Source of the DNA: Rhodobacterales bacterium RIFCSPHIGHO2_02_FULL_62_130 | GTDB lineage: Bacteria; Pseudomonadota; Alphaproteobacteria; Rhodobacterales; Rhodobacteraceae | Length of the DNA: 64,000 nt | Reading direction: 5' to 3' | Assembly: GCA_001828855.1 (NCBI GenBank) | Contig: MHZT01000006.1 | Span: 124,001 to 188,000 of the forward strand | Shown: positions 1 through 64,000 of the stretch, piece after piece | How positions within the stretch are numbered: the stretch's first letter is position 1 | Layout of the letters: every line of letters starts with the position of its first letter | The notes under the pieces: generated by a model | What the model was told of the DNA's origin: nothing | The model's input: the letters and a program-made list of their open reading frames with translations, nothing else | Database searches by the model: none | Program-made: the position numbers and the translations under genes

Positions 1-633
1 ACGCTGGGGCGGGCCTTGGTGCGCCTGCTGGAACCGTCGGGCGGTCAGGTCCGCTTTGACGGCATCGACATCACCCATATGGCGGAACCGGATCTGCGCG
101 CCCTGCGCCGCCGCTTCCAGATGATCTTCCAGGACCCGATGAGCAGCCTGAACCCCCGCCACCGCGTCGGCCAGATCATCGCCGCCCCCCTGTCGCTGCA
201 CGGGCTGGACAACACCCACGCCCGCGCCTTGGAGGCGCTCGATCATGTCGGCCTGCCGCGCAGCTTTGCCCGCCGCTTCCCGCACGAGCTTTCGGGCGGC
301 CAGCGCCAGCGCGTCGGCATCGCGCGGGCGATTGCGCTGAAACCCGATTTCATTCTGGCCGATGAAATCGTGTCGGGGCTGGATGTGTCATCGCAGGCCC
401 AAGTGCTGAACCTGCTGGAGCAACTGGTCAAAGACCTTGGCCTGACGCTGGCCTTCATCAGCCACGACCTGTCGGTGATCCGCCGCCTGTGCACCCGCGT
501 TCTGGTGCTGCATCACGGTGTGATCGTCGAAAATGCTGCCACCGCCGATGTGTTCGCGGCCCCGCAGGCGCAATATACCCGCGACCTTCTGGACGCGATC
601 CCGCTGCCCGACCCCGATCAGGTCTGGGTTTAG
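1..633 (+). CDS. Oligopeptide/dipeptide-type ABC transporter ATP-binding protein, C-terminal part (5' end outside window)
   Basis: The reading frame is open from base 1, so the gene begins upstream. The visible 210 residues start just after the Walker A loop. They contain the Q-loop (MIFQDPMSSLNPR, about residues 36-48), the signature [14 protein letters not shown] (about 97-110), a Walker B region (ILADEIVSGLDVSSQ) and the H-loop (FISHDLSVI). The SSLNPR Q-loop is typical of the OppF/DppF branch, which energises import of peptides or related solutes at the inner membrane. The usual DEP of Walker B reads DEI here. The protein stops soon after the nucleotide-binding core, so the cysteine-containing oligopeptide C-terminal extension is absent. 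The partner permeases are presumably upstream of the window. Confidence 0.9.
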   Translation, partial: TLGRALVRLLEPSGGQVRFDGIDITHMAEPDLRALRRRFQMIFQDPMSSLNPRHRVGQIIAAPLSLHGLDNTHARALEALDHVGLPRSFARRFPHELSGGQRQRVGIARAIALKPDFILADEIVSGLDVSSQAQVLNLLEQLVKDLGLTLAFISHDLSVIRRLCTRVLVLHHGVIVENAATADVFAAPQAQYTRDLLDAIPLPDPDQVWV

Positions 634-645
634 GCAGGTCTGGGT

Positions 646-1104
646 TTAGGCCAAAGGCGGCAGGTCAATCACGCCCTTTTTCAGGATGAAACAGCCATAA
701 GGCCCCGAATCCGCCGTGCGAATGATCGCAAAGGCGGATTTTGCGGCGGCATAAAAGGCAAACCGCTCCAGCGGTTCGATGTCAATCGCCCGCCCCTCGG
801 CACGGTCCACCACCGCCTGCATCTTGGCGAAAATCGGCACCACGCCATCAGGATCACCCACCACCTGCATCCGGCGCACAGGTGCTGCCACAAAGCTATC
901 AAGCGGCATCAGCGACAAGACCGCCGCCGCCCCCGTCGGAATATCGCAGCCCGCCATGTCGATCAGCCTGCCGTAAGTGGTTTCCGCCGCAATCGTTGCC
1001 GCCGGATGGTTCACATCGCAGATCACCAGATCATCGCCATGCCCCATCAGCATCAGCACATGCACAATCTCGGCCGACAGCCGCTGGTCGATGCCTTTCA
1101 GCAT
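646..1104 (-). CDS. RbsD/FucU family sugar mutarotase (FucU type)
   Basis: This 152-residue protein begins MLKGIDQRLS. It carries the family marks MGHGDDLVICDVNHPA (about residues 20-35, with the catalytic-site His/Asp) and ERFAFY...YGCFILKKGV near the C terminus. FucU proteins interconvert the anomers of L-fucose or related sugars. The length and the FAFY motif fit FucU better than RbsD. It is the last gene of the minus-strand unit that starts with the binding protein at 5103, lying 85 bp after the MalG-like permease. A second FucU paralogue of almost the same length lies on the divergent arm at 6484. The sugar handled is not certain; L-fucose or another sugar with similar C1-C4 stereochemistry is an inference. 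Confidence 0.85.
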   Translation of the reverse strand: MLKGIDQRLSAEIVHVLMLMGHGDDLVICDVNHPAATIAAETTYGRLIDMAGCDIPTGAAAVLSLMPLDSFVAAPVRRMQVVGDPDGVVPIFAKMQAVVDRAEGRAIDIEPLERFAFYAAAKSAFAIIRTADSGPYGCFILKKGVIDLPPLA

Positions 1105-1189
1105 TGGCAGGCTCCAATCCTTAAAAACGGGTTAACGCGCAAGCCCAACCCCTTGATTTCACAGCAGGCGATCCGGTCCCGACGCGGGA

Positions 1190-2110
1190 CTATTTCACCG
1201 CCCCCGCCGCCATCCCCTTGATGATATACCGCTCCAGCACGACACCAATGACGATCAAAGGCAGAATAGCCGCCCAGGCCAGCGCCGCCATCGACCACCA
1301 CGAAATCCCCTGTGATCCGGTCTGACTGGCCACCATCACAGGCAAGGTATTGGCATAGGTCGAGGTCAGCAGCGCCGCGAAGAAATACTCGTTCCACGTC
1401 AGAACCAAAGACAGGATGAACGCCGCCACCATCCCCGGCAGCGCGATCGGCAGGATGATCGTCACGAACGCCCCCCAGATCGACAACCCGTCCACCAGCG
1501 CCGCCTCTTCCAGCTCGGTCGGGATCGAACTGAACTGATCCCGCATGATCCAGATCACAATCGGCAAAACCGATAGCGTATACAGCAGGATCAACCCCAC
1601 CCGCGTATCCAGCAGCGCCAGCTCTTTATACAAAACCAACATCGGCAGCGCCAAAACCACCGGCGGCAGGATCAACTGCGACAGAAAGAAAAACGAGATG
1701 TCGGAATTCCGCATCCATGCGAACTTATAGCTGAACCGGCTTAACCCATAGGCCGCCAAAGACCCCAACACCACCGCCAGCAACGAAGACGCCAGCGCCG
1801 CAATCGCAGAGTTCAGGAACCGCTTCAGAAACTCGGCCCGCACCGTGTTGTCATCGCCGATCGTATCCGGCGACAGCCCCAGCGATTTCCAACCCAGCCA
1901 CTTCGGCGTGAAATCCACCCAAGGGATCATGTTCCCCTTCATCACGTCCGGCGCCATCTTGAAGCTGGTGGTCAGCGTCCAGTAGATCGGAAACAGACAG
2001 ATCAGCGCCCACAGGATCAGCATCCCGTAAACCGCCACCCGCCCCGACCACCACTTCACCCGATGCCCAAGATCCGCGTCCGAGTCGTGAAATATCTGCG
2101 CGCTGCTCAT
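1190..2110 (-). CDS. Carbohydrate ABC transporter permease (MalG-like, CUT1)
   Basis: This 306-residue inner-membrane protein has about six hydrophobic segments. The cytoplasmic EAA loop reads EEAALVDGLSIWGAF followed by ILPIALPG (about residues 205-230), which docks with the ATPase. The family is the MalG half of CUT1 sugar importers. The start codon overlaps the end of the MalF-like gene by 4 bp, showing translational coupling. It pairs with the permease at 2107, the binding protein at 3469 and probably the ATPase encoded divergently at 5374. The C terminus (AAGAVK) matches other MalG-type ends. Confidence 0.93.
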   Translation of the reverse strand: MSSAQIFHDSDADLGHRVKWWSGRVAVYGMLILWALICLFPIYWTLTTSFKMAPDVMKGNMIPWVDFTPKWLGWKSLGLSPDTIGDDNTVRAEFLKRFLNSAIAALASSLLAVVLGSLAAYGLSRFSYKFAWMRNSDISFFFLSQLILPPVVLALPMLVLYKELALLDTRVGLILLYTLSVLPIVIWIMRDQFSSIPTELEEAALVDGLSIWGAFVTIILPIALPGMVAAFILSLVLTWNEYFFAALLTSTYANTLPVMVASQTGSQGISWWSMAALAWAAILPLIVIGVVLERYIIKGMAAGAVK

Positions 2111-3213
2111 GTCCGTGGCCTTGTAAAACGGTCTGCAAGTTTCATCAAAAGCGTCATCACGATGATGATGACCACAAGGTAAACCATCGCCAACAGCGTG
2201 CCATAGCCGACGTTCGACCGATCCCTATACTCGCGGAAAATGAACGACGTGACCGTATCCGTCGCCCCCCCCGGCCCGCCCGAGGTGACGGCAATCACAA
2301 TATCGGCCAGCTTCAGCTTGAAGATGATGCGGATCAGGATGGCGGTGATCGACACCGGCAACATCAGGGGGAACGTCACCTCCCAGAAATTGCGCCACCC
2401 GTTCGCGCCATCCACCTTGGCGGCCTCGTTCAACTCTTTCGGAATGGCCTGCAATCCAGCAAGGATCATGATCATCATAAAGGGAATAAAGGTCCATGCG
2501 TCCATCAGCATGATGGTCAGCTTGGCAATCCACGGGCTGCCGAAAAAGGACGGATCATCCCAGCCCAATGCCCGCGCCAACCGTGCCAAGGGGCCAAACC
2601 GCGGCTCCAGCATGGATTTCCCGATCATCCAGCTTACGGCAACGGGCGACAGCATCAGCGGCAAAAGGAAGGCCACCCGAAAGAACTTCCGCGCCCGTAT
2701 CTCGGCGTTCAGCGCAAGCGCAAGGCCAAAGGCAATCGCATATTCCACAATGATCGCAAGAACATACCAGACCATGTTCAGAAGCGCATTCCAGTAGAAC
2801 GGATCGGCCCACATCTGACGCAGATTGTCCAACCCGTTGAACTTGCGGCCCGTCGGCGAACTCAGATTCCAATCCGAAAACGCAATGATCAGACCGAACA
2901 ACAGCGGAAACACCGTCAGCGAAATCACGAAAAGCGCCGCAGGCAGCACGAACAGCGTGCGCTTGCCATGCTCGCCATTGATCAACACCTGACCCCAGCA
3001 CAGGCAAATTGCCCAAGCTACATAGGCATAAAGCGTGGGCCGCCAGGTCTCGAACCCGAAGGCTGCCTGCCCCGAAACCTGCAAAGTCTGCGCCACCGCG
3101 ACCGCCGCCATGACGGCAGCAGACCCCCAGATGATCGCACGACCGAATGCCTTCCGGCCGGCCGGAATGTTGTCATTGGTGACAACGTGAAGAAGATCGC
3201 CGGAACTGCTCAC
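2107..3213 (-). CDS. Sugar ABC transporter permease (MalF-like, CUT1)
   Basis: This 368-residue membrane protein has an N-terminal extension with extra hydrophobic segments (about residues 25-100), as is common for MalF-type permeases. The transport core has the EAA loop NEAAKVDGANGWRNFWEV followed by TFPLMLPV (about 265-290). It forms the translocation pathway together with the MalG-like partner, whose start it overlaps by 4 bp. The binding-protein gene lies 255 bp upstream, and the gap is filled by a large palindromic repeat. That repeat could lower downstream expression relative to the binding protein. Confidence 0.93.
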   Translation of the reverse strand: MSSSGDLLHVVTNDNIPAGRKAFGRAIIWGSAAVMAAVAVAQTLQVSGQAAFGFETWRPTLYAYVAWAICLCWGQVLINGEHGKRTLFVLPAALFVISLTVFPLLFGLIIAFSDWNLSSPTGRKFNGLDNLRQMWADPFYWNALLNMVWYVLAIIVEYAIAFGLALALNAEIRARKFFRVAFLLPLMLSPVAVSWMIGKSMLEPRFGPLARLARALGWDDPSFFGSPWIAKLTIMLMDAWTFIPFMMIMILAGLQAIPKELNEAAKVDGANGWRNFWEVTFPLMLPVSITAILIRIIFKLKLADIVIAVTSGGPGGATDTVTSFIFREYRDRSNVGYGTLLAMVYLVVIIIVMTLLMKLADRFTRPRT

Positions 3214-3238
3214 GCGAGGGGCCGCCTTTCAGACAAAG

Positions 3239-3461
3239 AAGGTGCGTGGCAAGCACGCACCCTACCCTATGCTCTGCGCGCCATACTTCTGGCTGCGCTG
3301 GTGGAGCCTCCGGCGGGAGTATTTGGGCCAAGCTGAAACCATGGTCTCTTCATCTTGGCACAAATACTCCCGCCGGAGGCCGCGGTTTGCCCCTGTCGCA
3401 ACATCAGGTGCTGGCACCATCCCGTGCGGCGGGGGTAGGGTGCGTGATCCTCACGCACCCT
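3239..3461. repeat. Composite nested palindromic repeat, copy 1
   Basis: The outer unit is a short palindrome with arms GGTGCGTG and CACGCACC (3241-3261), repeated in inverse orientation at 3433-3461. Inside, a unit starting GCCTCCGGCGGGAGTATTT (3306-3337) faces an inverted copy (3349-3380), and together they can form a stem of about 30 bp. The element sits between the binding-protein gene and the first permease gene, where it could stabilise the upstream mRNA or attenuate transcription. The same outer-inner-inner-outer order recurs at 7852, 29951 and 63896. Confidence 0.9.
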
Positions 3462-3468
3462 GTTTGCG

Positions 3469-5103
3469 TCACATCCCCAAGCTGGCCTTATACAGCGCGA
3501 TCTGGCTGTCGCGGCCGATCTGGTCGGTGATCTTCTCCCATGCGGCGGCAATGGCGTCGGCGGTTTCCTGTGCCGATGTGTATTGCCCTGCATAGCCCTT
3601 GGCCAATTCGTCCTCGGCGACCGAATAATACTGGAAGATGCCGGGGATACGCGGTTCGATGGCGGCGTTGGGGTGGTTGTAGCTGTCCGCGTTGGAGCCG
3701 AGGTAATCCTCGACAAAGGCGCGGTCATAGCCTGCGGCTTCCCACTCGTCATACTGGAAGTGCGAGTTGCGGTAGGGTTGGAAGCCCGACGGGTAGGCCG
3801 CCGTCCACAGCGAGATGTCCTTGCCGCCCAGATGGGCTGCGGCGGACCATGCGGCTTTGCGTTTGGCCTCATCGCCCGAGACGCGGTTGGTCACATAGAT
3901 GCCCCAGCCGAGGTAAGCCATGTTGGGCGACTCGTTATAGGTTTCCTCCCATGCGCCGGTCTGGCTGTTGTAGACCTTGTCCGAGCCGGGGTTGATGCCA
4001 AAGCCCACCACATCGCCCACGACCGAACTGTCAGAGGTGCGGGCGTTCGAGCCCACATCGCCCCACCATGTCAGCATCGAGCCCGTGCCCGCAAGGAACT
4101 GCGAGAAGGCCGTCGTGCCCGGGTCGGCGTTGATCTGGTCGGCGGGGTATGCGCCCGGCGTGGCGATCAGGTCCATCACGTCCTGAATGGCCTGCACCCA
4201 TGCCGGATTGTTCACCCGCGGCTTCATGGTTTCGGGATCGAACAGCCACGCCGGATCGGCCGGATGCTTGGCATAGGCTGCCGCACGGTTTTCAAGGAAG
4301 TAGAAACCGAAACCGCCCCAGCCCTTCAGCGGGTCAAGATAGCCGAAGGCTGGCAGCCCGGTCAGCGGGTCGGTCTGGCCGACAACGGCCTTTGACGCCG
4401 CATTGACCTGTTGCCACGTCTTTGGCACCTCGGCACCGCCGATGGCGCCCTCACCGAAATAGTCCTTCCGGTAAGCGAAGGTGTGGCAGTCGCCGTCGAT
4501 GGTGATGCGGTAAGTCTTGCCATCCCACGTGCCGACCGGCGCCTTGAGGTAGTTCACATAATCGTCCATCTCGATCTGGGCCTTGACCCAATCGGGCATC
4601 TCGTCCAGCAGGCCACGGCCTGCGGTGTCGCCTTCGAACGGCGCGCCCATCTCGATGATGTCGAAATCGACGGTTCCGGTGGCGATCGCCTGTTGCAGGC
4701 GCGGGTTATAATCGGCCTGTGCAAGGTCGATCCAGTTGATCTTGGCCCCCGTGTAGGCTTCCCACGGTTTAAGGAAGCCGCGGAACAGCAGGTTGTGCAG
4801 GTTCTGGTTGTTCAGGCCAAGGAAGGTCAGCTCGATCCCCGCAAACTCGCCCTCGGCCACGCTGGCCTTGGTGGCGGCCAGCGTCAGTTCGCCCACTTTT
4901 TGCCAGTCGGCATCAGTCGGGCTACCCGCGCCAACCCCCGGAATCGCCAGAATCTGCGCGCGCACCGAGTCCTGTGCCGCCGCAGCCCCATAGCCCATCA
5001 CGCGCGGCATCGCGGCCAGACCGGCAAGGGCGGTCGCGCCTTGCAGCATCCGGCGACGGCTGAGAACGCCTGCCGTTGCGGCCTTGTAGAGTTCTACTTT
5101 CAC
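3469..5103 (-). CDS. Extracellular sugar-binding protein of CUT1 ABC importer, Tat-exported
   Basis: This 544-residue protein has a twin-arginine signal: SRRRMLQG at about residues 15-22, then a hydrophobic stretch and AAAAQDS as the likely cleavage region near 44. The mature part resembles large extracellular solute-binding family 1 proteins. It should deliver a carbohydrate to the two permeases encoded downstream. The length is above the usual 400-450 residues but is seen in some family members. It is the first gene of the minus-strand unit. The divergent region to the ATPase (5104-5373) carries a palindromic operator candidate. The substrate cannot be read from sequence; the neighbouring FucU mutarotases and sugar kinases point to a monosaccharide. 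Confidence 0.88.
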   Translation of the reverse strand: MKVELYKAATAGVLSRRRMLQGATALAGLAAMPRVMGYGAAAAQDSVRAQILAIPGVGAGSPTDADWQKVGELTLAATKASVAEGEFAGIELTFLGLNNQNLHNLLFRGFLKPWEAYTGAKINWIDLAQADYNPRLQQAIATGTVDFDIIEMGAPFEGDTAGRGLLDEMPDWVKAQIEMDDYVNYLKAPVGTWDGKTYRITIDGDCHTFAYRKDYFGEGAIGGAEVPKTWQQVNAASKAVVGQTDPLTGLPAFGYLDPLKGWGGFGFYFLENRAAAYAKHPADPAWLFDPETMKPRVNNPAWVQAIQDVMDLIATPGAYPADQINADPGTTAFSQFLAGTGSMLTWWGDVGSNARTSDSSVVGDVVGFGINPGSDKVYNSQTGAWEETYNESPNMAYLGWGIYVTNRVSGDEAKRKAAWSAAAHLGGKDISLWTAAYPSGFQPYRNSHFQYDEWEAAGYDRAFVEDYLGSNADSYNHPNAAIEPRIPGIFQYYSVAEDELAKGYAGQYTSAQETADAIAAAWEKITDQIGRDSQIALYKASLGM

Positions 5104-5292
5104 GTCTTTTCCTCCCTGACATCCCCTTTGCGGCCAAGGCCATGGGGACAGTTGTTACATTTGCGAAGTCAGACTGGAGCGCCGGTCCCCCATAGACATG
5201 GCCTCAGGGGCCTCCCCTCCCCCAACGCCGATTGGCAGCGCCTGCGTTCCTTGCGGGGCAGATTGGCGCGGGGCTTGGTCCCTGTCAAGATT

Positions 5293-5313
5293 CTAACATG
5301 TTAGTATGATCAG
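5293..5313. promoter_or_regulatory. Palindromic operator candidate of the sugar locus, site 1
   Basis: A perfect 12-bp palindrome, CTAACATGTTAG (5293-5304), is followed by TATGATCAGC. It lies in the 270-bp divergent region between the binding-protein gene and the ATPase gene. The block from 5293 to 5311 recurs in inverse orientation at 11466-11484 with only two substitutions. This suggests one regulator for both divergent promoters. The regulator gene is not in the window; a GntR-type protein is a guess from the palindrome form. Confidence 0.6.
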
Positions 5314-5373
5314 CATGTGGACAGGCCCGCCCCCCTTCGCTACCACTAGCCTCAAGACGGGGGAGAAAACCGA

Positions 5374-6426
5374 ATGGCCGAAGTCACGATCCGCGATCTA
5401 TCCAAAGCCTATGGCGGGGTTCAGGTTATCAAAGGGCTGAACCTTGATATTACAGATGGCGAGTTTGTGGTGCTGGTTGGCCCCTCGGGCTGCGGCAAGT
5501 CCACGCTTTTGCGGATGATTGCGGGGCTTGAGGCGGTGACGGGCGGCGATATCAACATCGGCGCGCGGCGGGTGAACAACCTGCCCCCTTCGGAACGCGA
5601 CATCGCCATGGTGTTCCAGAACTACGCGCTTTACCCGCACAAGACGGTGGCGGCAAACATGGGCTTTGCGCTGAAAATGCGCGGGATGGAGGCGGGGGCG
5701 ATTCGCGCCAAGGTGGAACGCGCCGCCGAGGTGCTGGGCCTGACGCCCTACCTTGACCGCTTTCCCCGCGCCCTGTCGGGGGGCCAGCGCCAGCGCGTTG
5801 CGATGGGCCGCGCGATTGTGCGCGACCCGCAGGTGTTCCTGTTCGACGAACCGCTCTCGAACCTTGACGCCAAGCTGCGCGTGCAGATGCGGACCGAAAT
5901 CCGCGAGCTTCATCTGCGGCTGAAAACCACGACCGTCTATGTGACCCATGACCAGATCGAGGCGATGACAATGGCCGACAAGATCGTGGTGATGCAGGGG
6001 GGCCGGATCGAGCAGGTCGGCGCCCCGCTAGAGCTGTATGACCGCCCCGCGAATACCTTTGTGGCCAGCTTTATCGGCTCGCCTGCGATGAACATGATCG
6101 AAGGCCGGATCGAGGGCGGCGCGGTGCTGGCTGGCGGCGCGCGGCTGGCAGTTCCTGCGGGCGTGCAGGTGGCTGAAGGCCAAGAGGTGATCTTCGGCAT
6201 CCGCCCCGAGTTTTTCCGCCCCGCCGCCGATGGTCTGGCAGGCACGGTGGCGGTGGTGGAACCCACGGGGTCCGAAACCCATGTCGTCGTGCGGATTCAG
6301 GGCCGCGACATGGTGGCGGTGTTCCGCGAGCGTGTCACGATCCGGCCCGGCGATGCCATCACCCTCGCCCCCGAGGCAGGGGCCGCCCATATCTTTGACA
6401 AAGCCAGCGGCGCGCGTTTGGGGTAA
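5374..6426 (+). CDS. Sugar ABC transporter ATP-binding protein (UgpC/MalK-like)
   Basis: This 350-residue ATPase has Walker A GPSGCGKS (about residues 36-43), Q-loop [13 protein letters not shown], signature [14 protein letters not shown] (about 134-147), Walker [14 protein letters not shown] and H-loop [12 protein letters not shown]-terminal regulatory OB-fold (TOBE) domain follows from about residue 240 (FGIRPEFF), as in MalK/UgpC. It powers the CUT1 permeases encoded on the opposite strand. The start is preceded by a strong GGGGAGA ribosome site. It is the first gene of the plus-strand unit with the second fucU-like and kinase genes. Confidence 0.95.
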
Positions 6427-6483
6427 AGCCTTGACCATAGGGTCAAAACCGCGTCACCTTGGCGCAAATGCGGGAGGAACGCG

Positions 6484-6936
6484 ATGCTGAAGGGAATTGA
6501 CCACCGGCTGAATGCCGAGGTGTTGGGCGCGCTGCGCGCCATGGGGCATGGCGATGTGCTGATCCTTGCCGACACCAACTTTCCGTCGGATTCGGTCGCG
6601 CGGGCCACGGTGACGGGGCAGCTCTTGCGGATGGACAACCTGACCGCCGCCGAAGCCGCCGAGGCCATTCTGTCGGTGCTGCCGCTGGACACCTTCGTGC
6701 CGGATTTTGCGGGCCGGATGGAGGTGGTGGGCGCGCCTTCGGACGTCCCGCCAGTGCAGGCCGAGGTGCAGGCCGCGATCAACGCAGCCGAAGGTGCTGA
6801 CCGCCCAATGATCTCGATCGAACGCTTTGCCTTCTATGACATGGCGCGCAAGGCCTATGCCGTGGTGCAAACCGGCGAGCGGCGTTTCTATGGCTGTTTC
6901 ATGTTCCGCAAGGGCGTGATCCCGCCGGAGGCTTGA
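6484..6936 (+). CDS. RbsD/FucU family sugar mutarotase, second paralogue
   Basis: This 150-residue protein aligns along its length with the one at 646-1104. It begins MLKGIDHRLN, has MGHGDVLILADTNFPS where the family active-site His and Asp lie, and ends with FAFYDM...YGCFMFRKGV. It should speed anomer interconversion of the imported sugar. The gene follows the ATPase gene by 57 bp behind a GGAGGAA ribosome site and precedes the kinase by 3 bp. Having one FucU on each divergent arm is unusual. The two may differ in sugar preference or be a local duplication. Confidence 0.87.
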   Translation: MLKGIDHRLNAEVLGALRAMGHGDVLILADTNFPSDSVARATVTGQLLRMDNLTAAEAAEAILSVLPLDTFVPDFAGRMEVVGAPSDVPPVQAEVQAAINAAEGADRPMISIERFAFYDMARKAYAVVQTGERRFYGCFMFRKGVIPPEA

Positions 6937-6939
6937 ACC

Positions 6940-7863
6940 ATGAAACCCATTGTAATCCTTGGCATCTTCGTTGCCGACACTGCCTACCGCGCCGAGCGTC
7001 AGCCGAAGATGGGCGAGACGATCATGGGCAACTCTTTCGTCCTCGGTCCGGGCGGCAAAGGCTCGAACCAATCCGTTGCCGCCGCCATGGCGGGGGGGAA
7101 TGTGCATTTCATCACCCGCTTGGGCAATGACGCCTTCGCCGACATCGCGCGGGCGACTTGGGCCAAGGCGGGGGTGACGCCGCAGGTCAAGATCGACCAC
7201 GACAGCTATACCGGTGCGGCCTATATCTTCATTGAAGCGTCCACGGGGAACAACGCCATCATCGTCTCGCCGGGGGCTGCGGGCCGCGTTTCGGTGCAGG
7301 ATGTCGAAGAGAAGGCTGATCTGATCGCCTCAGCAGCCGTGTTCGTGACCCAGCTGGAACAGCCAATCCCGGCCGCCAAACGGGGCTTGGAAATCGCCCG
7401 AGCGGCGGGCGTCACCACAATCCTGAACCCCGCCCCCGCCGCCACATTGTCCGACGACATTCTGGCGCTGTGCGATTACGTGACCCCCAACGAATCCGAA
7501 ACCGAATCCCTGACCGGCCTGCCGGTGACAACCGTAGCAGAGGCCGAGGCAGCCGCCGATGCGCTGCTGGCCAAGGGCGTGGGCGCGGTCATCATCACGC
7601 TGGGCGACAAGGGCGCGCTGTACCGTGACCGCACAAGGTCCGTGCATGTGCCGGTGATCTCGGCAGGCCCCGTGGTGGAAACCACCGGCGCAGGCGATGC
7701 CTTCAACGGCGGCTTTGCCGTTGCGCTTTCGGAAGGGCGCGATGTGGTCGAGGCCGTGCGCTTTGGCTGCGCCACGGCGGGGATTTCCGTGACCCGCGCC
7801 GGAACCGCCCCCTCGATGCCGTCGCGCACGGAAATCGAAACCCTTCTCGCCAAAGGTGCGTGA
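6940..7863 (+). CDS. PfkB-family carbohydrate kinase (ribokinase-like)
   Basis: This 307-residue protein has the ribokinase N-terminal sugar-binding motif GGKGSNQSVAAA (about residues 36-47). The C-terminal PfkB signature is TTGAGDAFNGGFAVAL (about 248-263), whose Asp is the catalytic base. It phosphorylates a sugar or sugar derivative in the cytoplasm. It is the third gene of the plus-strand unit (ATPase, FucU, kinase). Its last codons (Lys-Gly-Ala-stop) are made by the palindromic repeat that begins at 7852. Whether the substrate is D-ribose is not decided by sequence, because many PfkB members near CUT1 importers act on other sugars. Confidence 0.9.
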   Translation: MKPIVILGIFVADTAYRAERQPKMGETIMGNSFVLGPGGKGSNQSVAAAMAGGNVHFITRLGNDAFADIARATWAKAGVTPQVKIDHDSYTGAAYIFIEASTGNNAIIVSPGAAGRVSVQDVEEKADLIASAAVFVTQLEQPIPAAKRGLEIARAAGVTTILNPAPAATLSDDILALCDYVTPNESETESLTGLPVTTVAEAEAAADALLAKGVGAVIITLGDKGALYRDRTRSVHVPVISAGPVVETTGAGDAFNGGFAVALSEGRDVVEAVRFGCATAGISVTRAGTAPSMPSRTEIETLLAKGA

Positions 7864-8023
7864 CAAGCACGCACCCTACCCCCCTCTTAAGCACGGTTCC
7901 GAAATCCCCTTTGCTCAAATATCCCCGCCGGAGGCTCTTGCCGCACATGTCGGATGCCTCCGGCGGGAGTATTTGGGCCAAGCTGAAGCACCAAGGGTAG
8001 GGTGCGTGCTTGTCACGCACCTT
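7852..8023. repeat. Composite nested palindromic repeat, copy 2
   Basis: An outer GGTGCGTGA/CACGCACC palindrome (7855-7875) and its inverse (7996-8021) flank an inner inverted pair of GCCTCCGGCGGG units (7911-7935 and 7956-7987). The element lies between convergent genes and overlaps both reading frames. The string GGTGCGTGA encodes the final Gly-Ala-stop of the kinase on the plus strand and of the FGGY kinase on the minus strand. It probably works as a bidirectional terminator. Confidence 0.9.
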
Positions 8024-9512
8024 GGTCGGAAAGGCTGTGGGCGATGTCGCGCGTGCTGGTGTAAAGCGTGCGCCAGAGCGGATATTGGCGGGTATAGGCG
8101 GGCACTTCGGCGGGCGTCACCACGCGGTTGATCGGGTTCCAGCTGCGGACATCGTCGGGTGCCGCCTGACCTATCGCGACCGCAGCCAGAAACGCATTGC
8201 CGTAACTCGCACCGATGGTCTTTTCGCAAATGATCTGCGGCACGCGCGCCAGATCGGATGTGGCCTGCATCCAGACCGCGTTCTGCGTGCCACCGCCCAC
8301 CGCCAGCACCTGCGTGGGCGTTGCGTGCAACTCGCGGCAGGTGTCCAGCACATGCGCGGCCCCGCTGGCGATGCCTTCGAGAACCGCGCGATAAAGATCA
8401 CCGCGCGTATGGGTCAGATCAAGGCCAAAGAAGGCGCCCTTGGCGTTTGGATCATGGATCGGAGTGCGCTCGCCCGAGAAATAGGGCAGGCAAAGCAAGC
8501 CCTTGGCGCCTTTCGGGCTGGCTGCAGCCTCGGCTGTCAGCACGGCAAAGGCATCTGCCCCCAACTCGCGCGCGAACTGGTCGCGGAACCAATGCGTCAG
8601 GGTGCCAGAGGTCGCCAGCCCTGCCATGGAGGCATGTTGGCCCGGATAAAGCCAAGGCGCATACCACATCCGCGCGTCTCGCACCGGTTCTGCCGTGACC
8701 TGAATGATGAAGATGGTCGAGCCATACATCATCATCATCTCGCCCGCGTCCTTGACGCCCACCGACACCGCCTCGGCAGCGGCGTCGATAGTGCCGCAGG
8801 TCACCGGCGTTCCCACCGCAAGGCCTGTTTCGGCAGCGGCGGCGGGGGTGATCTGGCCTGCGATCTCGGTTGACCACATCAGGCGCGGCAGACGGTCCAG
8901 CGGCAGAATCTCGGGCGCAAGATCGGCGGTCCAGTCCAGCCGGTTCACATCGTAAAGCGGCGCGAAATTGGCCGCCGTATAGTGGTCGATCACATAGGCT
9001 CCAGTCAGTTTCCACACCAGATAACTGGTCGAGGTCAGCACCATCGCGGTGCGCGCGTAAATCTCGGGGCAGCATTCCTTCAGCCACAGGATTTTCGGGC
9101 CAACCGATTGCGAGGTCAGCGCATTGCCGCAGCGGGTCAGGATCACATCCTGCCCGATGCGGTCCGTCAGCGCGGCAATCTGGTCGGCGGCCCGCGTATC
9201 CACCCCGTAAAGCACCCCGTTCATCAGCGGCGCGCCGCCCGCATCCACTGGCAGCATGCAAGGCCCGATAGCCGAGCAGGCAACTGCGGCAATCGCGGCA
9301 GGGTCCACCCCGCTTTGGGTCAGCAAAGCGCGGGTGACAAAGACAAAATCGCCCCACCAATCCTCATCCGCGCGGTGTTCGGCCCATCCGGCGCGCGGCA
9401 CCAGCATCTTATGCGCCCGTGCGGCGGTGGCGATGATCGCGCCATCCTCGTCCACCAAGACGCCCTTGGTTTCAAACGTTCCGATATCGACGCCCAGAGT
9501 ATAGCCCATCAC
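8013..9512 (-). CDS. FGGY-family carbohydrate kinase
   Basis: This 499-residue protein has the N-terminal FGGY phosphate-binding motif GVDIGTFETKGVLVD (about residues 6-20) and a C-terminal domain with the ATP-binding region LAVGGGTQNAVWMQ (about 400-413). It phosphorylates a sugar or polyol; the length and motifs resemble xylulokinase-like members. The start overlaps the end of the M42 gene by 4 bp, so it is the third gene of the unit BtpA-like, M42, kinase. With the PfkB kinase it gives two kinases in the locus. They could act at successive steps or on different sugars. Confidence 0.9.
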   Translation of the reverse strand: MMGYTLGVDIGTFETKGVLVDEDGAIIATAARAHKMLVPRAGWAEHRADEDWWGDFVFVTRALLTQSGVDPAAIAAVACSAIGPCMLPVDAGGAPLMNGVLYGVDTRAADQIAALTDRIGQDVILTRCGNALTSQSVGPKILWLKECCPEIYARTAMVLTSTSYLVWKLTGAYVIDHYTAANFAPLYDVNRLDWTADLAPEILPLDRLPRLMWSTEIAGQITPAAAAETGLAVGTPVTCGTIDAAAEAVSVGVKDAGEMMMMYGSTIFIIQVTAEPVRDARMWYAPWLYPGQHASMAGLATSGTLTHWFRDQFARELGADAFAVLTAEAAASPKGAKGLLCLPYFSGERTPIHDPNAKGAFFGLDLTHTRGDLYRAVLEGIASGAAHVLDTCRELHATPTQVLAVGGGTQNAVWMQATSDLARVPQIICEKTIGASYGNAFLAAVAIGQAAPDDVRSWNPINRVVTPAEVPAYTRQYPLWRTLYTSTRDIAHSLSDQGA

Positions 9513-10600
9513 ACCCCCCGCTTCAGGCTGAAATCGGGGGTGATCCGATCAAGGCTGGCCGACAGCAAATCCACCAAGGCCTCCAGATCGGCAGGGTCCA
9601 CCACCTCAAGCGCGGAATGCGAATAGCGCATAGGAAAGCCCACATCGAGACAGGCAACCCCTTCGGTCCCCATGAACTGAATGTAGGACAGGTCCGTCAA
9701 AGCGCCGGTATGGGCCGAGCGTTGCAGGGGCTGGCCAAGGGCATCGGACGCCTCCTCCATCAGCCGCACCAGCGCCGGATGCGGCATGACGCCGTTCAGC
9801 GTGCCGCGCCCGTGGAAGGAGTAAAGGCTGATCCCCGCCCCGCCGCCCAAAGCCACATCACCGCGCGCGGTCATGTCGGGGGTGTCACAGGCCAGCAGCA
9901 GATCAATCTGGAAGGCGATGTCAGGCGCGCAGGCGGTGGCGGCGGGAAGCACGCCGCGCAGGTTGTATTCCTCTTGCACCGACCAGACCAGATGCACCGT
10001 CGGGCCCGCGCTGCGCCCCGCCAGCCGTTCGGCCAGCGCCAGCAGCACCGCACAGCCGGCACGGTCATCCACCGAAGTTCCCGCAATCCGCCCGCCCGCC
10101 AGATCAAGCACGCGCGGCAGGTAAACGACCGGCGTGCCTACCAGAACGCCCGCCGCCTCTGCTTCGGCCTTGCTGGCAAAGCCCGCATCGACGTAAAGCT
10201 CGGCATAGGGCAGCACGCGGTATTTTTCTTCCGGCGTGGTGGCGTGGTGGCTTTTGTTGGCGATCACGGCGGGCAGATCGCCCTTTCGGGTGCAGATCAG
10301 CACGGCTTGGGCGGCCAGCGCGCGCTCCGGCACGCCGCCAAGCCGTTCCAGCCGGATCAGCCCGTTCGCCTCGACCTTGCGGACGATGAATCCTAACTGG
10401 TCCATATGGGTAAAGACCATGACCGAGGGCGCGGCAGGGTCGCCCTGAATCGTCGTCACCAGATTGCCCAAGCGGTCAGACCGGTGCGGCAGGCCCAGCC
10501 TGTCCAGATGGGCGGCGATGGCGGCGCAAACGCGATCCTCATGCCCCGCAAGGCCGGGGATCAGCATCAATTCCCGCAGGGTATCGGTAAGGCCAGTCAT
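9509..10600 (-). CDS. M42-family metallohydrolase (SgcX/FrvX-like)
   Basis: This 363-residue protein has the M42 layout. THMDQLGFIV near residue 65 gives the first metal His. TSVDDRAGCAVLL near 170 gives the bridging Asp. VQEEYNLRG near 207 gives the catalytic and metal-binding Glu. A late His (SHSALEVVD) lies near 330. M42 enzymes are cobalt or zinc aminopeptidases, but the SgcX and FrvX members sit in sugar operons of E. coli with unknown substrates. Here the gene overlaps both neighbours by 4 bp, between a BtpA/SgcQ protein and an FGGY kinase. That parallels the E. coli sgc operon. Its true substrate is open. Confidence 0.88.
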   Translation of the reverse strand: MTGLTDTLRELMLIPGLAGHEDRVCAAIAAHLDRLGLPHRSDRLGNLVTTIQGDPAAPSVMVFTHMDQLGFIVRKVEANGLIRLERLGGVPERALAAQAVLICTRKGDLPAVIANKSHHATTPEEKYRVLPYAELYVDAGFASKAEAEAAGVLVGTPVVYLPRVLDLAGGRIAGTSVDDRAGCAVLLALAERLAGRSAGPTVHLVWSVQEEYNLRGVLPAATACAPDIAFQIDLLLACDTPDMTARGDVALGGGAGISLYSFHGRGTLNGVMPHPALVRLMEEASDALGQPLQRSAHTGALTDLSYIQFMGTEGVACLDVGFPMRYSHSALEVVDPADLEALVDLLSASLDRITPDFSLKRGV

Positions 10601-11409
10601 TTGCCGCCCCGCGCCGCCCGCACGCGGTCCATGAAATCGGCGGCACGGGCCGGATCGACGGCGGCCCAGGTATCGCCCCCGACCTTCAGCGCCGACCCCA
10701 CGATGCAGCCATCCGCCACCGCCAGCACATCGGCCACAGTGGCATGTTTCACGCCGGTATTCGCCAGAACCGGCGTTGTCGGCAACACCCGCTTGACCGC
10801 CTCAAGATCCACCATCCGCGCCGCCTCGCCGGTGATGGCACCCGAGACCAGCACCGCATCGGGGATCGAGGAAAACACCGCCGAGCGCGCCCGATCCGGC
10901 AGCGAGCGCGGGTCAAGTGATCCGGCAAACTCTGCCGAGACGTTATACAGCTTTGCCACGCCCCCTGCCCCGATCCGCTGGGCATAGCGCAGCGCAGCCC
11001 CTGCATCCGGCGCCCAGACCCCCATGTCGGACGCATAGGTGCCGGTGAAAATCTCGCGCACAAAGGCCGCCCCCGTGGCCGCCGCCAGCGCCATCGTCGC
11101 CATCGGGTCCCACAGCACATTCACCCCGAACGGCACGGTGATCCGATCACGCAAGCGCCCGATCACATAGGCCATCGTCGCGGTGCTGGCGGTATCCACC
11201 TTCAACTCATAGGGCCGGTCGTTTTCATTGCCGAACATCACCGCGTCAAAGCCTGCGGCCTGCAATGCCGCCAGATCCGCCGCCGCACCCGCAATGATAC
11301 CCTCAACCCCCGCCCGCGCATCATGCAGCGGCGTGCCGGGCATCGCCCCCAGATGCACCATGGCAATCACCGGCTTCTTGTCCCCGAATACTTCCCTGAA
11401 AAGCGCCAT
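10597..11409 (-). CDS. BtpA/SgcQ family TIM-barrel protein
   Basis: This 270-residue protein has the BtpA/SgcQ features: PVIAMVHLGAMPGTP at the N terminus, the GNENDRPY segment near residue 60, FGVNVLWDP near 95, and a phosphate-binding C-terminal end VLANTGVKHATV...ADGCIVGSALK (about 205-240), as in TIM barrels. BtpA was first linked to photosystem I stability in cyanobacteria, whereas SgcQ sits in an uncharacterised sugar operon in E. coli. It is the first gene of the minus-strand unit with M42 and FGGY kinase genes, and the divergent promoter carries the shared operator. I expect an aldolase-like or epimerase-like role, but no reaction is proven. Confidence 0.88.
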   Translation of the reverse strand: MALFREVFGDKKPVIAMVHLGAMPGTPLHDARAGVEGIIAGAAADLAALQAAGFDAVMFGNENDRPYELKVDTASTATMAYVIGRLRDRITVPFGVNVLWDPMATMALAAATGAAFVREIFTGTYASDMGVWAPDAGAALRYAQRIGAGGVAKLYNVSAEFAGSLDPRSLPDRARSAVFSSIPDAVLVSGAITGEAARMVDLEAVKRVLPTTPVLANTGVKHATVADVLAVADGCIVGSALKVGGDTWAAVDPARAADFMDRVRAARGGK

Positions 11410-11465
11410 CTTTCCCCCCCGTGTTTCGGGGAAGGCTAACGCGAAAGCCTTGGCACGGGAAGACA

Positions 11466-11484
11466 GATCATACTAGCATGTCAG
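11466..11484. promoter_or_regulatory. Palindromic operator candidate of the sugar locus, site 2
   Basis: Read on the minus strand, this block gives CTGACATGCTAGTATGATC. It differs from the site at 5293 by only two substitutions within 19 bases. It lies in the 117-bp divergent region between the BtpA/SgcQ gene and the aldo/keto reductase gene. Its 12-bp core CTAGCATGTCAG (11473-11484) is an imperfect palindrome. Confidence 0.6.
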
Positions 11485-11526
11485 CGATTTGACGGCAGAT
11501 GGAATGACATTCCTTGGGGGACGAGC

Positions 11527-12543
11527 ATGCGCGTGCGGCATTGGGACAGATTGGGCAACGGCGGCTTGAACTTTACCGAAATCGGCTTCGGGGCTGCCCC
11601 TTTGGGCAACCTTTACCGTGCCATTTCCGAAGATGCGGCGCAGGCAGTGCTGGCGCGGGCATGGGAGGGAGGCCTGCGCTATTTCGACACCGCGCCGCTT
11701 TATGGCTATGGTCTTTCGGAAACCCGCCTGAACCATTTCCTGCGCGACAAACCGCGCGCGGATTACGTGATCTCCACCAAGATCGGGCGGCTTTTGCGGG
11801 CCAGCACGCCCGAGGCCCGCGATGGCATCGGCAAATGGTTCGAGGTGCCGTCCCGCACCGGGGTTTACGATTACAGCTATGACGGGGTGATGCGCTCGCT
11901 TGAGGCGTCGCTGGAACGGCTGGGGCTGGACCGGATTGATATTCTTTATGCTCATGATCTGGACCTGTTCAACCACGGCACGCAGGCGGCGCTGGATGCA
12001 AAACTGGCCGAGTTGATGGCAGGCGGCTACCGCGCGCTGATCGAACTGCGCGATCAGGGGGTGATCAAGGCGTTCGGGGCGGGCGTGAACGCGTGGCAGC
12101 CCTGCCAATGGCTGCTGGAGCGCGGCGATTTCGACCTGTTCCTGCTGGCAGGCCGCTATACCCTGCTGGAACAGGAGGCGCAGGCAACATTCCTGCCCTT
12201 GGCGCAGGAGCGCAGCGTGGGCGTGGTGATCGGCGGGCCTTATAATTCGGGGATTCTGGCGACCGGACCAAGAGCGGGGGCGTTTTACAACTATGACCCC
12301 GCGCCGGATTGGGTGCTGGAAAAGACCGCCGCCCTGCAAAGGGTCTGCGCGCAGTTCGGGGTGCGGCTGGTCGATGCCGCGTTCCAGTTCCCGCTGCGGC
12401 ACCCCGCCGTTGTCTCGGTCATCCCCGGCGGTCAGGGCGTGGCCGAGATGGAGAGCAACCTGCTGGCCGCCCGCGCCGAGGTGCCGGAAACACTCTGGAC
12501 CGCGCTGCAGGAGAACGGGCTTATCCTGCCCGCGGCCTTCTGA
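11527..12543 (+). CDS. Aldo/keto reductase (D-threo-aldose/L-fucose dehydrogenase-like)
   Basis: This 338-residue (alpha/beta)8 oxidoreductase has the AKR catalytic tetrad visible as Asp and Tyr in FDTAPLYGYG (about residues 56-65), Lys in STKIG (about 85) and His in YAHD (about 143). The sequence has the form of the group containing L-fucose (D-threo-aldose) dehydrogenase and pyridoxal 4-dehydrogenase, which oxidise the C1 hydroxyl of cyclic sugars to lactones with NAD(P). Together with the two FucU mutarotases this favours a 6-deoxyhexose or related pentose as the locus substrate. It is transcribed divergently from the BtpA/SgcQ unit with a shared operator candidate between them. Confidence 0.87.
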   Translation: MRVRHWDRLGNGGLNFTEIGFGAAPLGNLYRAISEDAAQAVLARAWEGGLRYFDTAPLYGYGLSETRLNHFLRDKPRADYVISTKIGRLLRASTPEARDGIGKWFEVPSRTGVYDYSYDGVMRSLEASLERLGLDRIDILYAHDLDLFNHGTQAALDAKLAELMAGGYRALIELRDQGVIKAFGAGVNAWQPCQWLLERGDFDLFLLAGRYTLLEQEAQATFLPLAQERSVGVVIGGPYNSGILATGPRAGAFYNYDPAPDWVLEKTAALQRVCAQFGVRLVDAAFQFPLRHPAVVSVIPGGQGVAEMESNLLAARAEVPETLWTALQENGLILPAAF

Positions 12544-12550
12544 AAGCCGC

Positions 12551-12735
12551 GTAGGTCGGGGTTCACCCCGATTTTGGGACAGGTAACGGGGGGGGAGTCG
12601 GGGTGAACCCCGACCTACGGGTGGGTGTTTGGGGGGAGGTTGGATGCCTCCGGCGGGGATATTTTTGCAAAGGGGATCGGGTGAACGGGTCACACGTAAA
12701 ACCGGCATGTCCGTAGGTCGGGGTTCACCCCGACT
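12551..12735. repeat. Interspersed GTCGGGGT palindromes, three copies
   Basis: There are three copies of a hairpin with arms GTCGGGGT and ACCCCGAC and a GTAG leader, at about 12551-12574 (plus), 12596-12619 (minus) and 12712-12735 (plus). The first two face each other and can pair along their whole length. A GCCTCCGGCGGG unit lies between copies 2 and 3 at 12647-12666. The cluster fills the 203-bp gap between convergent genes. The same family appears three times at 59110-59232. Confidence 0.85.
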
Positions 12736-12746
12736 CTCTCCGCAAT

Positions 12747-13928
12747 TCACCCCACCGTCACATCGAAATCATAAAGCCAATCGAACTTCTTCAACGCCAG
12801 ACCCGGTGCCAAGGCTCCGCCCAGACGCAGGCCGGTGTGGGCAATGCTGCGGGTCAGGCCCGAGAGGTGGTAGGATCGCGCGTTGCCGGTTGCCGCCACC
12901 ACGATACGGGCGGCGCGCGGGGCGCGGGTAGAGTGGTAATCGGCAAGGGCCGCAACCAAGGGCAGGCGCGACAGCCTGTCGGACAGCACCCAGGCATCCT
13001 CCAGCCCCATCGAAGCTCCTTGAGCAAGGAAGGGCAGCGTCGGGTGGGCGGCATCGCCCAGAATCGCCACAGCGCCTTCGGGCAAGGCTTTGCCCCAGAC
13101 CTTTGCCACCGGATGCCGGAACAGCCCCCAGAGGTAGACATCCTGCACCGCCGCCAGCCACCCCTTCACGCGCGGGCTGAACCCATCGAAGGCCAGTCGC
13201 AATTCCATCGGGTCATCGCGCAGCGACCAGCCCTCTTCGACCCAGCGGTTGCGTTCCTCGACCGCGACGATATTGCGAAGCGTGCCGCCGCGCAGCGGAT
13301 AGCTGACCAGATGGCGGCCCGGTCCCATATGCACCTCGGCGACCGGAGCGGCCCCGGACTCGGCAGGAATGATCGCGCGCCATGCCACTTGCCGCGTGAA
13401 AAAGGGCGCAACCATGCCGTTCAGCGCCGCGCGGGTGGCAGAATGCAGCCCGTCCGCGCCGATCAGCAGCGCAGGGCTATGTTCCACGCCTTGTGCTGTG
13501 ACGATGCGGGGGCGCGGGCCGCTCAGATCCACCGTCTCGATCTTGTGCAGCAGCCGGATCTGCACACCCGCATCGCGCGCGCCCTTGGCCAGCAGATCGA
13601 TCAGATCGGCGCGGTGCAGGAAATGATAGCCCTGCTCGGGGCGCAGCCGCGCCACATCCAGCCGCAAAACCAGACTGTCATCCAGCCCATCGCGCAACTC
13701 GACCGCCTCTGCGCGCATCGAGGCGGCCTCAAGCGCGTCTTGCAGCCCCAAGGCCCGCAGCACTGCCGCGCCATTGGGCGAGATTTGCAGCCCCGCCCCG
13801 ACCTCGCGGATGGCATCGGCCTGTTCCAGCACCGTCACCGCAGCGCCCTTCAGCGCCAAAGCCCGCGCCACGGCAAGGCCCGCAACCCCTGCCCCCACCA
13901 CGGTGATCTCTTGCCCTGCCACGCTCAT
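12747..13928 (-). CDS. FAD-dependent monooxygenase (salicylate hydroxylase-like)
   Basis: This 393-residue protein begins with a Rossmann FAD-binding fingerprint (VVGAGVAGLAVARALALKG, about residues 10-28) followed by VLEQADAIREVGAGLQISPN. The second FAD motif is GDAAHPTLPFLAQGASMGLED (the GD box with conserved Pro, about 290-310), and a DG motif (LLIGADGLHSATR) lies near 155. This is the class A flavin hydroxylase family, which uses NAD(P)H and oxygen to hydroxylate aromatic or related ring substrates. The substrate is unknown. It is a single gene with no aromatic pathway partner nearby. An intrinsic terminator separates it from dksA upstream. Confidence 0.9.
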   Translation of the reverse strand: MSVAGQEITVVGAGVAGLAVARALALKGAAVTVLEQADAIREVGAGLQISPNGAAVLRALGLQDALEAASMRAEAVELRDGLDDSLVLRLDVARLRPEQGYHFLHRADLIDLLAKGARDAGVQIRLLHKIETVDLSGPRPRIVTAQGVEHSPALLIGADGLHSATRAALNGMVAPFFTRQVAWRAIIPAESGAAPVAEVHMGPGRHLVSYPLRGGTLRNIVAVEERNRWVEEGWSLRDDPMELRLAFDGFSPRVKGWLAAVQDVYLWGLFRHPVAKVWGKALPEGAVAILGDAAHPTLPFLAQGASMGLEDAWVLSDRLSRLPLVAALADYHSTRAPRAARIVVAATGNARSYHLSGLTRSIAHTGLRLGGALAPGLALKKFDWLYDFDVTVG

Positions 13929-13943
13929 GCCGCACCCCGAACG

Positions 13944-13970
13944 AAAAACGCCGGACCCATCGGCCCGGCG
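13944..13970 (-). terminator. Intrinsic terminator after dksA
   Basis: Read on the minus strand, a stem with arms CGCCGGGCC and GGTCCGGCG around a GATG loop is followed by TTTTT. It lies 60 bp past the dksA stop and just before the flavin monooxygenase start, separating the two genes. Confidence 0.75.
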
Positions 13971-14030
13971 CTATCCTTTTCCTGTTCGCGCGGCCTTCGC
14001 AAGCCTGTCAGGCGCGGCCAGTCGACGCGC

Positions 14031-14453
14031 TCAGTCGTCGCGGTGAACCTTTTCGCGACGCTCGTGCTTTTCCTGCGCTTCCAGCGTCATGGTGGCGATC
14101 GGACGCGCATCCAGACGTTTCAGGCTGATCGGCTCGCCGGTCATTTCGCAATAGCCGAATTCGTTGTTGTCGATCCGGCGCAGGGCTGCGTCGATCTTGG
14201 ACACCAGCTTGCGCTGACGGTCACGGGTGCGAAGCTCCAACGCGCGGTCGGTTTCCTCGGACGCGCGATCTGCAATGTCGGGAACATTGCGCCCCGAATC
14301 CTGCAGATTGTCGATGGTTTCGGCAGACTGCCCAAGCAGCTCCTGCTTCCACACGATCAGCTTGCGACGGAAATATTCAAGCTGGCGGTCATTCATGAAA
14401 GGTTCGTCCTCGGCGGGACGATAATCATCGGGCAGGAAGGTTTCGACCTTCAT
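14031..14453 (-). CDS. dksA: RNA polymerase-binding transcription factor DksA
   Basis: With the start at MKVETFLPDDYRP this is a 140-residue protein. An N-terminal helix is followed by a long coiled coil with the acidic tip residues (VPDIADRASEETDRA, about 60-74) and a C-terminal globular end, CEMTGEPISLKRLDARPIAT. DksA enters the RNA polymerase secondary channel and works with ppGpp. Only one cysteine of the four in the E. coli zinc site remains, as is usual in Rhodobacterales DksA. An upstream in-frame ATG at 14504 with an AGGAG site would add 17 residues. I prefer 14453 because it gives the N terminus conserved in the family and has its own GGAG site. Confidence 0.92.
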   Translation of the reverse strand: MKVETFLPDDYRPAEDEPFMNDRQLEYFRRKLIVWKQELLGQSAETIDNLQDSGRNVPDIADRASEETDRALELRTRDRQRKLVSKIDAALRRIDNNEFGYCEMTGEPISLKRLDARPIATMTLEAQEKHERREKVHRDD

Positions 14454-14624
14454 TGCAGCACTCTCCAAATCGCCGGACCGCGCCGACAGGTGGGCTTCTG
14501 TCATGGCGCTCTCCTGATGGTGGTGCATTTAGCGGATGTGCGGGGCATTGTCACTAGCAGTTGCGACAAATTCGCGTGGACGCTAGGTTGCCCGCGCCGC
14601 GTAGCCCCTAGCAGCGAGACTGTG

Positions 14625-15464
14625 ATGAAATTCGAAACAACTGCGGCCTATGTCGTGCCGGAAGATCTGAAAATCGCGGTCAATGCGGCGGTCACCCTGC
14701 AACGCCCCTTGCTGGTCAAGGGCGAACCGGGAACCGGCAAGACCGAACTTGCGCGGCAGGTGGCGCAGGCGCTGGGGATGCCGCTGATCGAGTGGCATGT
14801 GAAGTCCACCACCAAGGCGCAGCAGGGGCTTTACGAATATGACGCGGTCTCGCGTCTGCGCGACAGCCAGTTGGGCGAAGAACGTGTGCATGATGTGAAG
14901 AATTACATCCGCAAGGGCAAGCTGTGGCAGGCCTTTGACGCCCCGTCTCGCGTGGTGCTGCTGATCGACGAGGTGGACAAGGCCGATATCGAATTTCCGA
15001 ACGACCTGCTGCAAGAACTCGACCGGATGGAGTTTCACGTCTACGAGACCGGCGAGACCATCCGCGCGCGGCATCGTCCCGTGGTCATCATCACCTCGAA
15101 CAACGAAAAAGAACTGCCCGACGCCTTCCTGCGCCGCTGTTTCTTCCACTATATCCGCTTCCCCGATCCCGCCACTTTGGCCGCCATCGTGCGCTTGCAC
15201 CACCCGTCGATCAAAGAGGCGCTGCTGACCACCGCGCTGACGCAATTCTTTGAAATCCGCGACACACCGGGGTTGAAGAAAAAGCCCTCGACCTCGGAAG
15301 TGCTGGACTGGCTGAAACTGCTTCTGGCCGAGGATCTGACCCCCGAAGACCTGAAGCGCGACAGCAAAGCCAGCCTGCCGCGTCTGCACGGGGCGCTGCT
15401 GAAGAACGAACAGGATGTGCAGATGTTCGAACGGCTGGCCTTCCTGTCGCGTGGACAGCGATAA
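14625..15464 (+). CDS. MoxR-family AAA+ ATPase
   Basis: This 279-residue ATPase has Walker A GEPGTGKTELA (about residues 32-42), Walker B VVLLIDEVDKAD (about 107-118) and sensor 1 VVIITSNNEKELPDAFLRR (about 150-168), with the Arg finger. MoxR ATPases act as chaperones with VWA-domain partners to insert cofactors or mature complexes. Its likely partner is the CoxE-like VWA protein at 17719, although a DUF2927 lipoprotein and a structured intergenic segment lie between. The ATG at 14625 is the first family-consistent start. The much longer open frame upstream runs antisense through two other genes and is not coding. Confidence 0.92.
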   Translation: MKFETTAAYVVPEDLKIAVNAAVTLQRPLLVKGEPGTGKTELARQVAQALGMPLIEWHVKSTTKAQQGLYEYDAVSRLRDSQLGEERVHDVKNYIRKGKLWQAFDAPSRVVLLIDEVDKADIEFPNDLLQELDRMEFHVYETGETIRARHRPVVIITSNNEKELPDAFLRRCFFHYIRFPDPATLAAIVRLHHPSIKEALLTTALTQFFEIRDTPGLKKKPSTSEVLDWLKLLLAEDLTPEDLKRDSKASLPRLHGALLKNEQDVQMFERLAFLSRGQR

Positions 15465-15719
15465 GCATTTTCCCCGAATCGGACGTGATTGCCATGGCTT
15501 AGCCATAGTCTTGCCGCATTTGAATCACGCAATAGTCATTTTTTGACACAAATCGCAACATTGCGTGATTGTCGCAAGGCAAATCTGGTCGGTGCAGCCG
15601 TTGCGATGTCCATGGGTAGACTCGGACCGTTGCGGGAAAAACCCGAAGATTGACACGAACCTGCCGCTGAAACGACACTTGGGCCATGTTGTCTTTGCCC
15701 ACGGCGTCCTGTGTTCCGA

Positions 15720-16041
15720 TGCTGGTCAGTTTGGTGACGAACCCTGAGCCTTGGCCCCTCTGCGGGGAAGGCGGGCGGTGATCCCGGTGTTCTGCCGCCG
15801 GAGTATCGCTATGGGTTTGCCCGCTTGGATGCCTCTGCTCGGCAACCCAAGGACCAGCACCAGAGCAAAGGGCCGGGCTTTGGGATCAAAGCGCAGCGGG
15901 GGCTGCGGGACTGATCCCAAGACACGACCGTCCGTCGCGTCCCTTGGGGCGTGACGGATGGCCACGGACATGGGGCAAGGCTGTTGTCTTGCCGTTCAGG
16001 CAAAGCCCTCGCGGCGGATACGGGGGTATCCGCTGCGGGGC
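15720..16041. ncRNA. Strongly structured intergenic segment, candidate noncoding RNA of unknown class
   Basis: The 667-bp gap 15465-16131 has no credible gene but holds a run of strong hairpins. An 8-bp closing helix pairs 15720-15727 with 15852-15859 around stems at 15748-15772 and 15812-15849. TTGGGATCA (15880) pairs with TGATCCCAA (15912) around a CGCAGC/GCTGCG stem. TCCGTC-type arms pair across 15931-15958. A 16-bp stem with one bulge and a GGGG loop spans 16005-16041. The TGTTCC...CCCTGAGCC string at 15712-15750 recalls the 5' part of 6S RNA, but no matching closing stem is seen. Conserved RNase P, tmRNA and SRP RNA motifs are absent. The strand is undecided. Confidence 0.45.
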
Positions 16042-16131
16042 GCCCGATCGGCAGGCTGGCGATATTGGTGCCTGTGTTCAATACGATAGGGGCCACACCC
16101 CTTGGAACCTTGAATAAAGAGCTGCCAGACC

Positions 16132-17505
16132 ATGCGTCTATGTCCCGTGATCGCCCTTTTGACCGCCGCCGCCTGCGCGCCGGTGCAGCAGGTGCAGGTG
16201 TCCAAGAACACGGCCTTGGACAATAGCGCAGGGCTAAGCCGTCCGGCGATACAGGCCTTTGCCGGCACAACCGGCACGCCCCCCCTGAAATCCAACACCG
16301 AGATCGCCAAAGACTTTCTCGACCTTGAATTCCGCATGGAAAGCGGGCGGACGATTCCGGTTCTCAGCCGGTTCGAAGGCCCGATCACCGTGGCGCTGAC
16401 CGGCGATGTTCCCGCCACCGCACCGGCCGAACTGGCCCGCCTGATCCAGCGCTTCCGTTCCGAGGCGGGTCTGGACATCAGCACCGCCGCGTCGACTGCA
16501 AATGCGTCGGTGACCATCGAATTCCGGCCCCGCGCGCAACTACAGCGCGTGGTGCCAACGGCAGCCTGTTTCGTGGTGCCGCGCGTGCGCTCCTTTGCCG
16601 AATACAAGGCCGCGCGCAATGGTCCCGCCGTAGACTGGACCAACATGACCACGCGGCAGAATGTGGCGATCTTCGTGCCGTCCGACACCAACCCGCAAGA
16701 GGTGCGCGACTGTCTGCACGAAGAACTGGCGCAGGCGATGGGACCGCTGAACGACCTCTACCGCTTGCCCGATTCCGTCTTTAACGACGACAATTTCAAC
16801 ACCGTGCTGACCGGTTTTGATATGCTGATCCTGCGGATGCATTACGCGCCCGAACTGTATTCAGGCATGACCGAGGCCGAGACCGCCCGGCATCTTCCCG
16901 CGATTCTGGCCCGCCTGAATCCGGCGGGCGCAGGCATTGGCGGCACAGCGGCGCAACTCTCCCCCCGCGCATGGACGACCTCGGTCGAAGCCGCCTTTGG
17001 CCCGCGTGGCTCGGTCGGCAGCCGCACCTCTGCCGCGCAGCGGATGCTGTCGATTGCCAAGGCGCACGGCTGGCGCGACAGCCGTCTGGCCTTCAGCTAT
17101 TACGCCTTGGGCCGCACACAGGTCGCGCGTGATCCACAGGCCGCCGTCGCCGCCTTTGCCGAGGCAGGCCGCATCTACCGCAGCCTTTCCGGCGCGCACA
17201 TCCACGCCGCCCATGTCGATATGCAACTGGCCGCCTTGGCGCTGTCCTCCGGTCAGGCCGAACAGGCCATAGGCTTTGCCGACCGTGCCATTCCGGTGGT
17301 GCAGCGTGCCGAAAACGCGGCCCTGCTGGCCACGCTGATGCTGATCAAGGCCGAAGCGCTGGACAGCCTTGGCCAAGCCGCCGAAGCAAAGGCGCTGCGT
17401 CTCGACAGTCTGGGCTGGGCGCGCTATGGCTTTGGCTCGGAACAGCACGTGCGCGCAAGGATGTCGGAAATCGCGGCACTGGGCGCGCGCGGACGCAACG
17501 GGTAA
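16132..17505 (+). CDS. DUF2927 lipoprotein
   Basis: This 457-residue protein has a short signal with lipobox LTAAACAP (Cys at about residue 16), so it should be anchored in a membrane facing the periplasm. The central DUF2927 region (about 55-240) contains CLHEELAQAMGPLNDL, a zincin-like HEE segment that the family conserves. The C-terminal part (about 290-450) is alanine-rich and helical with TPR-like periodicity. The function is unknown. Members are largely restricted to Rhodobacterales. It lies between the MoxR gene and the VWA gene, which suggests but does not show a shared process. Confidence 0.85.
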   Translation: MRLCPVIALLTAAACAPVQQVQVSKNTALDNSAGLSRPAIQAFAGTTGTPPLKSNTEIAKDFLDLEFRMESGRTIPVLSRFEGPITVALTGDVPATAPAELARLIQRFRSEAGLDISTAASTANASVTIEFRPRAQLQRVVPTAACFVVPRVRSFAEYKAARNGPAVDWTNMTTRQNVAIFVPSDTNPQEVRDCLHEELAQAMGPLNDLYRLPDSVFNDDNFNTVLTGFDMLILRMHYAPELYSGMTEAETARHLPAILARLNPAGAGIGGTAAQLSPRAWTTSVEAAFGPRGSVGSRTSAAQRMLSIAKAHGWRDSRLAFSYYALGRTQVARDPQAAVAAFAEAGRIYRSLSGAHIHAAHVDMQLAALALSSGQAEQAIGFADRAIPVVQRAENAALLATLMLIKAEALDSLGQAAEAKALRLDSLGWARYGFGSEQHVRARMSEIAALGARGRNG

Positions 17506-17544
17506 GGGCCACACGCCCTGCCCAAAAGGCAAAAGGGCAAGGCT

Positions 17545-17715
17545 TTGATCGTCATTGGCGGATTTCTGTTGGGGGCTGTGATCGGGGCGGCGACGGCCCT
17601 GCGGCGTGGCGGGCGCAAGCTTGATGCGCTGCAATATGGCGCAGGCTATGCCATTGCCTTTACCTTGGCGGGCCTGTTCCTGACCATCCTTCTGGAACGC
17701 GTTCTGGCGGGCTGA
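17545..17715 (+). CDS. Small hydrophobic membrane protein, 56 residues
   Basis: A short frame starts at TTG (17545) behind AAGGGCAAGG and ends three bases before the ATG of the VWA gene. The product begins MIVIGGFLLGAVIGAAT, has a basic middle (RRGGRKLD) and a second hydrophobic helix ending LLERVLAG. It should be a two-span inner-membrane protein with the basic loop in the cytoplasm. The spacing and clean amphipathic pattern favour a real gene co-transcribed with the CoxE-like protein. No function is known, and the TTG start is the best available. Confidence 0.6.
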   Translation: MIVIGGFLLGAVIGAATALRRGGRKLDALQYGAGYAIAFTLAGLFLTILLERVLAG

Positions 17716-17718
17716 CCG

Positions 17719-18900
17719 ATGTTCCAGCCCTTCTTTCAGGAATTGCGGAAAGAGGGCGTGCCGGTATCGCTGCACGAATACCTTGGCTTTCTGGAAGGCA
17801 TGGCGGCGGGGCTGGTCACCTATGATGTGACGGGGTTTTACTACCTTGCCCGCACCGTGATGGTGAAGGACGAACGCCACCTCGACCGCTTTGACCGCGC
17901 CTTTGCGAGCGCCTTTCAAGGGCTGGAAAGCATCACGCCGGAACAGGTTCTGGAGGCGATCGATCTGCCGCGCGACTGGCTGGAAAAGCTGGCCGAAAAG
18001 CACCTTTCGCCCGAAGAACGCGCCGCTATCACCGCCCTTGGCGGCTTTGACGCGCTGATGGAGACGCTGAAGCAACGGCTTGCCGAACAGAAGGGCCGCC
18101 ATCAGGGCGGCAATAAATGGATCGGCACCGCAGGCACCTCGCCCTTTGGCGCTTATGGCTACAACCCCGAAGGCGTGCGGATCGGCCAGGACCAAAGCCG
18201 CCACCAGCGCGCGGTCAAGGTCTGGGACAAGCGCGAATTCCGCAATCTGGATGACAAGCAGGAACTCGGCACCCGCAACATCAAGATTGCGCTGCGCCGC
18301 CTGCGGAAATGGGCGCGCGACGGGGCGGCGGACGAATTGGACCTCGATGGCACCATCCGCGCCACCGCCGATCATGGCTGGCTGGATGTGCAAACCCGCC
18401 CTGAACGCCGCAACGCTGTAAAAGTGCTGCTGTTTCTCGACGTGGGCGGCAGCATGGACCCCTATATCCGCGTCATGGAGGAACTCTTCAGCGCCGCCCG
18501 CGCCGAATTCAAGCATCTGGTGCCGTTCTATTTCCACAACTGCCTGTACGAAGGCGTGTGGCGCGACAACGCCCGCCGCTGGAACGCCCAGACCCCCACC
18601 ACGGATGTGCTGCGCACCTATGGTCCCGATTACAAATGCATCTTCGTGGGCGATGCGGCGATGAGTCCCTATGAAATCCTGCACCCCGGCGGGGCGAACG
18701 AACACTGGAACAAAGAGGCGGGCCAAGTCTGGCTGATGCGCGCCTGCATGCAATGGCCGAACCACCTCTGGATCAACCCCACGCCCGAAGCCCATTGGGA
18801 CTATACCGAATCCACCCGCCTGATCCGCGGGATTTTCCACAACCGCATGGTGCCGATGACGCTGGACGGCATCGCTCGCGGAATCAAGGAGTTGCGCTGA
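17719..18900 (+). CDS. VWA-domain protein, CoxE-like
   Basis: This 393-residue cytoplasmic protein has an N-terminal helical region and a von Willebrand A domain from about residue 230, KVLLFLDVGGSMDPYI. The metal-site motif reads D-x-G-x-S instead of the classical D-x-S-x-S. The later YFHNCLYEGVW and CIFVGDAAMSPYE segments complete the fold. CoxE-like proteins pair with MoxR ATPases, here the one at 14625. The stop overlaps the next start (TGATG). A second MoxR/VWA pair occurs at 48832-51867, where the metal motif is intact. Confidence 0.88.
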   Translation: MFQPFFQELRKEGVPVSLHEYLGFLEGMAAGLVTYDVTGFYYLARTVMVKDERHLDRFDRAFASAFQGLESITPEQVLEAIDLPRDWLEKLAEKHLSPEERAAITALGGFDALMETLKQRLAEQKGRHQGGNKWIGTAGTSPFGAYGYNPEGVRIGQDQSRHQRAVKVWDKREFRNLDDKQELGTRNIKIALRRLRKWARDGAADELDLDGTIRATADHGWLDVQTRPERRNAVKVLLFLDVGGSMDPYIRVMEELFSAARAEFKHLVPFYFHNCLYEGVWRDNARRWNAQTPTTDVLRTYGPDYKCIFVGDAAMSPYEILHPGGANEHWNKEAGQVWLMRACMQWPNHLWINPTPEAHWDYTESTRLIRGIFHNRMVPMTLDGIARGIKELR

Positions 18901-19250
18901 TGCTGACCCTGTGGCGGCAACGCCCCTATCTGGTATCGGCTTTCCTGCTGGCCTGCGCGGTGACGCTGTTCTTCGGCGCGCGCTTTGTGACCAAGGCGGT
19001 CTACTGGGCCGACCCCGCGCATCACAATCAGGCGGTGCAGGGCTGGATGACCGTGGGCTATATCGGCAAATCCTGGAACATCGACCCGCGCCGTCTGGAT
19101 GAATTGGCCAAGCTGCCCCTGCCCGAAGAAAAAGGCCACCCGCAGCCCCTGGTCGAAATCGCCCGCGATCGCGGCGTGTCGGTGGAAACCGTGATCGCCG
19201 AGGTCGAAGCCGCCCTTGCCATCCTGCAATCGGAAAAGCCGCAAGAATGA
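18900..19250 (+). CDS. Conserved hypothetical single-span membrane protein
   Basis: This 116-residue protein has one hydrophobic helix (YLVSAFLLACAVTLFFGARFV, with under 20 residues in the core, about 9-29) and a periplasmic or cytoplasmic tail rich in charged residues. The tail contains GWMTVGYIGKSWNIDPRRLD and a helix ending the protein. The ATG shares its A with the TGA of the VWA gene, so translation is coupled. The following DedA gene also overlaps by 4 bp. I do not recognise the family by function. Its position suggests a membrane partner of the VWA or DedA protein. Confidence 0.8.
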   Translation: MLTLWRQRPYLVSAFLLACAVTLFFGARFVTKAVYWADPAHHNQAVQGWMTVGYIGKSWNIDPRRLDELAKLPLPEEKGHPQPLVEIARDRGVSVETVIAEVEAALAILQSEKPQE

Positions 19251-19858
19251 CCGCTTGGCTGCTTGGACTTGTTCCCCAATACGGGCTGTGGCTGCTGGCG
19301 GCCACGACGTTCCTGTCCTGCCTCGCCCTGCCCTTCCCTGCCTCGATCCTGATGATGACAGCGGGAGGTTTCGTGGCGGCAGGCGATCTTGCCCTGCTGC
19401 CCACCTTCGCCGCCGCCGCCGCCGGTGGCATCGCGGGCGACCAGTTGGGCTTCTGGGCCGGTCGCCGCGTCGGCGCCCCCCTGCTGACGCGCCTGCGCCG
19501 CGACTCCGCCCGTGACAAGCTTCTGGCCCGCGCCGTCCGCATGATGGACCGGCGCGGCATCATCGCGGTGTTCCTGACCCGCTGGCTGTTCAGCCCGCTG
19601 GGACCGTGGGTCAACCTGACCGCAGGCAGCACCGGCTACCGCTGGCACCGCTTCACCGTGGCAGGCGTGGCGGGCGAGGCGGTCTGGTCCGGCCTTTACG
19701 TCGGCATGGGCTACGGCTTTGCCGGCAATATCGAAGCCGCAAGCGACATGCTCGGCTCTGCCCTCGGCCTGCTGGCAAGCGCCGCCGCCGTCCTCATCCT
19801 CGGCCTGTGGCTCCTGAACGCCCTCAAGGCCCAGAAAACCACCGCTCCCCCGCGCTAA
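19247..19858 (+). CDS. DedA-family membrane protein
   Basis: This 203-residue polytopic protein has the DedA/SNARE-associated pattern: an early re-entrant segment with LALPFPASILMMTAGGF (about residues 25-41), GDQLGFWAGRRVG (about 64-76) and the arginine-containing FLTRWLFSPLGPWVNLTAGS (about 108-127). DedA proteins are now linked to lipid scrambling and undecaprenyl-phosphate recycling across the inner membrane, and to membrane-potential homeostasis. It is the last gene of a tightly overlapping run that starts with the small membrane protein at 17545. Confidence 0.9.
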   Translation: MTAWLLGLVPQYGLWLLAATTFLSCLALPFPASILMMTAGGFVAAGDLALLPTFAAAAAGGIAGDQLGFWAGRRVGAPLLTRLRRDSARDKLLARAVRMMDRRGIIAVFLTRWLFSPLGPWVNLTAGSTGYRWHRFTVAGVAGEAVWSGLYVGMGYGFAGNIEAASDMLGSALGLLASAAAVLILGLWLLNALKAQKTTAPPR

Positions 19859-19865
19859 GCGCCGT

Positions 19866-19934
19866 TTCATCTGTTCAAAAATATCCCACGGGGGGAAGCC
19901 CTGAAAGGGCGCGGGGGTGTGAAACCCCCGTTCC
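19866..19934. repeat. AAATATCCC-type palindromic repeat
   Basis: The unit begins CATCTGTTCAAAAATATCCC and runs into a GC-rich hairpin with AGCCCT...AGGGC arms and GGGGGTGTGAAACCCCC. Related units with the same CTGTTCNNAAATATCCC head occur at 27776 and 37068, and one with the AAATATCCC core at 44104. It lies after the dedA gene and may act as a transcription terminator. Confidence 0.75.
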
Positions 19935-19973
19935 GCCGCTTGCCCCGCGCGACCAAACCCCCATATTGAAAGG

Positions 19974-20666
19974 ATGGTCACCGTTTACCCTATCCTGATC
20001 GCCATCGCCTATGCCCTGCTCAGCTACCGCTTTTCGGTCTGGCGCACCAAAGCCATGCTGGACCAGCAGTCGCGCCCGTTGACCGATCCCGCGATCATCA
20101 GCCTTGCCGACCGGCTGGCAGCGGCGCTGGAATTGCCCGCCATCAAGGTGCATGTGTTTGAAATCGAGCCGGTCAACGGTCTTGCCGCCCCCGACGGGCG
20201 CATCTTCCTGACGCGCGGCTTTCTGAATGCCAAAATGCGTGGCGAGGTGACACCGGAGGAACTCGCCGCCGTCATCGCGCATGAACTGGGCCATGTCGCG
20301 CTGGGACATCTCCGTCGCAGGATGATCGACTTCACCGGGCAGAACGCTGTTTTCGTGATGCTCTCGGCGCTGCTGAACCGCTTTATCCCCGGCCTTGGCA
20401 TCTGGATCGCCAATCTGATCTCGACCGCGCTGATGGCCCGCCTGTCGCGGCGCGACGAATTCGAGGCGGATGCCTATGCCTCGGCCCTGCTGCTCAAGGC
20501 GGGCATCGGCACCGCCCCACAGAAATCACTGTTCCGCAAGCTGGAAGCCCTGACCAAAGCCAAAGGCGGCACGGCCCCCGCTTGGCTGATGAGCCACCCC
20601 GCAACTGCCCAACGCATCGCCGCAATCGAGGCGAACGAGATACGCTGGCAGGTGGATCAGGGGTAG
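19974..20666 (+). CDS. M48-family zinc metalloprotease
   Basis: This 230-residue protein has an N-terminal hydrophobic segment (VYPILIAIAYALLSY) and the zinc motif HELGH in VIAHELGHVALGH (about residues 101-113). The third ligand Glu lies in RRDEFEADAYA (about 160-170). Between them are two further hydrophobic stretches (VFVMLSALL, LGIWIANLISTALM), as in HtpX/Ste24-like peptidases. It should act on membrane or secreted proteins. The final codons and stop fall in a repeat palindrome that starts at 20662. Confidence 0.9.
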   Translation: MVTVYPILIAIAYALLSYRFSVWRTKAMLDQQSRPLTDPAIISLADRLAAALELPAIKVHVFEIEPVNGLAAPDGRIFLTRGFLNAKMRGEVTPEELAAVIAHELGHVALGHLRRRMIDFTGQNAVFVMLSALLNRFIPGLGIWIANLISTALMARLSRRDEFEADAYASALLLKAGIGTAPQKSLFRKLEALTKAKGGTAPAWLMSHPATAQRIAAIEANEIRWQVDQG

Positions 20667-20734
20667 GGTGCGTGCTTGTCACGCACCTTTCTTGGGCGGC
20701 TGGCAAAGGTGCGTGCAAGCACGCACCCTACCAC
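20662..20734. repeat. Facing pair of GGTGCGTG palindromes
   Basis: Two copies of the GGTGCGTG/CACGCACC unit lie in opposite orientation at 20662-20690 and 20705-20734, without the inner GCCTCCGGCGGG pair found in the composite elements. It sits between the convergent M48 and pyrH genes and provides the TAG stop of the M48 gene. A bidirectional terminator role is likely. Confidence 0.85.
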
Positions 20735-20749
20735 CGTTCTGCGAAGGTC

Positions 20750-21484
20750 TTACCCGTGAACGCGGGTATAGGTGCCCTGCCCTGACAGGATGCCCTTGAA
20801 GCCGCCCGGCTCGTCGAGGCTGAACACGATGATCGGCAGATCGTTGTCGCGCGCAAGGGCAATGGCCGAGGCATCCATGACGCCCAGATGCTTTTGCAGC
20901 ACCTCGTCGTAACTCACGCGGTCATAGCGTTTGGCGTCGGCATGTTTCTTGGGGTCCTTGTCGTAAACCCCATCCACCTTGGTGCCTTTGAAGATCGCCT
21001 GACAGGCCATCTCGTTGGCGCGCAGGGTGGCGGCGGTGTCAGTTGTGAAATAGGGGTTGCCGGTGCCTGCGGCAAAGATGCAGACGCGCTTTTTCTCAAG
21101 GTGGCGCACGGCGCGGCGGCGGATATAGGGCTCACAGACCTGATCCATCGGGATGGCGCTGATCACGCGGGTGAAGACCCCGATCTGCTCCAGCGCCGAT
21201 TGCATCGCCAGTGCGTTCATCACGGTGGCCAGCATGCCCATATAGTCGGCAGTGGTCCGCTCCATCCCCTGCGCCGATCCGGCCAGACCGCGGAAGATGT
21301 TGCCGCCCCCGATCACCATGCAGATCTCGACCCCCATGTCGCGGACCGATTTCACCTCTTGCGCGATGCGCTGCACGGTCGGCGGGTGCAGGCCAAAGCC
21401 CTGATCGCCCATCAGCGCCTCGCCCGAGATTTTCAGCATGACACGGCTATAGGTGACACCAGCCTCTTGGCCCGGATTCGACAT
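20750..21484 (-). CDS. pyrH: UMP kinase
   Basis: This 244-residue amino-acid-kinase-fold enzyme begins with the phosphate-binding [12 protein letters not shown]. It has [10 protein letters not shown] (about residues 60-69), the UMP-site segment [14 protein letters not shown] (about 86-99), and the ATP-site region [17 protein letters not shown] followed by [11 protein letters not shown] (about 170-180). It phosphorylates UMP to UDP in pyrimidine nucleotide synthesis and is normally feedback-inhibited by UTP. It stands alone here; pyrC and pyrE lie 35 kb away in the same window. Confidence 0.97.
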
Positions 21485-21628
21485 GGGTTTTCCCCGCTTT
21501 TCGTGGTTTGAATTGACTGTCGTGCAAAATGTATGAAAACGCGGGCGGGTTCAACGGCGAACGTCACGTTGCGGCATCACGGGTGGAATGAGTATTTGGG
21601 CCAAGATGAAACCACTGCCTTCGCACAG

Positions 21629-22492
21629 GTGATCCGTGCCACCTCGCGCGAGGCACCGGTGCTGATCGCGGGGCCGACGGCCAGTGGCAAATCGGCGCTG
21701 GCGATGGAACTGGCCGCGCGCGATGGCCGCTTGATCGTGAATGCCGATGCCTTGCAGGTTTACGGCAACTGGCGGGTGCTGACGGCGCGGCCCAGCGAGG
21801 CGGACGAGGCCGCACTGCCGCATGCGCTTTATGGCCATATCGCGCGCGATCAGCCCTATTCGGTGGGGCATTGGCTGCGCGAGGTGCAAGGCCTGCTGCA
21901 TCGCCCCGTGGTGATCGTCGGCGGCACGGGGCTGTATTTCTCGGCGCTGACCGAAGGTTTGGCCGACATTCCGCCCACGCCGCCCGCGCTGCGTCTGCGG
22001 GCCGATGCGCGCATGGCGACCGAGGGCCGCGCGGCCCTGCTGGCCGAGTTGGACGCCGCCACCCTTGCGCGCATTGATCAGGCCAACCCTGCCCGCGTGC
22101 AGCGCGCCTGGGAGGTTTGGGCGGCCACCGGCCGGGGTCTGGCCGCGTGGCAGGATGACACCGGCCCTGCCCTGATGCCGCTGGCCGATTGCGAGGCCTT
22201 GGTGCTGCGTCCCGAGGTCGATTGGCTGAACCACCGAATCACGCGCCGCTTTCACGCCATGATCGCGGCAGGGGCGCTGGAGGAGGCGCGGGCGGAACTG
22301 CCGGTCTGGCAGCCCGGCCTGCCCTCGGCCCGCGCCATCGGCGCGCCGGACCTGATCGCGCATCTGCGCGGTGAAATCACGCTGTCCGAGGCCATAGAGG
22401 CCGCCATCATCGCCTCGCGCCAATATGCCAAGCGGCAAAGGACGTGGTTCCGGTCCCGCATGGGGAACTGGCGCGGCGTGGCGCTGGGATAA
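21629..22492 (+). CDS. miaA: tRNA dimethylallyltransferase
   Basis: With a GTG start at 21629 this is a 287-residue enzyme. The P-loop [15 protein letters not shown] follows directly, then the substrate motif [19 protein letters not shown] (the D-x-x-Q-x-Y element) and [14 protein letters not shown]. It adds an isopentenyl group to A37 of tRNAs reading UNN codons. The frame stays open upstream to an ATG at 21533, but that 96-bp stretch contains a degraded GAGTATTTGGGCCAAGATGAA repeat unit, so I place the start downstream. The longer form cannot be ruled out. Spacing to pyrH (divergent) is 144 bp. Confidence 0.92.
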
Positions 22493-22622
22493 TCCTCCAC
22501 AGACTTGTCCACAGGTTTCGGCAATCTGTCACGGCAATGCACCCGGAATGTCATTTTTTCGCTTGGGTTCTGGGGCATAGAGCGGTTATCTAATGTTACC
22601 TGCCACGCAAGGTTGCCCCCGG

Positions 22623-23420
22623 ATGAGCGCGCTTCAAGACCCCTCTCAAATGCGACTTGTCGCAATCCCCCGCCTTGCCGCCGCAGGGCGCTGGCGGGTC
22701 GAGGCGATGCGCACGCTGTCCGAGCCGTGTTTCTTGTGGTTCACCAAGGGTCAGGGCCGCATCACCATCGCGGGTGTGACGCGCGGCTATACCGCCCACA
22801 ACGCGATCTATATCCCCGCCGGTGTGATGCACGGGTTCGAGGTCGGGCCGCAGGTGTTCGGCTCGGCGGTGTTCTTTGGCCGCGACACCTCGGTCACCCT
22901 GCCCGATCAGCCGCAGCATCTTCGCATCCGCGAGGTGCATGCCCAGCAGGAATTGAACGTCGTGCTGGATTGCATCCAGCGCGAGATGGACAGCACCACC
23001 CCCGCCCATGACCGCGCGACGCGGCATTATCTGGGGCTGCTGGGGGTCTGGCTGGAACGCCAGACCGTGCGCGCCGCCCCCGAAACGCTGCGCCCCGATG
23101 CCGCGCGCCGTCTGGTTGCGCGCTATACCGCGCTGATGGAGCGCGAGTTCCGCACAGGCATGGGTGTGGGCGATCTGGCCACCGCCCTTGGCGTCACGAC
23201 GACGCATCTGACCCGCTGCTGCCGCGAAACCTGTGGCCGGTCCGCGATCGAATTGCTGCAAGACCGCCGCATCTTCGAGGCACGGCGCCTGCTGTCGGAA
23301 ACCGACATCGCGGTGGGGCGGATCGGCGAAAGCATCGGCTTCACCTCACCGGCCTATTTCACCCGCGCTTTCGCGCATTTGACCGGTTTGTCGCCCTCGG
23401 CCTTCCGTCGGGCGCAGTGA
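22623..23420 (+). CDS. AraC-family transcriptional regulator
   Basis: This 265-residue regulator has an N-terminal cupin-like ligand domain (YIPAGVMHGFEVG, about residues 60-72) and a C-terminal double helix-turn-helix, MGVGDLATALGVTTTHLTR (about 178-196) and IGESIGFTSPAYFTRAFAHLTG (about 226-247). An alternative ATG at 22593 would add 10 residues. The next gene downstream is the binding protein of a peptide-type ABC importer on the same strand, 315 bp away. The regulator may control that importer, which is an inference from position only. Confidence 0.9.
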   Translation: MSALQDPSQMRLVAIPRLAAAGRWRVEAMRTLSEPCFLWFTKGQGRITIAGVTRGYTAHNAIYIPAGVMHGFEVGPQVFGSAVFFGRDTSVTLPDQPQHLRIREVHAQQELNVVLDCIQREMDSTTPAHDRATRHYLGLLGVWLERQTVRAAPETLRPDAARRLVARYTALMEREFRTGMGVGDLATALGVTTTHLTRCCRETCGRSAIELLQDRRIFEARRLLSETDIAVGRIGESIGFTSPAYFTRAFAHLTGLSPSAFRRAQ

Positions 23421-23735
23421 TCGCGGCACGAACGGGCTGATTCTTCCGCTGTAACGGAAACCTGTCCGCCTTGGGCGGAAGCGCGGTCATTGCCGCGAAT
23501 CCGGCGATTGCCAGCGGATCAACAGCGCCAATGTCGCAAAAGACACTCAGCTGTGCGAATCCGGGCGTTGACGTAGCGGCCGAAAAGGTGCGGAATGACG
23601 GGGTGAGGTGTGCTGCTGAATGCCCCGGTCCGTCAGGCTGCTCCCTTCGTGGGGAAGGGTCGGCTGAGGGGGCGCTGCCCAGTGTCATCGCCACCCAAAA
23701 ACAATGACAAGGCTTTGCCTGACAGGGAGAACAGA
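23421..23735. other. 315-bp non-coding leader of the peptide-type ABC operon
   Basis: No gene is visible here. The stretch holds TTGACG (about 23566) as a possible -35 element, though no clear -10 follows. Near the 3' end AGGGAGA precedes the ATG at 23736. The frame of the binding protein is open through the last 126 bp, but the codon pattern and the signal peptide place the start at 23736. Any AraC binding site would be expected here; I could not define one. Confidence 0.5.
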
Positions 23736-25388
23736 ATGACCGACATGACCAAGATCGACGGCGGGCTGCATCACGCAGCCTATATGCACGCCGACGAAGT
23801 GCGCGCTGGCAAGCTGAGCCGCCGCGAGTTTCTGGTGCGCACCACCGCTTTGGGCGTTTCCGCTGCGGCAGCCTATGGCCTGCTGGGGCTTGAGGCTCCG
23901 GCTGTGGCACAGGACGCACCGGCTGCCGGCGGCACGCTGCGGATGGCGATGGAAACCAAGGCCCTGAAAGACCCGCGCCTGTTCGACTGGTCGGAACTGG
24001 CGAACTTTACCCGCGGCTGGCTGGAATATCTGGTGGAATACAATGCCGACGGCTCGCTGCGCGGCATGCTGCTGGAAAGCTGGTCCACCAATGACAACGC
24101 CACCGAATACACCCTGAATGTCCGCAAGGGCGTCACCTGGTCGAATGGCGATGCCTTTACCGCCGCCGATGTGGCCTTCAACATCACCCGCTGGTGCGAT
24201 GGCAATGTCGAGGGCAACTCGATGGCGGGCCGTATGGCTGCGCTGGTCAACCCCGATACCAAGACCGCCCGTGACGGCGCGATCACCGTGGTCGATGACC
24301 ACACCGTCAAGCTGACGCTGCTTGCCCCCGACATCACCGTGATCGTCGGCATGGCAGACTATCCGGCCTCGGTCGTGCATCAGTCCTATGATGGCGGCGA
24401 TCCCTCGGTAAACCCGATCGGCACCGGCCCCTATCTGCCTTCGGTCAACGAAGTCGGCGTCAAGCAGGTTCTGGTCAAGAACGCCGAACATGCGTGGTGG
24501 GGAACCGACGTTTACGGCGGCCCCTATCTGGACAGCATCGAATATATCGATTTCGGCACCGATCCGGCGGCAGTTGTCGCTGCGGCAGGTTCGGGCGAGA
24601 TTGACGCCACCTACCAGACCACCGGCGAATTCATCGATGTCATGGCGGGCCTTGGCTGGACCCAGTCCGAAGCGGTGACGGCGGCCACCATCGCCATCCG
24701 CTTCAACCAGTTGGCGGATGAATACAAGGATGCGGCTGTCCGCACCGCGCTGATCAAGGCTGTCGACAACAATGTCGTGCTGGAACTGGGTTATTCCAAC
24801 CGTGGCACCGTGGCCGAAAACCACCACGTCTGCCCGATCCACCCGGAATATGCCAAGCTGGACCCGCTGGTTGTCGATCCGGCTGCCGCGCTCAAAGCGA
24901 TCACCGATCTGGGCATGGCGGACCACGAGTTCGAACTGATCTCGCTGGACGACGCATGGCAAGCCTCCAGCTGTGACGCGGTTGCAGCGCAGATCCGCGA
25001 TGCGGGCATCAAGATCAAGCGCACCGTGATGCCGGGCTCGACCTTCTGGAACGACTGGACCAAGTATCCCTTCTCTGGCACCGAATGGAACATGCGTCCC
25101 TTGGGCGTGCAGATCCTTGCCCTTGCCTATCGCACCGGCGAAGCATGGAACGAAGCGGCCTTCTCGAATGCCGAGTTCGACGAAAAGCTGGCCGAGGCGA
25201 TGTCGATTGCCGACGCCGACAAGCGCCGCGAAGTCATGGCCCGTCTGGAAGCGATCATGCAGGAACAGGGCGTTCTGGTGCAGCCCTACTGGCGCTCGAT
25301 CTTCCGCCACTTCGATGCGCGCGTGAAAGGTGCCGACATGCACCCGACCTTCGAGCATCACCATTACAAGTGGTCGATCTCGGCCTGA
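23736..25388 (+). CDS. Family 5 ABC substrate-binding protein (peptide/nickel type), Tat-exported
   Basis: This 550-residue protein has an unusually long N-terminal region before the twin-arginine signal ([20 protein letters not shown], about residues 27-46), with cleavage near APAVAQDA. The mature protein has family features such as [20 protein letters not shown] and [18 protein letters not shown] (about 110-145). It should bind a peptide, opine, or similar solute in the periplasm. Two permeases and a double ATPase follow in the same direction. A stable hairpin just after the stop probably protects this message from 3' decay, giving more binding protein than permease. Confidence 0.92.
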
Positions 25389-25412
25389 TCCGGGGCGTTT
25401 CAGCCTGAATTG

Positions 25413-25440
25413 GGGGCGTGCGGTCCGACCCGCGCGCCCC
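25413..25440 (+). promoter_or_regulatory. Intercistronic hairpin after the binding-protein gene
   Basis: GGGGCGTGCGG pairs with CCGCGCGCCCC around a six-base loop, with one G-U pair in 11. No T-run follows, so it is more likely an mRNA-stabilising or partially terminating stem within the operon than a full terminator. Confidence 0.65.
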
Positions 25441-25498
25441 TCGTCCTACAGTCACCGCTTGACCGCGTGCCTAGACCCATTCCCGGATCGGACCCGCC

Positions 25499-26584
25499 AT
25501 GCTTTACTTCATCCTACGCCGGTTCGGGGTCATGCTTTTGACCGCCTTGGCGCTGACCTTCATCGTGTTCTATCTGACCAACCTGCCCCCGAATTTGGAA
25601 AAACTCGCCAAATCCGAGGCTTCTGCCCGCATGACCGATGAAGACGTGGCAAGCTGGATCGAGAAGAACGGCTATGCCACGCCGGTGCTGCGCCGCTATG
25701 GCGAATGGCTGGGTGTGATGCCCGGCTGGACCATGCTGCAAGAGGATGGAACCACGCGCGGCCGCTGCATTGCGGTCGGCAGCGATCCGGCGGCGGCCCC
25801 CCGCTTCTGCGGTCTGGTGCAAGGCACATGGGGCAAATCCACCGTGTTCAAGGAACCGGTGCAGAAAATTCTGGGCCGCGGCCTAAGCCAGACCGCATGG
25901 CTGATGCTGGCGGTGATGCTGGTGATGGTGCCGACCTCGCTGCTGCTGGGGGTGCTGTCGGGCATGCGCGAAGGATCAAAGCTTGACCGCGTGCTGTCCA
26001 CCATCGCCATCGCCTCGACCGCCACGCCGGAATATGTGTCGGGCGTGATTCTGGTGGCGCTGTTTGCTTCGGCCACGGCGGGCCTGTCCCCCATTCTGGC
26101 CGATTGGGGCTGGATTTCCGGCAAGACCCTGTTCCAAGGCACCGCCACCTCTGCGATGGACGACATCACCTTCTGGAACTTCGCGCTGCCCGTCGCCACC
26201 ATCGCGCTTTACGGCATCGGCTATATCGCCCGCATGACGCGCGCCTCGATGACCGAGGTGATGACGCAGCAATATATCCGCACCGCCCGCCTGAAAGGCG
26301 TGGCCTTCCGCGATGTGATCCTGCGCCACGCCCTGCGGAATGCGCTGATCGCCCCCTTTACCGTGATCATGCTGCAATTCCCGTGGCTGCTGAACGGCGT
26401 GGTGATCGTAGAGACCCTGTTCAACTACAAAGGCTTCGGCTGGACGCTGGTGCAAGCCGCCGGCAATAACGACATCGAGCTGCTGCTGGGCTGTTCGGTC
26501 GTGGCCGTCCTTGTTGTTCTGGTGACGCAGTTGATGTCCGACATCGGCTATGTGTTCCTGAACCCCCGCATCCGGCTTTCATAA
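25499..26584 (+). CDS. Peptide/nickel-type ABC transporter permease (DppB-like)
   Basis: This 361-residue membrane protein begins MLYFILRRFGVMLLTALALTF, the usual first transmembrane helix of DppB-type permeases. A large periplasmic loop follows (about residues 35-125). The core then has GIGYIARMTRASMTEVMTQ and YIRTARLKGV, the cytoplasmic coupling segment (about 240-270). It forms the channel with the DppC-like partner 10 bp downstream. The periplasmic loop is larger than in E. coli DppB. Confidence 0.93.
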   Translation: MLYFILRRFGVMLLTALALTFIVFYLTNLPPNLEKLAKSEASARMTDEDVASWIEKNGYATPVLRRYGEWLGVMPGWTMLQEDGTTRGRCIAVGSDPAAAPRFCGLVQGTWGKSTVFKEPVQKILGRGLSQTAWLMLAVMLVMVPTSLLLGVLSGMREGSKLDRVLSTIAIASTATPEYVSGVILVALFASATAGLSPILADWGWISGKTLFQGTATSAMDDITFWNFALPVATIALYGIGYIARMTRASMTEVMTQQYIRTARLKGVAFRDVILRHALRNALIAPFTVIMLQFPWLLNGVVIVETLFNYKGFGWTLVQAAGNNDIELLLGCSVVAVLVVLVTQLMSDIGYVFLNPRIRLS

Positions 26585-26594
26585 GGACTGACCT

Positions 26595-27761
26595 ATGGGC
26601 GAGAAACTATCCTGGGGCATGATCCTTCTCAGCATGGCACAGCAATTCCTGCCGGTCTGGATTGCGCTGGTGGCCACCTACCTGCTCTCGATCCGCTACA
26701 AGCGGCGGCTGGGGCTTTACGGCAAGCTGTTCGACAGCCCTGTCGGCATGATCGGCTTTGGCATCGTGATGTTCTGGGTGTTCACGGCGATCTTTGCCGA
26801 TCTGATCATCACGCATGACCCGCTGGGCCAGTTGTCCGGCCTGAAGAACGCGGTTCCCGGCTCGGCGCTCAAGGCCCCCAAAGAGGGGGACTACCTGCAT
26901 TACCTGCTAGGCGGCGATCACCTTGCCCGCGACGTGTTCTCGCGCATGGTGATGGGCGCGCGGCGTGTGCTGGCGATTGCGCCCGCCGCCACGGCTTTTG
27001 CCTTCATGGTCGGCGTCACCCTTGGCCTGCCTGCGGGCTATTTCGGCGGCAAGCTGGATACCACGCTGTCCTTTTTTGCCAACCTCGTGCTGGCCTTTCC
27101 GGTGATCCTGCTGTTCTACCTGCTGGTCACGCCGGAAATCCGCGTCACGGGTATCCCGACCTACCTTGCCGCGGTGCTGTTCATCTTTCCGGTGATCTTT
27201 TTCTGCACCCTGTTCAACTCGCGCTTCTTCACCAACCCGCCCAAGCGCAACCTTTATGTCGGTGTTACCCTGCTGATCGGGCTTTGGGCCTATTCCGGCC
27301 TTGCCTTCAACGCAGACCCCTTGGGCGTGTGGTCGATGGACCCGAACCTTCTGAACGTCTTCGTCTCGGTCGTCTTCGTGAACTCCCCCACCGTGTTCCG
27401 CATCGTGCGCGGCATCGTGATGGACCTGAAAGCCCGCGATTACGTCGCCGCAGGCCAGACCCGTGGCGAAGGCCCGTGGTATATCATGCTGTGGGAGATC
27501 CTGCCCAACGCGCGCGGCCCGCTGATCGTCGATTTCTGCCTCCGCATCGGCTACACCACGATCCTGCTCGGCACCCTCGGCTTCTTCGGCTTGGGCGTTT
27601 CCCCCGAATCCCCCGACTGGGGCTCGACCATCGACGATGGCCGCAAACTGCTGTCGATCTTCCCCCACCCCGCCCTCGCCCCCGCGCTGGCATTGATGAG
27701 CCTTGTCTTAGGCCTCAACCTGCTCGCCGACGGCCTTCGCGAAGAAAGCCTGAAAGACTGA
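26595..27761 (+). CDS. Peptide/nickel-type ABC transporter permease (DppC-like)
   Basis: This 388-residue protein is longer than the usual 290-310. It has an extra N-terminal hydrophobic segment and an insertion of hydrophobic sequence (about residues 170-235) before the coupling region DLKARDYVAAGQTRGEGPWY (about 276-295). The C-terminal GFFGLGVSPESPDWGSTIDD is a clear DppC/OppC signature. It pairs with the DppB-like permease. The insertion marks a distinct subgroup whose substrate I cannot name. Confidence 0.92.
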   Translation: MGEKLSWGMILLSMAQQFLPVWIALVATYLLSIRYKRRLGLYGKLFDSPVGMIGFGIVMFWVFTAIFADLIITHDPLGQLSGLKNAVPGSALKAPKEGDYLHYLLGGDHLARDVFSRMVMGARRVLAIAPAATAFAFMVGVTLGLPAGYFGGKLDTTLSFFANLVLAFPVILLFYLLVTPEIRVTGIPTYLAAVLFIFPVIFFCTLFNSRFFTNPPKRNLYVGVTLLIGLWAYSGLAFNADPLGVWSMDPNLLNVFVSVVFVNSPTVFRIVRGIVMDLKARDYVAAGQTRGEGPWYIMLWEILPNARGPLIVDFCLRIGYTTILLGTLGFFGLGVSPESPDWGSTIDDGRKLLSIFPHPALAPALALMSLVLGLNLLADGLREESLKD

Positions 27762-27775
27762 TGCCCCGCCCCGGG

Positions 27776-27826
27776 ATTCATCTGTTCATAAATATCCCGG
27801 GGGTGCGGGGGCTGGCCCCCGCTCCT
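27776..27826. repeat. AAATATCCC-type palindromic repeat
   Basis: CATCTGTTCATAAATATCCC is followed by the hairpin GCGGGGGC...GCCCCCGC. The unit sits between the second permease and the ATPase gene of the same operon. It matches the head of the units at 19866 and 37068. Confidence 0.75.
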
Positions 27827-27852
27827 ACCCTCTCCGCAAACGCGAGGCTGCC

Positions 27853-29940
27853 ATGACTGACCAACCCTGGGACCCCTCCAAACCCATCCTCGAAATCGAG
27901 AACCTCTCGATCTCGTTCTTCACCCGCCTGCGCGAAATCCCTGCGGTGATGGATTTTTCCTGCACGGTGATGGCGGGGGAATCGATGGGGCTGGTGGGCG
28001 AATCCGGTTGCGGCAAATCCACCGTCGCGCTGGCGGTGATGCGCGATCTGGGCAAGAACGGCAAAATCGTCGGCGGCAGCATCCGCTTCAAGGGCCGCGA
28101 TCTGACCCATATGTCGGAAGAAGAGCTGCGCCACCTGCGCGGCTCGGAAATCGCGATGATCTATCAGGAACCGATGGCCTCGCTGAACCCGGCGATGAAG
28201 ATCGGCGCGCAGCTTGCCGAAGTGCCGATGATCCATCAGGGCATGTCGAAAGACGAGGCGTGGAAGCTGGCCCGCCAGATCGTCGCCGATGTGCGCCTGC
28301 CCGACCCCGACCGCATCCTGAACGCCTATCCGCACCAGCTTTCGGGCGGCCAGCAACAGCGCATTGTCATCGCGATGGCGCTGATGTCGAAACCCGCGCT
28401 GCTGATTCTGGACGAACCCACCACCGCGCTTGACGTGACGGTCGAGGCTGGCATCGTCGATCTGGTCAAGGATCTGGGCCATAAATACGGCACCTCGATG
28501 CTGTTCATCAGCCACAACCTTGGCCTGATCCTTGATGTCTGCGACCGGCTTTGCGTGATGTATTCCGGCGAGGCTGTGGAAACCGGCAACGTGCGCGAAG
28601 TCTTTGACAAGATGCGCCACCCCTATACGCAGGCGCTGTTCCGTTCGATCCCGCTGCCGGGGGCCGACAAGAACTCGCATCCGCTGGTGGCCATCCCCGG
28701 CAACTTCCCGCTGCCGCATGAACGCCCGCAGGGGTGCAACTTCGGCCCGCGCTGCGATTACTTTCAGGACGGCCGCTGCAACGCCGCCGAGGTTGCCATG
28801 TCGACGGTTCCGGGCAACGACCGCCACGAAAGCCGCTGCCTGAAATGGCAGGAAATCGACTGGGACGCACCGGTCAAGGCCAAAATCGCCAAAGAGAAAA
28901 CCCCCATCGGCCGCGTCGTGTTGAAGATGGCCGACCTGAAGAAATACTACTCCGTCTCGGGCGGGTCTTTCGGATCAGGCTCGAAGAAAGTGGTCAAGGC
29001 CAATGAAACCCTGTCCTTCGAGGCGCGCGAGGGCGAGACGCTGGCCATCGTCGGCGAATCCGGCTGCGGCAAATCCACCTTCGCCAAGGTTCTGATGGGG
29101 CTGGAAACCGCGACCAGCGGCAGCATCATGCTGTTTGACGAAAACGTGCAATCGACGCCGATCCAGAAACGCAACGTCGATACCGTCTCAAGCGTGCAGA
29201 TGGTGTTCCAGAACCCGTTCGACACCCTGAACCCGTCAATGAACGTGGGCCGCCAGATCATCCGCGCGCTTGAGATTTTCAAGCAAGGCAAGTCCGACGA
29301 AGAGCGTCACGCGCGGATGCTAGAGCTTCTGGACCTTGTGAAACTCCCCCGCGCCTTTGCCGAACGCATGCCGCGGCAGCTTTCGGGCGGGCAGAAGCAG
29401 CGCGTCGGCATCGCGCGGGCCTTTGCCGGTGGCGCCAAGGTGGTGGTGGCGGATGAACCCGTCTCGGCCCTTGACGTCTCGGTGCAGGCCGCCGTGACCG
29501 ATCTGCTGATGGACATCCAGCGCGAGAACAAGACGACACTCCTGTTCATCAGCCACGATTTGTCGATCGTGCGCTACCTCAGCGACCGCGTGATGGTGAT
29601 GTATCTGGGCCATGTCGTCGAGATGGGAACCACCGATCAGGTGTTCCAGCCCCCCTACCACCCCTATACCGAAGCGCTGCTCTCGGCAGTCCCAATCGCC
29701 GACACCAAGGTGATCCGCAAACGCATCGTGCTGGAAGGCGACATCCCCTCGGCGGTGAACCCTCCCCCCGGCTGCCCCTTCCAGACCCGCTGCCGCTGGA
29801 AATCGCAGGTGCCAAACGGGTTGTGCGACCGCGAAATGCCTCCGGTTCAAACGCTGGAAGGTGGCCACCAGATCAAATGCCACCTGTCGGCTGACGTGCT
29901 GGCCACGATGGAACCCGTGATCAAAACCGCCGCAGAATGA
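27853..29940 (+). CDS. Fused double ATP-binding protein of peptide-type ABC importer (DppD-DppF fusion)
   Basis: This 695-residue protein contains two complete nucleotide-binding domains. The first has Walker A GESGCGKSTVA (about residues 53-63), signature LSGGQQQRIVIAMA and Walker B LLILDEPTTALD. The second has GESGCGKSTFA (about 402), signature LSGGQKQRVGIARA and VVVADEPVSALD. Each half ends with an oligopeptide-type C-terminal cysteine region (GCNFGPRCDYF near 290; CPFQTRCRWK near 645). Such fusions replace separate DppD and DppF in some alphaproteobacteria. It energises the permeases at 25499 and 26595. Confidence 0.95.
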   Translation: MTDQPWDPSKPILEIENLSISFFTRLREIPAVMDFSCTVMAGESMGLVGESGCGKSTVALAVMRDLGKNGKIVGGSIRFKGRDLTHMSEEELRHLRGSEIAMIYQEPMASLNPAMKIGAQLAEVPMIHQGMSKDEAWKLARQIVADVRLPDPDRILNAYPHQLSGGQQQRIVIAMALMSKPALLILDEPTTALDVTVEAGIVDLVKDLGHKYGTSMLFISHNLGLILDVCDRLCVMYSGEAVETGNVREVFDKMRHPYTQALFRSIPLPGADKNSHPLVAIPGNFPLPHERPQGCNFGPRCDYFQDGRCNAAEVAMSTVPGNDRHESRCLKWQEIDWDAPVKAKIAKEKTPIGRVVLKMADLKKYYSVSGGSFGSGSKKVVKANETLSFEAREGETLAIVGESGCGKSTFAKVLMGLETATSGSIMLFDENVQSTPIQKRNVDTVSSVQMVFQNPFDTLNPSMNVGRQIIRALEIFKQGKSDEERHARMLELLDLVKLPRAFAERMPRQLSGGQKQRVGIARAFAGGAKVVVADEPVSALDVSVQAAVTDLLMDIQRENKTTLLFISHDLSIVRYLSDRVMVMYLGHVVEMGTTDQVFQPPYHPYTEALLSAVPIADTKVIRKRIVLEGDIPSAVNPPPGCPFQTRCRWKSQVPNGLCDREMPPVQTLEGGHQIKCHLSADVLATMEPVIKTAAE

Positions 29941-29950
29941 CCCTGCGATC

Positions 29951-30120
29951 AGGGTGCGTGAAATCACGCACCCTACCCCTCGCATTTCATCTTGGCCTAA
30001 ATACTCCCGCCGGAGGCATCCGGCCTTGGCCGCAAGAGCCTCCGGCGGGAGTATTTAGGCCAAGATGAAGCAAAAGGCCGTTTACCGGCGGGTGTAGGGT
30101 GTGTGCTTTGCACGCACCCC
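29951..30120. repeat. Composite nested palindromic repeat, copy 3
   Basis: An outer GGTGCGTG-type palindrome (29951-29978) and a degraded inverse (30092-30120) flank inverted GCCTCCGGCGGGAGTATTT units at 29986-30017 and 30038-30069. It separates the convergent ABC ATPase and lytic transglycosylase genes, and its outer end touches the transglycosylase stop at 30124. It is likely a bidirectional terminator. Confidence 0.9.
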
Positions 30121-30123
30121 GCG

Positions 30124-30741
30124 TCAGCCCAGAATGGCTTTGACGTAGTTCTGCGTCTCGTCATAGGGCGGGATGCCGCCGTGTTTTTCCACCGCCATCG
30201 GACCCGCGTTATAGGCGGCCAAAGCCAGCCGCCAGCTGCCAAAGCGGTCATACATCATCCGCAGATAGCGCGCCCCGCCTTCAAGGTTCTGGCCGGGGTC
30301 ATTGATATCCACCCCCAGACGATCCGCCGTGCCGGGCATCAGTTGCGCCAGCCCTGTCGCGCCTTTGACCGAGACCGCGCCTGCGTTCCACCCGCTTTCC
30401 TGCTGCACCAGCCGCAGGAACATTTCCTCTGGCACGCCGTGTTTACGGGCCATTTCCCGCGCGACTTCCAGATATTCGCCCTTGTATTTGCCGCTATAGG
30501 TCGCGCTTGCGCCGCTGCCGCTTGCGGCCTCTTCCGGTTTGTAATCGGGCCGCAATTTCACCGAGGCGCTGTATTGTTTGGCCAGACGGCCATCCAGCAA
30601 GGCGGCTTGGGATTTGAACACAGAGGTACGGTTCTTGGTCGAGCCGGACAGCTTCAGCCCTTCGGCATCGGCCAGAGTCGGCAGGCACAGCGCCAAAGCA
30701 GCAGCAAGACTGATCCGAACCACTGGATGAAAAGACAACAT
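30124..30741 (-). CDS. Lytic transglycosylase (SLT domain)
   Basis: This 205-residue protein has a Sec signal ([17 protein letters not shown], about residues 12-28) and a C-terminal SLT domain. The catalytic Glu lies in [21 protein letters not shown] (about 111-131) with [11 protein letters not shown] and [10 protein letters not shown] downstream. It cleaves peptidoglycan between MurNAc and GlcNAc with 1,6-anhydro formation. The region between signal and domain (about 30-85) is low-complexity and probably a linker. It stands alone, divergent from ssb. Confidence 0.92.
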
Positions 30742-31150
30742 CTTGATTTCCGCTTACCGCAATCGGCAGGACTATAGCCGATTTCGCAGAGGTTTCCAGT
30801 GTGCAACGGCCATCGGCAAGGCTTTGCCGACTGGCCCCGTCTGGCCTGCGGGTATTCTGGCGGCACGGACGCGCAGCAGGAAGCCGGATGTGCAAAGCCT
30901 CTGGAACAGGATCAACCCGGAATGCCGCGCGCCCTGTCCGGCCCGTCGCCATGTTATCACCCTGTTTTAACCGCTGTCGCATGACGTATGGCTTGACCCG
31001 TGCCATTAGCTCGTGCCGCCGAACCCGCCCCGACAGCATCCGCAAAGCCGCTTGGGCAGTTTGGTTGCAGCAGATTGGGGGGCGGTCTATAGATTTTGCT
31101 AACCAAGTCCGGCGAAACTGCCGGACAGAGGCGGAATCAGGGAGAATCGC
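30742..31150. other. 409-bp divergent intergenic region upstream of ssb
   Basis: No supported gene is found in this stretch. It contains the ssb promoter candidate (31065-31093) and a perfect hairpin GTCCGGC/GCCGGAC at 31107-31126 in the ssb leader, 24 bp before the start codon. I see no alphaproteobacterial SOS box of the GTTC-N7-GTTC type. The AT-poor part 30800-30960 shows several small inverted repeats but nothing convincing. Confidence 0.5.
31065..31093 (+). promoter_or_regulatory. Promoter candidate for ssb
   Basis: TTGCAG (31065-31070) and TATAGA (31088-31093) are separated by 17 bp. Transcription would start near 31100, giving a leader of about 50 bases that begins with the GTCCGGC hairpin. 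Confidence 0.5.
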
Positions 31151-31690
31151 ATGGCAGGCGTCAACAAGGTCATCATCGTCGGCAATCTGGGCCGCGATCC
31201 GGAAGTGCGGTCGTTCCAGAACGGCGGCCGGGTCGTGAACCTGAACATCGCCACCTCGGAAACCTGGCGTGACAAGGCCTCGGGCGAACGCAAGGAACGC
31301 ACCGAATGGCATCGCGTGGCGATCATGAACGAAGCCTTGGGCAAGATTGCCGAGCAATATCTGCGGAAAGGCTCGACCGTCTATATCGAAGGCCAGTTGG
31401 AAACCCGCAAATGGCAAGACCAGTCGGGGGCCGAGCGTTACACCACCGAGATCGTGCTGCGTCCGTTCCGGGGGGAGTTGACCTTGCTGGGCGGGCGTGA
31501 CGGCGGCGGCGCGGGCGGTGGGGCTGGCGGCGGCGGCTATGACGATCGTGGCGGATATGAAGATCAGGGCAGCGGCTATGGCGGCGGATCATCGGGAGGC
31601 GGCGCTGCGCGCGGCGGATCGGGCGGCGGCTTTGGCGGCGGCGCAGGGGGCGGTGGCCGCTCGGACATGGACGACGAAATTCCGTTCTAA
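31151..31690 (+). CDS. ssb: Single-stranded DNA-binding protein
   Basis: This 179-residue protein has an N-terminal OB fold: [21 protein letters not shown], cut here to the first turns, with aromatic residues in [12 protein letters not shown] and RKWQDQ-type strands. A glycine-rich flexible linker follows (about residues 115-170), with the acidic tip MDDEIPF at the end that recruits partner proteins. It coats single-stranded DNA in replication and repair as a tetramer. The start at 31151 follows AGGGAGA. An intrinsic terminator follows the stop. Confidence 0.97.
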
Positions 31691-31697
31691 GGACGGC

Positions 31698-31730
31698 AAG
31701 GCGGCAGGTGCAGACCTTGCCGCCTTTATC
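31698..31730 (+). terminator. Terminator candidate after ssb
   Basis: AAGGCGGCA (31698) pairs with TGCCGCCTT (31718) over an 11-base loop, followed by TAT. The T-run is weak, so termination may be partial. Confidence 0.5.
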
Positions 31731-31790
31731 CTATATCGGGGATGACAGTTTGCCGCGCTGCGGCTCTGGACCTTTGCCGGTAATTCCCTA

Positions 31791-31812
31791 TATAATTGCT
31801 CAACAACTGAGC
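31791..31812 (+). promoter_or_regulatory. Extended -10 and overlapping palindrome upstream of sufT
   Basis: A perfect TATAAT (31791-31796), rare in this GC-rich genome, is followed at once by the inverted repeat GCTCA-acaac-TGAGC (31798-31812) at the expected transcription start. No good -35 is present. The arrangement suits a repressor or Fe-S responsive regulator; this is inference. Confidence 0.45.
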
Positions 31813-31821
31813 GAGACGCAG

Positions 31822-32184
31822 ATGAACCAGCCGCAGGACTCGATCGAGGGCGCGCCCCTGATCCGCCCATCGACCACCGACCACCCGCTTTACGACTCTG
31901 TGGTCGAGGCTTGCCGCACGGTGTTCGACCCTGAAATTCCGGTCAATATCTATGACTTGGGGCTGGTCTATACCATCGACATCAGCCCCGAGAACGAGGT
32001 CGAGATCCTGATGACCCTGACCGCCCCCGGCTGTCCGGTGGCCGGTGAGATGCCGGGTTGGGTTCAGGATGCGGTCGAACCTGTGGCGGGCGTCAAGCAG
32101 GTGAATGTCGGCATGACCTTCGATCCGCCTTGGGGGATGGAGATGATGTCTGACGAGGCGCGGCTGGAACTGGGGTTCATGTAA
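31822..32184 (+). CDS. sufT: DUF59/MIP18-type Fe-S assembly factor (SufT-like)
   Basis: This 120-residue protein has the DUF59 core: VVEACRTVFDPEIPVNIYDLG (slightly over one motif, about residues 26-46), LTLTAPGCPVAGEMPGW with the conserved Cys (about 70-86) and VGMTFDPPWGMEMMSDEARLE (about 98-115). SufT proteins help mature iron-sulfur proteins and often close suf operons. Here the gene is separate from suf genes, but an A-type carrier lies 1.5 kb downstream. The frame is open back to 31708, but the ATG at 31822 gives the family length and lies 10 bp after the promoter palindrome. Confidence 0.88.
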   Translation: MNQPQDSIEGAPLIRPSTTDHPLYDSVVEACRTVFDPEIPVNIYDLGLVYTIDISPENEVEILMTLTAPGCPVAGEMPGWVQDAVEPVAGVKQVNVGMTFDPPWGMEMMSDEARLELGFM

Positions 32185-32186
32185 GC

Positions 32187-32291
32187 GCAAGCCGCAAGGA
32201 TTGCACAGATAGCAGGCAAGTCTATGGGCTTGCAAGATTACTAAGCAAGCCCTCAGGCTTGCAAAAAGACGATGCAAGTGTTAAGACTTGC
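32187..32291 (+). promoter_or_regulatory. Four phased palindromic operators with 29-bp period
   Basis: Four 18-bp sites of the form GCAAG-N8-CTTGC lie at 32187-32204 (right arm ATTGC), 32216-32233, 32245-32262 and 32274-32291. Their centres are exactly 29 bp apart each time. The N8 and 11-bp linkers differ between units, so only the palindrome arms and the spacing are kept. A possible -35 TTGCAA (32259-32264) overlaps the third site, and the last site ends 2 bp before the ATG of the SatD-like gene. The layout is that of a repressor array. Confidence 0.75.
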
Positions 32292-32293
32292 AC

Positions 32294-32920
32294 ATGAAAC
32301 CTCAAGCCGCAGTTCTGACCGGTGACCTGATCGACTCGACCCTTGCCGGTCCCGAGGCGGTTGCAAATGCCATGCAGGCCATTGCCGCAGCCGTGCAATC
32401 GGTGGATGGCGCACGCTTTGACCGGTTTCGGGGGGATGGCTGGCAAGCCTATTGCGACAATGCATGTGATGCTTTCCGCCTGACGGTGCTGGTTCTGGCT
32501 GCGCTGCGCGCCCGTCCCGATTTGCCGCAGACCCGTCTGGCCGTGGCCACAGGACCAACCGATCCACTGCCCGCGACAGGGCTGGCCGGTGCCAGCGGCG
32601 CGGCCTTTGTGTTGTCGGGACAGATGCTTGATGCAATCGGGCGCGAACGCCTCATGTTCATGGGAATCTCGGATCTGGCAATTTGGCAAAGACCCCTGTT
32701 TTCCTATCTGGATTGGCAATCGGCACGCTGGACTGCCCAACAGGCCGAAGCTGTCTTGATTGCCTTTCGGCATGATCCCCCAAGGCCGCGTGACGTGGCC
32801 GAAACACTGGGCATCAGCCGACAGGCAACGGAAGCCCGCCTGAAGGGCGCAGGCTATGCGCCGCTTGCCGCTTCGATCACGGCCTTTCAGATTACACCCG
32901 AGGGCCACCCCCATGATTGA
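32294..32920 (+). CDS. SatD-like protein with C-terminal helix-turn-helix
   Basis: This 208-residue protein has an N-terminal domain with TGDLIDS (about residues 9-15) and RFRGDGWQAY (about 45-54). These two Asp-bearing motifs sit as the metal-site Asp residues do in cyclase/polymerase palm folds. The C-terminal part (WTAQQAEAVLIAF, then VAETLGISRQATEARLKGAG, about 150-195) is a helix-turn-helix of sigma-region-4 type. This matches the SatD family, whose biochemistry is unknown. It overlaps the DUF3307 gene by 8 bp. There is no ribosome site, so a leaderless message is possible. An in-frame TTG lies at 32288. Autoregulation through the phased sites upstream is my inference. Confidence 0.75.
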   Translation: MKPQAAVLTGDLIDSTLAGPEAVANAMQAIAAAVQSVDGARFDRFRGDGWQAYCDNACDAFRLTVLVLAALRARPDLPQTRLAVATGPTDPLPATGLAGASGAAFVLSGQMLDAIGRERLMFMGISDLAIWQRPLFSYLDWQSARWTAQQAEAVLIAFRHDPPRPRDVAETLGISRQATEARLKGAGYAPLAASITAFQITPEGHPHD

Positions 32921-33626
32921 AACCCTGACCGCGCTGTTGTTCGCCCATATCGTCGCGGATTTCGTGCTGCAAACCCGCTGGATGGTGGAAAACAAGTCGC
33001 GGGTGGCTGGTCTGGCGGTGCATGGGGCGCTGGTGGGGGTAACGGCGGGGCTGACCTTGGGCGGTCTGTCTTTGGCGGTGCTATGGCTGGCAGGAATGCA
33101 TCTGCTGACCGATTATGCAAAGACCCGCGCACCAAAGGGGCTGGCAGCTTTTGCGGCCGATCAGGCGGCGCATCTGGTCACCCTTCTGGCACTGGCGCTA
33201 TGGCAGCCGGACTTGTGGCAGGCGGGGCTTTGGGCGGGACGGGCGGATTGGGTGCTGCCGGTCATGGCTGTAACGGGCGGCGCAATCCTTGCCACACGGG
33301 CGGGCGGTTTTGCGATCGGGATGCTGATGGCGCCGTTCGTGGCAGCCTCGCCCGATGGGTTGACAGGTGGCGGGCGGGTGATCGGCCTGCTGGAGCGCGG
33401 GTTGATCTTTGCGATGATCCTGCTGGGCCAGCCCGAGGGCGTGGGCCTTTTGATCGCCGCCAAATCCATCCTGCGCTTTGGCGCGGTCAAGGATGACAGG
33501 GCGGCCTCGGAATATGTCATCATCGGCACGCTGGCATCCTTTGGCTGGGCGATGATCGCGGCACATGCGACGCTGGCGCTGACTTCTTTGCTGCCGCCGC
33601 TTGGAATCTTGCCCGCGACGCCCTAG
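32913..33626 (+). CDS. DUF3307 membrane protein
   Basis: This 237-residue polytopic protein has the DUF3307 signature at its start, HIVADFVLQTRWMVENKSR (about residues 11-29), then HLLTDYAKTRAPK (about 64-76), with conserved His and Asp facing the membrane boundary. About six hydrophobic helices follow. The ATG at 32913 lies inside the end of the SatD-like gene (8-bp overlap), so both are made together. SatD/DUF3307 adjacency recurs in bacteria, but no function is known. A membrane enzyme or channel controlled by the SatD-like partner is one reading. Confidence 0.82.
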   Translation: MIETLTALLFAHIVADFVLQTRWMVENKSRVAGLAVHGALVGVTAGLTLGGLSLAVLWLAGMHLLTDYAKTRAPKGLAAFAADQAAHLVTLLALALWQPDLWQAGLWAGRADWVLPVMAVTGGAILATRAGGFAIGMLMAPFVAASPDGLTGGGRVIGLLERGLIFAMILLGQPEGVGLLIAAKSILRFGAVKDDRAASEYVIIGTLASFGWAMIAAHATLALTSLLPPLGILPATP

Positions 33627-33648
33627 ATTGGGACAAAAGGAGTATCCC

Positions 33649-34008
33649 ATGTTCGGCATTCCCGGCAAAGCTGCCGTCACCCTGACCCCCACAGCCGCCC
33701 GCCAGATCGCGCGGCTGATGGAAAAGCAAGGCTCCAAGGGCCTGCGGATCGGCGTCAAGAAGGGCGGCTGTGCGGGCATGGAATACACCATGGATTACGT
33801 GGCCGATCTGAACCCCTATGACGAGGTGGTCGAACAGGATGGCGCGCGGGTGCTGATCGCGCCGATGGCACAGATGTTCCTGATCGGCACCGAGATCGAT
33901 TACGAGGTCGATCTGCTGACCGCCGGCTTCAAATTCCGCAATCCTAATGTGTCCGAAGCCTGCGGCTGTGGCGAGTCGATCAAGTTCAAGGACGCGCCTG
34001 CGGCCTGA
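33649..34008 (+). CDS. A-type iron-sulfur carrier (HesB/IscA/SufA family)
   Basis: This 119-residue protein has the three family cysteines, one in KKGGCAGMEY (about residue 43) and two in EACGCGESIKF near the C terminus (about 106 and 108). A-type carriers deliver 2Fe-2S or 4Fe-4S clusters to apo-proteins. The start is preceded by AAAAGGAG. It stands alone, though the window also encodes SufT and Fe-S clients (sulfite reductase, CysH). Confidence 0.93.
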   Translation: MFGIPGKAAVTLTPTAARQIARLMEKQGSKGLRIGVKKGGCAGMEYTMDYVADLNPYDEVVEQDGARVLIAPMAQMFLIGTEIDYEVDLLTAGFKFRNPNVSEACGCGESIKFKDAPAA

Positions 34009-34050
34009 TCCGGTTTCTTCCTGCGGGTCTTGGCGCGGCGCAGAGGCCGA

Positions 34051-34083
34051 AGCCTCCGGCGGGAGTATTTAGACCAAGATGAT
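34051..34083. repeat. Single GCCTCCGGCGGGAGTATTT unit
   Basis: One copy of the inner repeat unit (GCCTCCGGCGGGAGTATTT then AGACCAAGATGA) lies between the A-type carrier and tpiA. It has no inverted partner or outer palindromes here. Confidence 0.85.
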
Positions 34084-34149
34084 GCCCGCGACGTCTTTTC
34101 CTTCGGGCATGGCTGGGCTAACCCTTGCACATCGCATCAGGGGGATCGC

Positions 34150-34893
34150 ATGAAAAAGCTGGCAGCCGGAAACTGGAAGATGAACGGGTCGCTTGCCGCC
34201 TTGGCCGAAGTGCGGGCCTTGCTGGCCGCCCATCCTGCCCCCGCTTGCGAGATGCTGCTTTGCCCGCCCGCGACCCTGCTGGCGGCGATGGCCGGTGTGG
34301 CGGCGGGAACGGCTTTGGCTGTTGGCGGGCAGGATTGCCACCCGCAGGGCAGCGGCGCCCATACCGGCGACATTTCTGCGGCCATGCTGAAAGAGGCAGG
34401 CGCTGCCTATGTGATTCTGGGCCATTCCGAACGCCGCGCCGACCACGGCGAGACCGATGCGCTGGTCAAGGCCAAGGCCGAGGCCGCCCATGGTGCGGGC
34501 CTGATCCCGATCATCTGTGTCGGCGAAACCGAGGCCGAGCGCGACGCCGGCAAAACGCTGGGCGTGATCGGGACGCAGCTTTACGGCTCGCTGCCCAAAG
34601 ACTTCACCTCGGCCAATCTGGTGGTCGCCTATGAGCCGGTCTGGGCCATCGGCACCGGCCGCACCCCCTCGCTTGATGAAATCGCCGAGGTGCATCACTA
34701 TCTGCGCGCCCGCCTGATCGCCAAGATCGGCGGCGATGCCACCAAACTGCGCCTGCTGTACGGCGGATCGGTCAAGCCGTCGAATGCGGTCGAGATTTTC
34801 GATGTGCAGAACGTGGACGGCGCTTTGGTTGGCGGGGCCAGCCTGAAGGCTGCCGATTTCGGCGCGATCGTTCAGGCGCTTTCCGCCGCCTGA
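34150..34893 (+). CDS. tpiA: Triosephosphate isomerase
   Basis: This 247-residue TIM barrel has the catalytic Lys in GNWKMNG (about residue 10), His in [10 protein letters not shown] (about 93) and Glu in [14 protein letters not shown] (about 163), and the phosphate loop [10 protein letters not shown] (about 206-215). It interconverts dihydroxyacetone phosphate and glyceraldehyde 3-phosphate. The upstream in-frame extension contains the repeat unit and is not coding. The start follows AGGGGGATCGC. There is no glycolytic operon around it. Confidence 0.97.
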
Positions 34894-34955
34894 CATGGCA
34901 TTAAGGTCGCGGGTGGAACAGTCTGCCCGCGCCCGATCTGCAAGATAGAACCATC

Positions 34956-35888
34956 ATGACACCCGATCTTACACCCGCCGCACCCGCACGGGGCCTTCTG
35001 GCCGCGAACCTGATCTGCATGGCCTCGATGCTGATCTGGGCCGCGGGCCTTCCGGCTGCCGATATGATCATCCCGCTCTTGCCGGCCGAGCAGTTGACCG
35101 CGCTGCGGATGGCGCTGGCGGCGCTGTCGCTGCTGCCGATATGGGCGCTGATGGAGGGACCGGGGGCCTTGCTGCGGGTGAACTGGCTGAAGGGCATCGG
35201 CGTCGGCAGCCTGATCGGCCTGGGCGCGTGGTTCCTGATCCTTGGGCAGGCACGGGGCGGGGCGGTCACGGCTGCGGTGATTTCCGCCACGCTGCCGGTT
35301 GTGGGCATCGCAACCGAGGTGGCGCTGGACGGGCGCAAGCTGACGGCTGGCCTGATCATCGGGCTGGTGCTGTCGCTGGTGGGCGGGATGATGGCGCTGG
35401 ATTTCCGCGACGGAGGGCTGTCGCTGGGTCTGGGGGCGGCGCTGTGCTTTTGCTCCGTGCTGGCCTTTACCTTGGGGTCGCGGCTGACCGTCACCGCCTT
35501 TCCGGCCCTCTCGCCGATCGGGCGCACGGCGCTGACGATCTCGGGGGCCGCGATTGCCACGGTGACGGTGGCGCTGGCGCAACTGCCGCTGGGGGCCACC
35601 CTGCCCGATCTGACGCCTTGGGGTCTGAAGGAAATCCTTGCCCTGCTGGCCTTTTCCATCGGCTCGCTGGGGATCAGCCAGCTAATGTGGATCATGTCTG
35701 TCGAACGGCTGGGCATCGGGCTGTCGGCGCTGCATATCAACGCTGCCCCCTTCTATGTGATGATCATCCTTTTCGCCCTTGGCGGCGTCTGGGATTGGGG
35801 TCAGGCCGCAGCGGCCGCTTTGGTGGCAATTGGCGTGCTGGTCGCCCAAGGCATCATCCCGCTGTCACGCAAGCGGGCAATGGCATGA
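34956..35888 (+). CDS. DMT-superfamily transporter (EamA domains)
   Basis: This 310-residue protein has ten predicted hydrophobic segments arranged as two EamA repeats: first half from LLAANLICMASMLIWAAG (about residues 10-27), second half from LGLGAALCFCSVLAFTLGS (about 157-175). Such proteins export amino acids, nucleobases or other metabolites, or import related compounds. The substrate is unknown. The stop overlaps the start of the P450 gene (ATGA), so the two are translationally coupled, which suggests transport of the P450 substrate or product. Confidence 0.88.
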   Translation: MTPDLTPAAPARGLLAANLICMASMLIWAAGLPAADMIIPLLPAEQLTALRMALAALSLLPIWALMEGPGALLRVNWLKGIGVGSLIGLGAWFLILGQARGGAVTAAVISATLPVVGIATEVALDGRKLTAGLIIGLVLSLVGGMMALDFRDGGLSLGLGAALCFCSVLAFTLGSRLTVTAFPALSPIGRTALTISGAAIATVTVALAQLPLGATLPDLTPWGLKEILALLAFSIGSLGISQLMWIMSVERLGIGLSALHINAAPFYVMIILFALGGVWDWGQAAAAALVAIGVLVAQGIIPLSRKRAMA

Positions 35889-37060
35889 AAACCCTGCACC
35901 AGTCCCCCACCGATCCGGCCTTCGTGCAGAACCCCTACCCGTTCTACGAATCCGCCCGCGCCACGGGTCCGTTCTTTCACTGGGCCGATTACGGGCTGAT
36001 CTGCACCCCCAACGCCGCCGCCTGCAACGCCATCTTCCGCGACCGCCGCTTCGGGCGCGAGGTTCCGGCTGAACTGGCCCCGCAGATCCCGTCGCATCTG
36101 GCGCCCTTCTACGCGGTCGAGGCCCATTCCATGCTGGAGCTGGAGCCGCCCCGCCATACCCGTCTGCGGTCCTTGGTGCTGCGCGCCTTCACCTCGCGCC
36201 GCATCGCTGCCCTGCAGCCGGAAATCGAGACCCTGACCCATCAGTTGATCGACGCCCTGCCCGACGGCCCCTTCGATCTGCTGAAACACTTCGGCCAGAA
36301 ACTGCCCGTCATCATCATCGCCCGCCTGCTGGGCGTGCCGGAAGCGATGTCGGATGATCTGTTGCGCTGGTCGAATGCGATGGTCGGCATGTATATGGCG
36401 GGCCGCACCCGTGCCACCGAAGACCGCGCCGTTGCCGCGACCGAGGCTTTCGTGGCCTTCATGCGCGGCTATGTCGAAGCCCGCCGCGCCGATCCGCGTG
36501 ATGATCTGATCACCCACCTGATCGCCGCCGAAGAGGCAGGCGAGAAACTGACCACGGATGAGCTGATCACCACCTGCATCCTGCTGTTGAATGCAGGGCA
36601 CGAGGCAACGGTGCATACCATCGGCAATGGCGTGAAAACCCTGCTGGAAACCGGCACCAGCATCACCGCCGCCAATGCCGAAACCTGCACCGAGGAAATC
36701 TTCCGCTTCGATCCCGCCCTGCATATGTTCACCCGCTGGGCCTATGAGGACATCGAGGTGATGGGCCATACCTTCCATCGCGGCGATCAGGTGGCGCTGC
36801 TGCTCGCCGCCGCGAACCGCGATCCGGGGGTCTGGGACGATCCCGAGCAGTTTCAGCCGGGCCGCCCCGCCAAACCCAATGTCACCTTCGGCGCTGGCCT
36901 GCATTTCTGCGTCGGCGCCCCGCTGGCGCGGCTGGAATTGCAAACCGCCCTGCCGATCCTGTTCGACCGCCTGCCCAAACTGCGCCTGACCGAAAGCCCC
37001 GCCTATGGCAATGTCTACCACTTCCACGGCCTGACGGGACTGATGGTCGCCGCAGACTGA
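35885..37060 (+). CDS. Cytochrome P450
   Basis: This 391-residue soluble bacterial P450 has the I-helix LLLNAGHEATVHTIGN (oxygen-activation AGxE/T, about residues 237-252), a Glu-Arg pair in EEIFRFDPALHMFTR (about 280-294) and the heme loop FGAGLHFCVGAPLARLE (Cys about 347). It needs a ferredoxin and reductase, and neither is adjacent; the FpR-type reductase at 40968 could serve. It overlaps the EamA transporter gene by 4 bp. The substrate is not predictable. A strong terminator pair follows. Confidence 0.93.
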   Translation: MKTLHQSPTDPAFVQNPYPFYESARATGPFFHWADYGLICTPNAAACNAIFRDRRFGREVPAELAPQIPSHLAPFYAVEAHSMLELEPPRHTRLRSLVLRAFTSRRIAALQPEIETLTHQLIDALPDGPFDLLKHFGQKLPVIIIARLLGVPEAMSDDLLRWSNAMVGMYMAGRTRATEDRAVAATEAFVAFMRGYVEARRADPRDDLITHLIAAEEAGEKLTTDELITTCILLLNAGHEATVHTIGNGVKTLLETGTSITAANAETCTEEIFRFDPALHMFTRWAYEDIEVMGHTFHRGDQVALLLAAANRDPGVWDDPEQFQPGRPAKPNVTFGAGLHFCVGAPLARLELQTALPILFDRLPKLRLTESPAYGNVYHFHGLTGLMVAAD

Positions 37061-37067
37061 CCCCGCC

Positions 37068-37126
37068 CCTTCATCTGTTCTTAAATATCCCGGGGGTGCG
37101 GCGCAGCCGCAGGGGGCAGCGCCCCC
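37068..37126. repeat. AAATATCCC-type palindromic repeat
   Basis: CATCTGTTCTTAAATATCCC is followed by GCGGCGCAGCCGC and then GGGGGC-agc-GCCCCC (37112-37126). It has the same head as the units at 19866 and 27776, here between convergent genes. Confidence 0.75.
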
Positions 37127-37127
37127 G

Positions 37128-37150
37128 AAAATTCTTCGCAGAAGAATTTT
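37128..37150. terminator. Bidirectional terminator between P450 and Lrp-type regulator
   Basis: A perfect 10-bp palindrome, AAAATTCTTC and GAAGAATTTT with a GCA loop, provides A- and T-runs on both sides. It serves as a terminator for the P450 gene on the plus strand and the regulator gene on the minus strand. The same A/T-flanked palindrome type occurs between pyrC and pyrE. Confidence 0.75.
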
Positions 37151-37156
37151 GCGGCC

Positions 37157-37618
37157 TCAAAGCGGCAGTACGGTGGTCGCCTTGATCTCCTCCATGCTCA
37201 GCAGCGCCGTCACGTTATAGATCCGCACCTCGGAAATCAGCGCCTGATAGAAGGTGTCATAGGCCCGCGCGTTCTTGACCCGCACCTTCAGGATATAATC
37301 GATATCCCCCGCCAACCGATGCGCCTCCAGCACCTCGGGGCGGCTGCGCAGCACCTGCAGGAACTTGCGCTGCCAGTCCGCCTCATGCTCGGAGGTGCGG
37401 ATCAGCACAAAGAAACACGCCTCCAGCCCCAGCGATTCCGCGTCCAGCAGGGCGGTCTGCTTCAGGATCACCCCCTGCTCGCGCATACGGCGGATTCGGT
37501 TCCACACCGGAGTTTTCGACGACCCCACCTTGCGCGCGATCTCGTCCAGGCTCTGCTCGGCATCGGCTTGCAATTCTGCAAGAATTTTCCGATCCAGATC
37601 GTCCAATTGGGCCGCCAT
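37157..37618 (-). CDS. Lrp/AsnC-family transcriptional regulator
   Basis: This 153-residue protein has an N-terminal helix-turn-helix (LDDLDRKILAELQADAEQSL, then ARKVGSSKTPVWNRIRRM, about residues 5-50) and a C-terminal RAM ligand domain (about 70-145). It is divergent from the sulfate-assimilation operon, and homologues at this position in related bacteria are thought to control cys genes. Several GGAA-N-TTCC palindromes lie in the shared promoter region. I chose the ATG giving MAAQLDDLD; a longer frame to 37654 is less likely. Confidence 0.9.
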   Translation of the reverse strand: MAAQLDDLDRKILAELQADAEQSLDEIARKVGSSKTPVWNRIRRMREQGVILKQTALLDAESLGLEACFFVLIRTSEHEADWQRKFLQVLRSRPEVLEAHRLAGDIDYILKVRVKNARAYDTFYQALISEVRIYNVTALLSMEEIKATTVLPL

Positions 37619-37641
37619 TCGCCTGATCCCCCGTTTTGCAG

Positions 37642-37723
37642 GAATACATTCCACCTGACGCCAGTATCGGAATAATCTTCCTTATCCGCAAGGGTATCTG
37701 GCCAAATTGGGGGAAAATATCCT
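37642..37723. promoter_or_regulatory. Lrp-type operator candidates in the cys divergent promoter
   Basis: Three related palindromes lie at 37642-37653 (GGAATACATTCC), 37670-37682 (GGAATAATCTTCC) and 37713-37723 (GGAAAATATCC). Their centres are about 28 and 42 bp apart. Repeated GGAA...TTCC dyads spread over 80 bp fit multimeric Lrp binding. The region serves both the regulator and the DUF2849-led operon. Confidence 0.5.
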
Positions 37724-37787
37724 ATATTGGGTGATGAAACCACGGCATTCCACTGCCGTCCCCCGATCCCGCCAGATGAGGCCCCGC

Positions 37788-38096
37788 ATGAGCCGGAAAT
37801 ACACCCCCAAGGTTGTCACCGCAAATGATCTGCGGATCGGCGATGTGGTTTACCTGACCGCCGACAACCGCTGGTCGCGCCTGCATGCCGAGGCAGAGCT
37901 GATCTGCGAAGAAGATCACGCCAACACCCGCCTTGCCTTTGCCGCAGCGCAGCGCCTTGCCATTGTCGGCCCCTATCTGGCAGATGCCAAGGCCGGCCCC
38001 AACGGCCCCGAACCCACCCACTTCCGCGAGGCGTTTCGCACCCGTGGCCCGTCCAACTATGCCCATGGCAAACAGGTAGACCTCGCAGATGTATGA
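37788..38096 (+). CDS. DUF2849 protein, first gene of sulfate-assimilation operon
   Basis: This 102-residue basic protein begins MSRKYTPKVVTANDLRIGDVVYLT and ends GPSNYAHGKQVDLADV. It has no catalytic motif that I recognise. DUF2849 proteins are found almost only ahead of assimilatory sulfite/nitrite reductase genes in alphaproteobacteria, so a small accessory role for the reductase is likely. It overlaps the reductase gene by 8 bp. In many relatives a siroheme synthase (cysG) gene precedes it; here the regulator is adjacent instead. Confidence 0.85.
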   Translation: MSRKYTPKVVTANDLRIGDVVYLTADNRWSRLHAEAELICEEDHANTRLAFAAAQRLAIVGPYLADAKAGPNGPEPTHFREAFRTRGPSNYAHGKQVDLADV

Positions 38097-39759
38097 CTAT
38101 TCCGACTTTGACGAATCCTTCGTCCGCGCCCGCGTGGCGCAGTTTTCCGATCAGGTCGCCCGCCGCCTTGACGGCTCGCTGACCGAGGATGAATTCCGCC
38201 CGCTGCGCCTGATGAACGGGCTTTATCTGCAATTGCACGCCTATATGCTGCGCGTGGCGATCCCCTATGGCACGCTGAACCCGCACCAGATGCGGCAGCT
38301 TGCCCATATCGCCGACACCTATGACAAGGGCTACGGCCATTTCACCACGCGGCAGAACATCCAGTTCAACTGGCCGAAACTGCCCGAGGTTCCGGCGATC
38401 CTGACCGCACTTGCCGATGTGCAGATGCACGCGATCCAGACATCCGGCAACTGCGTGCGCAACGTCACTGCCGACCATTTCGCCGGTGCCGCCGCGGATG
38501 AGATCGAAGACCCCCGCCCCTATGCCGAGCTTTTGCGCCAGTGGTCCACCGACCACCCGGAATTCCAGTTCCTGCCGCGCAAGTTCAAGATCGCCATCAC
38601 CGGCAGCCCGAATGACCGCGCCGTGACTAAGGCCCACGACATCGGCCTGCGCATGGTCCGCAACGCCGCTGGCGAGCCGGGGTTCGAGGTGATGGTGGGC
38701 GGCGGTCTTGGCCGCACCCCGATGATCGCCTTTACCGTGCGCGATTTCCTGCCCGTGGCCGACCTGCTGCCTTATGTCGAGGCCGTGCTGTCGGTCTACA
38801 ACATCCTTGGCCGCCGCGATAACAAGTATAAGGCCCGCATCAAGATCACCGTGCATGAAACGGGCCGCGATGAAATCGCCCGCATGATCGAGGAACGCTT
38901 TACCGAGATGCGCCCGCAGTTCGGCGGCGCGGATCAGGCGCTTCTGGATGATATCCGTGCAGCCTTTGCGCCCCCCGCTTTCCGCAATGCCCCCACGGAT
39001 GCCTATGATCTGGCCTACAAGGCTGATCCGGTGTTCCGTGCTTGGGCCGATACCAACCTTGCCGCCCATCGCAACGACCAATATTCCATCGTCACAATCA
39101 GCGTGAAGGCCCATGGCGCAACCCCCGGCGATGCCAGCAGCGACCAGATGCGCCTGATGGCCGATCTGGCCGAAACCTATGGCCACAACGACCTGCGGAT
39201 CAGCCACGAACAGAACGTGATCCTGCCGCATGTCCATAAATCTGACCTGCCGGTGATCCATGCCGCGCTGCAAAAGGCGGGGCTTGCCACCGCCAACGTC
39301 GGGTTGATTTCCGACATCATCGCCTGCCCCGGCATGGACTATTGCGCCCTTGCCACCGCCCGCTCGATCCCCGTCGCGCAAGAACTGGCGCTGCGCTTTG
39401 ACGCGCTGGACCTTGAGCATGACATCGGCCCGCTGAAGCTGAAAATCTCGGGCTGCATCAATGCCTGCGGGCATCACCATGTCGGCCATATCGGGATTCT
39501 GGGTCTGGACCGCGCGGGCGTGGAGAACTACCAGATCACGCTGGGCGGCGATGGCACGGAAACCGCCAGCATCGGCGAGAAAACCGGCCCCGGTTTCGCC
39601 TATGACGAAATCGTGGACGCCATCGAGCGCATCATCCGCGCCTATCTTGAGGTGCGCAGCCACAAGGAAGAAACCTTCCTGCAAACCTATCGCCGCCTTG
39701 GCCTTACCCCGTTCAAAGCCGCCCTTTATGGTGCCGAGGACGGTCGTGATGCCGCTTGA
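38089..39759 (+). CDS. cysI: Assimilatory sulfite reductase, siroheme/4Fe-4S subunit
   Basis: This 556-residue protein has the duplicated ferredoxin-type reductase fold. TRQNIQFNWPKLPEV (about residues 87-101) and SGNCVRNVTADHFAGA (about 120-135) lie in the first half. The second half has CPGMDYCALATARS and ISGCINACGHHHVGHIG (about 412-472), whose cysteines bind the 4Fe-4S cluster coupled to siroheme. It reduces sulfite to sulfide with six electrons, probably from ferredoxin given the nearby reductase. Nitrite reduction is a less likely alternative in this operon. It overlaps cysH by 11 bp. Confidence 0.93.
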   Translation: MYDYSDFDESFVRARVAQFSDQVARRLDGSLTEDEFRPLRLMNGLYLQLHAYMLRVAIPYGTLNPHQMRQLAHIADTYDKGYGHFTTRQNIQFNWPKLPEVPAILTALADVQMHAIQTSGNCVRNVTADHFAGAAADEIEDPRPYAELLRQWSTDHPEFQFLPRKFKIAITGSPNDRAVTKAHDIGLRMVRNAAGEPGFEVMVGGGLGRTPMIAFTVRDFLPVADLLPYVEAVLSVYNILGRRDNKYKARIKITVHETGRDEIARMIEERFTEMRPQFGGADQALLDDIRAAFAPPAFRNAPTDAYDLAYKADPVFRAWADTNLAAHRNDQYSIVTISVKAHGATPGDASSDQMRLMADLAETYGHNDLRISHEQNVILPHVHKSDLPVIHAALQKAGLATANVGLISDIIACPGMDYCALATARSIPVAQELALRFDALDLEHDIGPLKLKISGCINACGHHHVGHIGILGLDRAGVENYQITLGGDGTETASIGEKTGPGFAYDEIVDAIERIIRAYLEVRSHKEETFLQTYRRLGLTPFKAALYGAEDGRDAA

Positions 39760-40498
39760 CGCTCCCACAGGCTCGGTGGCGGATCGTGTGGCGGCGCTGA
39801 ATGCCCGCTACCGCCACCACGCGGCCACCACGGTGCTGGAACATGCGCTGAAAGATGTCGATCTGGGCAAGGTGGCGCTGGTGTCGTCCTTTGGCGCGGA
39901 ATCGGTGGTGCTGCTGCATCTGGTTTCGGTGATCGCACCGGAAACGCCGGTGCTGTTCGTCGATACCCGCATGCTGTTCCAAGAGACCTTGGATTATCAG
40001 CGCGAACTGGCCGAAAAGCTGCATCTGTGCGACGTGCGGACCATCCGCGCGACGCAACCCCGCGTCAGCTTTGAAGACCCCGACGGCACGCTGCACCAGT
40101 TTTCCACCGACGCTTGCTGCGCGGTGCGCAAGGTTGAACCGCTGGAACGCGCGCTTGGCGGCTTTGACGGCTGGATCACGGGCCGCAAACGCTTTCAGGG
40201 CAGCACCCGCCAGACCGTCGATTTCTTCGAGGCCGAGGGCGATCTGCGGATCAAGGTCAATCCGCTGGCGCATTGGGGCCGCGACGATCTGGAAGAATAT
40301 ATCGTCAACAACCGCCTGCCGCGCCACCCGCTTGTGGCCAAAGGCTATCCGTCGATCGGTTGCGCGCCCTGCACCAGCCCGGTGAAACCCGGCGAAGACC
40401 CGCGCGCAGGCCGCTGGCGGGGTTCGGAAAAAACCGAATGCGGCATCCACTTCATCAACGGCAAACCCGTCCGCATCACCAAGGAGACCGCCGCATGA
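39749..40498 (+). CDS. cysH: Adenylyl-sulfate/phosphoadenylyl-sulfate reductase
   Basis: This 249-residue protein has the PP-loop-type fold (SSFGAESVVLLHLVS, about residues 46-60), two cysteine pairs for a 4Fe-4S cluster (DACCAVRKVEPL about 127 and GCAPCTSPVKPGEDP about 211) and the C-terminal active Cys in ECGIHF (about 235). The paired cysteines indicate the APS-reducing type. It makes sulfite for the upstream reductase using thioredoxin. It overlaps both the reductase gene and the next gene (ATGA). Confidence 0.94.
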   Translation: MPLDAPTGSVADRVAALNARYRHHAATTVLEHALKDVDLGKVALVSSFGAESVVLLHLVSVIAPETPVLFVDTRMLFQETLDYQRELAEKLHLCDVRTIRATQPRVSFEDPDGTLHQFSTDACCAVRKVEPLERALGGFDGWITGRKRFQGSTRQTVDFFEAEGDLRIKVNPLAHWGRDDLEEYIVNNRLPRHPLVAKGYPSIGCAPCTSPVKPGEDPRAGRWRGSEKTECGIHFINGKPVRITKETAA

Positions 40499-40899
40499 GC
40501 ACCCTCGTTACCGACGCAGGTTTCGCCCCCGTCCCCGCCACCGATTTCGTGACACTGGCCGAAATTGCCGCCCATAAGGGTGCTGTCGATCTGGCCCACA
40601 CCGATGATCCTGAAACGCTGGCCCCCTATCTGCCCGCGCTGACCCTGATCCGCGTGGCCTTCCCCGCCTTCAGCGATGGCCGCGCCTTCACCATCGCGCG
40701 GCGTCTGCGCGCGCTTGGCTATACCGGCACCCTGCGCGCCAATGGTCCGGTGATCGCCGACCAATATCCGATGGCGCGGCGTGTCGGCTTTGATCAGGTG
40801 GAAATCCCTGATGCTATGGCCGAACGCCAGCCCGAAGCGCAATGGACCGCCCGCGCCGACTGGAAGGCCCATGACTATCAGTCGCGGCTGCGCGCCTGA
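40495..40899 (+). CDS. DUF934 protein of sulfate assimilation
   Basis: This 134-residue protein has TLIRVAFPAFSDGRAFTIAR (about residues 53-72) followed by RRLRALGYTGTLRA, the conserved DUF934 core. It has no known enzyme activity. It is constantly found after CysH in alphaproteobacterial and betaproteobacterial sulfate-assimilation operons and may help assemble or supply electrons to the reductases. The ATG overlaps the stop of cysH. Confidence 0.9.
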   Translation: MSTLVTDAGFAPVPATDFVTLAEIAAHKGAVDLAHTDDPETLAPYLPALTLIRVAFPAFSDGRAFTIARRLRALGYTGTLRANGPVIADQYPMARRVGFDQVEIPDAMAERQPEAQWTARADWKAHDYQSRLRA

Positions 40900-40967
40900 G
40901 TTCGGGCTTCCCCCGCAGGCCCGAAAGACGTATCTCCTTCCCAAAGCCATAACCAAAGCGACACCCC

Positions 40968-41789
40968 ATGTCCGAAGCCACCACCTTGGCCCCCGCCGCC
41001 GCGAAACCGCATCTGCCCGACGCCCAGATCGTCACCTCTGTCACCCACTGGACCGACCGGCTGTTTTCCTTCCGCGTCACCCGCCCGCGCAGCTTGCGCT
41101 TCCGGTCGGGCGAGTTTGTGATGATCGGGTTGCTGAACGATAACGGCAAACCCCTGCTGCGCGCCTATTCCATCGCCTCGCCCGCATGGGATGAGGAACT
41201 CGAATTCTACTCGATCAAGGTGCCGGATGGCCCGCTGACCTCGCGCCTGCAACACATCAACGTGGGCGACGAGATCATCCTGCGCCCCAAACCCGTCGGC
41301 ACCTTGGTGCATGACGCCCTGCTGCCCGGCAAGCGGATCTATTTCCTGTCTACCGGCACCGGCTTTGCCCCCTTCGCCAGCCTTCTGCGCGAACCCGAGA
41401 CCTACGAGAAATACGAACAGGTCATCATGATGCACACCTGCCGCGAGGTGGCCGAACTGGAATATGGCCGCCAACTGGTCGAAAGCCTCAAGGATGATCC
41501 GCTGATCGGCGAGATGGTGGCGGGCAAACTGCTGTATTACCCCACCACCACCCGCGAAGACTTCCACCACATGGGCCGCGTCACCGACAACCTGCTGTCG
41601 GGCAAGGTGTTCGAAGATCTGGGCCTGCCAGCGATGAACCCCGCCGAAGACCGCGCCATGGTCTGCGGCTCGCTTGCCTTCAACGTCGATGTCAAAGCCA
41701 TCCTCGAAGGTTTCGGCCTGATCGAAGGCGCAAACTCTGACCCGCAGCAATTCGTGGTCGAGAAAGCCTTCGTCGGCGACGGCATCTGA
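40968..41789 (+). CDS. fpr: Ferredoxin-NADP reductase
   Basis: This 273-residue flavoprotein has the FAD motif RAYSIASPAWDEELEFYSIK (about residues 65-84), the NADP-binding STGTGFAPFASLLREPETYE (about 127-146) and the C-terminal FVVEKAFVGDGI typical of bacterial-type FpR. It passes electrons between NADPH and ferredoxin or flavodoxin. As the last gene of the sulfate-assimilation unit it could feed the sulfite reductase. A clean intrinsic terminator follows at 41813. Confidence 0.94.
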   Translation: MSEATTLAPAAAKPHLPDAQIVTSVTHWTDRLFSFRVTRPRSLRFRSGEFVMIGLLNDNGKPLLRAYSIASPAWDEELEFYSIKVPDGPLTSRLQHINVGDEIILRPKPVGTLVHDALLPGKRIYFLSTGTGFAPFASLLREPETYEKYEQVIMMHTCREVAELEYGRQLVESLKDDPLIGEMVAGKLLYYPTTTREDFHHMGRVTDNLLSGKVFEDLGLPAMNPAEDRAMVCGSLAFNVDVKAILEGFGLIEGANSDPQQFVVEKAFVGDGI

Positions 41790-41812
41790 CGCCTTATCCA
41801 CCGCAAGACCCG

Positions 41813-41845
41813 AAGGCGCCCTCCGATGTGAGCGGCGCCTTTTTC
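41813..41845 (+). terminator. Intrinsic terminator of the sulfate-assimilation operon
   Basis: AAGGCGCC (41813) pairs with GGCGCCTT (41834) and is followed by TTTT. It lies 24 bp after the reductase stop. Confidence 0.85.
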
Positions 41846-41903
41846 ATTCACCTTGGCCCAAATACTCATCTTGCGGTCAAAGCCGCAGCCCTGCGCCCGC
41901 CGC

Positions 41904-41941
41904 AAAAGAAAAGGCCGCGCAAGGGTCTCCCCCGCGCGGCC
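41904..41941 (-). terminator. Intrinsic terminator of the Ala-rich protein gene
   Basis: On the minus strand GGCCGCGC and GCGCGGCC pair around a 13-base loop and are followed by TTTTCTTTT. It lies 20 bp after the stop of the Ala-rich protein. Confidence 0.8.
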
Positions 41942-41961
41942 CAAGCCCGAAGGCAACCGGC

Positions 41962-42516
41962 TTACATGCCCAAAGCAGCTTTCACAGCCGCCACGGCGCC
42001 CGCCACCAAGGCCGGATCGGCAGCAGCCGCATCGACACCTGCGGTCAGCGTGGCCTTGGTTGCATCGTCAAGCGTCGATGCCGCGATCAGCGCATTCACC
42101 TTGGCCGCATCAAACGCAGCCGGGTCCAGAACAGCAGCGGCATCAGCCGCAGCGGTGGTGGCCGCCTCGGTGGTCGCAGCAGCAGCATCGGTCGCAGCCT
42201 CAGTGGTCGCAGCAGCGGCATCGGTTGCAGCTTCGGTCGTCGCGGCAGCCGCGTCGGTTGCAGCAGCGGCGGCAGCTTCTTCAGCGGCCTTGGCAGCAGC
42301 AGCGGCCGCCTCTTCTTCTGCAGCCTTGGCAGCAGCGGCAGCTTCCTCAGCGGCCTTGGCAGCGGCTTCCTCTGCGGCTTTGGCTTCCGCAGCGGCAGCA
42401 TCCGCAGCCGCCTGGGCTGCTGCAGCGGCTTCTTGCGCCGGCTTATAGCTGAACTGGTAATAACCACCGCCAGCGGCGAGGATCAGCACAAGGCCAATGA
42501 TGACGTTCTTGTTCAT
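41962..42516 (-). CDS. Ala-rich single-span membrane protein with 11-residue repeats
   Basis: This 184-residue protein begins MNKNVIIGLVLILAAGGGYY (a membrane anchor or uncleaved signal) and continues with a helix of almost only Ala, Glu and Lys (about residues 25-85). Three tandem copies of an 11-residue unit, ATDAAAATTEA, follow (about 88-122), then a small terminal domain (about 130-184) with VLDPAAFDAAKVNALIAAS and an alternation of Ala and Val. I chose the ATG at 42516 because the GGAGAT site lies at the right distance; the ATG two codons upstream is too close. The function is unknown. The extended helix could span the periplasm. Confidence 0.75.
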   Translation of the reverse strand: MNKNVIIGLVLILAAGGGYYQFSYKPAQEAAAAAQAAADAAAAEAKAAEEAAAKAAEEAAAAAKAAEEEAAAAAAKAAEEAAAAAATDAAAATTEAATDAAAATTEAATDAAAATTEAATTAAADAAAVLDPAAFDAAKVNALIAASTLDDATKATLTAGVDAAAADPALVAGAVAAVKAALGM

Positions 42517-42702
42517 CTGCATATCTCCATTGCCCGATAACGGGTTGATTGCCCGCAATCTATGACAGAAAACAGCGCGATTGAAAAGACCGCGCCGCGT
42601 CGCAGCACATTCCGTCTTGCCAAGGCACGTAAAAGCGGTTGAAGCGGCCCGCTCACAGGTCTATCTTGCGCGCGCTGATCAACCATTTGAAGGACCACCA
42701 CC

Positions 42703-43242
42703 ATAGCCCGCAGACCTCACAACGCCCCGCCGCAACGCGAAACCGGCCCGCGCATCAATGATCGCATTCGGTCCCCGGAAATTCGTCTGATTGGTGCGGA
42801 TGGGGAAAACGTCGGCGTCGTGACGCCCGCACGCGCCATGGCCATGGCCGAAGAGGCTGGGCTGGATCTGGTCGAGATTTCTCCGAACGCCGAGCCGCCC
42901 GTTTGCAAGATCATGGACTTCGGCAAGTTCAAGTATGAGACGCAAAAGCGCGAGGCCGAGGCCCGCAAAAAGCAGCACATCATCGAGATCAAGGAAATCA
43001 AGTTCCGCCCCGGAACCGATACCCATGACTATGATGTGAAGATGCGCTCGGTGCTGAAGTTCCTTGACGAAGGCGACAAGGTGAAAGTCACCCTGCGCTT
43101 CCGGGGCCGCGAAATGGCGCACCAGCAGCTTGGTCTGGAATTGCTGAACCGCGTCGCCGCCGATGTGGCCGAGGCTGGAAAGATCGAATCCATGCCGAAA
43201 CTCGAAGGTCGCCAGATGGTGATGATGGTCTCGCCGAAATAA
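42703..43242 (+). CDS. infC: Translation initiation factor IF-3, ATA start codon
   Basis: This 179-residue protein begins (M)[19 protein letters not shown]. An N-terminal domain follows to about residue 85 ([20 protein letters not shown]), then a basic linker helix and a C-terminal domain ending [14 protein letters not shown]-3 keeps 30S subunits free and checks start codons. The conserved N terminus can only start at ATA (42703): an in-frame TGA lies 15 bp upstream (42688) and no ATG, GTG or TTG occurs before 42820. AAGGA sits 8 bp ahead. A poor start codon is the known basis of infC autoregulation in E. coli (ATT there). Confidence 0.93.
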
Positions 43243-43268
43243 CGGCGCGGTTTTCTTGCTGAAAAATC

Positions 43269-43290
43269 GGGGCCGCAAGGCCCCTTTTTT
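43269..43290 (+). terminator. Intrinsic terminator of infC
   Basis: GGGGCC-gcaa-GGCCCC is followed by six T. This is a textbook rho-independent terminator 27 bp after the infC stop. The rpmI and rplT genes that often follow infC are therefore not co-transcribed here. Confidence 0.92.
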
Positions 43291-43367
43291 ATGGCCTGTC
43301 CTATCGCAATAGACAGACACCCCGCGCTCCGCTACGCCTTGGCTTGCCGCAGCAACCGATACGCGCC

Positions 43368-43955
43368 ATGCCCGCATCAGACCCCAGACTCGACGCCTTC
43401 TTCGCCGAAAACCAGCCGTGGCAGGCCGAACTTTCGGCCCTGCGTGCGCTTTTGCTGGCCGCAGGTCTGGCCGAGGTCTTCAAATGGCGCGGCCCCTGCT
43501 ACACCCATCTGGGCGGCAATGTCGCCACGCTCTGGGGCTTCAAGGAGGCCTGCGTGATCGGCTTTTTCAAAGGCGCGCTGCTGGCTGATCCCGAAGGGAT
43601 GCTGATGCCACCCGGACCGAATTCCCGCGCCGTGCGGATGGCGAAATTCACCTCGCTTGCCGCGATCAGCGCCGCAACACCCGCGCTGCAAACCACGATT
43701 CAGGCCGCGATTGCCGTCGAAGCGGCAGGCCTGAAAATCGTTTTCAGTAAAGATGATCTGGCCTATCCCGACGAACTTGTCACCGCCCTCGACGAAGACC
43801 CCGATCTGGCGCTGGCCTTCGACGCGCTCACCCCCGGACGCAGACGCGGCTACCTGTTGCATTTCGCCCAAGCCAAACACTCCGCCACCCGCACCGCCCG
43901 TATCGCCAAATACCGGCCCGCCATTCTGGACGGCAAAGGCATGAACGACCGCTAA
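43368..43955 (+). CDS. YdeI/DUF1801-type protein
   Basis: This 195-residue protein begins MPASDPRLDAFF. It has the core FKWRGPCYTHLGGNVATLWGFKEACVIGFFKGALL (two motif pieces, about residues 33-67), then a C-terminal helical segment with SKDDLAYPDELVTALDEDPDL and a YdeI-type end, GRRRGYLLHFAQAKHSATRTARI (about 155-178). This DUF1801/OmdA fold occurs in many soil bacteria, with links to stress tolerance but no clear biochemistry. An ATG eight codons upstream is possible. It stands alone. Confidence 0.85.
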   Translation: MPASDPRLDAFFAENQPWQAELSALRALLLAAGLAEVFKWRGPCYTHLGGNVATLWGFKEACVIGFFKGALLADPEGMLMPPGPNSRAVRMAKFTSLAAISAATPALQTTIQAAIAVEAAGLKIVFSKDDLAYPDELVTALDEDPDLALAFDALTPGRRRGYLLHFAQAKHSATRTARIAKYRPAILDGKGMNDR

Positions 43956-44259
43956 GTCAGCCCCCTGTCGCGGGCGCGCCACCCGCTTCGCCCCGATACC
44001 CGACAAGGCAGGCCCGCGCCCTGAACCCAGTGCAATCCGAACACGACAAGCCCTCCGCCGCGGCCACCCATACCCCGACAATTTGATTAAAATTGTCATC
44101 CTCTCTGCCCAAATATCCCACGGGGGGCGCGGCCTTGGCCGCGTGGGGGTGTGAAACCCCCATCCACCGCCCGCCCCGCAAAACCCTAACAAATCCTTAA
44201 AATCTCCCATCAACACATTGATATAAAACATATAAAAATTGTCCCGAACCGGGACCGCC
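43956..44259. other. 304-bp AT-rich intergenic region with palindromes
   Basis: No gene is seen here. It contains a perfect inverted repeat GACAATTT-gatta-AAATTGTC (44078-44098), an AAATATCCC-type repeat unit (44104-44165, with GGGGGTGTGAAACCCCC) and an unusually AT-rich segment (44190-44240). At the right end is the terminator of the minus-strand molybdopterin-binding gene. Confidence 0.6.
44231..44255 (-). terminator. Intrinsic terminator of the molybdopterin-binding protein gene
   Basis: On the minus strand GTCCCG-gtt-CGGGAC (44255-44241) is followed by AATTTTTATA. It lies just after the stop at 44260 and ends the xdhC-linked unit. Confidence 0.88.
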
Positions 44260-45261
44260 CTATTTCGGCTCCCGCAACTGTGGCCGGGTGGGGATTTCCT
44301 TCAACAATCCCCCCACCCCCATCGCCGCAATATCCGCCCCCGAAACCGCAATCCCGCAGGCCAGCCGCTCCAGCACCCAGTCCGCCCCGTTCAGCGCGGG
44401 CGAGCGCGCACAGCCCGGCAGCCCCACCACCGCCCGACCGGCCAGCGATCCCAGAAACAGCAGATTGCCCGGATCGACGGGCATGCCGAAGCGCTCCACC
44501 ACCCCGCCCGCCCGCCGCAGCGCCTCGGGGGCGGTGTCGTGCAGGTCCGAGGTGGCCGATCCGGTCAGGATCAACACCATATCCCCCCCCGCCCGCCCCA
44601 GCGCCGCCGCGATGGCCGAGATCCGGTGCGGCACCACCTCTACCCCCGTCAGTCGCATCCCCAAGGCTTGCAGGCGCGCCTCGACCGCCCGCCGACCCTT
44701 GGCTGTCAGCTTGTCCTCCTGCCCCGCCACCTCGGTCAGCACCAGCGACGCGGTCCGCATCCCCACAGGCCGCACCCGAACCGCCGCCCGCGCCGCCGCA
44801 CAGGCCTGCTGCAACGCGCGCACCTCCACGCCATAGGCGATGATCTTGACCGTGCCGACCAAAGTTCCAGCCTGCACCCGCATCAAGGGCGGCAGCGTGG
44901 CCAGCGTGATCGACGGGTCAATCAGGTTCAGCGCCAGCACCGCGCCTGCATCCACCTCGACCACCCCCGCGCCGGTGGCGTTCAGATTGACGCGGCCCGT
45001 GAACGCCTCGGTCACCCGAAGCCCCTGCCCCAGCGGGTCCGGCACCAAAGCCGCTGCCAGCGCCGAAGCCGCCTCATCTTCGGCCACGTCGCCCGCGTCC
45101 AGCCTTGCGGCGACCACATGGTCCACCCCCTCGGCCCGCAGCAGCGCAATCTCGGCGGCCCCCAGAATGATCCCCTTGCGAAGCCGTCCTTGCGTCAGGG
45201 ACACCGAATGGGCCAGCACCACGCCCAAAGCCTGATCCAGCGGCACCGGCCCAAAGCGCAT
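44260..45261 (-). CDS. Molybdopterin-binding protein (MoeA/MogA-like fold)
   Basis: This 333-residue protein begins MRFGPVPLDQALGVVLAHS, the usual entry of MoeA-like proteins. It carries a molybdopterin-binding domain with VLILTGSATSDLHDTAPEAL (about residues 224-243), a GGDMVLI turn before it, and LGSLAGRAVVGLPGCARSPA (about 280-299). It should bind molybdopterin or its adenylate during cofactor tailoring. The ATG shares its A with the TGA of the XdhC gene, so the two are coupled. The long in-frame extension inside xdhC is not coding. No molybdoenzyme subunit gene is in the window. Confidence 0.88.
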   Translation of the reverse strand: MRFGPVPLDQALGVVLAHSVSLTQGRLRKGIILGAAEIALLRAEGVDHVVAARLDAGDVAEDEAASALAAALVPDPLGQGLRVTEAFTGRVNLNATGAGVVEVDAGAVLALNLIDPSITLATLPPLMRVQAGTLVGTVKIIAYGVEVRALQQACAAARAAVRVRPVGMRTASLVLTEVAGQEDKLTAKGRRAVEARLQALGMRLTGVEVVPHRISAIAAALGRAGGDMVLILTGSATSDLHDTAPEALRRAGGVVERFGMPVDPGNLLFLGSLAGRAVVGLPGCARSPALNGADWVLERLACGIAVSGADIAAMGVGGLLKEIPTRPQLREPK

Positions 45262-46241
45262 CAGGCCTGCCTCAGCACAGAGGTGATCTGGGCCAGCACC
45301 GAAATAGCAATCTCGGCAGGGGTCTTGGCGCCGATGTCCAGTCCGACGGGGGCATGGATGCGGGCAATCTCGGCCTCGGAGAACCCCGCCCCGGTCAGTC
45401 GCGCCACCCGCGCGGCATGGGTCTTTTTCGACCCCAGACAACCCAGATAGAAGGCATCCGACCGCAGTGCAAAGCGGATCGCGGGATCGTCCAGCTTGGG
45501 ATCATGGGTCAGCGTGACAATCGCGCTACGGCTGTCGGGAGCAAGGGCGGCCAAAGCCTCGTCCGGCCAGTCGTCCAGAATCACCTCGCCGGGAAAGCGC
45601 TCGGCGGCGCCAAAGGTTTCGCGCGGGTCGATCAGCGTCGGGTCATAGCCTGCCAGCCGCGCCATCGCCAGCAAGGGCTGCGCGATATGCACCGCCCCCA
45701 CCACGATCAGCCGCAAGGGCGGGTTATGCGGCGCGATGAAGCGCCCGTCGGCCTCGACCCCCGCCTTGTCCGAGCGCAACCGCGCATCCACCGCCGTATC
45801 ACGGCCCATCGAAACCAGACCGCGCGACCAGTCCGACAGATTGACCGTATAGGCCACCGCGCGCCGTGCCGCCCGCATCGCCACAAGTGCCTCCAGCAGA
45901 TCGGCAGGCAGACTTGGTCCCATCTCGGCCACGGGTTCAACCAGCACCTTGATCGTGCCACCGCAGGCCAGCCCGACCGAAAACGCGGTCTCATCCGAGA
46001 CGCCAAAGGTCAGCAGGCGCGGCACCCCATCGGCCAGTGCCTCAAGCGCCTCGGTCACCACAGCGCCTTCGACACAGCCGCCCGAGACCGACCCCATAAT
46101 ATCTCCCGCCCCCGAGATCGCCAGTTGGCTTCCCGGTTGTCGCGGCGCGGAGCCCCATGTCTCCACCACCGTGGCAAGAGCCGCCCCACGGCCTTGGCGG
46201 TGCCAGTCAAGCGCGGTTTCAGGGATCAGATCATGGGTCAT
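45261..46241 (-). CDS. xdhC: XdhC/CoxI-family protein
   Basis: This 326-residue protein has the N-terminal XdhC domain with VVETWGSAPRQPGSQLAIS (about residues 25-43) and GSVSGGCVEGAVV (about 51-63, with the conserved Cys). A C-terminal Rossmann-like domain follows (LRLIVVGAVHIAQPLLAMAR, about 178-197), ending LDIGAKTPAEIAISVLAQI. XdhC binds molybdenum cofactor and supports its sulfuration for xanthine dehydrogenase and CO dehydrogenase-type enzymes. It heads a two-gene unit with the molybdopterin-binding protein. Confidence 0.92.
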   Translation of the reverse strand: MTHDLIPETALDWHRQGRGAALATVVETWGSAPRQPGSQLAISGAGDIMGSVSGGCVEGAVVTEALEALADGVPRLLTFGVSDETAFSVGLACGGTIKVLVEPVAEMGPSLPADLLEALVAMRAARRAVAYTVNLSDWSRGLVSMGRDTAVDARLRSDKAGVEADGRFIAPHNPPLRLIVVGAVHIAQPLLAMARLAGYDPTLIDPRETFGAAERFPGEVILDDWPDEALAALAPDSRSAIVTLTHDPKLDDPAIRFALRSDAFYLGCLGSKKTHAARVARLTGAGFSEAEIARIHAPVGLDIGAKTPAEIAISVLAQITSVLRQA

Positions 46242-46309
46242 GGCGGGCCTCCTGCACGCGACTATGCGTCAGCCCATCATGCCACGCCATTGCCAAAAGG
46301 TGGCAAACA

Positions 46310-46346
46310 GAAACGCCAAAGGCCCCAAGGTTTCCCTTGGGGCCTT
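46310..46346 (-). terminator. Intrinsic terminator of the OmpA-family gene
   Basis: A perfect 12-bp stem, AAGGCCCCAAGG and CCTTGGGGCCTT with a four-base loop (46319-46346), is followed on the minus strand by TGGCGTTT. It lies 20 bp after the stop of the OmpA-family gene. Confidence 0.82.
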
Positions 46347-46365
46347 CGCCTGCATCACGCGATGC

Positions 46366-48702
46366 TTATTTCGAGGTTTTCAGCAACGGCGTGATGATCC
46401 GCACTGCAACGCGGCGGTTGCGCTTTTCGTCCCCGTCGGTGTCGATCCGCAATTCGCTTTCGCCATAGCCCTGGATCACCATGTTTTCCGGCGGGATGTC
46501 GAAATACTCGGTCAGCGCCAGCGCCACGGATTCCGCACGGCGGTCCGACAGGGCAAGGTTCATCGCGGCTTTGCCGACGGCATCGGTATGGCCCTCGATC
46601 AGGAACATCTCGGCGGGGTTCTCGTCGATCATCTCCTGCATCAGGCTGCCCAGATCGGCCAGATCTTCGGCCTCATCGGCTTGGATCGCGGAAGAGCCGC
46701 TGTCAAAGGTGATCGCATCCACGTCGATGGTGGCTGCCAGCGCGCGCACTTCGGCAATCTCGCGGATCTGGCGCAGGCTGAACTTGCGGCCAATCTTTTC
46801 GATATCCTTGGCCGCCAGCGCCGCCTTCAGGTCCGCATCATCGTCTTCGGTCGAGATCACGACCTTGTTCTTGCGCGGTTTCGGCAGGTCTTCGATATAA
46901 ACCACTTCCTCGGGTTCCAGATCGTCGATCAGCACCAGTTCGCGGCCCAACTCGTCATACTGCGCACGGCGCAGCACGCGTCCCGTGGCATCGCGGATGG
47001 TCACGATCTGGGTGCCGTCACGGCGCTCGACGATGGTGCGGGTGGACCCATCGCGGAAGGTTTCGGTCCGAACGGTCGATCCGGGCTGGCGGATGACGGT
47101 GTCATCGTCCTTGTAGACCTGATAGGTGCCATCGGGATTCAGCACGACCACGCGATCCCCGGTGTTCGAGACTACGCGACGGTCACGCTTGTCGCGCTCG
47201 TTGTCGATGTCGTTGATGATGGTGCCGACCACCAGCGCGCCCAGCGCAATCAGTCCCACCTTTTCAAGATCGGAGAGGCCGGATTTCTTGCCGTCACCGA
47301 CAGCCCGCGGAGCAGCCGCAAATTCCTGCGACGAGGTGCGGGTGGTTTCTTCGGTCAATACCTCGGTCACGCTGCCAATCGCACCCGCTGCAGGGGCAAT
47401 ATCTTGCAGGGCCACAGCTTCGCCTTCGGTTTGCGGAGTTTCGGCCAAGGCGGCGGCCGCTTCGATTGCCGTCGGATCAATCTGGTCCGGCTCGGTCAGA
47501 AGCTCGGACAGGCTTTCGACTTCGGCCTCGGAGACAACGGGGACATCGATCGGCGCAACATCGTCAGCCACGACCGGCTCGGCGGTTCGCAGACCGGCCG
47601 CAGGATCTGCCAAGGTGCCGTCTTCCTCGACTTTCAACTCGGCCTCGGCCTCGGCCAAAGCCTGCGCGGCGGCCTCATCTTCTACCTGTGCAGCGTCAGC
47701 CTCTGCCTGTGCAGCAGCATCAGCCTCTGCCTGTGCAGCAGCATCAACCTCTGCCTGCGCGGCAGCATCAACCTCTGCCTGCGCGGCAGCGTCAGCCTCT
47801 GCCTGTGCAGCAGCGTCAGCCTCTGCCTGTGCAGCGGCGTCATCTTCTGCCTGTGCGGCAGCCTCTGCCTCTGCCTGCGCGGCAGCATCAGCCTCTGCCT
47901 GTGCGGCAGCATCAGCCTCTGCCTGTGCAGCAGCATCAGCCTCTGCCTGTGCAGCAGCCTCAGCCTCTGCCTGTGCAGCAGCTTCGGCCTCTGCCTGTGC
48001 AGCGGCGTCAGCCTCTGCCTGTACAGCAGCATCAGCCTCTGCCTGTGCAGCGGCGTCAGCCTCTGCCTGTGCAGCGGCGTCAGCCTCTGCCTGTACAGCA
48101 GCATCAGCTTCTGCCTGTGCGGCAGCTTCGGCTTCTGCCTGTGCAGCAGCTTCGGCTTCTGCCTGTGCAGCAGCTTCGGCTTCTGCCTGTGCGGCAGCGT
48201 CAGCTTCTGCCTGTGCAGCAGCTTCAGCCTCTGCCTGTGCGGCGGCCTCAGCCTCTGCCTGTGCGGCGGCCTCAGCCTCTGCCTGTGCGGCAGCGTCAGC
48301 TTCTGCCTGTGCAGCAGCTTCAGCCTCTGCCTGTGCGGCGGCCTCAGCCTCTGCCTGTGCAGCAGCCTCGGCCTCTGCCTGTGCAGCAGCCTCGGCCTCT
48401 GCCTGTGCAGCAGCCTCGGCCTCTGCCTGTGCAGCGGCGTCAGCCTCTGCCTGTGCGGCAGCTTCGGCTTCTGCCTGCGCGGCAGCCTCGGCCTCGGCGG
48501 CGATTGCGGCTTCGATGGCCATCGCGGCGTCTATGTAATCACCGGGATTGCATTCCGCGCCTTCGCTGGGGGCACACAGCACAGACCCGTCTGCAGCCAC
48601 CACATAACCGTCGGCGGTCAGGGTCTGCGCCATCAGGGGCCATGGCTGCACGTTGAATACGGCAAGCGACAAGGCGGTGGTCGAGCTTAACAGGCGTTTC
48701 AT
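46366..48702 (-). CDS. OmpA-family outer-membrane protein with long octapeptide repeat tract
   Basis: This 778-residue protein has a signal peptide (LSSTTALSLAVFNVQPWPLMAQ, cleaved near residue 26, shown as two parts) and a short region with CAPSEGAECNPGDYID. About 33 tandem octapeptides of the type AQAEAEAA follow (about 67-340), then a linker with one hydrophobic segment (VGLIALGALVVGTI, near 476), and a C-terminal OmpA peptidoglycan-binding domain (IEGHTDAVGKAAMNLALSDR...GYGESEL, about 690-765). It should link the outer membrane or periplasm to peptidoglycan. The repeat is a likely site of length change. It is a single gene with its own terminator. Confidence 0.9.
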   Translation of the reverse strand: MKRLLSSTTALSLAVFNVQPWPLMAQTLTADGYVVAADGSVLCAPSEGAECNPGDYIDAAMAIEAAIAAEAEAAAQAEAEAAAQAEADAAAQAEAEAAAQAEAEAAAQAEAEAAAQAEAEAAAQAEAEAAAQAEADAAAQAEAEAAAQAEAEAAAQAEAEAAAQAEADAAAQAEAEAAAQAEAEAAAQAEAEAAAQAEADAAVQAEADAAAQAEADAAAQAEADAAVQAEADAAAQAEAEAAAQAEAEAAAQAEADAAAQAEADAAAQAEADAAAQAEAEAAAQAEDDAAAQAEADAAAQAEADAAAQAEVDAAAQAEVDAAAQAEADAAAQAEADAAQVEDEAAAQALAEAEAELKVEEDGTLADPAAGLRTAEPVVADDVAPIDVPVVSEAEVESLSELLTEPDQIDPTAIEAAAALAETPQTEGEAVALQDIAPAAGAIGSVTEVLTEETTRTSSQEFAAAPRAVGDGKKSGLSDLEKVGLIALGALVVGTIINDIDNERDKRDRRVVSNTGDRVVVLNPDGTYQVYKDDDTVIRQPGSTVRTETFRDGSTRTIVERRDGTQIVTIRDATGRVLRRAQYDELGRELVLIDDLEPEEVVYIEDLPKPRKNKVVISTEDDDADLKAALAAKDIEKIGRKFSLRQIREIAEVRALAATIDVDAITFDSGSSAIQADEAEDLADLGSLMQEMIDENPAEMFLIEGHTDAVGKAAMNLALSDRRAESVALALTEYFDIPPENMVIQGYGESELRIDTDGDEKRNRRVAVRIITPLLKTSK
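47697..48500 (-). repeat. 24-bp tandem repeat tract, about 33 copies, coding
   Basis: Within the OmpA-family gene a 24-bp unit (on the plus strand GCCTCTGCCTGTGCAGCAGC plus four bases) repeats in tandem for about 800 bp. Units differ mainly at one codon (Ala-Asp, Ala-Glu or Val) and at synonymous sites. The tract also creates long open frames on the other strand, which are not genes. Confidence 0.95.
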
Positions 48703-48740
48703 AAGACTTCCTTTTCAAACTTGGGCGGCGATCAGCTGGT

Positions 48741-48763
48741 CTGCATCACACGGGATGATGCAG
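48741..48763. promoter_or_regulatory. Inverted repeat upstream of the OmpA-family gene
   Basis: A perfect CTGCATCA...TGATGCAG repeat with a seven-base spacer lies 39 bp upstream of the OmpA-family start, in the 129-bp gap after the CoxE-like gene. It could be an operator or an mRNA hairpin. Confidence 0.5.
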
Positions 48764-48831
48764 CACTGATATGAGCAATGAACAGTGCCGCGATGTGATA
48801 TGCGATAGCAGCGCCGCAGATGCCCCGTCAA

Positions 48832-50091
48832 TCAGCAGGTCTTTGCCACGTTATCACCTAGCAAGCGCATCAGGCGCGACTTTTCGCCGCCATCGCGAGG
48901 GTCCGAGATCACGCGCGCCAATGTCTCCAGCGAGGTGATCGAGTGACCCGCGCGAAACGCGTGAACATGGGGCAACATGGCGCGGATGCCCGAGGCTTTC
49001 GGTGCGAATCCCTCCCAGCGCAGCAGCGGGTTCAGCCAGATCAGGCGGCGGCAGGACAGGCCCAGCCGTTCTGTCTCAAGGCCCAGCGCGCCGGCATCGT
49101 CACGGTCCAGCCCGTCGGTGATCAGCAGCACCACCGCCCCCTGCCCCAGCACACGGCGCGACCAGTCGCGGTTGAAATCGCGCAAACATGCCCCGATCCG
49201 CGTGCCACCCGACCAGTCCTGCGCCTCGGTCCCTGCAGCGGCAAGGGCTGCATCCACATCGCGGGTGCGCAGGTGCCGCGTGATATTGGTCAGCCGCGTG
49301 CCGAAGGTGAAGGCGTGAACCTTGGCCCAGCCTTGCCCGCGCCGGTTCGCCACCGCATGCACGAAATGCAGCGCAAGGCGCGAATATTGGCTCATGGACC
49401 CCGAAATATCGCACAGCACCACCAGATTGGGCCAGCGTTCCTTCGGAGATTTCAGTGCCAGATGCGTGATCTCGCCCCCCTGCCGCAGCGCCCCGCGCAA
49501 CGTGCGCGCAGCGTCAATGCGCGGCCCAGCGCCCGCCCCCATCCGCCGCGTGACCAAGGGCTTTACCGGCAGCGACATCCGCGCCAGCACACGGCGCGCC
49601 TCGGCCACTTCCTCGGCCGACATCTGCTCGAAATCCAGCGTTTTCAGCCGTTCCTCATGGCTCATGGTGGCCGAAGCGTCGATCTCGATCTGCACCTCTT
49701 CGTCCTTGGTCGAGGGCGGGAATTCCGGCGCGGGCATCTCGGCCCCATTCAGCAGCGCCTGTGCGGCGCGCTTTTCCGCAGGCATCGGCGCGCGGTCATC
49801 CTGCACCCCGCGGATCGAGGGGAAGAGCATCGACATCATATGTTCCAGATAGCGCGGATCGCGCCAGAACAGCCGGAACACCTGCTCGAACACCGCGCGT
49901 TCCTCGGGGCGGCTGATGAAACAGGCGGCAAGGACGTGGCGGAAATCGTCTTGCCCCGAAAACCCCGCCGCCATTACGGCGCGCACCGCATCCACCACCC
50001 GCGCAGGGCCGACCGGCAGACCCGCCACCCGCAAGGCCCGCGCGAAATGCGTCAGGTTATGCGTCAGCCTGCCTTCAACCTCATCAACCAC
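48832..50091 (-). CDS. VWA-domain protein, CoxE-type
   Basis: This 419-residue protein has an N-terminal helical region (LTHNLTHFARALRVAGLPVG, about residues 9-28) and a VWA domain with intact metal site NLVVLCDISGSMSQYSRLAL (D-x-S-x-S, about 221-240), plus Thr in FGTRLTNITRHL (about 264) and Asp in LLITDGLDRDD (about 317). CoxE proteins work with a MoxR/CoxD ATPase to insert the active-site metals of CO dehydrogenase-type molybdoenzymes. It is the last of three overlapping genes (AAA, metallo-beta-lactamase, VWA). Confidence 0.92.
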   Translation of the reverse strand: MVDEVEGRLTHNLTHFARALRVAGLPVGPARVVDAVRAVMAAGFSGQDDFRHVLAACFISRPEERAVFEQVFRLFWRDPRYLEHMMSMLFPSIRGVQDDRAPMPAEKRAAQALLNGAEMPAPEFPPSTKDEEVQIEIDASATMSHEERLKTLDFEQMSAEEVAEARRVLARMSLPVKPLVTRRMGAGAGPRIDAARTLRGALRQGGEITHLALKSPKERWPNLVVLCDISGSMSQYSRLALHFVHAVANRRGQGWAKVHAFTFGTRLTNITRHLRTRDVDAALAAAGTEAQDWSGGTRIGACLRDFNRDWSRRVLGQGAVVLLITDGLDRDDAGALGLETERLGLSCRRLIWLNPLLRWEGFAPKASGIRAMLPHVHAFRAGHSITSLETLARVISDPRDGGEKSRLMRLLGDNVAKTC

Positions 50092-50953
50092 GCAAAGCCC
50101 TCACCCTTTCAAGGTTCTGGACATGCACCGCCTCGTAGGGCGTGAAATAATGCAAGACGCCAGCCTTGACCCAAGGTCCGATGGCCGTCGTCATCTGCGC
50201 GGGCGCAGCCTGTTGCAGCAGGCGGATATAGTCGGCGGTCGCGGTCAGCAAATCAGGCCCATAGCCGCCAATCCCGATCACGACGTCCGAGCCGTGATTG
50301 GGCAGCACCCATTCGGGTTGCAACGCCGACAGCCGCGCCAGATCGGCCAGATGCGTCTCGAAATCCTCGGGCGCGCCCACATAGGTCACGCAATCCTCGA
50401 CCGTATCGCCCGCCAGCAGCACGCGGCGTTCGGGTAGCCAGATCACGCAGGCATCGTCGGAATGGATATTCGCCTCGATCAGTTCTACCTGCTCGCCGCC
50501 CAAAGACAACACCAGCCGCCCCGAAAAGGTGGTATCGGGCAGGATCAGCGGGCAGATCGCGGGCGCACCGTGAAAGCTGCCATCCTCGATCCCCGCCTTG
50601 TGCGCGGCCAGATGCGCCATTGTGCGTTCGGTGGCGATGATCTGGCAGCCCGCAAAAGCCTCGGTCCCCGCCACATGGTCCAGATGCCAATGCGACAGCA
50701 CCACGCGGATATGCCGCACGCCCCGCGCCTGCAAAGCCTCACGGATAAACCGCCCATGCGGCACAGAGACATGCGTGTCATAGACAATCGCCTGATCCCC
50801 CGCGACCAAGGCATAAGAGGCGATCCCCAAGGACAGCGCCCCGTCGTCAACCCAGTTCGGACCATCGGCAAAGCGATGGCCTTCGATGCGCCCGTCGTAA
50901 AAGGCCAGTATCCCCGCCTGTGCCTCGATGATCCGCAGATGTGACAGCATCAC
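50084..50953 (-). CDS. Metallo-beta-lactamase fold hydrolase
   Basis: This 289-residue protein has the MBL zinc motif SHWHLDHVAGTEAF (H-x-H-x-D-H, about residues 86-99), a further His/Asp in NIHSDDACVIW and LLAGDTVEDCVT (about 165-190), and PNHGSDVVIG (about 226). This fold includes hydrolases of thioesters and lactamase-like substrates; the reaction here is unknown. The gene overlaps the AAA gene by 4 bp and the VWA gene by 8 bp. Such MBL genes occur inside cox-like accessory clusters of Rhodobacterales. Confidence 0.9.
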   Translation of the reverse strand: MMLSHLRIIEAQAGILAFYDGRIEGHRFADGPNWVDDGALSLGIASYALVAGDQAIVYDTHVSVPHGRFIREALQARGVRHIRVVLSHWHLDHVAGTEAFAGCQIIATERTMAHLAAHKAGIEDGSFHGAPAICPLILPDTTFSGRLVLSLGGEQVELIEANIHSDDACVIWLPERRVLLAGDTVEDCVTYVGAPEDFETHLADLARLSALQPEWVLPNHGSDVVIGIGGYGPDLLTATADYIRLLQQAAPAQMTTAIGPWVKAGVLHYFTPYEAVHVQNLERVRALRG

Positions 50954-51867
50954 AGCGCCAATCCCTTGCGGACCTCGTCCAGCATCCGGCTGGCCTCATG
51001 CCCCGACAGGCGCTGAATGTCGTCCTGATATTTCAGGATCGCGCCCAGCGTGTCGGCGATGACATCGGGCGACAGCGCGATCACATCCAGCGCCAGAAGG
51101 CAGCGCGCCCAGTCGATGGTTTCGGCCACACCGGGCCGCTTGAACAGATCCTCGCCGCGCAGGCGCTGGATGAAACCCACCACCTCGGCCGACAGTTGCG
51201 CGGGCGCTTCGGGGACGCGGGCGCGCAGGATTTCAAGCTCGCGCTCAAAGGCGGGGTAATCGACCCAATGATAAAGGCAGCGCCGCTTCAGCGCGTCATG
51301 CACCTCGCGCGTGCGATTCGAGGTCAGGATCACGATGGGGGGCTCGGGGGCCTTGATGGTGCCAAGCTCGGGGATGGTGACCTGAAAATCCGAAAGCGCC
51401 TCCAGCAGAAAGGCCTCGAACGGCTCATCCGCACGGTCCAGCTCGTCGATCAGCAGCACGGGCGCGCCACCGGGTTGCGGGCGCATCGCAGCCAGCAAGG
51501 GCCGCTCGATCAGGAATTCCTCGGTGAACAGGCCGGCCTTGCCGATCGCATGGCCGCCCGACAAACCGGACCCCGCCTCGGCGGCCCGAATGGCGATCAT
51601 CTGGGCGGCAAAGTTCCATTCCGCCACCGCCGATCCGGCATCCAAGCCTTCATAGCATTGCAAACGGATCAGCCGCCGCCCCAAGGCAGCCGCCACCGCC
51701 TTGGCGATCTCGGTCTTGCCAACCCCCGCCTCGCCCTCCAGAAACAGGGGCCGCCCCAGCTTCAGCGCCAGAAACACCACGGTCGACAGCGCGCGCGATG
51801 ACACATAGCCCTGCCCCGCCAGCATAGCCTCGACCCCGTCTATCGTCGCAATCGCCTGCACCGCCAT
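50950..51867 (-). CDS. MoxR/CoxD-type AAA+ ATPase
   Basis: This 305-residue ATPase has Walker A LEGEAGVGKTEIAKAVAAAL (about residues 43-62), Walker B APVLLIDELDRADEP (about 117-131) and sensor IVILTSNRTREVHDALKRR (about 157-175). It belongs to the CoxD branch that partners with CoxE VWA proteins. It begins the three-gene unit. I chose the ATG giving MAVQAIATIDGV; a start 15 codons upstream is possible. The molybdoenzyme subunits this machinery would serve are not next to it. Confidence 0.92.
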   Translation of the reverse strand: MAVQAIATIDGVEAMLAGQGYVSSRALSTVVFLALKLGRPLFLEGEAGVGKTEIAKAVAAALGRRLIRLQCYEGLDAGSAVAEWNFAAQMIAIRAAEAGSGLSGGHAIGKAGLFTEEFLIERPLLAAMRPQPGGAPVLLIDELDRADEPFEAFLLEALSDFQVTIPELGTIKAPEPPIVILTSNRTREVHDALKRRCLYHWVDYPAFERELEILRARVPEAPAQLSAEVVGFIQRLRGEDLFKRPGVAETIDWARCLLALDVIALSPDVIADTLGAILKYQDDIQRLSGHEASRMLDEVRKGLAL

Positions 51868-51989
51868 CCCCCCGCTTTGTGCAATGCTTAGGCCCACAAC
51901 AGGCAGGGTCAAGCACCCCCCGCCGCCCTAGGACCAAAGCACAAGGGCAATCCATACCCACCCGCAGCACTGGCCGCAGGCGGCAGAAG

Positions 51990-52098
51990 CCTCCGGCGGG
52001 AGTATTTGGGCCAAGATGAAACCCAAGTGCCAAGCCGCCACAGCGATTCCCCCTTCCTTCCCCATCCTCTTCGCTTAAATATCCCCGCCGGAGGCCCC
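51990..52098. repeat. Inverted pair of GCCTCCGGCGGG units
   Basis: A unit starting GCCTCCGGCGGGAGTATTT (51990-52021) faces a shorter inverted copy (TTAAATATCCCCGCCGGAGG, 52075-52097) across 50 bp. The outer GGTGCGTG palindromes are lacking. It lies between divergent genes, in the promoter region of the glycosyltransferase. Confidence 0.85.
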
Positions 52099-52132
52099 GG
52101 CCTACACACGCACTCCGGCATCAGGATAAACC

Positions 52133-53179
52133 ATGCGCGCCCTTGCCATCCTTTGCGTCAAGAACGAGGGCGCGTTCCTGCTGGAATGGCTGGCGCATCA
52201 CCGCGCCACGGGGTTCACCGATGTTCTGGTGTTTTCCAACGATTGCAGCGATGGCACCGATCTGATGCTGGACCGGCTGGCCGCAATGGGCTGGCTGACC
52301 CATGTCCGCAACGACGGCCAGCACCCCGAAGGGCCACAATGGGCCGCGCTCAAGGCTGCCGACAAGCACCCGCTGCTGCGCGCCGCCGATTGGGTGCTGG
52401 TTCTGGATATCGATGAATTCGTAAATATCCATGTCGGCGCGCGGCGTCTGCCCGATCTGCTGGCCGCTTTGCCCGAGGCCACCGCCATTCCGCTGACATG
52501 GCGGATGTTCGGTAATGCGGGGGTTGTCCGTTACACCGATGCCCCCGTGACCGAGAGTTTCACCCGCGCCGCGCCCGCCGCTATCGGCTGGCCGTGGCGG
52601 GCGCAGTTGTTCAAGACGCTGTTTCGCAACGATGGCAGTTACCGCAAACTGGGGGTGCATCGCCCGCGCAGTCCCGATCCTGCGCGCATGGACCAGCAAC
52701 GCTGGTTCGATGGCGCGGGGCGCGCTTTGCCCGACAGCTATCGCACGGGACGGATTTTTGCGGATTACACCCGTGACAGCTATGGGCTGGTGCAGTTGAA
52801 CCATTACGCCTTGGGCGCGATGGAAAGCTATCTGCTGAAATGCGACCGTGGCCGTGCCAACCGCGAGGCATCCAGCTTTGACATGGGCTATTGGGTAGAG
52901 CGCAATTTCAGCGCGGTCGAGGATCGCTCGATCCTGTCCCTGCCCAGCGCGGACCTGCGGTCCGAACTGCACGGCGATATAGTCTTGGGGCCTTTGCACA
53001 GGCAGGCGGTCGCGTGGCGCAAGGGCCGGATTGCAGAGCTTTTGCAGGCAGAGCCTTGGCGTGCATTGCTGGGGCGGCTGCTGATGACACCCGCATCCCG
53101 CACCCTGACGCAGCAAGAGGCAAAATCCATATTCTCGTATCAGATCAAGGGCGAAGCGGACGATCCTTCCCCCAGATAG
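52133..53179 (+). CDS. Glycosyltransferase family 2 protein
   Basis: This 348-residue protein begins LAILCVKNEGAFLLEWLAHH (about residues 4-23) and has the nucleotide-sugar D-x-D site in WVLVLDIDEFVNIHVG (about 86-101), with a basic region YRKLGVHRPRSPDP later. This is the GT2 subgroup with a KNE motif that is common for cell-surface polysaccharide enzymes of Rhodobacterales. Donor and acceptor are unknown. It may be functionally linked to the next gene, 198 bp downstream. Confidence 0.87.
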   Translation: MRALAILCVKNEGAFLLEWLAHHRATGFTDVLVFSNDCSDGTDLMLDRLAAMGWLTHVRNDGQHPEGPQWAALKAADKHPLLRAADWVLVLDIDEFVNIHVGARRLPDLLAALPEATAIPLTWRMFGNAGVVRYTDAPVTESFTRAAPAAIGWPWRAQLFKTLFRNDGSYRKLGVHRPRSPDPARMDQQRWFDGAGRALPDSYRTGRIFADYTRDSYGLVQLNHYALGAMESYLLKCDRGRANREASSFDMGYWVERNFSAVEDRSILSLPSADLRSELHGDIVLGPLHRQAVAWRKGRIAELLQAEPWRALLGRLLMTPASRTLTQQEAKSIFSYQIKGEADDPSPR

Positions 53180-53377
53180 TGAACGCAGCAGGAAACAATC
53201 CTGCCGGATTGTGCAGCGCCAGACACCGAAGATACCGGCTTGCGCCCTTGCCCGAATCCCCGTTCCGCGCGACACTCGCTGCGGGCGGAGTTCTATGTTT
53301 TGCTTGCTGTCCCTTGCCTCATTCCCGCCCGCCGGTTCTTGCCGACCTTGTCAATATCATACCCGTGAAAGCCGCCC

Positions 53378-54358
53378 ATGCCCGACGTGACCATGCCAGA
53401 GCCTGCTCTGCCAGACGCAAAACCGGCTCAGATCGGGGTGCCGACGGATGCGGCGGCGGCCACGGACCGCGCAAGCTGGCTGGAGATCATGGGCCGGATC
53501 GGGGCAGAGGAAGGCGGGTTTGATCCGGTGGGGGATCGGCATTGGGCCTTGCTGGTCGAAGATGGCCCGACCCTTATGGTGAGCTTTGAAACCATCGAAA
53601 CCGCGCGGGCGCGGGCCGGGCAGATGCCTTTGGCGCATGATTTTGCCGCCGCACGGGGATGGTCGCATCTGTGCCTGATCGCGGATGGCGCGACATGGTA
53701 TCGTGATCCCGCTGTCTATGCATATTTTGACCGGCTGGTGGATGACTGCTTCTTCGATGGCTTTGATCAGGTGCTGTTTTACGGTGCGGGGATGGGGGCC
53801 TATGCGGCCTGCGCCTTTGCGGTGACGTCGCCGGGGGCAATGGTGCTGGCGCTGAACCCGCGGGCCACGCTGGACCCGTCGCAGGCGATCTGGGACAGTC
53901 GCAACGCCGGAGCGCGGCGTCTGGATTTCACCTCGCGCTATGGCTATGCGCCCGACATGCTGGAGGGGGCGGGCCGCGTGGCGCTGATCTACGATCCGAC
54001 CCTGCGCGAAGACGCGATGCATAGCGCCCTGTTCCGTGCGCCCTATATCACCCGCCTGCCCGCCCGCCACATCGGTGAACGGGCAGAATCATCACTGCTT
54101 GGCATGGAGATACTTTCCGGCCTGATCGAGGCGGCAATGGCAGGAACGCTGGATCTTGCCCATTTTGCAACGGCATGGCGGGCGCGGCGCAGCTATGGTC
54201 CCTATCTGCGCGCAATCCTGAACAAAGCCGCCTTGGCAAAACGCCCGAGGCTTGAGGTGATGATCTGCCGTTCGGTCACTGGCCGTCTGCGCGCACCGGG
54301 CTTTGCGCGGCGCTTGGCGGCGCTGGCACCGCCGCAGGGCGGGCTTGATCCGGCCTAG
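53378..54358 (+). CDS. Alpha/beta-hydrolase-like protein of unknown function
   Basis: This 326-residue protein resembles an alpha/beta-hydrolase core. A nucleophile-elbow-like turn FYGAGMGAYAACAFA lies at about residues 137-151, where the usual Ser position of G-x-S-x-G reads Gly-Met-Gly. A central MVLALNPRATLDP follows, and LPARHIGERAES (about 227-238) could carry the His. Related Rhodobacterales proteins are sometimes annotated as phosphoadenosine phosphosulfate reductase, but no PP-loop or Cys motif is present, so I reject that name. Its TAG stop overlaps that of the convergent DUF1311 gene by 4 bp (CTAG). Confidence 0.72.
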   Translation: MPDVTMPEPALPDAKPAQIGVPTDAAAATDRASWLEIMGRIGAEEGGFDPVGDRHWALLVEDGPTLMVSFETIETARARAGQMPLAHDFAAARGWSHLCLIADGATWYRDPAVYAYFDRLVDDCFFDGFDQVLFYGAGMGAYAACAFAVTSPGAMVLALNPRATLDPSQAIWDSRNAGARRLDFTSRYGYAPDMLEGAGRVALIYDPTLREDAMHSALFRAPYITRLPARHIGERAESSLLGMEILSGLIEAAMAGTLDLAHFATAWRARRSYGPYLRAILNKAALAKRPRLEVMICRSVTGRLRAPGFARRLAALAPPQGGLDPA

Positions 54359-54744
54359 TAAGTCTCGGCCAGACTCCACAGATCGGCGGCGCGGGCCTGC
54401 GTCAGACGGGCGCGGCAGCCGTAAATCACCATCGGCTCTGCCGATCCACCGTGCATGACATAGCCTTCCGCAGCACAGGCCGCGTCACGATAGGCAATCC
54501 AGGCACGCTGGGCTGTTTTCAGATTGGCCGCGGCCCCTTGTTCGGCTTTGGGCAGATCGGCGTCGATCTGCTTCATCATCGCCATCGCAGCCTTGTAGGC
54601 CGCATTCAGATCGGCATCCGCCGAAATCCAGTCCTGTTCGGCGCAAAAGGTCAGTTCGACCTGCGCCATCGTATTGGCGCACTCCACATCCTGAGCGGCA
54701 AGGGGCGTGGCCACACAGCAAAGCACAAAGGCAAGTCGGCGCAT
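54355..54744 (-). CDS. DUF1311 (LprI-like) periplasmic protein
   Basis: This 129-residue protein has a signal peptide (RLAFVLCCVATPLAAQDVEC, about residues 3-22) and the DUF1311 pattern: CANTMAQVELTFCAEQD, then DADLNAAYKAAM and AQRAWIAYRDAACAAEG (about 83-99), with four or more cysteines likely paired. LprI-type members inhibit lysozyme; others have no known role. The start at 54744 has a GGAG site 7 bp ahead. The frame continues upstream for eight more codons without support. Confidence 0.88.
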   Translation of the reverse strand: MRRLAFVLCCVATPLAAQDVECANTMAQVELTFCAEQDWISADADLNAAYKAAMAMMKQIDADLPKAEQGAAANLKTAQRAWIAYRDAACAAEGYVMHGGSAEPMVIYGCRARLTQARAADLWSLAETY

Positions 54745-54802
54745 CGGAAGACTCCATTCTTTGTGCAAAGACTAGCGGCGCTGCCACCGGCCGCAAGCGG
54801 TC

Positions 54803-55333
54803 TTACAGGCCCAGCGCCGCCTTGGCCCGCACGGCAGCCGTATCAAACCCCGCTTCAAGCACCGGATCAATGCCGCGACAGCCTGCGACCACCCTCTCGG
54901 CCCAAGCGACATAGGCCGCGCTGCGGGAAGGCTCCCAATAGACCGGCGGGCTTTCGGCCAAGGCCGTCAGGTTGGAGGCCTTGTCGGCAAGCTTGATCCG
55001 CTTGGCCCCGTCCGACTTCAAGCCAGCCGTTTGCTCTTGCACCTCTTTGCGCCGGGCCTTGGGCAAGGATTTGTCATCCGTCACCTCCAGCACCAAACCC
55101 GCCACCCTGTCACCGAACATCAGGGCAATATCGGCAGCCGTGCCATCGGTATCCTCGACCACGTCGTGCAGCAGCGCCGCGATCACCACATCTTCATCCG
55201 CCAAGGGGCTGCGGGACACCCGTTCGGCGACATCGATCACATGGTTCACATAGGGTTCAGCATTGGCACCTTTGCGGCGCTGATGCACATGTTTGCGCGC
55301 GGCATAGGAGACCGCTTCGATCAATCGGGACAT
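54803..55333 (-). CDS. HD-domain hydrolase (MESH1/SpoT hydrolase-like)
   Basis: This 176-residue protein has the HD metal motif of (p)ppGpp hydrolases: HVHQRRKG (about residues 17-24), ALLHDVVEDTDGT (about 53-65) and RIKLADKASNLTAL (about 112-125). It lacks the synthetase and regulatory domains of RelA/SpoT. Small stand-alone forms remove the 3' pyrophosphate from ppGpp or dephosphorylate NADPH. The start at 55333 follows AAAGGATTTCC. Whether it acts on ppGpp here needs biochemistry. Confidence 0.85.
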   Translation of the reverse strand: MSRLIEAVSYAARKHVHQRRKGANAEPYVNHVIDVAERVSRSPLADEDVVIAALLHDVVEDTDGTAADIALMFGDRVAGLVLEVTDDKSLPKARRKEVQEQTAGLKSDGAKRIKLADKASNLTALAESPPVYWEPSRSAAYVAWAERVVAGCRGIDPVLEAGFDTAAVRAKAALGL

Positions 55334-55523
55334 GGAAATCCTTTCCAGACAGGCCTGAGCGCTGACGGCAAAGCTTGCGTCAGGTGGCTTGGGCAATTTT
55401 GAGGGAGTGCGGGCGGCGTTTTACACCAACCCACAGCCGCAGCCTGACATGCAGATGCCTATCCTGCAAGGCCGAACCGCATTTCCCCTAGAAAATCCGC
55501 CCCGATTGCGCTAGGGCGCGAGC

Positions 55524-56567
55524 ATGATGCAAAGCCTCACGCTCCGCCGCCCCGATGACTGGCACCTGCACCTGCGCGATGGCGCGATGCTGCAAGGTGT
55601 CTTGCCCGAAACCGCGCGCCATTTCGCCCGCGCTATCATCATGCCGAACCTTGTGCCGCCCGTTGTGACCGGCGCGCAGGCGGCGGCCTACCGCGACCGG
55701 ATTCTGGCAGCACTGCCCGAAGGCGCGCGGTTTGAACCGCTGATGACGCTTTATCTGACCGAAGGCACCGATGCCGCCGATGTCGCCGCAGCAGCAGCCT
55801 CGGGTCTGGTGAAGGCGGTAAAGCTTTATCCGGCGGGGGCCACGACCAACTCGCATTCCGGTGTGAAGGATTTTGATAAGGTTCAGGGCGTTCTGGAAAA
55901 GATGGCCGAGATCGGCCTGCCCCTTTGCCTGCACGGTGAGGTCACCGACAGTGCGGTGGATATATTCGACCGCGAGGCCGTGTTCATCGACAGCGTGCTT
56001 GATCCCCTGCGCCGCCGCATCCCCGGCCTTCGCGTGGTGATGGAGCATATCACCACCGAGGAAGGCGTGGCCTATGCCCGCGCCGGTGGTCCCGACCTTG
56101 CCGCGACGATCACCACGCATCACCTGATCATCAACCGCAACCACATTCTGGCCGGTGGCATCAAGCCGCACTACTATTGCCTGCCAGTGGCGAAGCGTGA
56201 AAAGCACCGCCTTACCTTGCGCGCCGCCGCCACCAGTGGCGAAGCGCGCTTTATGCTGGGCACCGACTCGGCCCCGCATGTGGACGCCCTGAAAGAACAC
56301 GCCTGCGGCTGTGCGGGCTGCTTTACCGCGACCAACACCATGCCCCTTCTGGCGCATGTGTTCGAAGAGGAAGGCGCATTGGACCGGCTGGAGGCGTTTA
56401 CTTCGCTGAACGGTCCGGCCTTTTACCGCCTGCCGGTGAACGAAACCACGCTGACGCTGGTGAAACACGAATTGCCCCAGACCTTCCCCGAGAAAATCCT
56501 GACCGAGGCCGGACCCGTCACCGTGTTCAACCCCGGCTTCCCCGTGCATTGGCACGTCGAACCCTAA
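55524..56567 (+). CDS. pyrC: Dihydroorotase
   Basis: This 347-residue enzyme has the metal site [12 protein letters not shown] (about residues 10-21), the carboxylated Lys in [15 protein letters not shown] (about 95-109), the substrate loop LCLHGEVTD (about 132-140), VVMEHITT (about 172) and the catalytic Asp in LGTDSAPH (about 246-253). It closes carbamoyl aspartate to dihydroorotate in pyrimidine synthesis. The family is the single-domain class II type like E. coli PyrC. pyrE follows 92 bp downstream, separated by two perfect palindromes. Confidence 0.97.
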
Positions 56568-56572
56568 GCCAA

Positions 56573-56631
56573 GAAAAATCTTCGTCCGAAGATTTTTCGC
56601 CCCCCGAAGAATTTTCGGACGAAAATTCTTC
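56573..56631. promoter_or_regulatory. Two back-to-back perfect palindromes between pyrC and pyrE
   Basis: The first palindrome is GAAAAATCTTCG-TC-CGAAGATTTTTC (56573-56598); the second is GAAGAATTTTCG-GA-CGAAAATTCTTC (56606-56631). Each has 12-bp perfect arms and a two-base spacer, and they share halves that can also cross-pair. A- and T-runs flank the stems. They could terminate, attenuate or form alternative structures within the pyr unit. Confidence 0.75.
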
Positions 56632-56659
56632 TCTGCCGCCGCCCCGAAAAGGACCCGCC

Positions 56660-57340
56660 ATGATCCCGACCGCCTTCCCGCCCCGTGAAGAAATCGCCCG
56701 CCTGACCGCCCGCGCGCTCTTGGAAATCAAGGCGGTGCATTTCAACGCCGAAACCCCCTTCACGCTGGCCTCAGGCCTGCCCAGCCCGACCTATATCGAC
56801 TGCCGCAAGCTGATCTCTTACCCGCGCATCCGCTCGACCCTGATGGATTTCCTGACCGTCACCGTGATGCGCGACGCAGGCTTCGAGGCGTTCGACAACA
56901 TCGCAGGCGGTGAAACCGCAGGCATCCCCTTCGCCGCCCTTGTGGCCGAGCGTATGGCCCTGCCGATGACCTATGTGCGCAAAAAGCCCAAAGGCTATGG
57001 CCGCAACGCCCGCATCGAAGGGGCGATGACCGAAGGCCAGCGCGTGCTGCTGGTGGAAGATCTGACCACCGACGGCGGCTCCAAACTCTCCTTCGTCGAT
57101 GCCATCCGTGAAACCGGGGCCACCTGCGCCCATACGGCAGTGATTTTCTACTACGGCATCTTCCCCGAAACCACCCAGCGCCTTGCCGATCACGGCGTGG
57201 CCCTGCACCATCTTTGCACATGGTGGGACGTGCTGGCCGAGGCCCGCGCGCAAGGCGCGTTCGATGCGGCAACGCTGGCCGAGGTCGAGGTGTTCCTGAA
57301 CGATCCCCGTGCATGGCAGGCTGCCCGCGCGGCGCAATAG
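56660..57340 (+). CDS. pyrE: Orotate phosphoribosyltransferase
   Basis: This 226-residue enzyme has the PRPP-binding loop [14 protein letters not shown] (about residues 130-143), the flexible-loop [10 protein letters not shown] region (about 111-120) and [20 protein letters not shown] (about 33-52). It converts orotate and PRPP to OMP. The ATG at 56660 follows AAAAGGA. The longer open frame back to 56549 runs through the palindromes and is non-coding. It is co-directional with pyrC. Confidence 0.97.
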
Positions 57341-57376
57341 GCCCGATCTATTCTGAAGATAAATCTGGGGATGGCT

Positions 57377-57496
57377 TGGGGATAACTCCAAGCCTTTCTC
57401 GTGATTCTGGTGGAAATTTGCCAAAACCTCCCCCAGATGTGGTAGGATGCTATCGGTGACACCGCGATAAGTCGACTGCCATGCGACTTATCCCCA
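57377..57496. promoter_or_regulatory. dnaB upstream region: long palindrome and DnaA-box-like sites
   Basis: GATAAGTCG (57466-57474) and CGACTTATC (57484-57492) form a perfect 9-bp inverted repeat. TTATCCCCA, one base from the DnaA box TTATCCACA, occurs at 57488-57496 (plus) and 57377-57385 (minus). The region is the 222-bp leader of dnaB. A hairpin or operator role for the palindrome is open. Confidence 0.45.
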
Positions 57497-57562
57497 GACT
57501 TGCTCATGGATTGCCGCGCGCCGGATTGGGGATTAGTCACGCATCTGACCCAGAGGATGACC

Positions 57563-59074
57563 ATGACCGAAATCGCCGCCCTGCGCCCGATGCTGCCCGC
57601 CGCCCCCACGCCAGATGCCGAGGTTCTGCCGCATAATATCGAGGCCGAGCAGCAGCTTCTGGGCGCGATCCTGACCAATAACGATGTCTATGATCGCATC
57701 GCATCGCTGGTAAAGCCCGAGCATTTCTTTGACCCCGTGCATCAGCGCATCTACGAACGCGCCGCCGCCCGCATCCAGAAAAACGCGCTGGCCACCCCTG
57801 TCACGCTGAAGCCGTTTTTCGAGGATGACGCAGGGCTGAAGGAACTGGGCGGCCCCGCCTATCTGGTGCGTCTGGCGGGGGCCGCGATTTCGGCCTATGC
57901 CGCGCGGGATTACGCGCAGATGATCTATGATCTGGCGGTGCGGCGCGAGTTGATCGCCTTGGGCCGCGATATTTCCGCCAAGGCCGCCAAGGTGGAAATC
58001 CACTCCGAACCCAAGGAACAGATCATCGAGGCCGAACAGCGGCTTTACAAGCTGGGCGAACAGGGCGTAGCCGAACGCGGCTTTCAGTCCTTCCTCAAGG
58101 CCGTCACCGATGCCGTGAACGTCGCCAACGCCGCCTATCAGCGCGACGGTGGCCTTGCTGGCATTTCCACCGGCCTGATCGATCTGGACAAGAAACTGGG
58201 CGGTTTGCACCCCTCTGACCTTCTGATCCTTGCCGGTCGCCCCTCGATGGGCAAGACCTCGCTGGCCACCAACATCGCCTTCAACGTCGCCAAAGCCTAC
58301 AAGCGCGGGCGCACCCATGATGGCAGCGAAGGCGCGGTTGAGGGTGGCGTTGTGGGCTTTTTCAGCTTGGAAATGAGCGCCGAACAACTTGCCGCCCGTA
58401 TCCTGTCAGAAGCCTCCGAAGTCCCGTCCGAACAGATCCGGCGCGGCGACATGACGGAACAGGAATTCCGCCGCTTTGTCGAAGCCGCCAAAAGCCTTGA
58501 ATCCTGCCCGCTTTACATCGACGACACCCCCGCCCTGCCGATCAGCCAAGTCGCCGCCCGCGCCCGCCGCCTGAAACGCACGCACGGGTTGGACGTGCTG
58601 ATGATCGACTACCTGCAACTGCTGAAAGGCTCTTCGCGCGGGGGGGAGCAGAACCGCGTGCAGGAAGTCTCGGAAATCACCCAAGGCCTGAAGGCCATCG
58701 CCAAAGAGTTGAATATCCCCGTGATCGCGCTGTCCCAGCTCTCGCGTCAGGTCGAATCCCGCGAGGACAAACGCCCGCAACTCAGTGACCTGCGCGAATC
58801 CGGATCGATCGAGCAGGACGCCGACGTGGTGATGTTCGTCTACCGCGACGAATATTACAAAGAACGCGAAAAGCCGGGCGATCACGAGTTGGAAAAGATG
58901 GCGCAATGGCAGGTCATCATGGAACAGGTCCATGGCAAGGCCGAAGTCATCATAGGCAAACAACGCCACGGCCCCATCGGATCGGTGGAACTGTCCTTCG
59001 AAGGACGCTTCACCCGCTTTGGCAACCTTGCAAAGCAATGGCAGGGCAGCGGCCCCAATGACGTGGGCTTCTGA
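57563..59074 (+). CDS. dnaB: Replicative DNA helicase DnaB
   Basis: This 503-residue protein has an N-terminal DnaG-binding domain (HNIEAEQQLLGAIL, about residues 25-38) and a RecA-like motor with Walker A ILAGRPSMGKTSLATNIAF (about 224-242), Walker B GLDVLMIDYLQLL (about 342-354), and the Arg finger/loop region ELNIPVIALSQLSRQVESRE (about 384-403). The hexamer unwinds DNA at the fork. AGAGG sits 6 bp before the chosen ATG (57563). Another ATG two codons earlier is less well placed. Confidence 0.97.
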   Translation: MTEIAALRPMLPAAPTPDAEVLPHNIEAEQQLLGAILTNNDVYDRIASLVKPEHFFDPVHQRIYERAAARIQKNALATPVTLKPFFEDDAGLKELGGPAYLVRLAGAAISAYAARDYAQMIYDLAVRRELIALGRDISAKAAKVEIHSEPKEQIIEAEQRLYKLGEQGVAERGFQSFLKAVTDAVNVANAAYQRDGGLAGISTGLIDLDKKLGGLHPSDLLILAGRPSMGKTSLATNIAFNVAKAYKRGRTHDGSEGAVEGGVVGFFSLEMSAEQLAARILSEASEVPSEQIRRGDMTEQEFRRFVEAAKSLESCPLYIDDTPALPISQVAARARRLKRTHGLDVLMIDYLQLLKGSSRGGEQNRVQEVSEITQGLKAIAKELNIPVIALSQLSRQVESREDKRPQLSDLRESGSIEQDADVVMFVYRDEYYKEREKPGDHELEKMAQWQVIMEQVHGKAEVIIGKQRHGPIGSVELSFEGRFTRFGNLAKQWQGSGPNDVGF

Positions 59075-59109
59075 CAGGATACGGTCTGCATTCCAGATCG
59101 CCGGAAGTG

Positions 59110-59232
59110 AGTCGGGGTAAACCCCGACCTACGCCCCCGCCGGAAACATTTGACGGTAGGTCGGGGTTCACCCCGACTCGCCACGCCCCCCGCCGGACAC
59201 ACTCGACCGTAGGTCGGGGTTCACCCCGACTC
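59110..59232. repeat. Interspersed GTCGGGGT palindromes, three copies
   Basis: Three units with arms GTCGGGGT and ACCCCGAC lie at 59110-59132 (minus), 59156-59179 (plus) and 59209-59232 (plus), spaced by CGCCGG-containing linkers. They fill the gap between convergent dnaB and the metal ATPase gene. The same family occurs three times at 12551-12735. Confidence 0.85.
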
Positions 59233-59245
59233 GCCACGCCCACGC

Positions 59246-61129
59246 TCAACTCACCCGGATTGGATCGCGCAACAGCCGCAGCCCGTTCAGCACCACCAGC
59301 AAGGTGCCGCCCTCGTGGCCGATCACGGCAACCGGCAGCGGCAGTTCGAAGAACAGCCCGCCCGTCACCAGCACCAGCATCGCGCCGATGGCAAATCCCA
59401 GATTCTGCCGGATGATCCGCGACGTGCGGCGCGCAAGCTGATGCGCCAAGGCCAGACGCGACAGATCCTCGGACAGCAGCGCTACCTCGGCGGCCTGCAG
59501 CGCCACCTCGCTGCCCGCCATGCCCATGGCAATGCCCACATCCGCCCGCGCCAAAGCTGCGGCATCGTTCACCCCGTCGCCGACAAAGGCCACCGCGCCC
59601 TTGGCCGCCAGCGCATCGACCAGCCGCACCTTGTCCTCGGGCAAAAGCCCGGCGTGGATTTCATCCTCCCGCAGCCCCAAGCCGGTGCCGATCCGCAGCG
59701 CCACCGTGCGGCGGTCGCCCGTCATCATCACGATATCCTGTGCGCCCGCCGCCCGCAGCGCCGCGATGCCGGCCTTGGCCGAGGCGCGCGGCGTATCGGC
59801 CACCGCCACCGCCCCTATGACCTGCGCGCCCCGCCCCAGATAGACCAGCGTTTGCGACTCGCGTCGCAGCGCGTCAAACGCCGCGCCTTCCGCCCGCGCC
59901 CCCATCCGCGCCAGCATCCGCTCGTTTCCGGCCCAGATCTGCCCCGCGGCATCCCGTCCTGTGATGCCTTCGCTGGGGGCGGCCTGCACCTCTGTCACCG
60001 GCGCAGGCGTCACGCCCCGATCTTGCGCCGCCCGCAAAACTGCTGCGGCAATATGATGTTCGGAATGGCTTTCGATCCCTGCCAAAAGCCGCAGCACTTC
60101 GGCCTCGCTTTGGCCATCGGCTGCGACGATTGCGCCGACTTCGGCCCGCCCCGTGGTCAGGGTTCCGGTCTTGTCAAAGGCATAGGCCCGCACCGTCGCA
60201 AGCGTTTCAATCGCCGCCCCGCCCTTGAACAGCACCCCGCCGCGCGCCGAAGCCGACAGCGCCGACAGAATCGCCGCAGGCACCGAAATCACCACCGCAC
60301 AGGGACTTGCCGCCACCAGCACCGTCGCCGCGCGGTAAAGCGCGTCCGGTTGGCTCCAGCCCAGCCACAGCAGCACCGCATAGACCGCAACCGAGCCGAC
60401 CAGCACCGCCACCGTATAGCGCGCGCCGAACCATTCCGAGAACCGCTCGGACGGGGCTTTCATCGCCTGCGCCTGCGTGACCAGCAGGATCATCCGCGCC
60501 ACCGTGCTTTCGGCCAGCGTCTTGGTGACATGCATCACCAGAACCCCGTGCAGGTTGACCGTAGCCTCATGCACCAGGGCGCCTGCCACCTTGGCCACAG
60601 GCTCGGCCTCGCCGGTGATGGTGCTTTCGTCCACCTCGCCCGCGCCATCCACAACGCGGCCATCCACCGGCACCCTTGCGCCGGGGCGCAGCACCAGCCG
60701 GTCGCCCACCGCCAGTTCGGCCACCGCAACCTCGCTGACCATACCATCCGCATCCAGACGCAGCGCGGTTTCGGGCCGCAGCGCCATCAGCGCCTCGACC
60801 GCGCGGCGGGCCTTGCCCATCGCCCGATGCTCCAGCGTTCCTGACAGCGAGAACAGCGCCAGCAGCACCGTCCCCTCCAGCGCCGCCCCGACCTGCGCCG
60901 CAGCCAGTGCCGCGATCACCATCAGCAAATCGATATCCAGCCGGAACTTGCCGAAAAGCTCTGCCAAAGCCTCCCACGCTGCGGGAACCCCGCCTGCAAG
61001 ATAGGCGATCACCAGACCCGCAAGCGTGACCTGATCGGGCAGATCGATAACGAAACGGTCGATCAAGGCCAAGCCAAGGCCAAAGATCGTGGCCAAGGTC
61101 AGGCCCATCATGCGGTCGTCTTCGTCCAT
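59246..61129 (-). CDS. P1B-type metal-transporting ATPase (P1B-4/CoaT-like)
   Basis: This 627-residue protein has no N-terminal metal-binding domain. The membrane metal motif is AASPCAVVIS (SPC, about residue 272), the phosphorylation site is FDKTGTLTTG (about 314-323), and the hinge is VGDGVNDAAALARADVG. VIGHEGGT lies in the last helices (about 605-612). SPC with HEGGT is the P1B-4 signature, pointing to export of Co(II), Fe(II) or related metals. The nucleotide-domain HP pair conserved in P1B pumps reads HH here (SHSEHHIAAAV). I chose the start at MDEDDRMMG. Confidence 0.9.
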   Translation of the reverse strand: MDEDDRMMGLTLATIFGLGLALIDRFVIDLPDQVTLAGLVIAYLAGGVPAAWEALAELFGKFRLDIDLLMVIAALAAAQVGAALEGTVLLALFSLSGTLEHRAMGKARRAVEALMALRPETALRLDADGMVSEVAVAELAVGDRLVLRPGARVPVDGRVVDGAGEVDESTITGEAEPVAKVAGALVHEATVNLHGVLVMHVTKTLAESTVARMILLVTQAQAMKAPSERFSEWFGARYTVAVLVGSVAVYAVLLWLGWSQPDALYRAATVLVAASPCAVVISVPAAILSALSASARGGVLFKGGAAIETLATVRAYAFDKTGTLTTGRAEVGAIVAADGQSEAEVLRLLAGIESHSEHHIAAAVLRAAQDRGVTPAPVTEVQAAPSEGITGRDAAGQIWAGNERMLARMGARAEGAAFDALRRESQTLVYLGRGAQVIGAVAVADTPRASAKAGIAALRAAGAQDIVMMTGDRRTVALRIGTGLGLREDEIHAGLLPEDKVRLVDALAAKGAVAFVGDGVNDAAALARADVGIAMGMAGSEVALQAAEVALLSEDLSRLALAHQLARRTSRIIRQNLGFAIGAMLVLVTGGLFFELPLPVAVIGHEGGTLLVVLNGLRLLRDPIRVS

Positions 61130-61314
61130 CGCGCCCCTGCCCATTTGATCAAAGCCAACTTGCGCCGCAGCAGAGCCGCGCGCAAGGGGCCGGAGGCCGC
61201 CGCCGCATACCTCTGGTTGCGGCATTTCGCCGGTTTTTGGCGCTGCGATGCGTGCAACTTGCTTGAACGCGAATTCCCCCTTGACCCTAGCCCCGCGCCT
61301 GTCAAAAACCCCCA

Positions 61315-62364
61315 ATGGCCACAGCATCCCTTACCATCGACCTCGACGCCATCGCCGCCAACTGGCGCGCCTTGGACAAAGCTTCCGCTTCCGGCGTGCA
61401 AACCGCCGCCGTGGTCAAGGCTGATGCCTATGGCCTTGGTGTCGCACGGGTGGCGCGCACATTGGCCCATGCCGGTGCGCGGCGCTTTTTTGTGGCCGTC
61501 ACCGAAGAGGGCGCGACCCTGCGTCAGGCGCTTGGGCCGGGGCCGCAGATCTGCATCCTGTCGGGGCATATGGCGGGTGATACCGACATGATCCACGATC
61601 TTGACCTGACGCCGATGCTGAACTCGGTCGAGCAGATCACCCGGCATCTGGAATCGCTGCCCGGCCATCCCTTTGGCGTGCAGCTTGATACCGGCATGAA
61701 CCGGCTTGGCATGGAAGAGGCCGAATGGGAGGCCGTGGCCCCCTTTGTGCTTGAGGCCGGTCCCGAATTGCTGATGTCGCACCTTGCCTGTGCGGACGAG
61801 CCTGACCATGCCCTGAACGAGATTCAACTGGCGAATTTCCACGCCATGACCGATGGCACCGGCCTGCCGCGGTCTTTGGCTGCGACGGGAGGCATCCTGC
61901 TGGGTCCGCGCTATCACTTCGATCTGACCCGCCCCGGTGTCGGGCTATACGGCGGCAGTCCTTACGAGGCTGCGCGCCCCGTGGTGACGCTGTCGCTGCC
62001 GGTGATCCAGACCCGCGATGTCGCAGTGGGCGAGCCTGTGGGCTATTCCTGCACTTGGGTGGCCGAGCGGCCTTCAGTGGTGGCGACGGTTGCGGCAGGC
62101 TATGCCGACGGGCTGTCGCGCGGGCTGTCGAACAATGCGGTGCTGTGGGATGGCGATACGCCCTGCCCGCTGATCGGGCGGGTGTCGATGGATCTGATCA
62201 CGGTGGATGTGACCCATCTGCGGGCGGTTCCGCGCCATCTGGACATCATCGGGCCGAACCAAAGCATCGATGCTCTGGCCGGTGCCGCAGGCACCATCGG
62301 CTATAACATCCTGACCGCGCTTGGCCCGCGCTATGCCCGCCGCTATGTCGAGGGAGCTGCATGA
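61315..62364 (+). CDS. alr: Alanine racemase
   Basis: This 349-residue PLP enzyme has the cofactor Lys in [18 protein letters not shown] (about residue 38), the [17 protein letters not shown] segment (about 122-138), [13 protein letters not shown] (about 154-166), and the Tyr base in VGYSCTW with the [12 protein letters not shown] region (about 259-270). It makes D-alanine for peptidoglycan. The stop overlaps the start of the mlaE-like gene (ATGA), an uncommon coupling with lipid transport. Confidence 0.95.
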
Positions 62365-63155
62365 GCGTGACCGCCCTTGCCACGCGGCCCTTGGCGGCTT
62401 TGGGCCGTCCGGTGCTGCATGCGCTGGCCTCGGTCGGGCGGGTGACGCTGTTTGCAGCGCAGGTGCTGGCCGCGCTGTTCCGCCCGCCGTTCTATCTGCG
62501 CGAGTTCGGCCACAGCCTGATGCAGATCGGCTGGTTTTCGCTGCCGATGGTCGGGCTGACCGCGCTGTTCACGGGGGGCGCGCTGGCGCTGCAGATCTAT
62601 TCCGGCGGCGCGCGCTTCAATGCGGAATCCGTGGTTCCCAGCATCGTCGCCATCGGCATGGCGCGCGAGCTTGGCCCCGTGCTGGGCGGGCTGATGGTGG
62701 CGGCGCGCGTGGCCTCGTCCATCGCCGCCGAGATCGGCACGATGAAAGTCACCGAACAGATCGACGCGCTGGTGACGCTTTCGACCAACCCGCTGAAATA
62801 TCTGGCCGTTCCGCGCGTTCTGGCCGCCACCTTGGCCGTGCCGGTGCTGGTGGGTGTGGGCGATAGCATCGGCATCGCGGGGGGCTGGCTGGTGGGGATC
62901 ACGCGGCTGGATTTCAACTCGGCCACTTATCTGAAGAACACGGTGGACTTTCTGGAGTTCTGGGATGTGGGATCGGGCCTTGTGAAAGGCGCGGTGTTCG
63001 GGGCGATTGTGGCGCTGATGGGCTGCTATTTCGGGATGAATTCGGCCCGTGGCGCGCAGGGCGTGGGGGCCGCGACGAAAAAGGCCGTGGTGACAGCCTC
63101 GATCATGATTCTGGCCGCCAACTATGCCCTGACAGAGATGTTTTTCACCTCATGA
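62361..63155 (+). CDS. mlaE: MlaE-family ABC transporter permease
   Basis: This 264-residue membrane protein has the MlaE pattern: an early amphipathic region, [19 protein letters not shown] (about residues 72-90), [20 protein letters not shown] (about 103-122) with [13 protein letters not shown], and several transmembrane helices. It is the permease of the Mla phospholipid transport system between the outer and inner membrane. It overlaps both alr and the ATPase gene by 4 bp. The mlaD-type MCE protein is presumably downstream or elsewhere, beyond the window. Confidence 0.93.
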
Positions 63156-63898
63156 TTACCCTCTCCGGCGTCACGAAAACCTTTGGAGCGAACCGCGTCT
63201 TGCGGGGGATTGATCTGACGATTCCGTCGGGTGAAAGCATGGTGATCATCGGCGGGTCCGGCACGGGCAAATCGGTGCTGCTGAAGTGTATCCTTGGCCT
63301 TGTGCATCCCGATGCCGGCACCATCAGCCTTGATGGGCAGGATGTGGCGACAGCCGACCGCGATGCGTTTCTGGCGCGGTTCGGCATGCTGTTCCAAGGC
63401 GGCGCGCTGTTTGACTCGTTGCGGGTCTGGGAGAATGTGGCGTTTCGCCTGCTGCGCGGCGCGACCAAACTGCCCAAGGCCGAAGCCCGCGCGATTGCCA
63501 TCGAAAAGCTGCGCCGCGTCGGGCTGAAACCGGAAACCGCCGATATGTTTCCGGCCGAACTCTCGGGAGGCATGCAAAAGCGCGTGGGCCTAGCCCGCGC
63601 CATCGCCGCCGAACCTGAGATCATCTTCTTTGACGAACCCACCACCGGCCTTGATCCGATCATGGCGGGCGTCATCAATGAACTGATCCGCGAGATCGTG
63701 GTGGAAATGGGTGCGACAGCCATGACCATCACGCATGACATGTCCTCGGTGCGTGCGATTGCCGACCGCGTGGCGATGCTGCATGACGGGGTGATCCAAT
63801 GGACCGGCCCCGTGGCGGATCTGGACTCCACATCAGATCCTTACGTGCAACAGTTCATCCACGGCCGCGCGCATGGGCCGATTGAAAGCGTGCGATAG
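63152..63898 (+). CDS. mlaF: MlaF-family ABC transporter ATP-binding protein
   Basis: This 248-residue ATPase has Walker A GGSGTGKSVLLKC (about residues 35-47), the Mla-type Q-loop GMLFQGGALFDSL (about 78-90), signature LSGGMQKRVGLARA (about 134-147), Walker B IIFFDEPTTGLDP (about 156-168) and H-loop TITHDMSS. The GGM variation in the signature is typical of Mla ATPases. It drives the permease at 62361 in phospholipid trafficking. The TAG stop is supplied by the repeat palindrome beginning at 63896. Confidence 0.94.
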   Translation: MITLSGVTKTFGANRVLRGIDLTIPSGESMVIIGGSGTGKSVLLKCILGLVHPDAGTISLDGQDVATADRDAFLARFGMLFQGGALFDSLRVWENVAFRLLRGATKLPKAEARAIAIEKLRRVGLKPETADMFPAELSGGMQKRVGLARAIAAEPEIIFFDEPTTGLDPIMAGVINELIREIVVEMGATAMTITHDMSSVRAIADRVAMLHDGVIQWTGPVADLDSTSDPYVQQFIHGRAHGPIESVR

Positions 63899-64000
63899 GG
63901 TGCGTGACAAGCACGCACCCTACCCTCCGGTTTCATCTTGGCGATAAATACTCCCGCCGGAGGCTCCCTCCGCCAGCGGCAGAAGCCTCCGGCGGGGATA
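63896..64000. repeat. Composite nested palindromic repeat, copy 4 (cut by window end)
   Basis: An outer GGTGCGTGA/CACGCACC palindrome (63896-63924) is followed by an inverted GCCTCCGGCGGGAGTATTT unit (63931-63964) and the start of the facing unit (63985-64000). The remaining outer palindrome should lie just past the window. The TAG of mlaF forms the first bases. Confidence 0.85.

Follow-up and report, generated by a model that had tools for sequence, protein, structure and literature searches.

Helix-turn-helix (HTH) repressors that regulate themselves through tandem operators placed over their promoter are a general, known kind of regulator. For the SatD and DUF3307 families the record is much shorter. 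Among the papers listed on the SatD family, DUF3307 and cyclase-domain HTH regulators, we found no description of a SatD regulator, of an operator array of this kind or of a DUF3307 function, and no functional study of either family beyond one that links satD to acid tolerance in Streptococcus mutans. According to PMC11323703, satD scored as essential when three emm types of S. pyogenes were screened with transposons, and only about 71% of complete genomes carry it; the same paper cites acid-tolerance work in S. mutans. Here we describe a row of dyads upstream of a gene pair for a SatD-like protein and a DUF3307 membrane protein, in a stretch of 64,000 nucleotides that was analysed as a whole (the window). 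We consider it highly probable that these dyads are operators of the SatD-like protein, and that they control its own operon and above all DUF3307; the last of them would lie on the promoter, with repression when the row is filled.

Sites, setting and rarity of the array

The 109-bp gap between the FeS_assembly_P gene and the gene for the SatD-like protein is filled by four dyads lying exactly 29 bp apart (Table 1). The genes following the array encode the SatD-like protein, the DUF3307 protein, an Fe-S_biosyn protein and triosephosphate isomerase, in that order, with an 8-bp overlap between the first two. The original prediction had described these four sites, their 29-bp period and the ATTGC right arm of the first, all of which were confirmed in the sequence. 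At 10.5 bp per turn, 29 bp amounts arithmetically to 2.76 helical turns, or about a quarter turn between neighbours.

Table 1. Features of the locus, with positions counted from the first nucleotide of the window
Feature	Position	Strand	Remarks
FeS_assembly_P (PF01883) gene	31822-32184		Upstream neighbour of the array
Dyad site 1	32187..32204	.	GCAAGCCGCAAGGATTGC; right arm imperfect; 2 bp past the stop codon of the upstream gene
Dyad site 2	32216..32233	.	GCAAGTCTATGGGCTTGC
Dyad site 3	32245..32262	.	GCAAGCCCTCAGGCTTGC
Dyad site 4	32274..32291	.	GCAAGTGTTAAGACTTGC; core with the T9-A10 conserved in last sites; ends 2 bp upstream of the SatD-like ATG at 32294
SatD-like protein, 208 aa	32294..32920	+	Class III nucleotidyl-cyclase-like N-terminal domain and C-terminal HTH (both predicted)
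Asp11 codon	32324..32326	+	Invariant in 65 relatives; aligns with the Asp of the Ma1120 FTD motif
Asp48 codon	32435..32437	+	Invariant in 65 relatives; aligns with the Asp of the Ma1120 GDG motif
Recognition helix, residues 176-185	32819..32848	+	Predicted in the AlphaFold2 model; Arg176 codon at 32819-32821
DUF3307 membrane protein, 237 aa	32913..33626	+	PF11750, E 2.9e-12; partner and likely target

Single dyads of this type are not rare. The exact pattern GCAAG-N8-CTTGC occurs 28 times genome-wide, compared with 13 times for a reversed control pattern, and with up to two mismatches it occurs 55 times in the window, which is chance level (mean 50.7). What is rare is a pair of sites at 29 bp: the genome-wide search for further copies that had been proposed earlier found such a pair, at up to two mismatches, at no second place in the 4.97 Mb of the genome, the hits at the array being three overlapping pairs with 0, 0 and 1 mismatch. 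Allowing three mismatches added one further place, with none for the reversed control. Elsewhere in the window, at 26161-26339 on the minus strand, Rfam identifies the Ruegeria cis52 sRNA (Cis52_sRNA, RF02647) with 87.8 bits against a gathering score of 56.

Conservation of the spacing in relatives

Of 295 genomes from the same family, 68 had a match to the SatD-like protein, three of the matches (G276, G012 and G178) being weak and partial; in a second, overlapping draw the figure was 89 of 394 genomes, including weak short matches (G103, G137, G160 and G988). These weak matches were left out of the loci, and a partial gene (L140) was left out of the analysis. The sole genome of the same genus listed had no match. 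The 66 loci studied comprise 65 from the 295-genome draw, plus L041, the locus of the window being among them.

A pair of dyads 28-30 bp apart precedes satD in 58 of the 66 loci at p ≤ 0.02, as judged from 100 dinucleotide shuffles per locus, and this spacing class exceeded all eight other classes tested in 57 loci, with two ties. In at least two of the 58 the scored pair is off the mark: in L044 it differs from the site pair found later, and in L062 it is phase-shifted. Without restriction of the distance between dyads, a peak emerged at 29 bp (14 pairs, compared with 0.06 in shuffles), and a second one at 58 bp (7 pairs, compared with 0). Among the eight loci with no significant pair before satD, L030, L067, L069 and L074 carry one in the gap between satD and DUF3307 (p 0.01) and L037 does so at p 0.03; L048 has a good pair in this gap whose first site overlaps the end of satD, so that it fails the gap test. 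L045 shows one full site and, by eye, a half-site 29 bp further on; for L046 (p 0.03) a chain search found three sites ahead of satD. This search, which admitted spacings of 27 to 31 bp only and used site weights trained on the same loci, gave 1 to 6 sites per locus and 104 spacings between neighbours: 29 bp in 74 cases, 30 bp in 16, 28 bp in 12 and 27 bp in 2. Sites in L048, L061, L069 and L076 were set by hand from the sequence. As the upstream neighbour seems, by eye, to be other than the FeS_assembly_P gene in L013, L035, L036 and L049, the array follows satD and not that gene.

The pitch is constant and the arm sequences vary by clade, the types including GCAAG, TCAAG, GAAAG, GCAACC or GCACCC, ACAGG, ACAGC and ACAAC, among others. 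Conservation in close relatives had been named as a test on which the prediction could fail; the comparison did not refute it, the period being kept, though the letters of the motif change between clades. Judged by sequence comparison, the array is a conserved control element in many related bacteria. These observations also bear on the idea that it is a recent, functionless tandem duplication of a 29-bp unit, as the constant period in the window might suggest. The linkers and cores differ between repeats and the arms stay dyad-symmetric, as the original prediction had already argued, and in relatives the pitch persists while the arms change. We therefore rejected a functionless duplication, which is contradicted by this conservation and retains a negligible probability.

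Some loci depart from the common pattern. Eight of them (L047, L051, L057, L059, L061, L062, L063 and L073) combine a helix of the form SRQxVTK(S/A)L and GCAxCC-type or similar arms with a pitch of 30 instead of 29 bp. Pitch and helix type may change together; exceptions are L043 (30 bp with another helix) and L135 (a related helix with a 29-bp pair). In L138 the SatD-like protein is devoid of both GD motifs, one clear site lies upstream, and an Fe-S_biosyn-like start stands in place of DUF3307 (by eye, 110 nt); this is apparently a decaying copy.

Distant relatives and the viral collection

Of the eight distant SatD proteins analysed, two belong to other families of the class and two to other parts of the phylum; one is a divergent copy inside the family, two come from plasmid records of Gammaproteobacteria (Pseudoalteromonas and Salinivibrio) and one from a contig of a viral collection. 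A dyad pair at 28-29 bp was detected in six of the eight loci at p 0.005, in L139 at p 0.025, with its best 28-30 bp pair scoring below the best pair at another spacing, and in L142 at p 0.055. Their arms, such as GACCC..GGGTC or GTAAC..GTTAC, are unlike those of the window. The viral-collection contig (L123) carries a SatD/DUF3307 pair with ACAGC-type dyads spaced by 29 bp, next to an ORF which we take to resemble a phage head protein. In the eight-locus test its top pair at widths 16-18 is linker; when the sites are taken as 18 bp wide, ACAGCCCATACCGGTTGT and ACAGCCTAAATTGGTTGT rank highest, spaced by 29 bp (p 0.01). L123 was the one contig with the pair found in the viral collection; a second scan returned it again, and a third scan no relative. 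Outside the family, no full-length close homologue was among the matches in 385 genomes from the class.

The SatD-like protein and its DUF3307 partner

The AlphaFold2 model of the SatD-like protein has a mean pLDDT of 92.3. Foldseek comparison with the PDB gave 33 matches at E ≤ 0.001, all of them nucleotidyl cyclases (adenylyl, guanylyl and one cUMP synthase), with TM-scores by query length of 0.40-0.49 in a listing that gives no aligned range. An hmmsearch against the PDB aligned residues 4-98 with the cyclase Ma1120 (E 0.0019); for residues 153-203 the match was to a zinc transport regulator (E 0.0016). The Pfam model MarR_2 was matched by 13 of 65 relatives at E ≤ 0.01. Two invariant aspartates align with those of the FTD and GDG motifs of Ma1120 (Table 1), which are presumably its metal ligands. 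According to the model, the N-terminal domain has a predicted class III nucleotidyl-cyclase fold with both metal-binding Asp.

The Pfam SatD model (PF16264, curated cut-off 29 bits) gave no hit for the window protein, and matched two of 65 relatives at E ≤ 0.01 (best E 0.0011). When the profile of the 65 relatives was aligned by hhalign with four PF16264 members that are all above the cut-off (L089, L090, L091 and L139; 42-60 bits), the match extended over 198 columns (probability 98.5, E 3.2e-15), and we therefore take the window protein as a divergent branch of the SatD superfamily. PADLOC returned no hits for the SatD-like protein or DUF3307 at E ≤ 0.1.

The DUF3307 protein is modelled by AlphaFold2 with nine helices (pLDDT 92.4). 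Its fold had no match in the PDB at E ≤ 0.001, and tblastn found no match to it in the phage collection at E ≤ 0.001; by profile, PHROG 2470, a membrane protein of the moron group, matches it. Its C-terminal half (33372-33539) lies outside the Pfam match and contains the very conserved motifs G..IG..ER, KS..R and EYV.IGTLAS. In L089, the distant SatD has a neighbour in which, by eye, this half is set in another context. PF11750 is present in 42 of 120 family genomes, where, besides the copy adjacent to satD, other copies occur elsewhere in shorter open frames of about 130-200 aa.

Linkage of the array to satD and DUF3307

A DUF3307 start, with the motif H-x3-D-F/Y-x2-Q, follows satD in 79 of 82 loci, a count that leaves out L138, L139 and L040. 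Where the two genes overlap or are less than 40 bp apart, the dyad pair is before satD in all 52 loci. Where the gap is at least 40 bp (27 loci), a pair is found in the gap in 17, before satD in 15 and at both places in 10, so that 22 loci have at least one, and five have a significant pair neither before satD nor in the gap. Loci with ACA- arms carry the array mostly before DUF3307 only; autoregulation is therefore not universal and, since in some loci the array precedes DUF3307 only, DUF3307 would be a steadier target than satD.

The searches for further target genes used patterns that cover GCAAG-type arms only. Across the 295 family genomes, a GCAAG-type pair with up to two mismatches was found at 54 places in 30 genomes, 52 of these places lying, by coordinates, at a satD locus, which for such arms indicates a dedicated circuit. 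The other two, in G173 (G173:C1) and in G074, the single genome with a match but no satD hit, look like chance, as the reversed control also produced one match each in G130, G173 and G188. For GCAAG-type arms, a wider regulon was considered and rejected, the only candidates being these two chance-like places and the single extra place in the window's own genome at three mismatches.

Co-variation of arm and recognition helix

In the first 65 loci, all 47 that have Arg176 show G as the first arm base, and none of the other 18 does (Fisher 2e-16, uncorrected for kinship). A scan of protein columns ranked residue 176 first (z 26.7) and residue 182 next (9.6), both within the helix predicted at 176-185. 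The second draw contributed 19 further loci, of which the 17 scored all fit the rule (13 with Arg and G, 4 with neither), bringing the table to 60 of 60 loci for G with Arg and 22 of 22 for not-G with not-Arg. This table leaves out L139 (distant type) and L126, where Arg176 goes with mixed G and T half-sites; L040, whose gene is cut short, was left out of the residue tests. A finer rule with three states was broken once, by L137, where Pro176 goes with A arms. For the 17 added loci, arm labels were assigned manually; the automatic pair is phase-shifted in L131, the gap pair is not significant in L132 and L137, and L138 has p 0.03 with one real site.

The association was also followed on a tree of the N-terminal domain, where seven changes of arm base 1 and seven changes of residue 176 fall on the same seven of 162 branches (2e-12); the reconstruction used parsimony, and the internal branches concerned are supported at 0.75 to 0.99. 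The best other protein column gave p 0.03. Moreover, distances between recognition helices track distances between arms after correction for the N-domain (partial r 0.25, p 0.004), and neither the helix before (p 0.98) nor the helix after it (p 0.53) does so. An earlier distance scan had placed residue 178 first and residue 176 eighth; it skipped three loci and used wrongly called arms for L044, L046 and L062.

Residue 176 stands at the beginning of the predicted recognition helix, so that the reader of the array is very likely the SatD-like protein itself, and the co-variation suggests a contact between Arg176 and the outermost G of each arm. The proposal that the SatD-like protein is the regulator is thus strongly supported by conservation together with the co-variation of arm and recognition helix. 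The array might instead be read by another regulator encoded elsewhere, given that the evidence for SatD-like binding is computational. Against such a regulator, arm base 1 and residue 176 change on the same seven branches, where the best of the other columns scanned gives p 0.03, and 29 of the 30 genomes with a GCAAG-type pair fall within the 68 of the 295 genomes that have a satD match; we consider it very improbable. The co-variation identifies the reading protein and says nothing on the sign of the regulation.

Promoter, alternatives and proposed mechanism

The position and core of the last site bear on that sign. In 58 loci (left out were L061, L076 and six others whose array sits in the gene gap), the last site ends -1 to 4 nt from the start codon in 39 and further away in 19. 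Last sites have a TA core in 48 of 58 cases and other sites in 38 of 101 (p 3e-8), and they also score higher for TATAAT (p 4e-7). The earlier statement that the eight central positions are not conserved therefore does not extend to the last site in relatives, where T9 and A10 reach 0.72 and 0.76, compared with 0.47 and 0.41 in other sites; positions 6 and 13 of the last site also pair more than expected. In the window, a candidate -35 element, TTGCAA (32259-32264), takes its TTG from the right arm of site 3, and a weak candidate -10, TAAGAC (32282-32287), follows after 17 bp in the core of site 4, 6 nt before the ATG. The overlap of a -35 with the third site that had been suggested is thus present in the letters, and a consensus scan of 32150-32350 found no sigma-70 promoter above threshold. 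The TA core of the last site and its abutment on the start codon would fit a -10 region within the last operator and a leaderless message, and hence repression by occupancy.

The same dyads could act as RNA hairpins in a 5' leader that controls translation or RNA stability. Indeed, the array strand folds better than shuffles (z -4.5) and each dyad can form a hairpin, but a low folding energy is expected of any dyad array. An excess of G-T was seen at pair 8-11 of the non-last sites (0.16, compared with 0.09 expected), but G-T is at or below expectation at all other pairs, and an excess confined to one inner pair speaks against an RNA function. Moreover, the 39 close last sites leave too little space for ribosome binding outside the dyad: Shine-Dalgarno-like letters occur inside the dyad in 7 of them, and a Shine-Dalgarno-like core lies between array and start in 11 of the 19 loci with longer distances. 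The arms co-vary with a protein helix, and an Rfam search of the whole window at gathering thresholds found no match in the array. The RNA leader, to which the folding and pair co-variation tests give no support, was rejected as hardly credible.

More weight is due to the alternative of a SatD-like protein that binds the array as an activator, or that either represses or activates depending on its nucleotide. Several upstream sites would also suit activation, the candidate promoter of the window is weak, and a cyclase-like domain allows a ligand switch. However, the last dyad mostly touches the start codon and carries the expected -10, and an operator at the -10 or start position usually blocks the polymerase. 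We therefore consider this alternative unlikely, and infer repression.

Repression by the SatD-like protein would proceed as follows. Each 18-bp dyad would bind one dimer through the C-terminal HTH, with Arg176, at the start of the recognition helix, reading the outermost G of each arm, and the constant pitch of 28-30 bp would bring neighbouring dimers into contact, presumably with cooperative binding. On the promoter, the TA core of the last dyad would provide the -10 region and the TTG of the preceding right arm could serve as -35; transcription would start at or near the ATG, yielding a leaderless message, and a filled array would shut the promoter. Given the predicted cyclase fold with both metal-binding Asp, a nucleotide would be the likely signal at the N-terminal domain. 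A bolder version, which we hold to be possible but on balance doubtful, is that SatD proteins at large are transcription factors whose cyclase-fold domain binds or makes a nucleotide messenger that loads or unloads a wound row of these proteins on operators pitched at 28-30 bp, so releasing production of the membrane protein DUF3307. In such a row, with about a quarter turn per neighbour, four dimers would by arithmetic nearly close a full circle round the DNA.

Comparison with known systems

If these readings hold, they would provide a first role for two protein families with almost no known function, SatD and DUF3307. SatD-type proteins would gain a concrete molecular role as DNA-reading regulators with a cyclase-fold domain and a named target, DUF3307. 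The loci also form a natural series of matched protein and operator variants, in which a rule of one residue and one base is open to direct test, and an operator row that keeps its pitch and changes its letters would be a clean system for spacing-dependent cooperativity on DNA.

The members of PF16264, named for SatD of the Streptococcus sat operon, share full-length profile homology with the relatives of the window protein, and the four members L089, L090, L091 and L139 have upstream dyad pairs at 28-29 bp (p 0.005 in the first three, 0.025 in L139), as the window family does; the window protein itself falls below the model. With class III nucleotidyl cyclases such as Ma1120 and Rv1900c, the SatD-like protein has in common the predicted N-terminal fold and both metal Asp, but its predicted cyclase-like domain is followed by an HTH. 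Finally, the locus resembles autoregulating HTH repressors with tandem operators in having dyads at the probable promoter of the regulator's own operon and apparently one target locus. In contrast to them, the SatD sites, two to six in number, keep a pitch of 28-30 bp across wide divergence while the arm letters change, a cyclase-fold domain is the likely sensor, and at some loci only the partner gene is preceded by the array.
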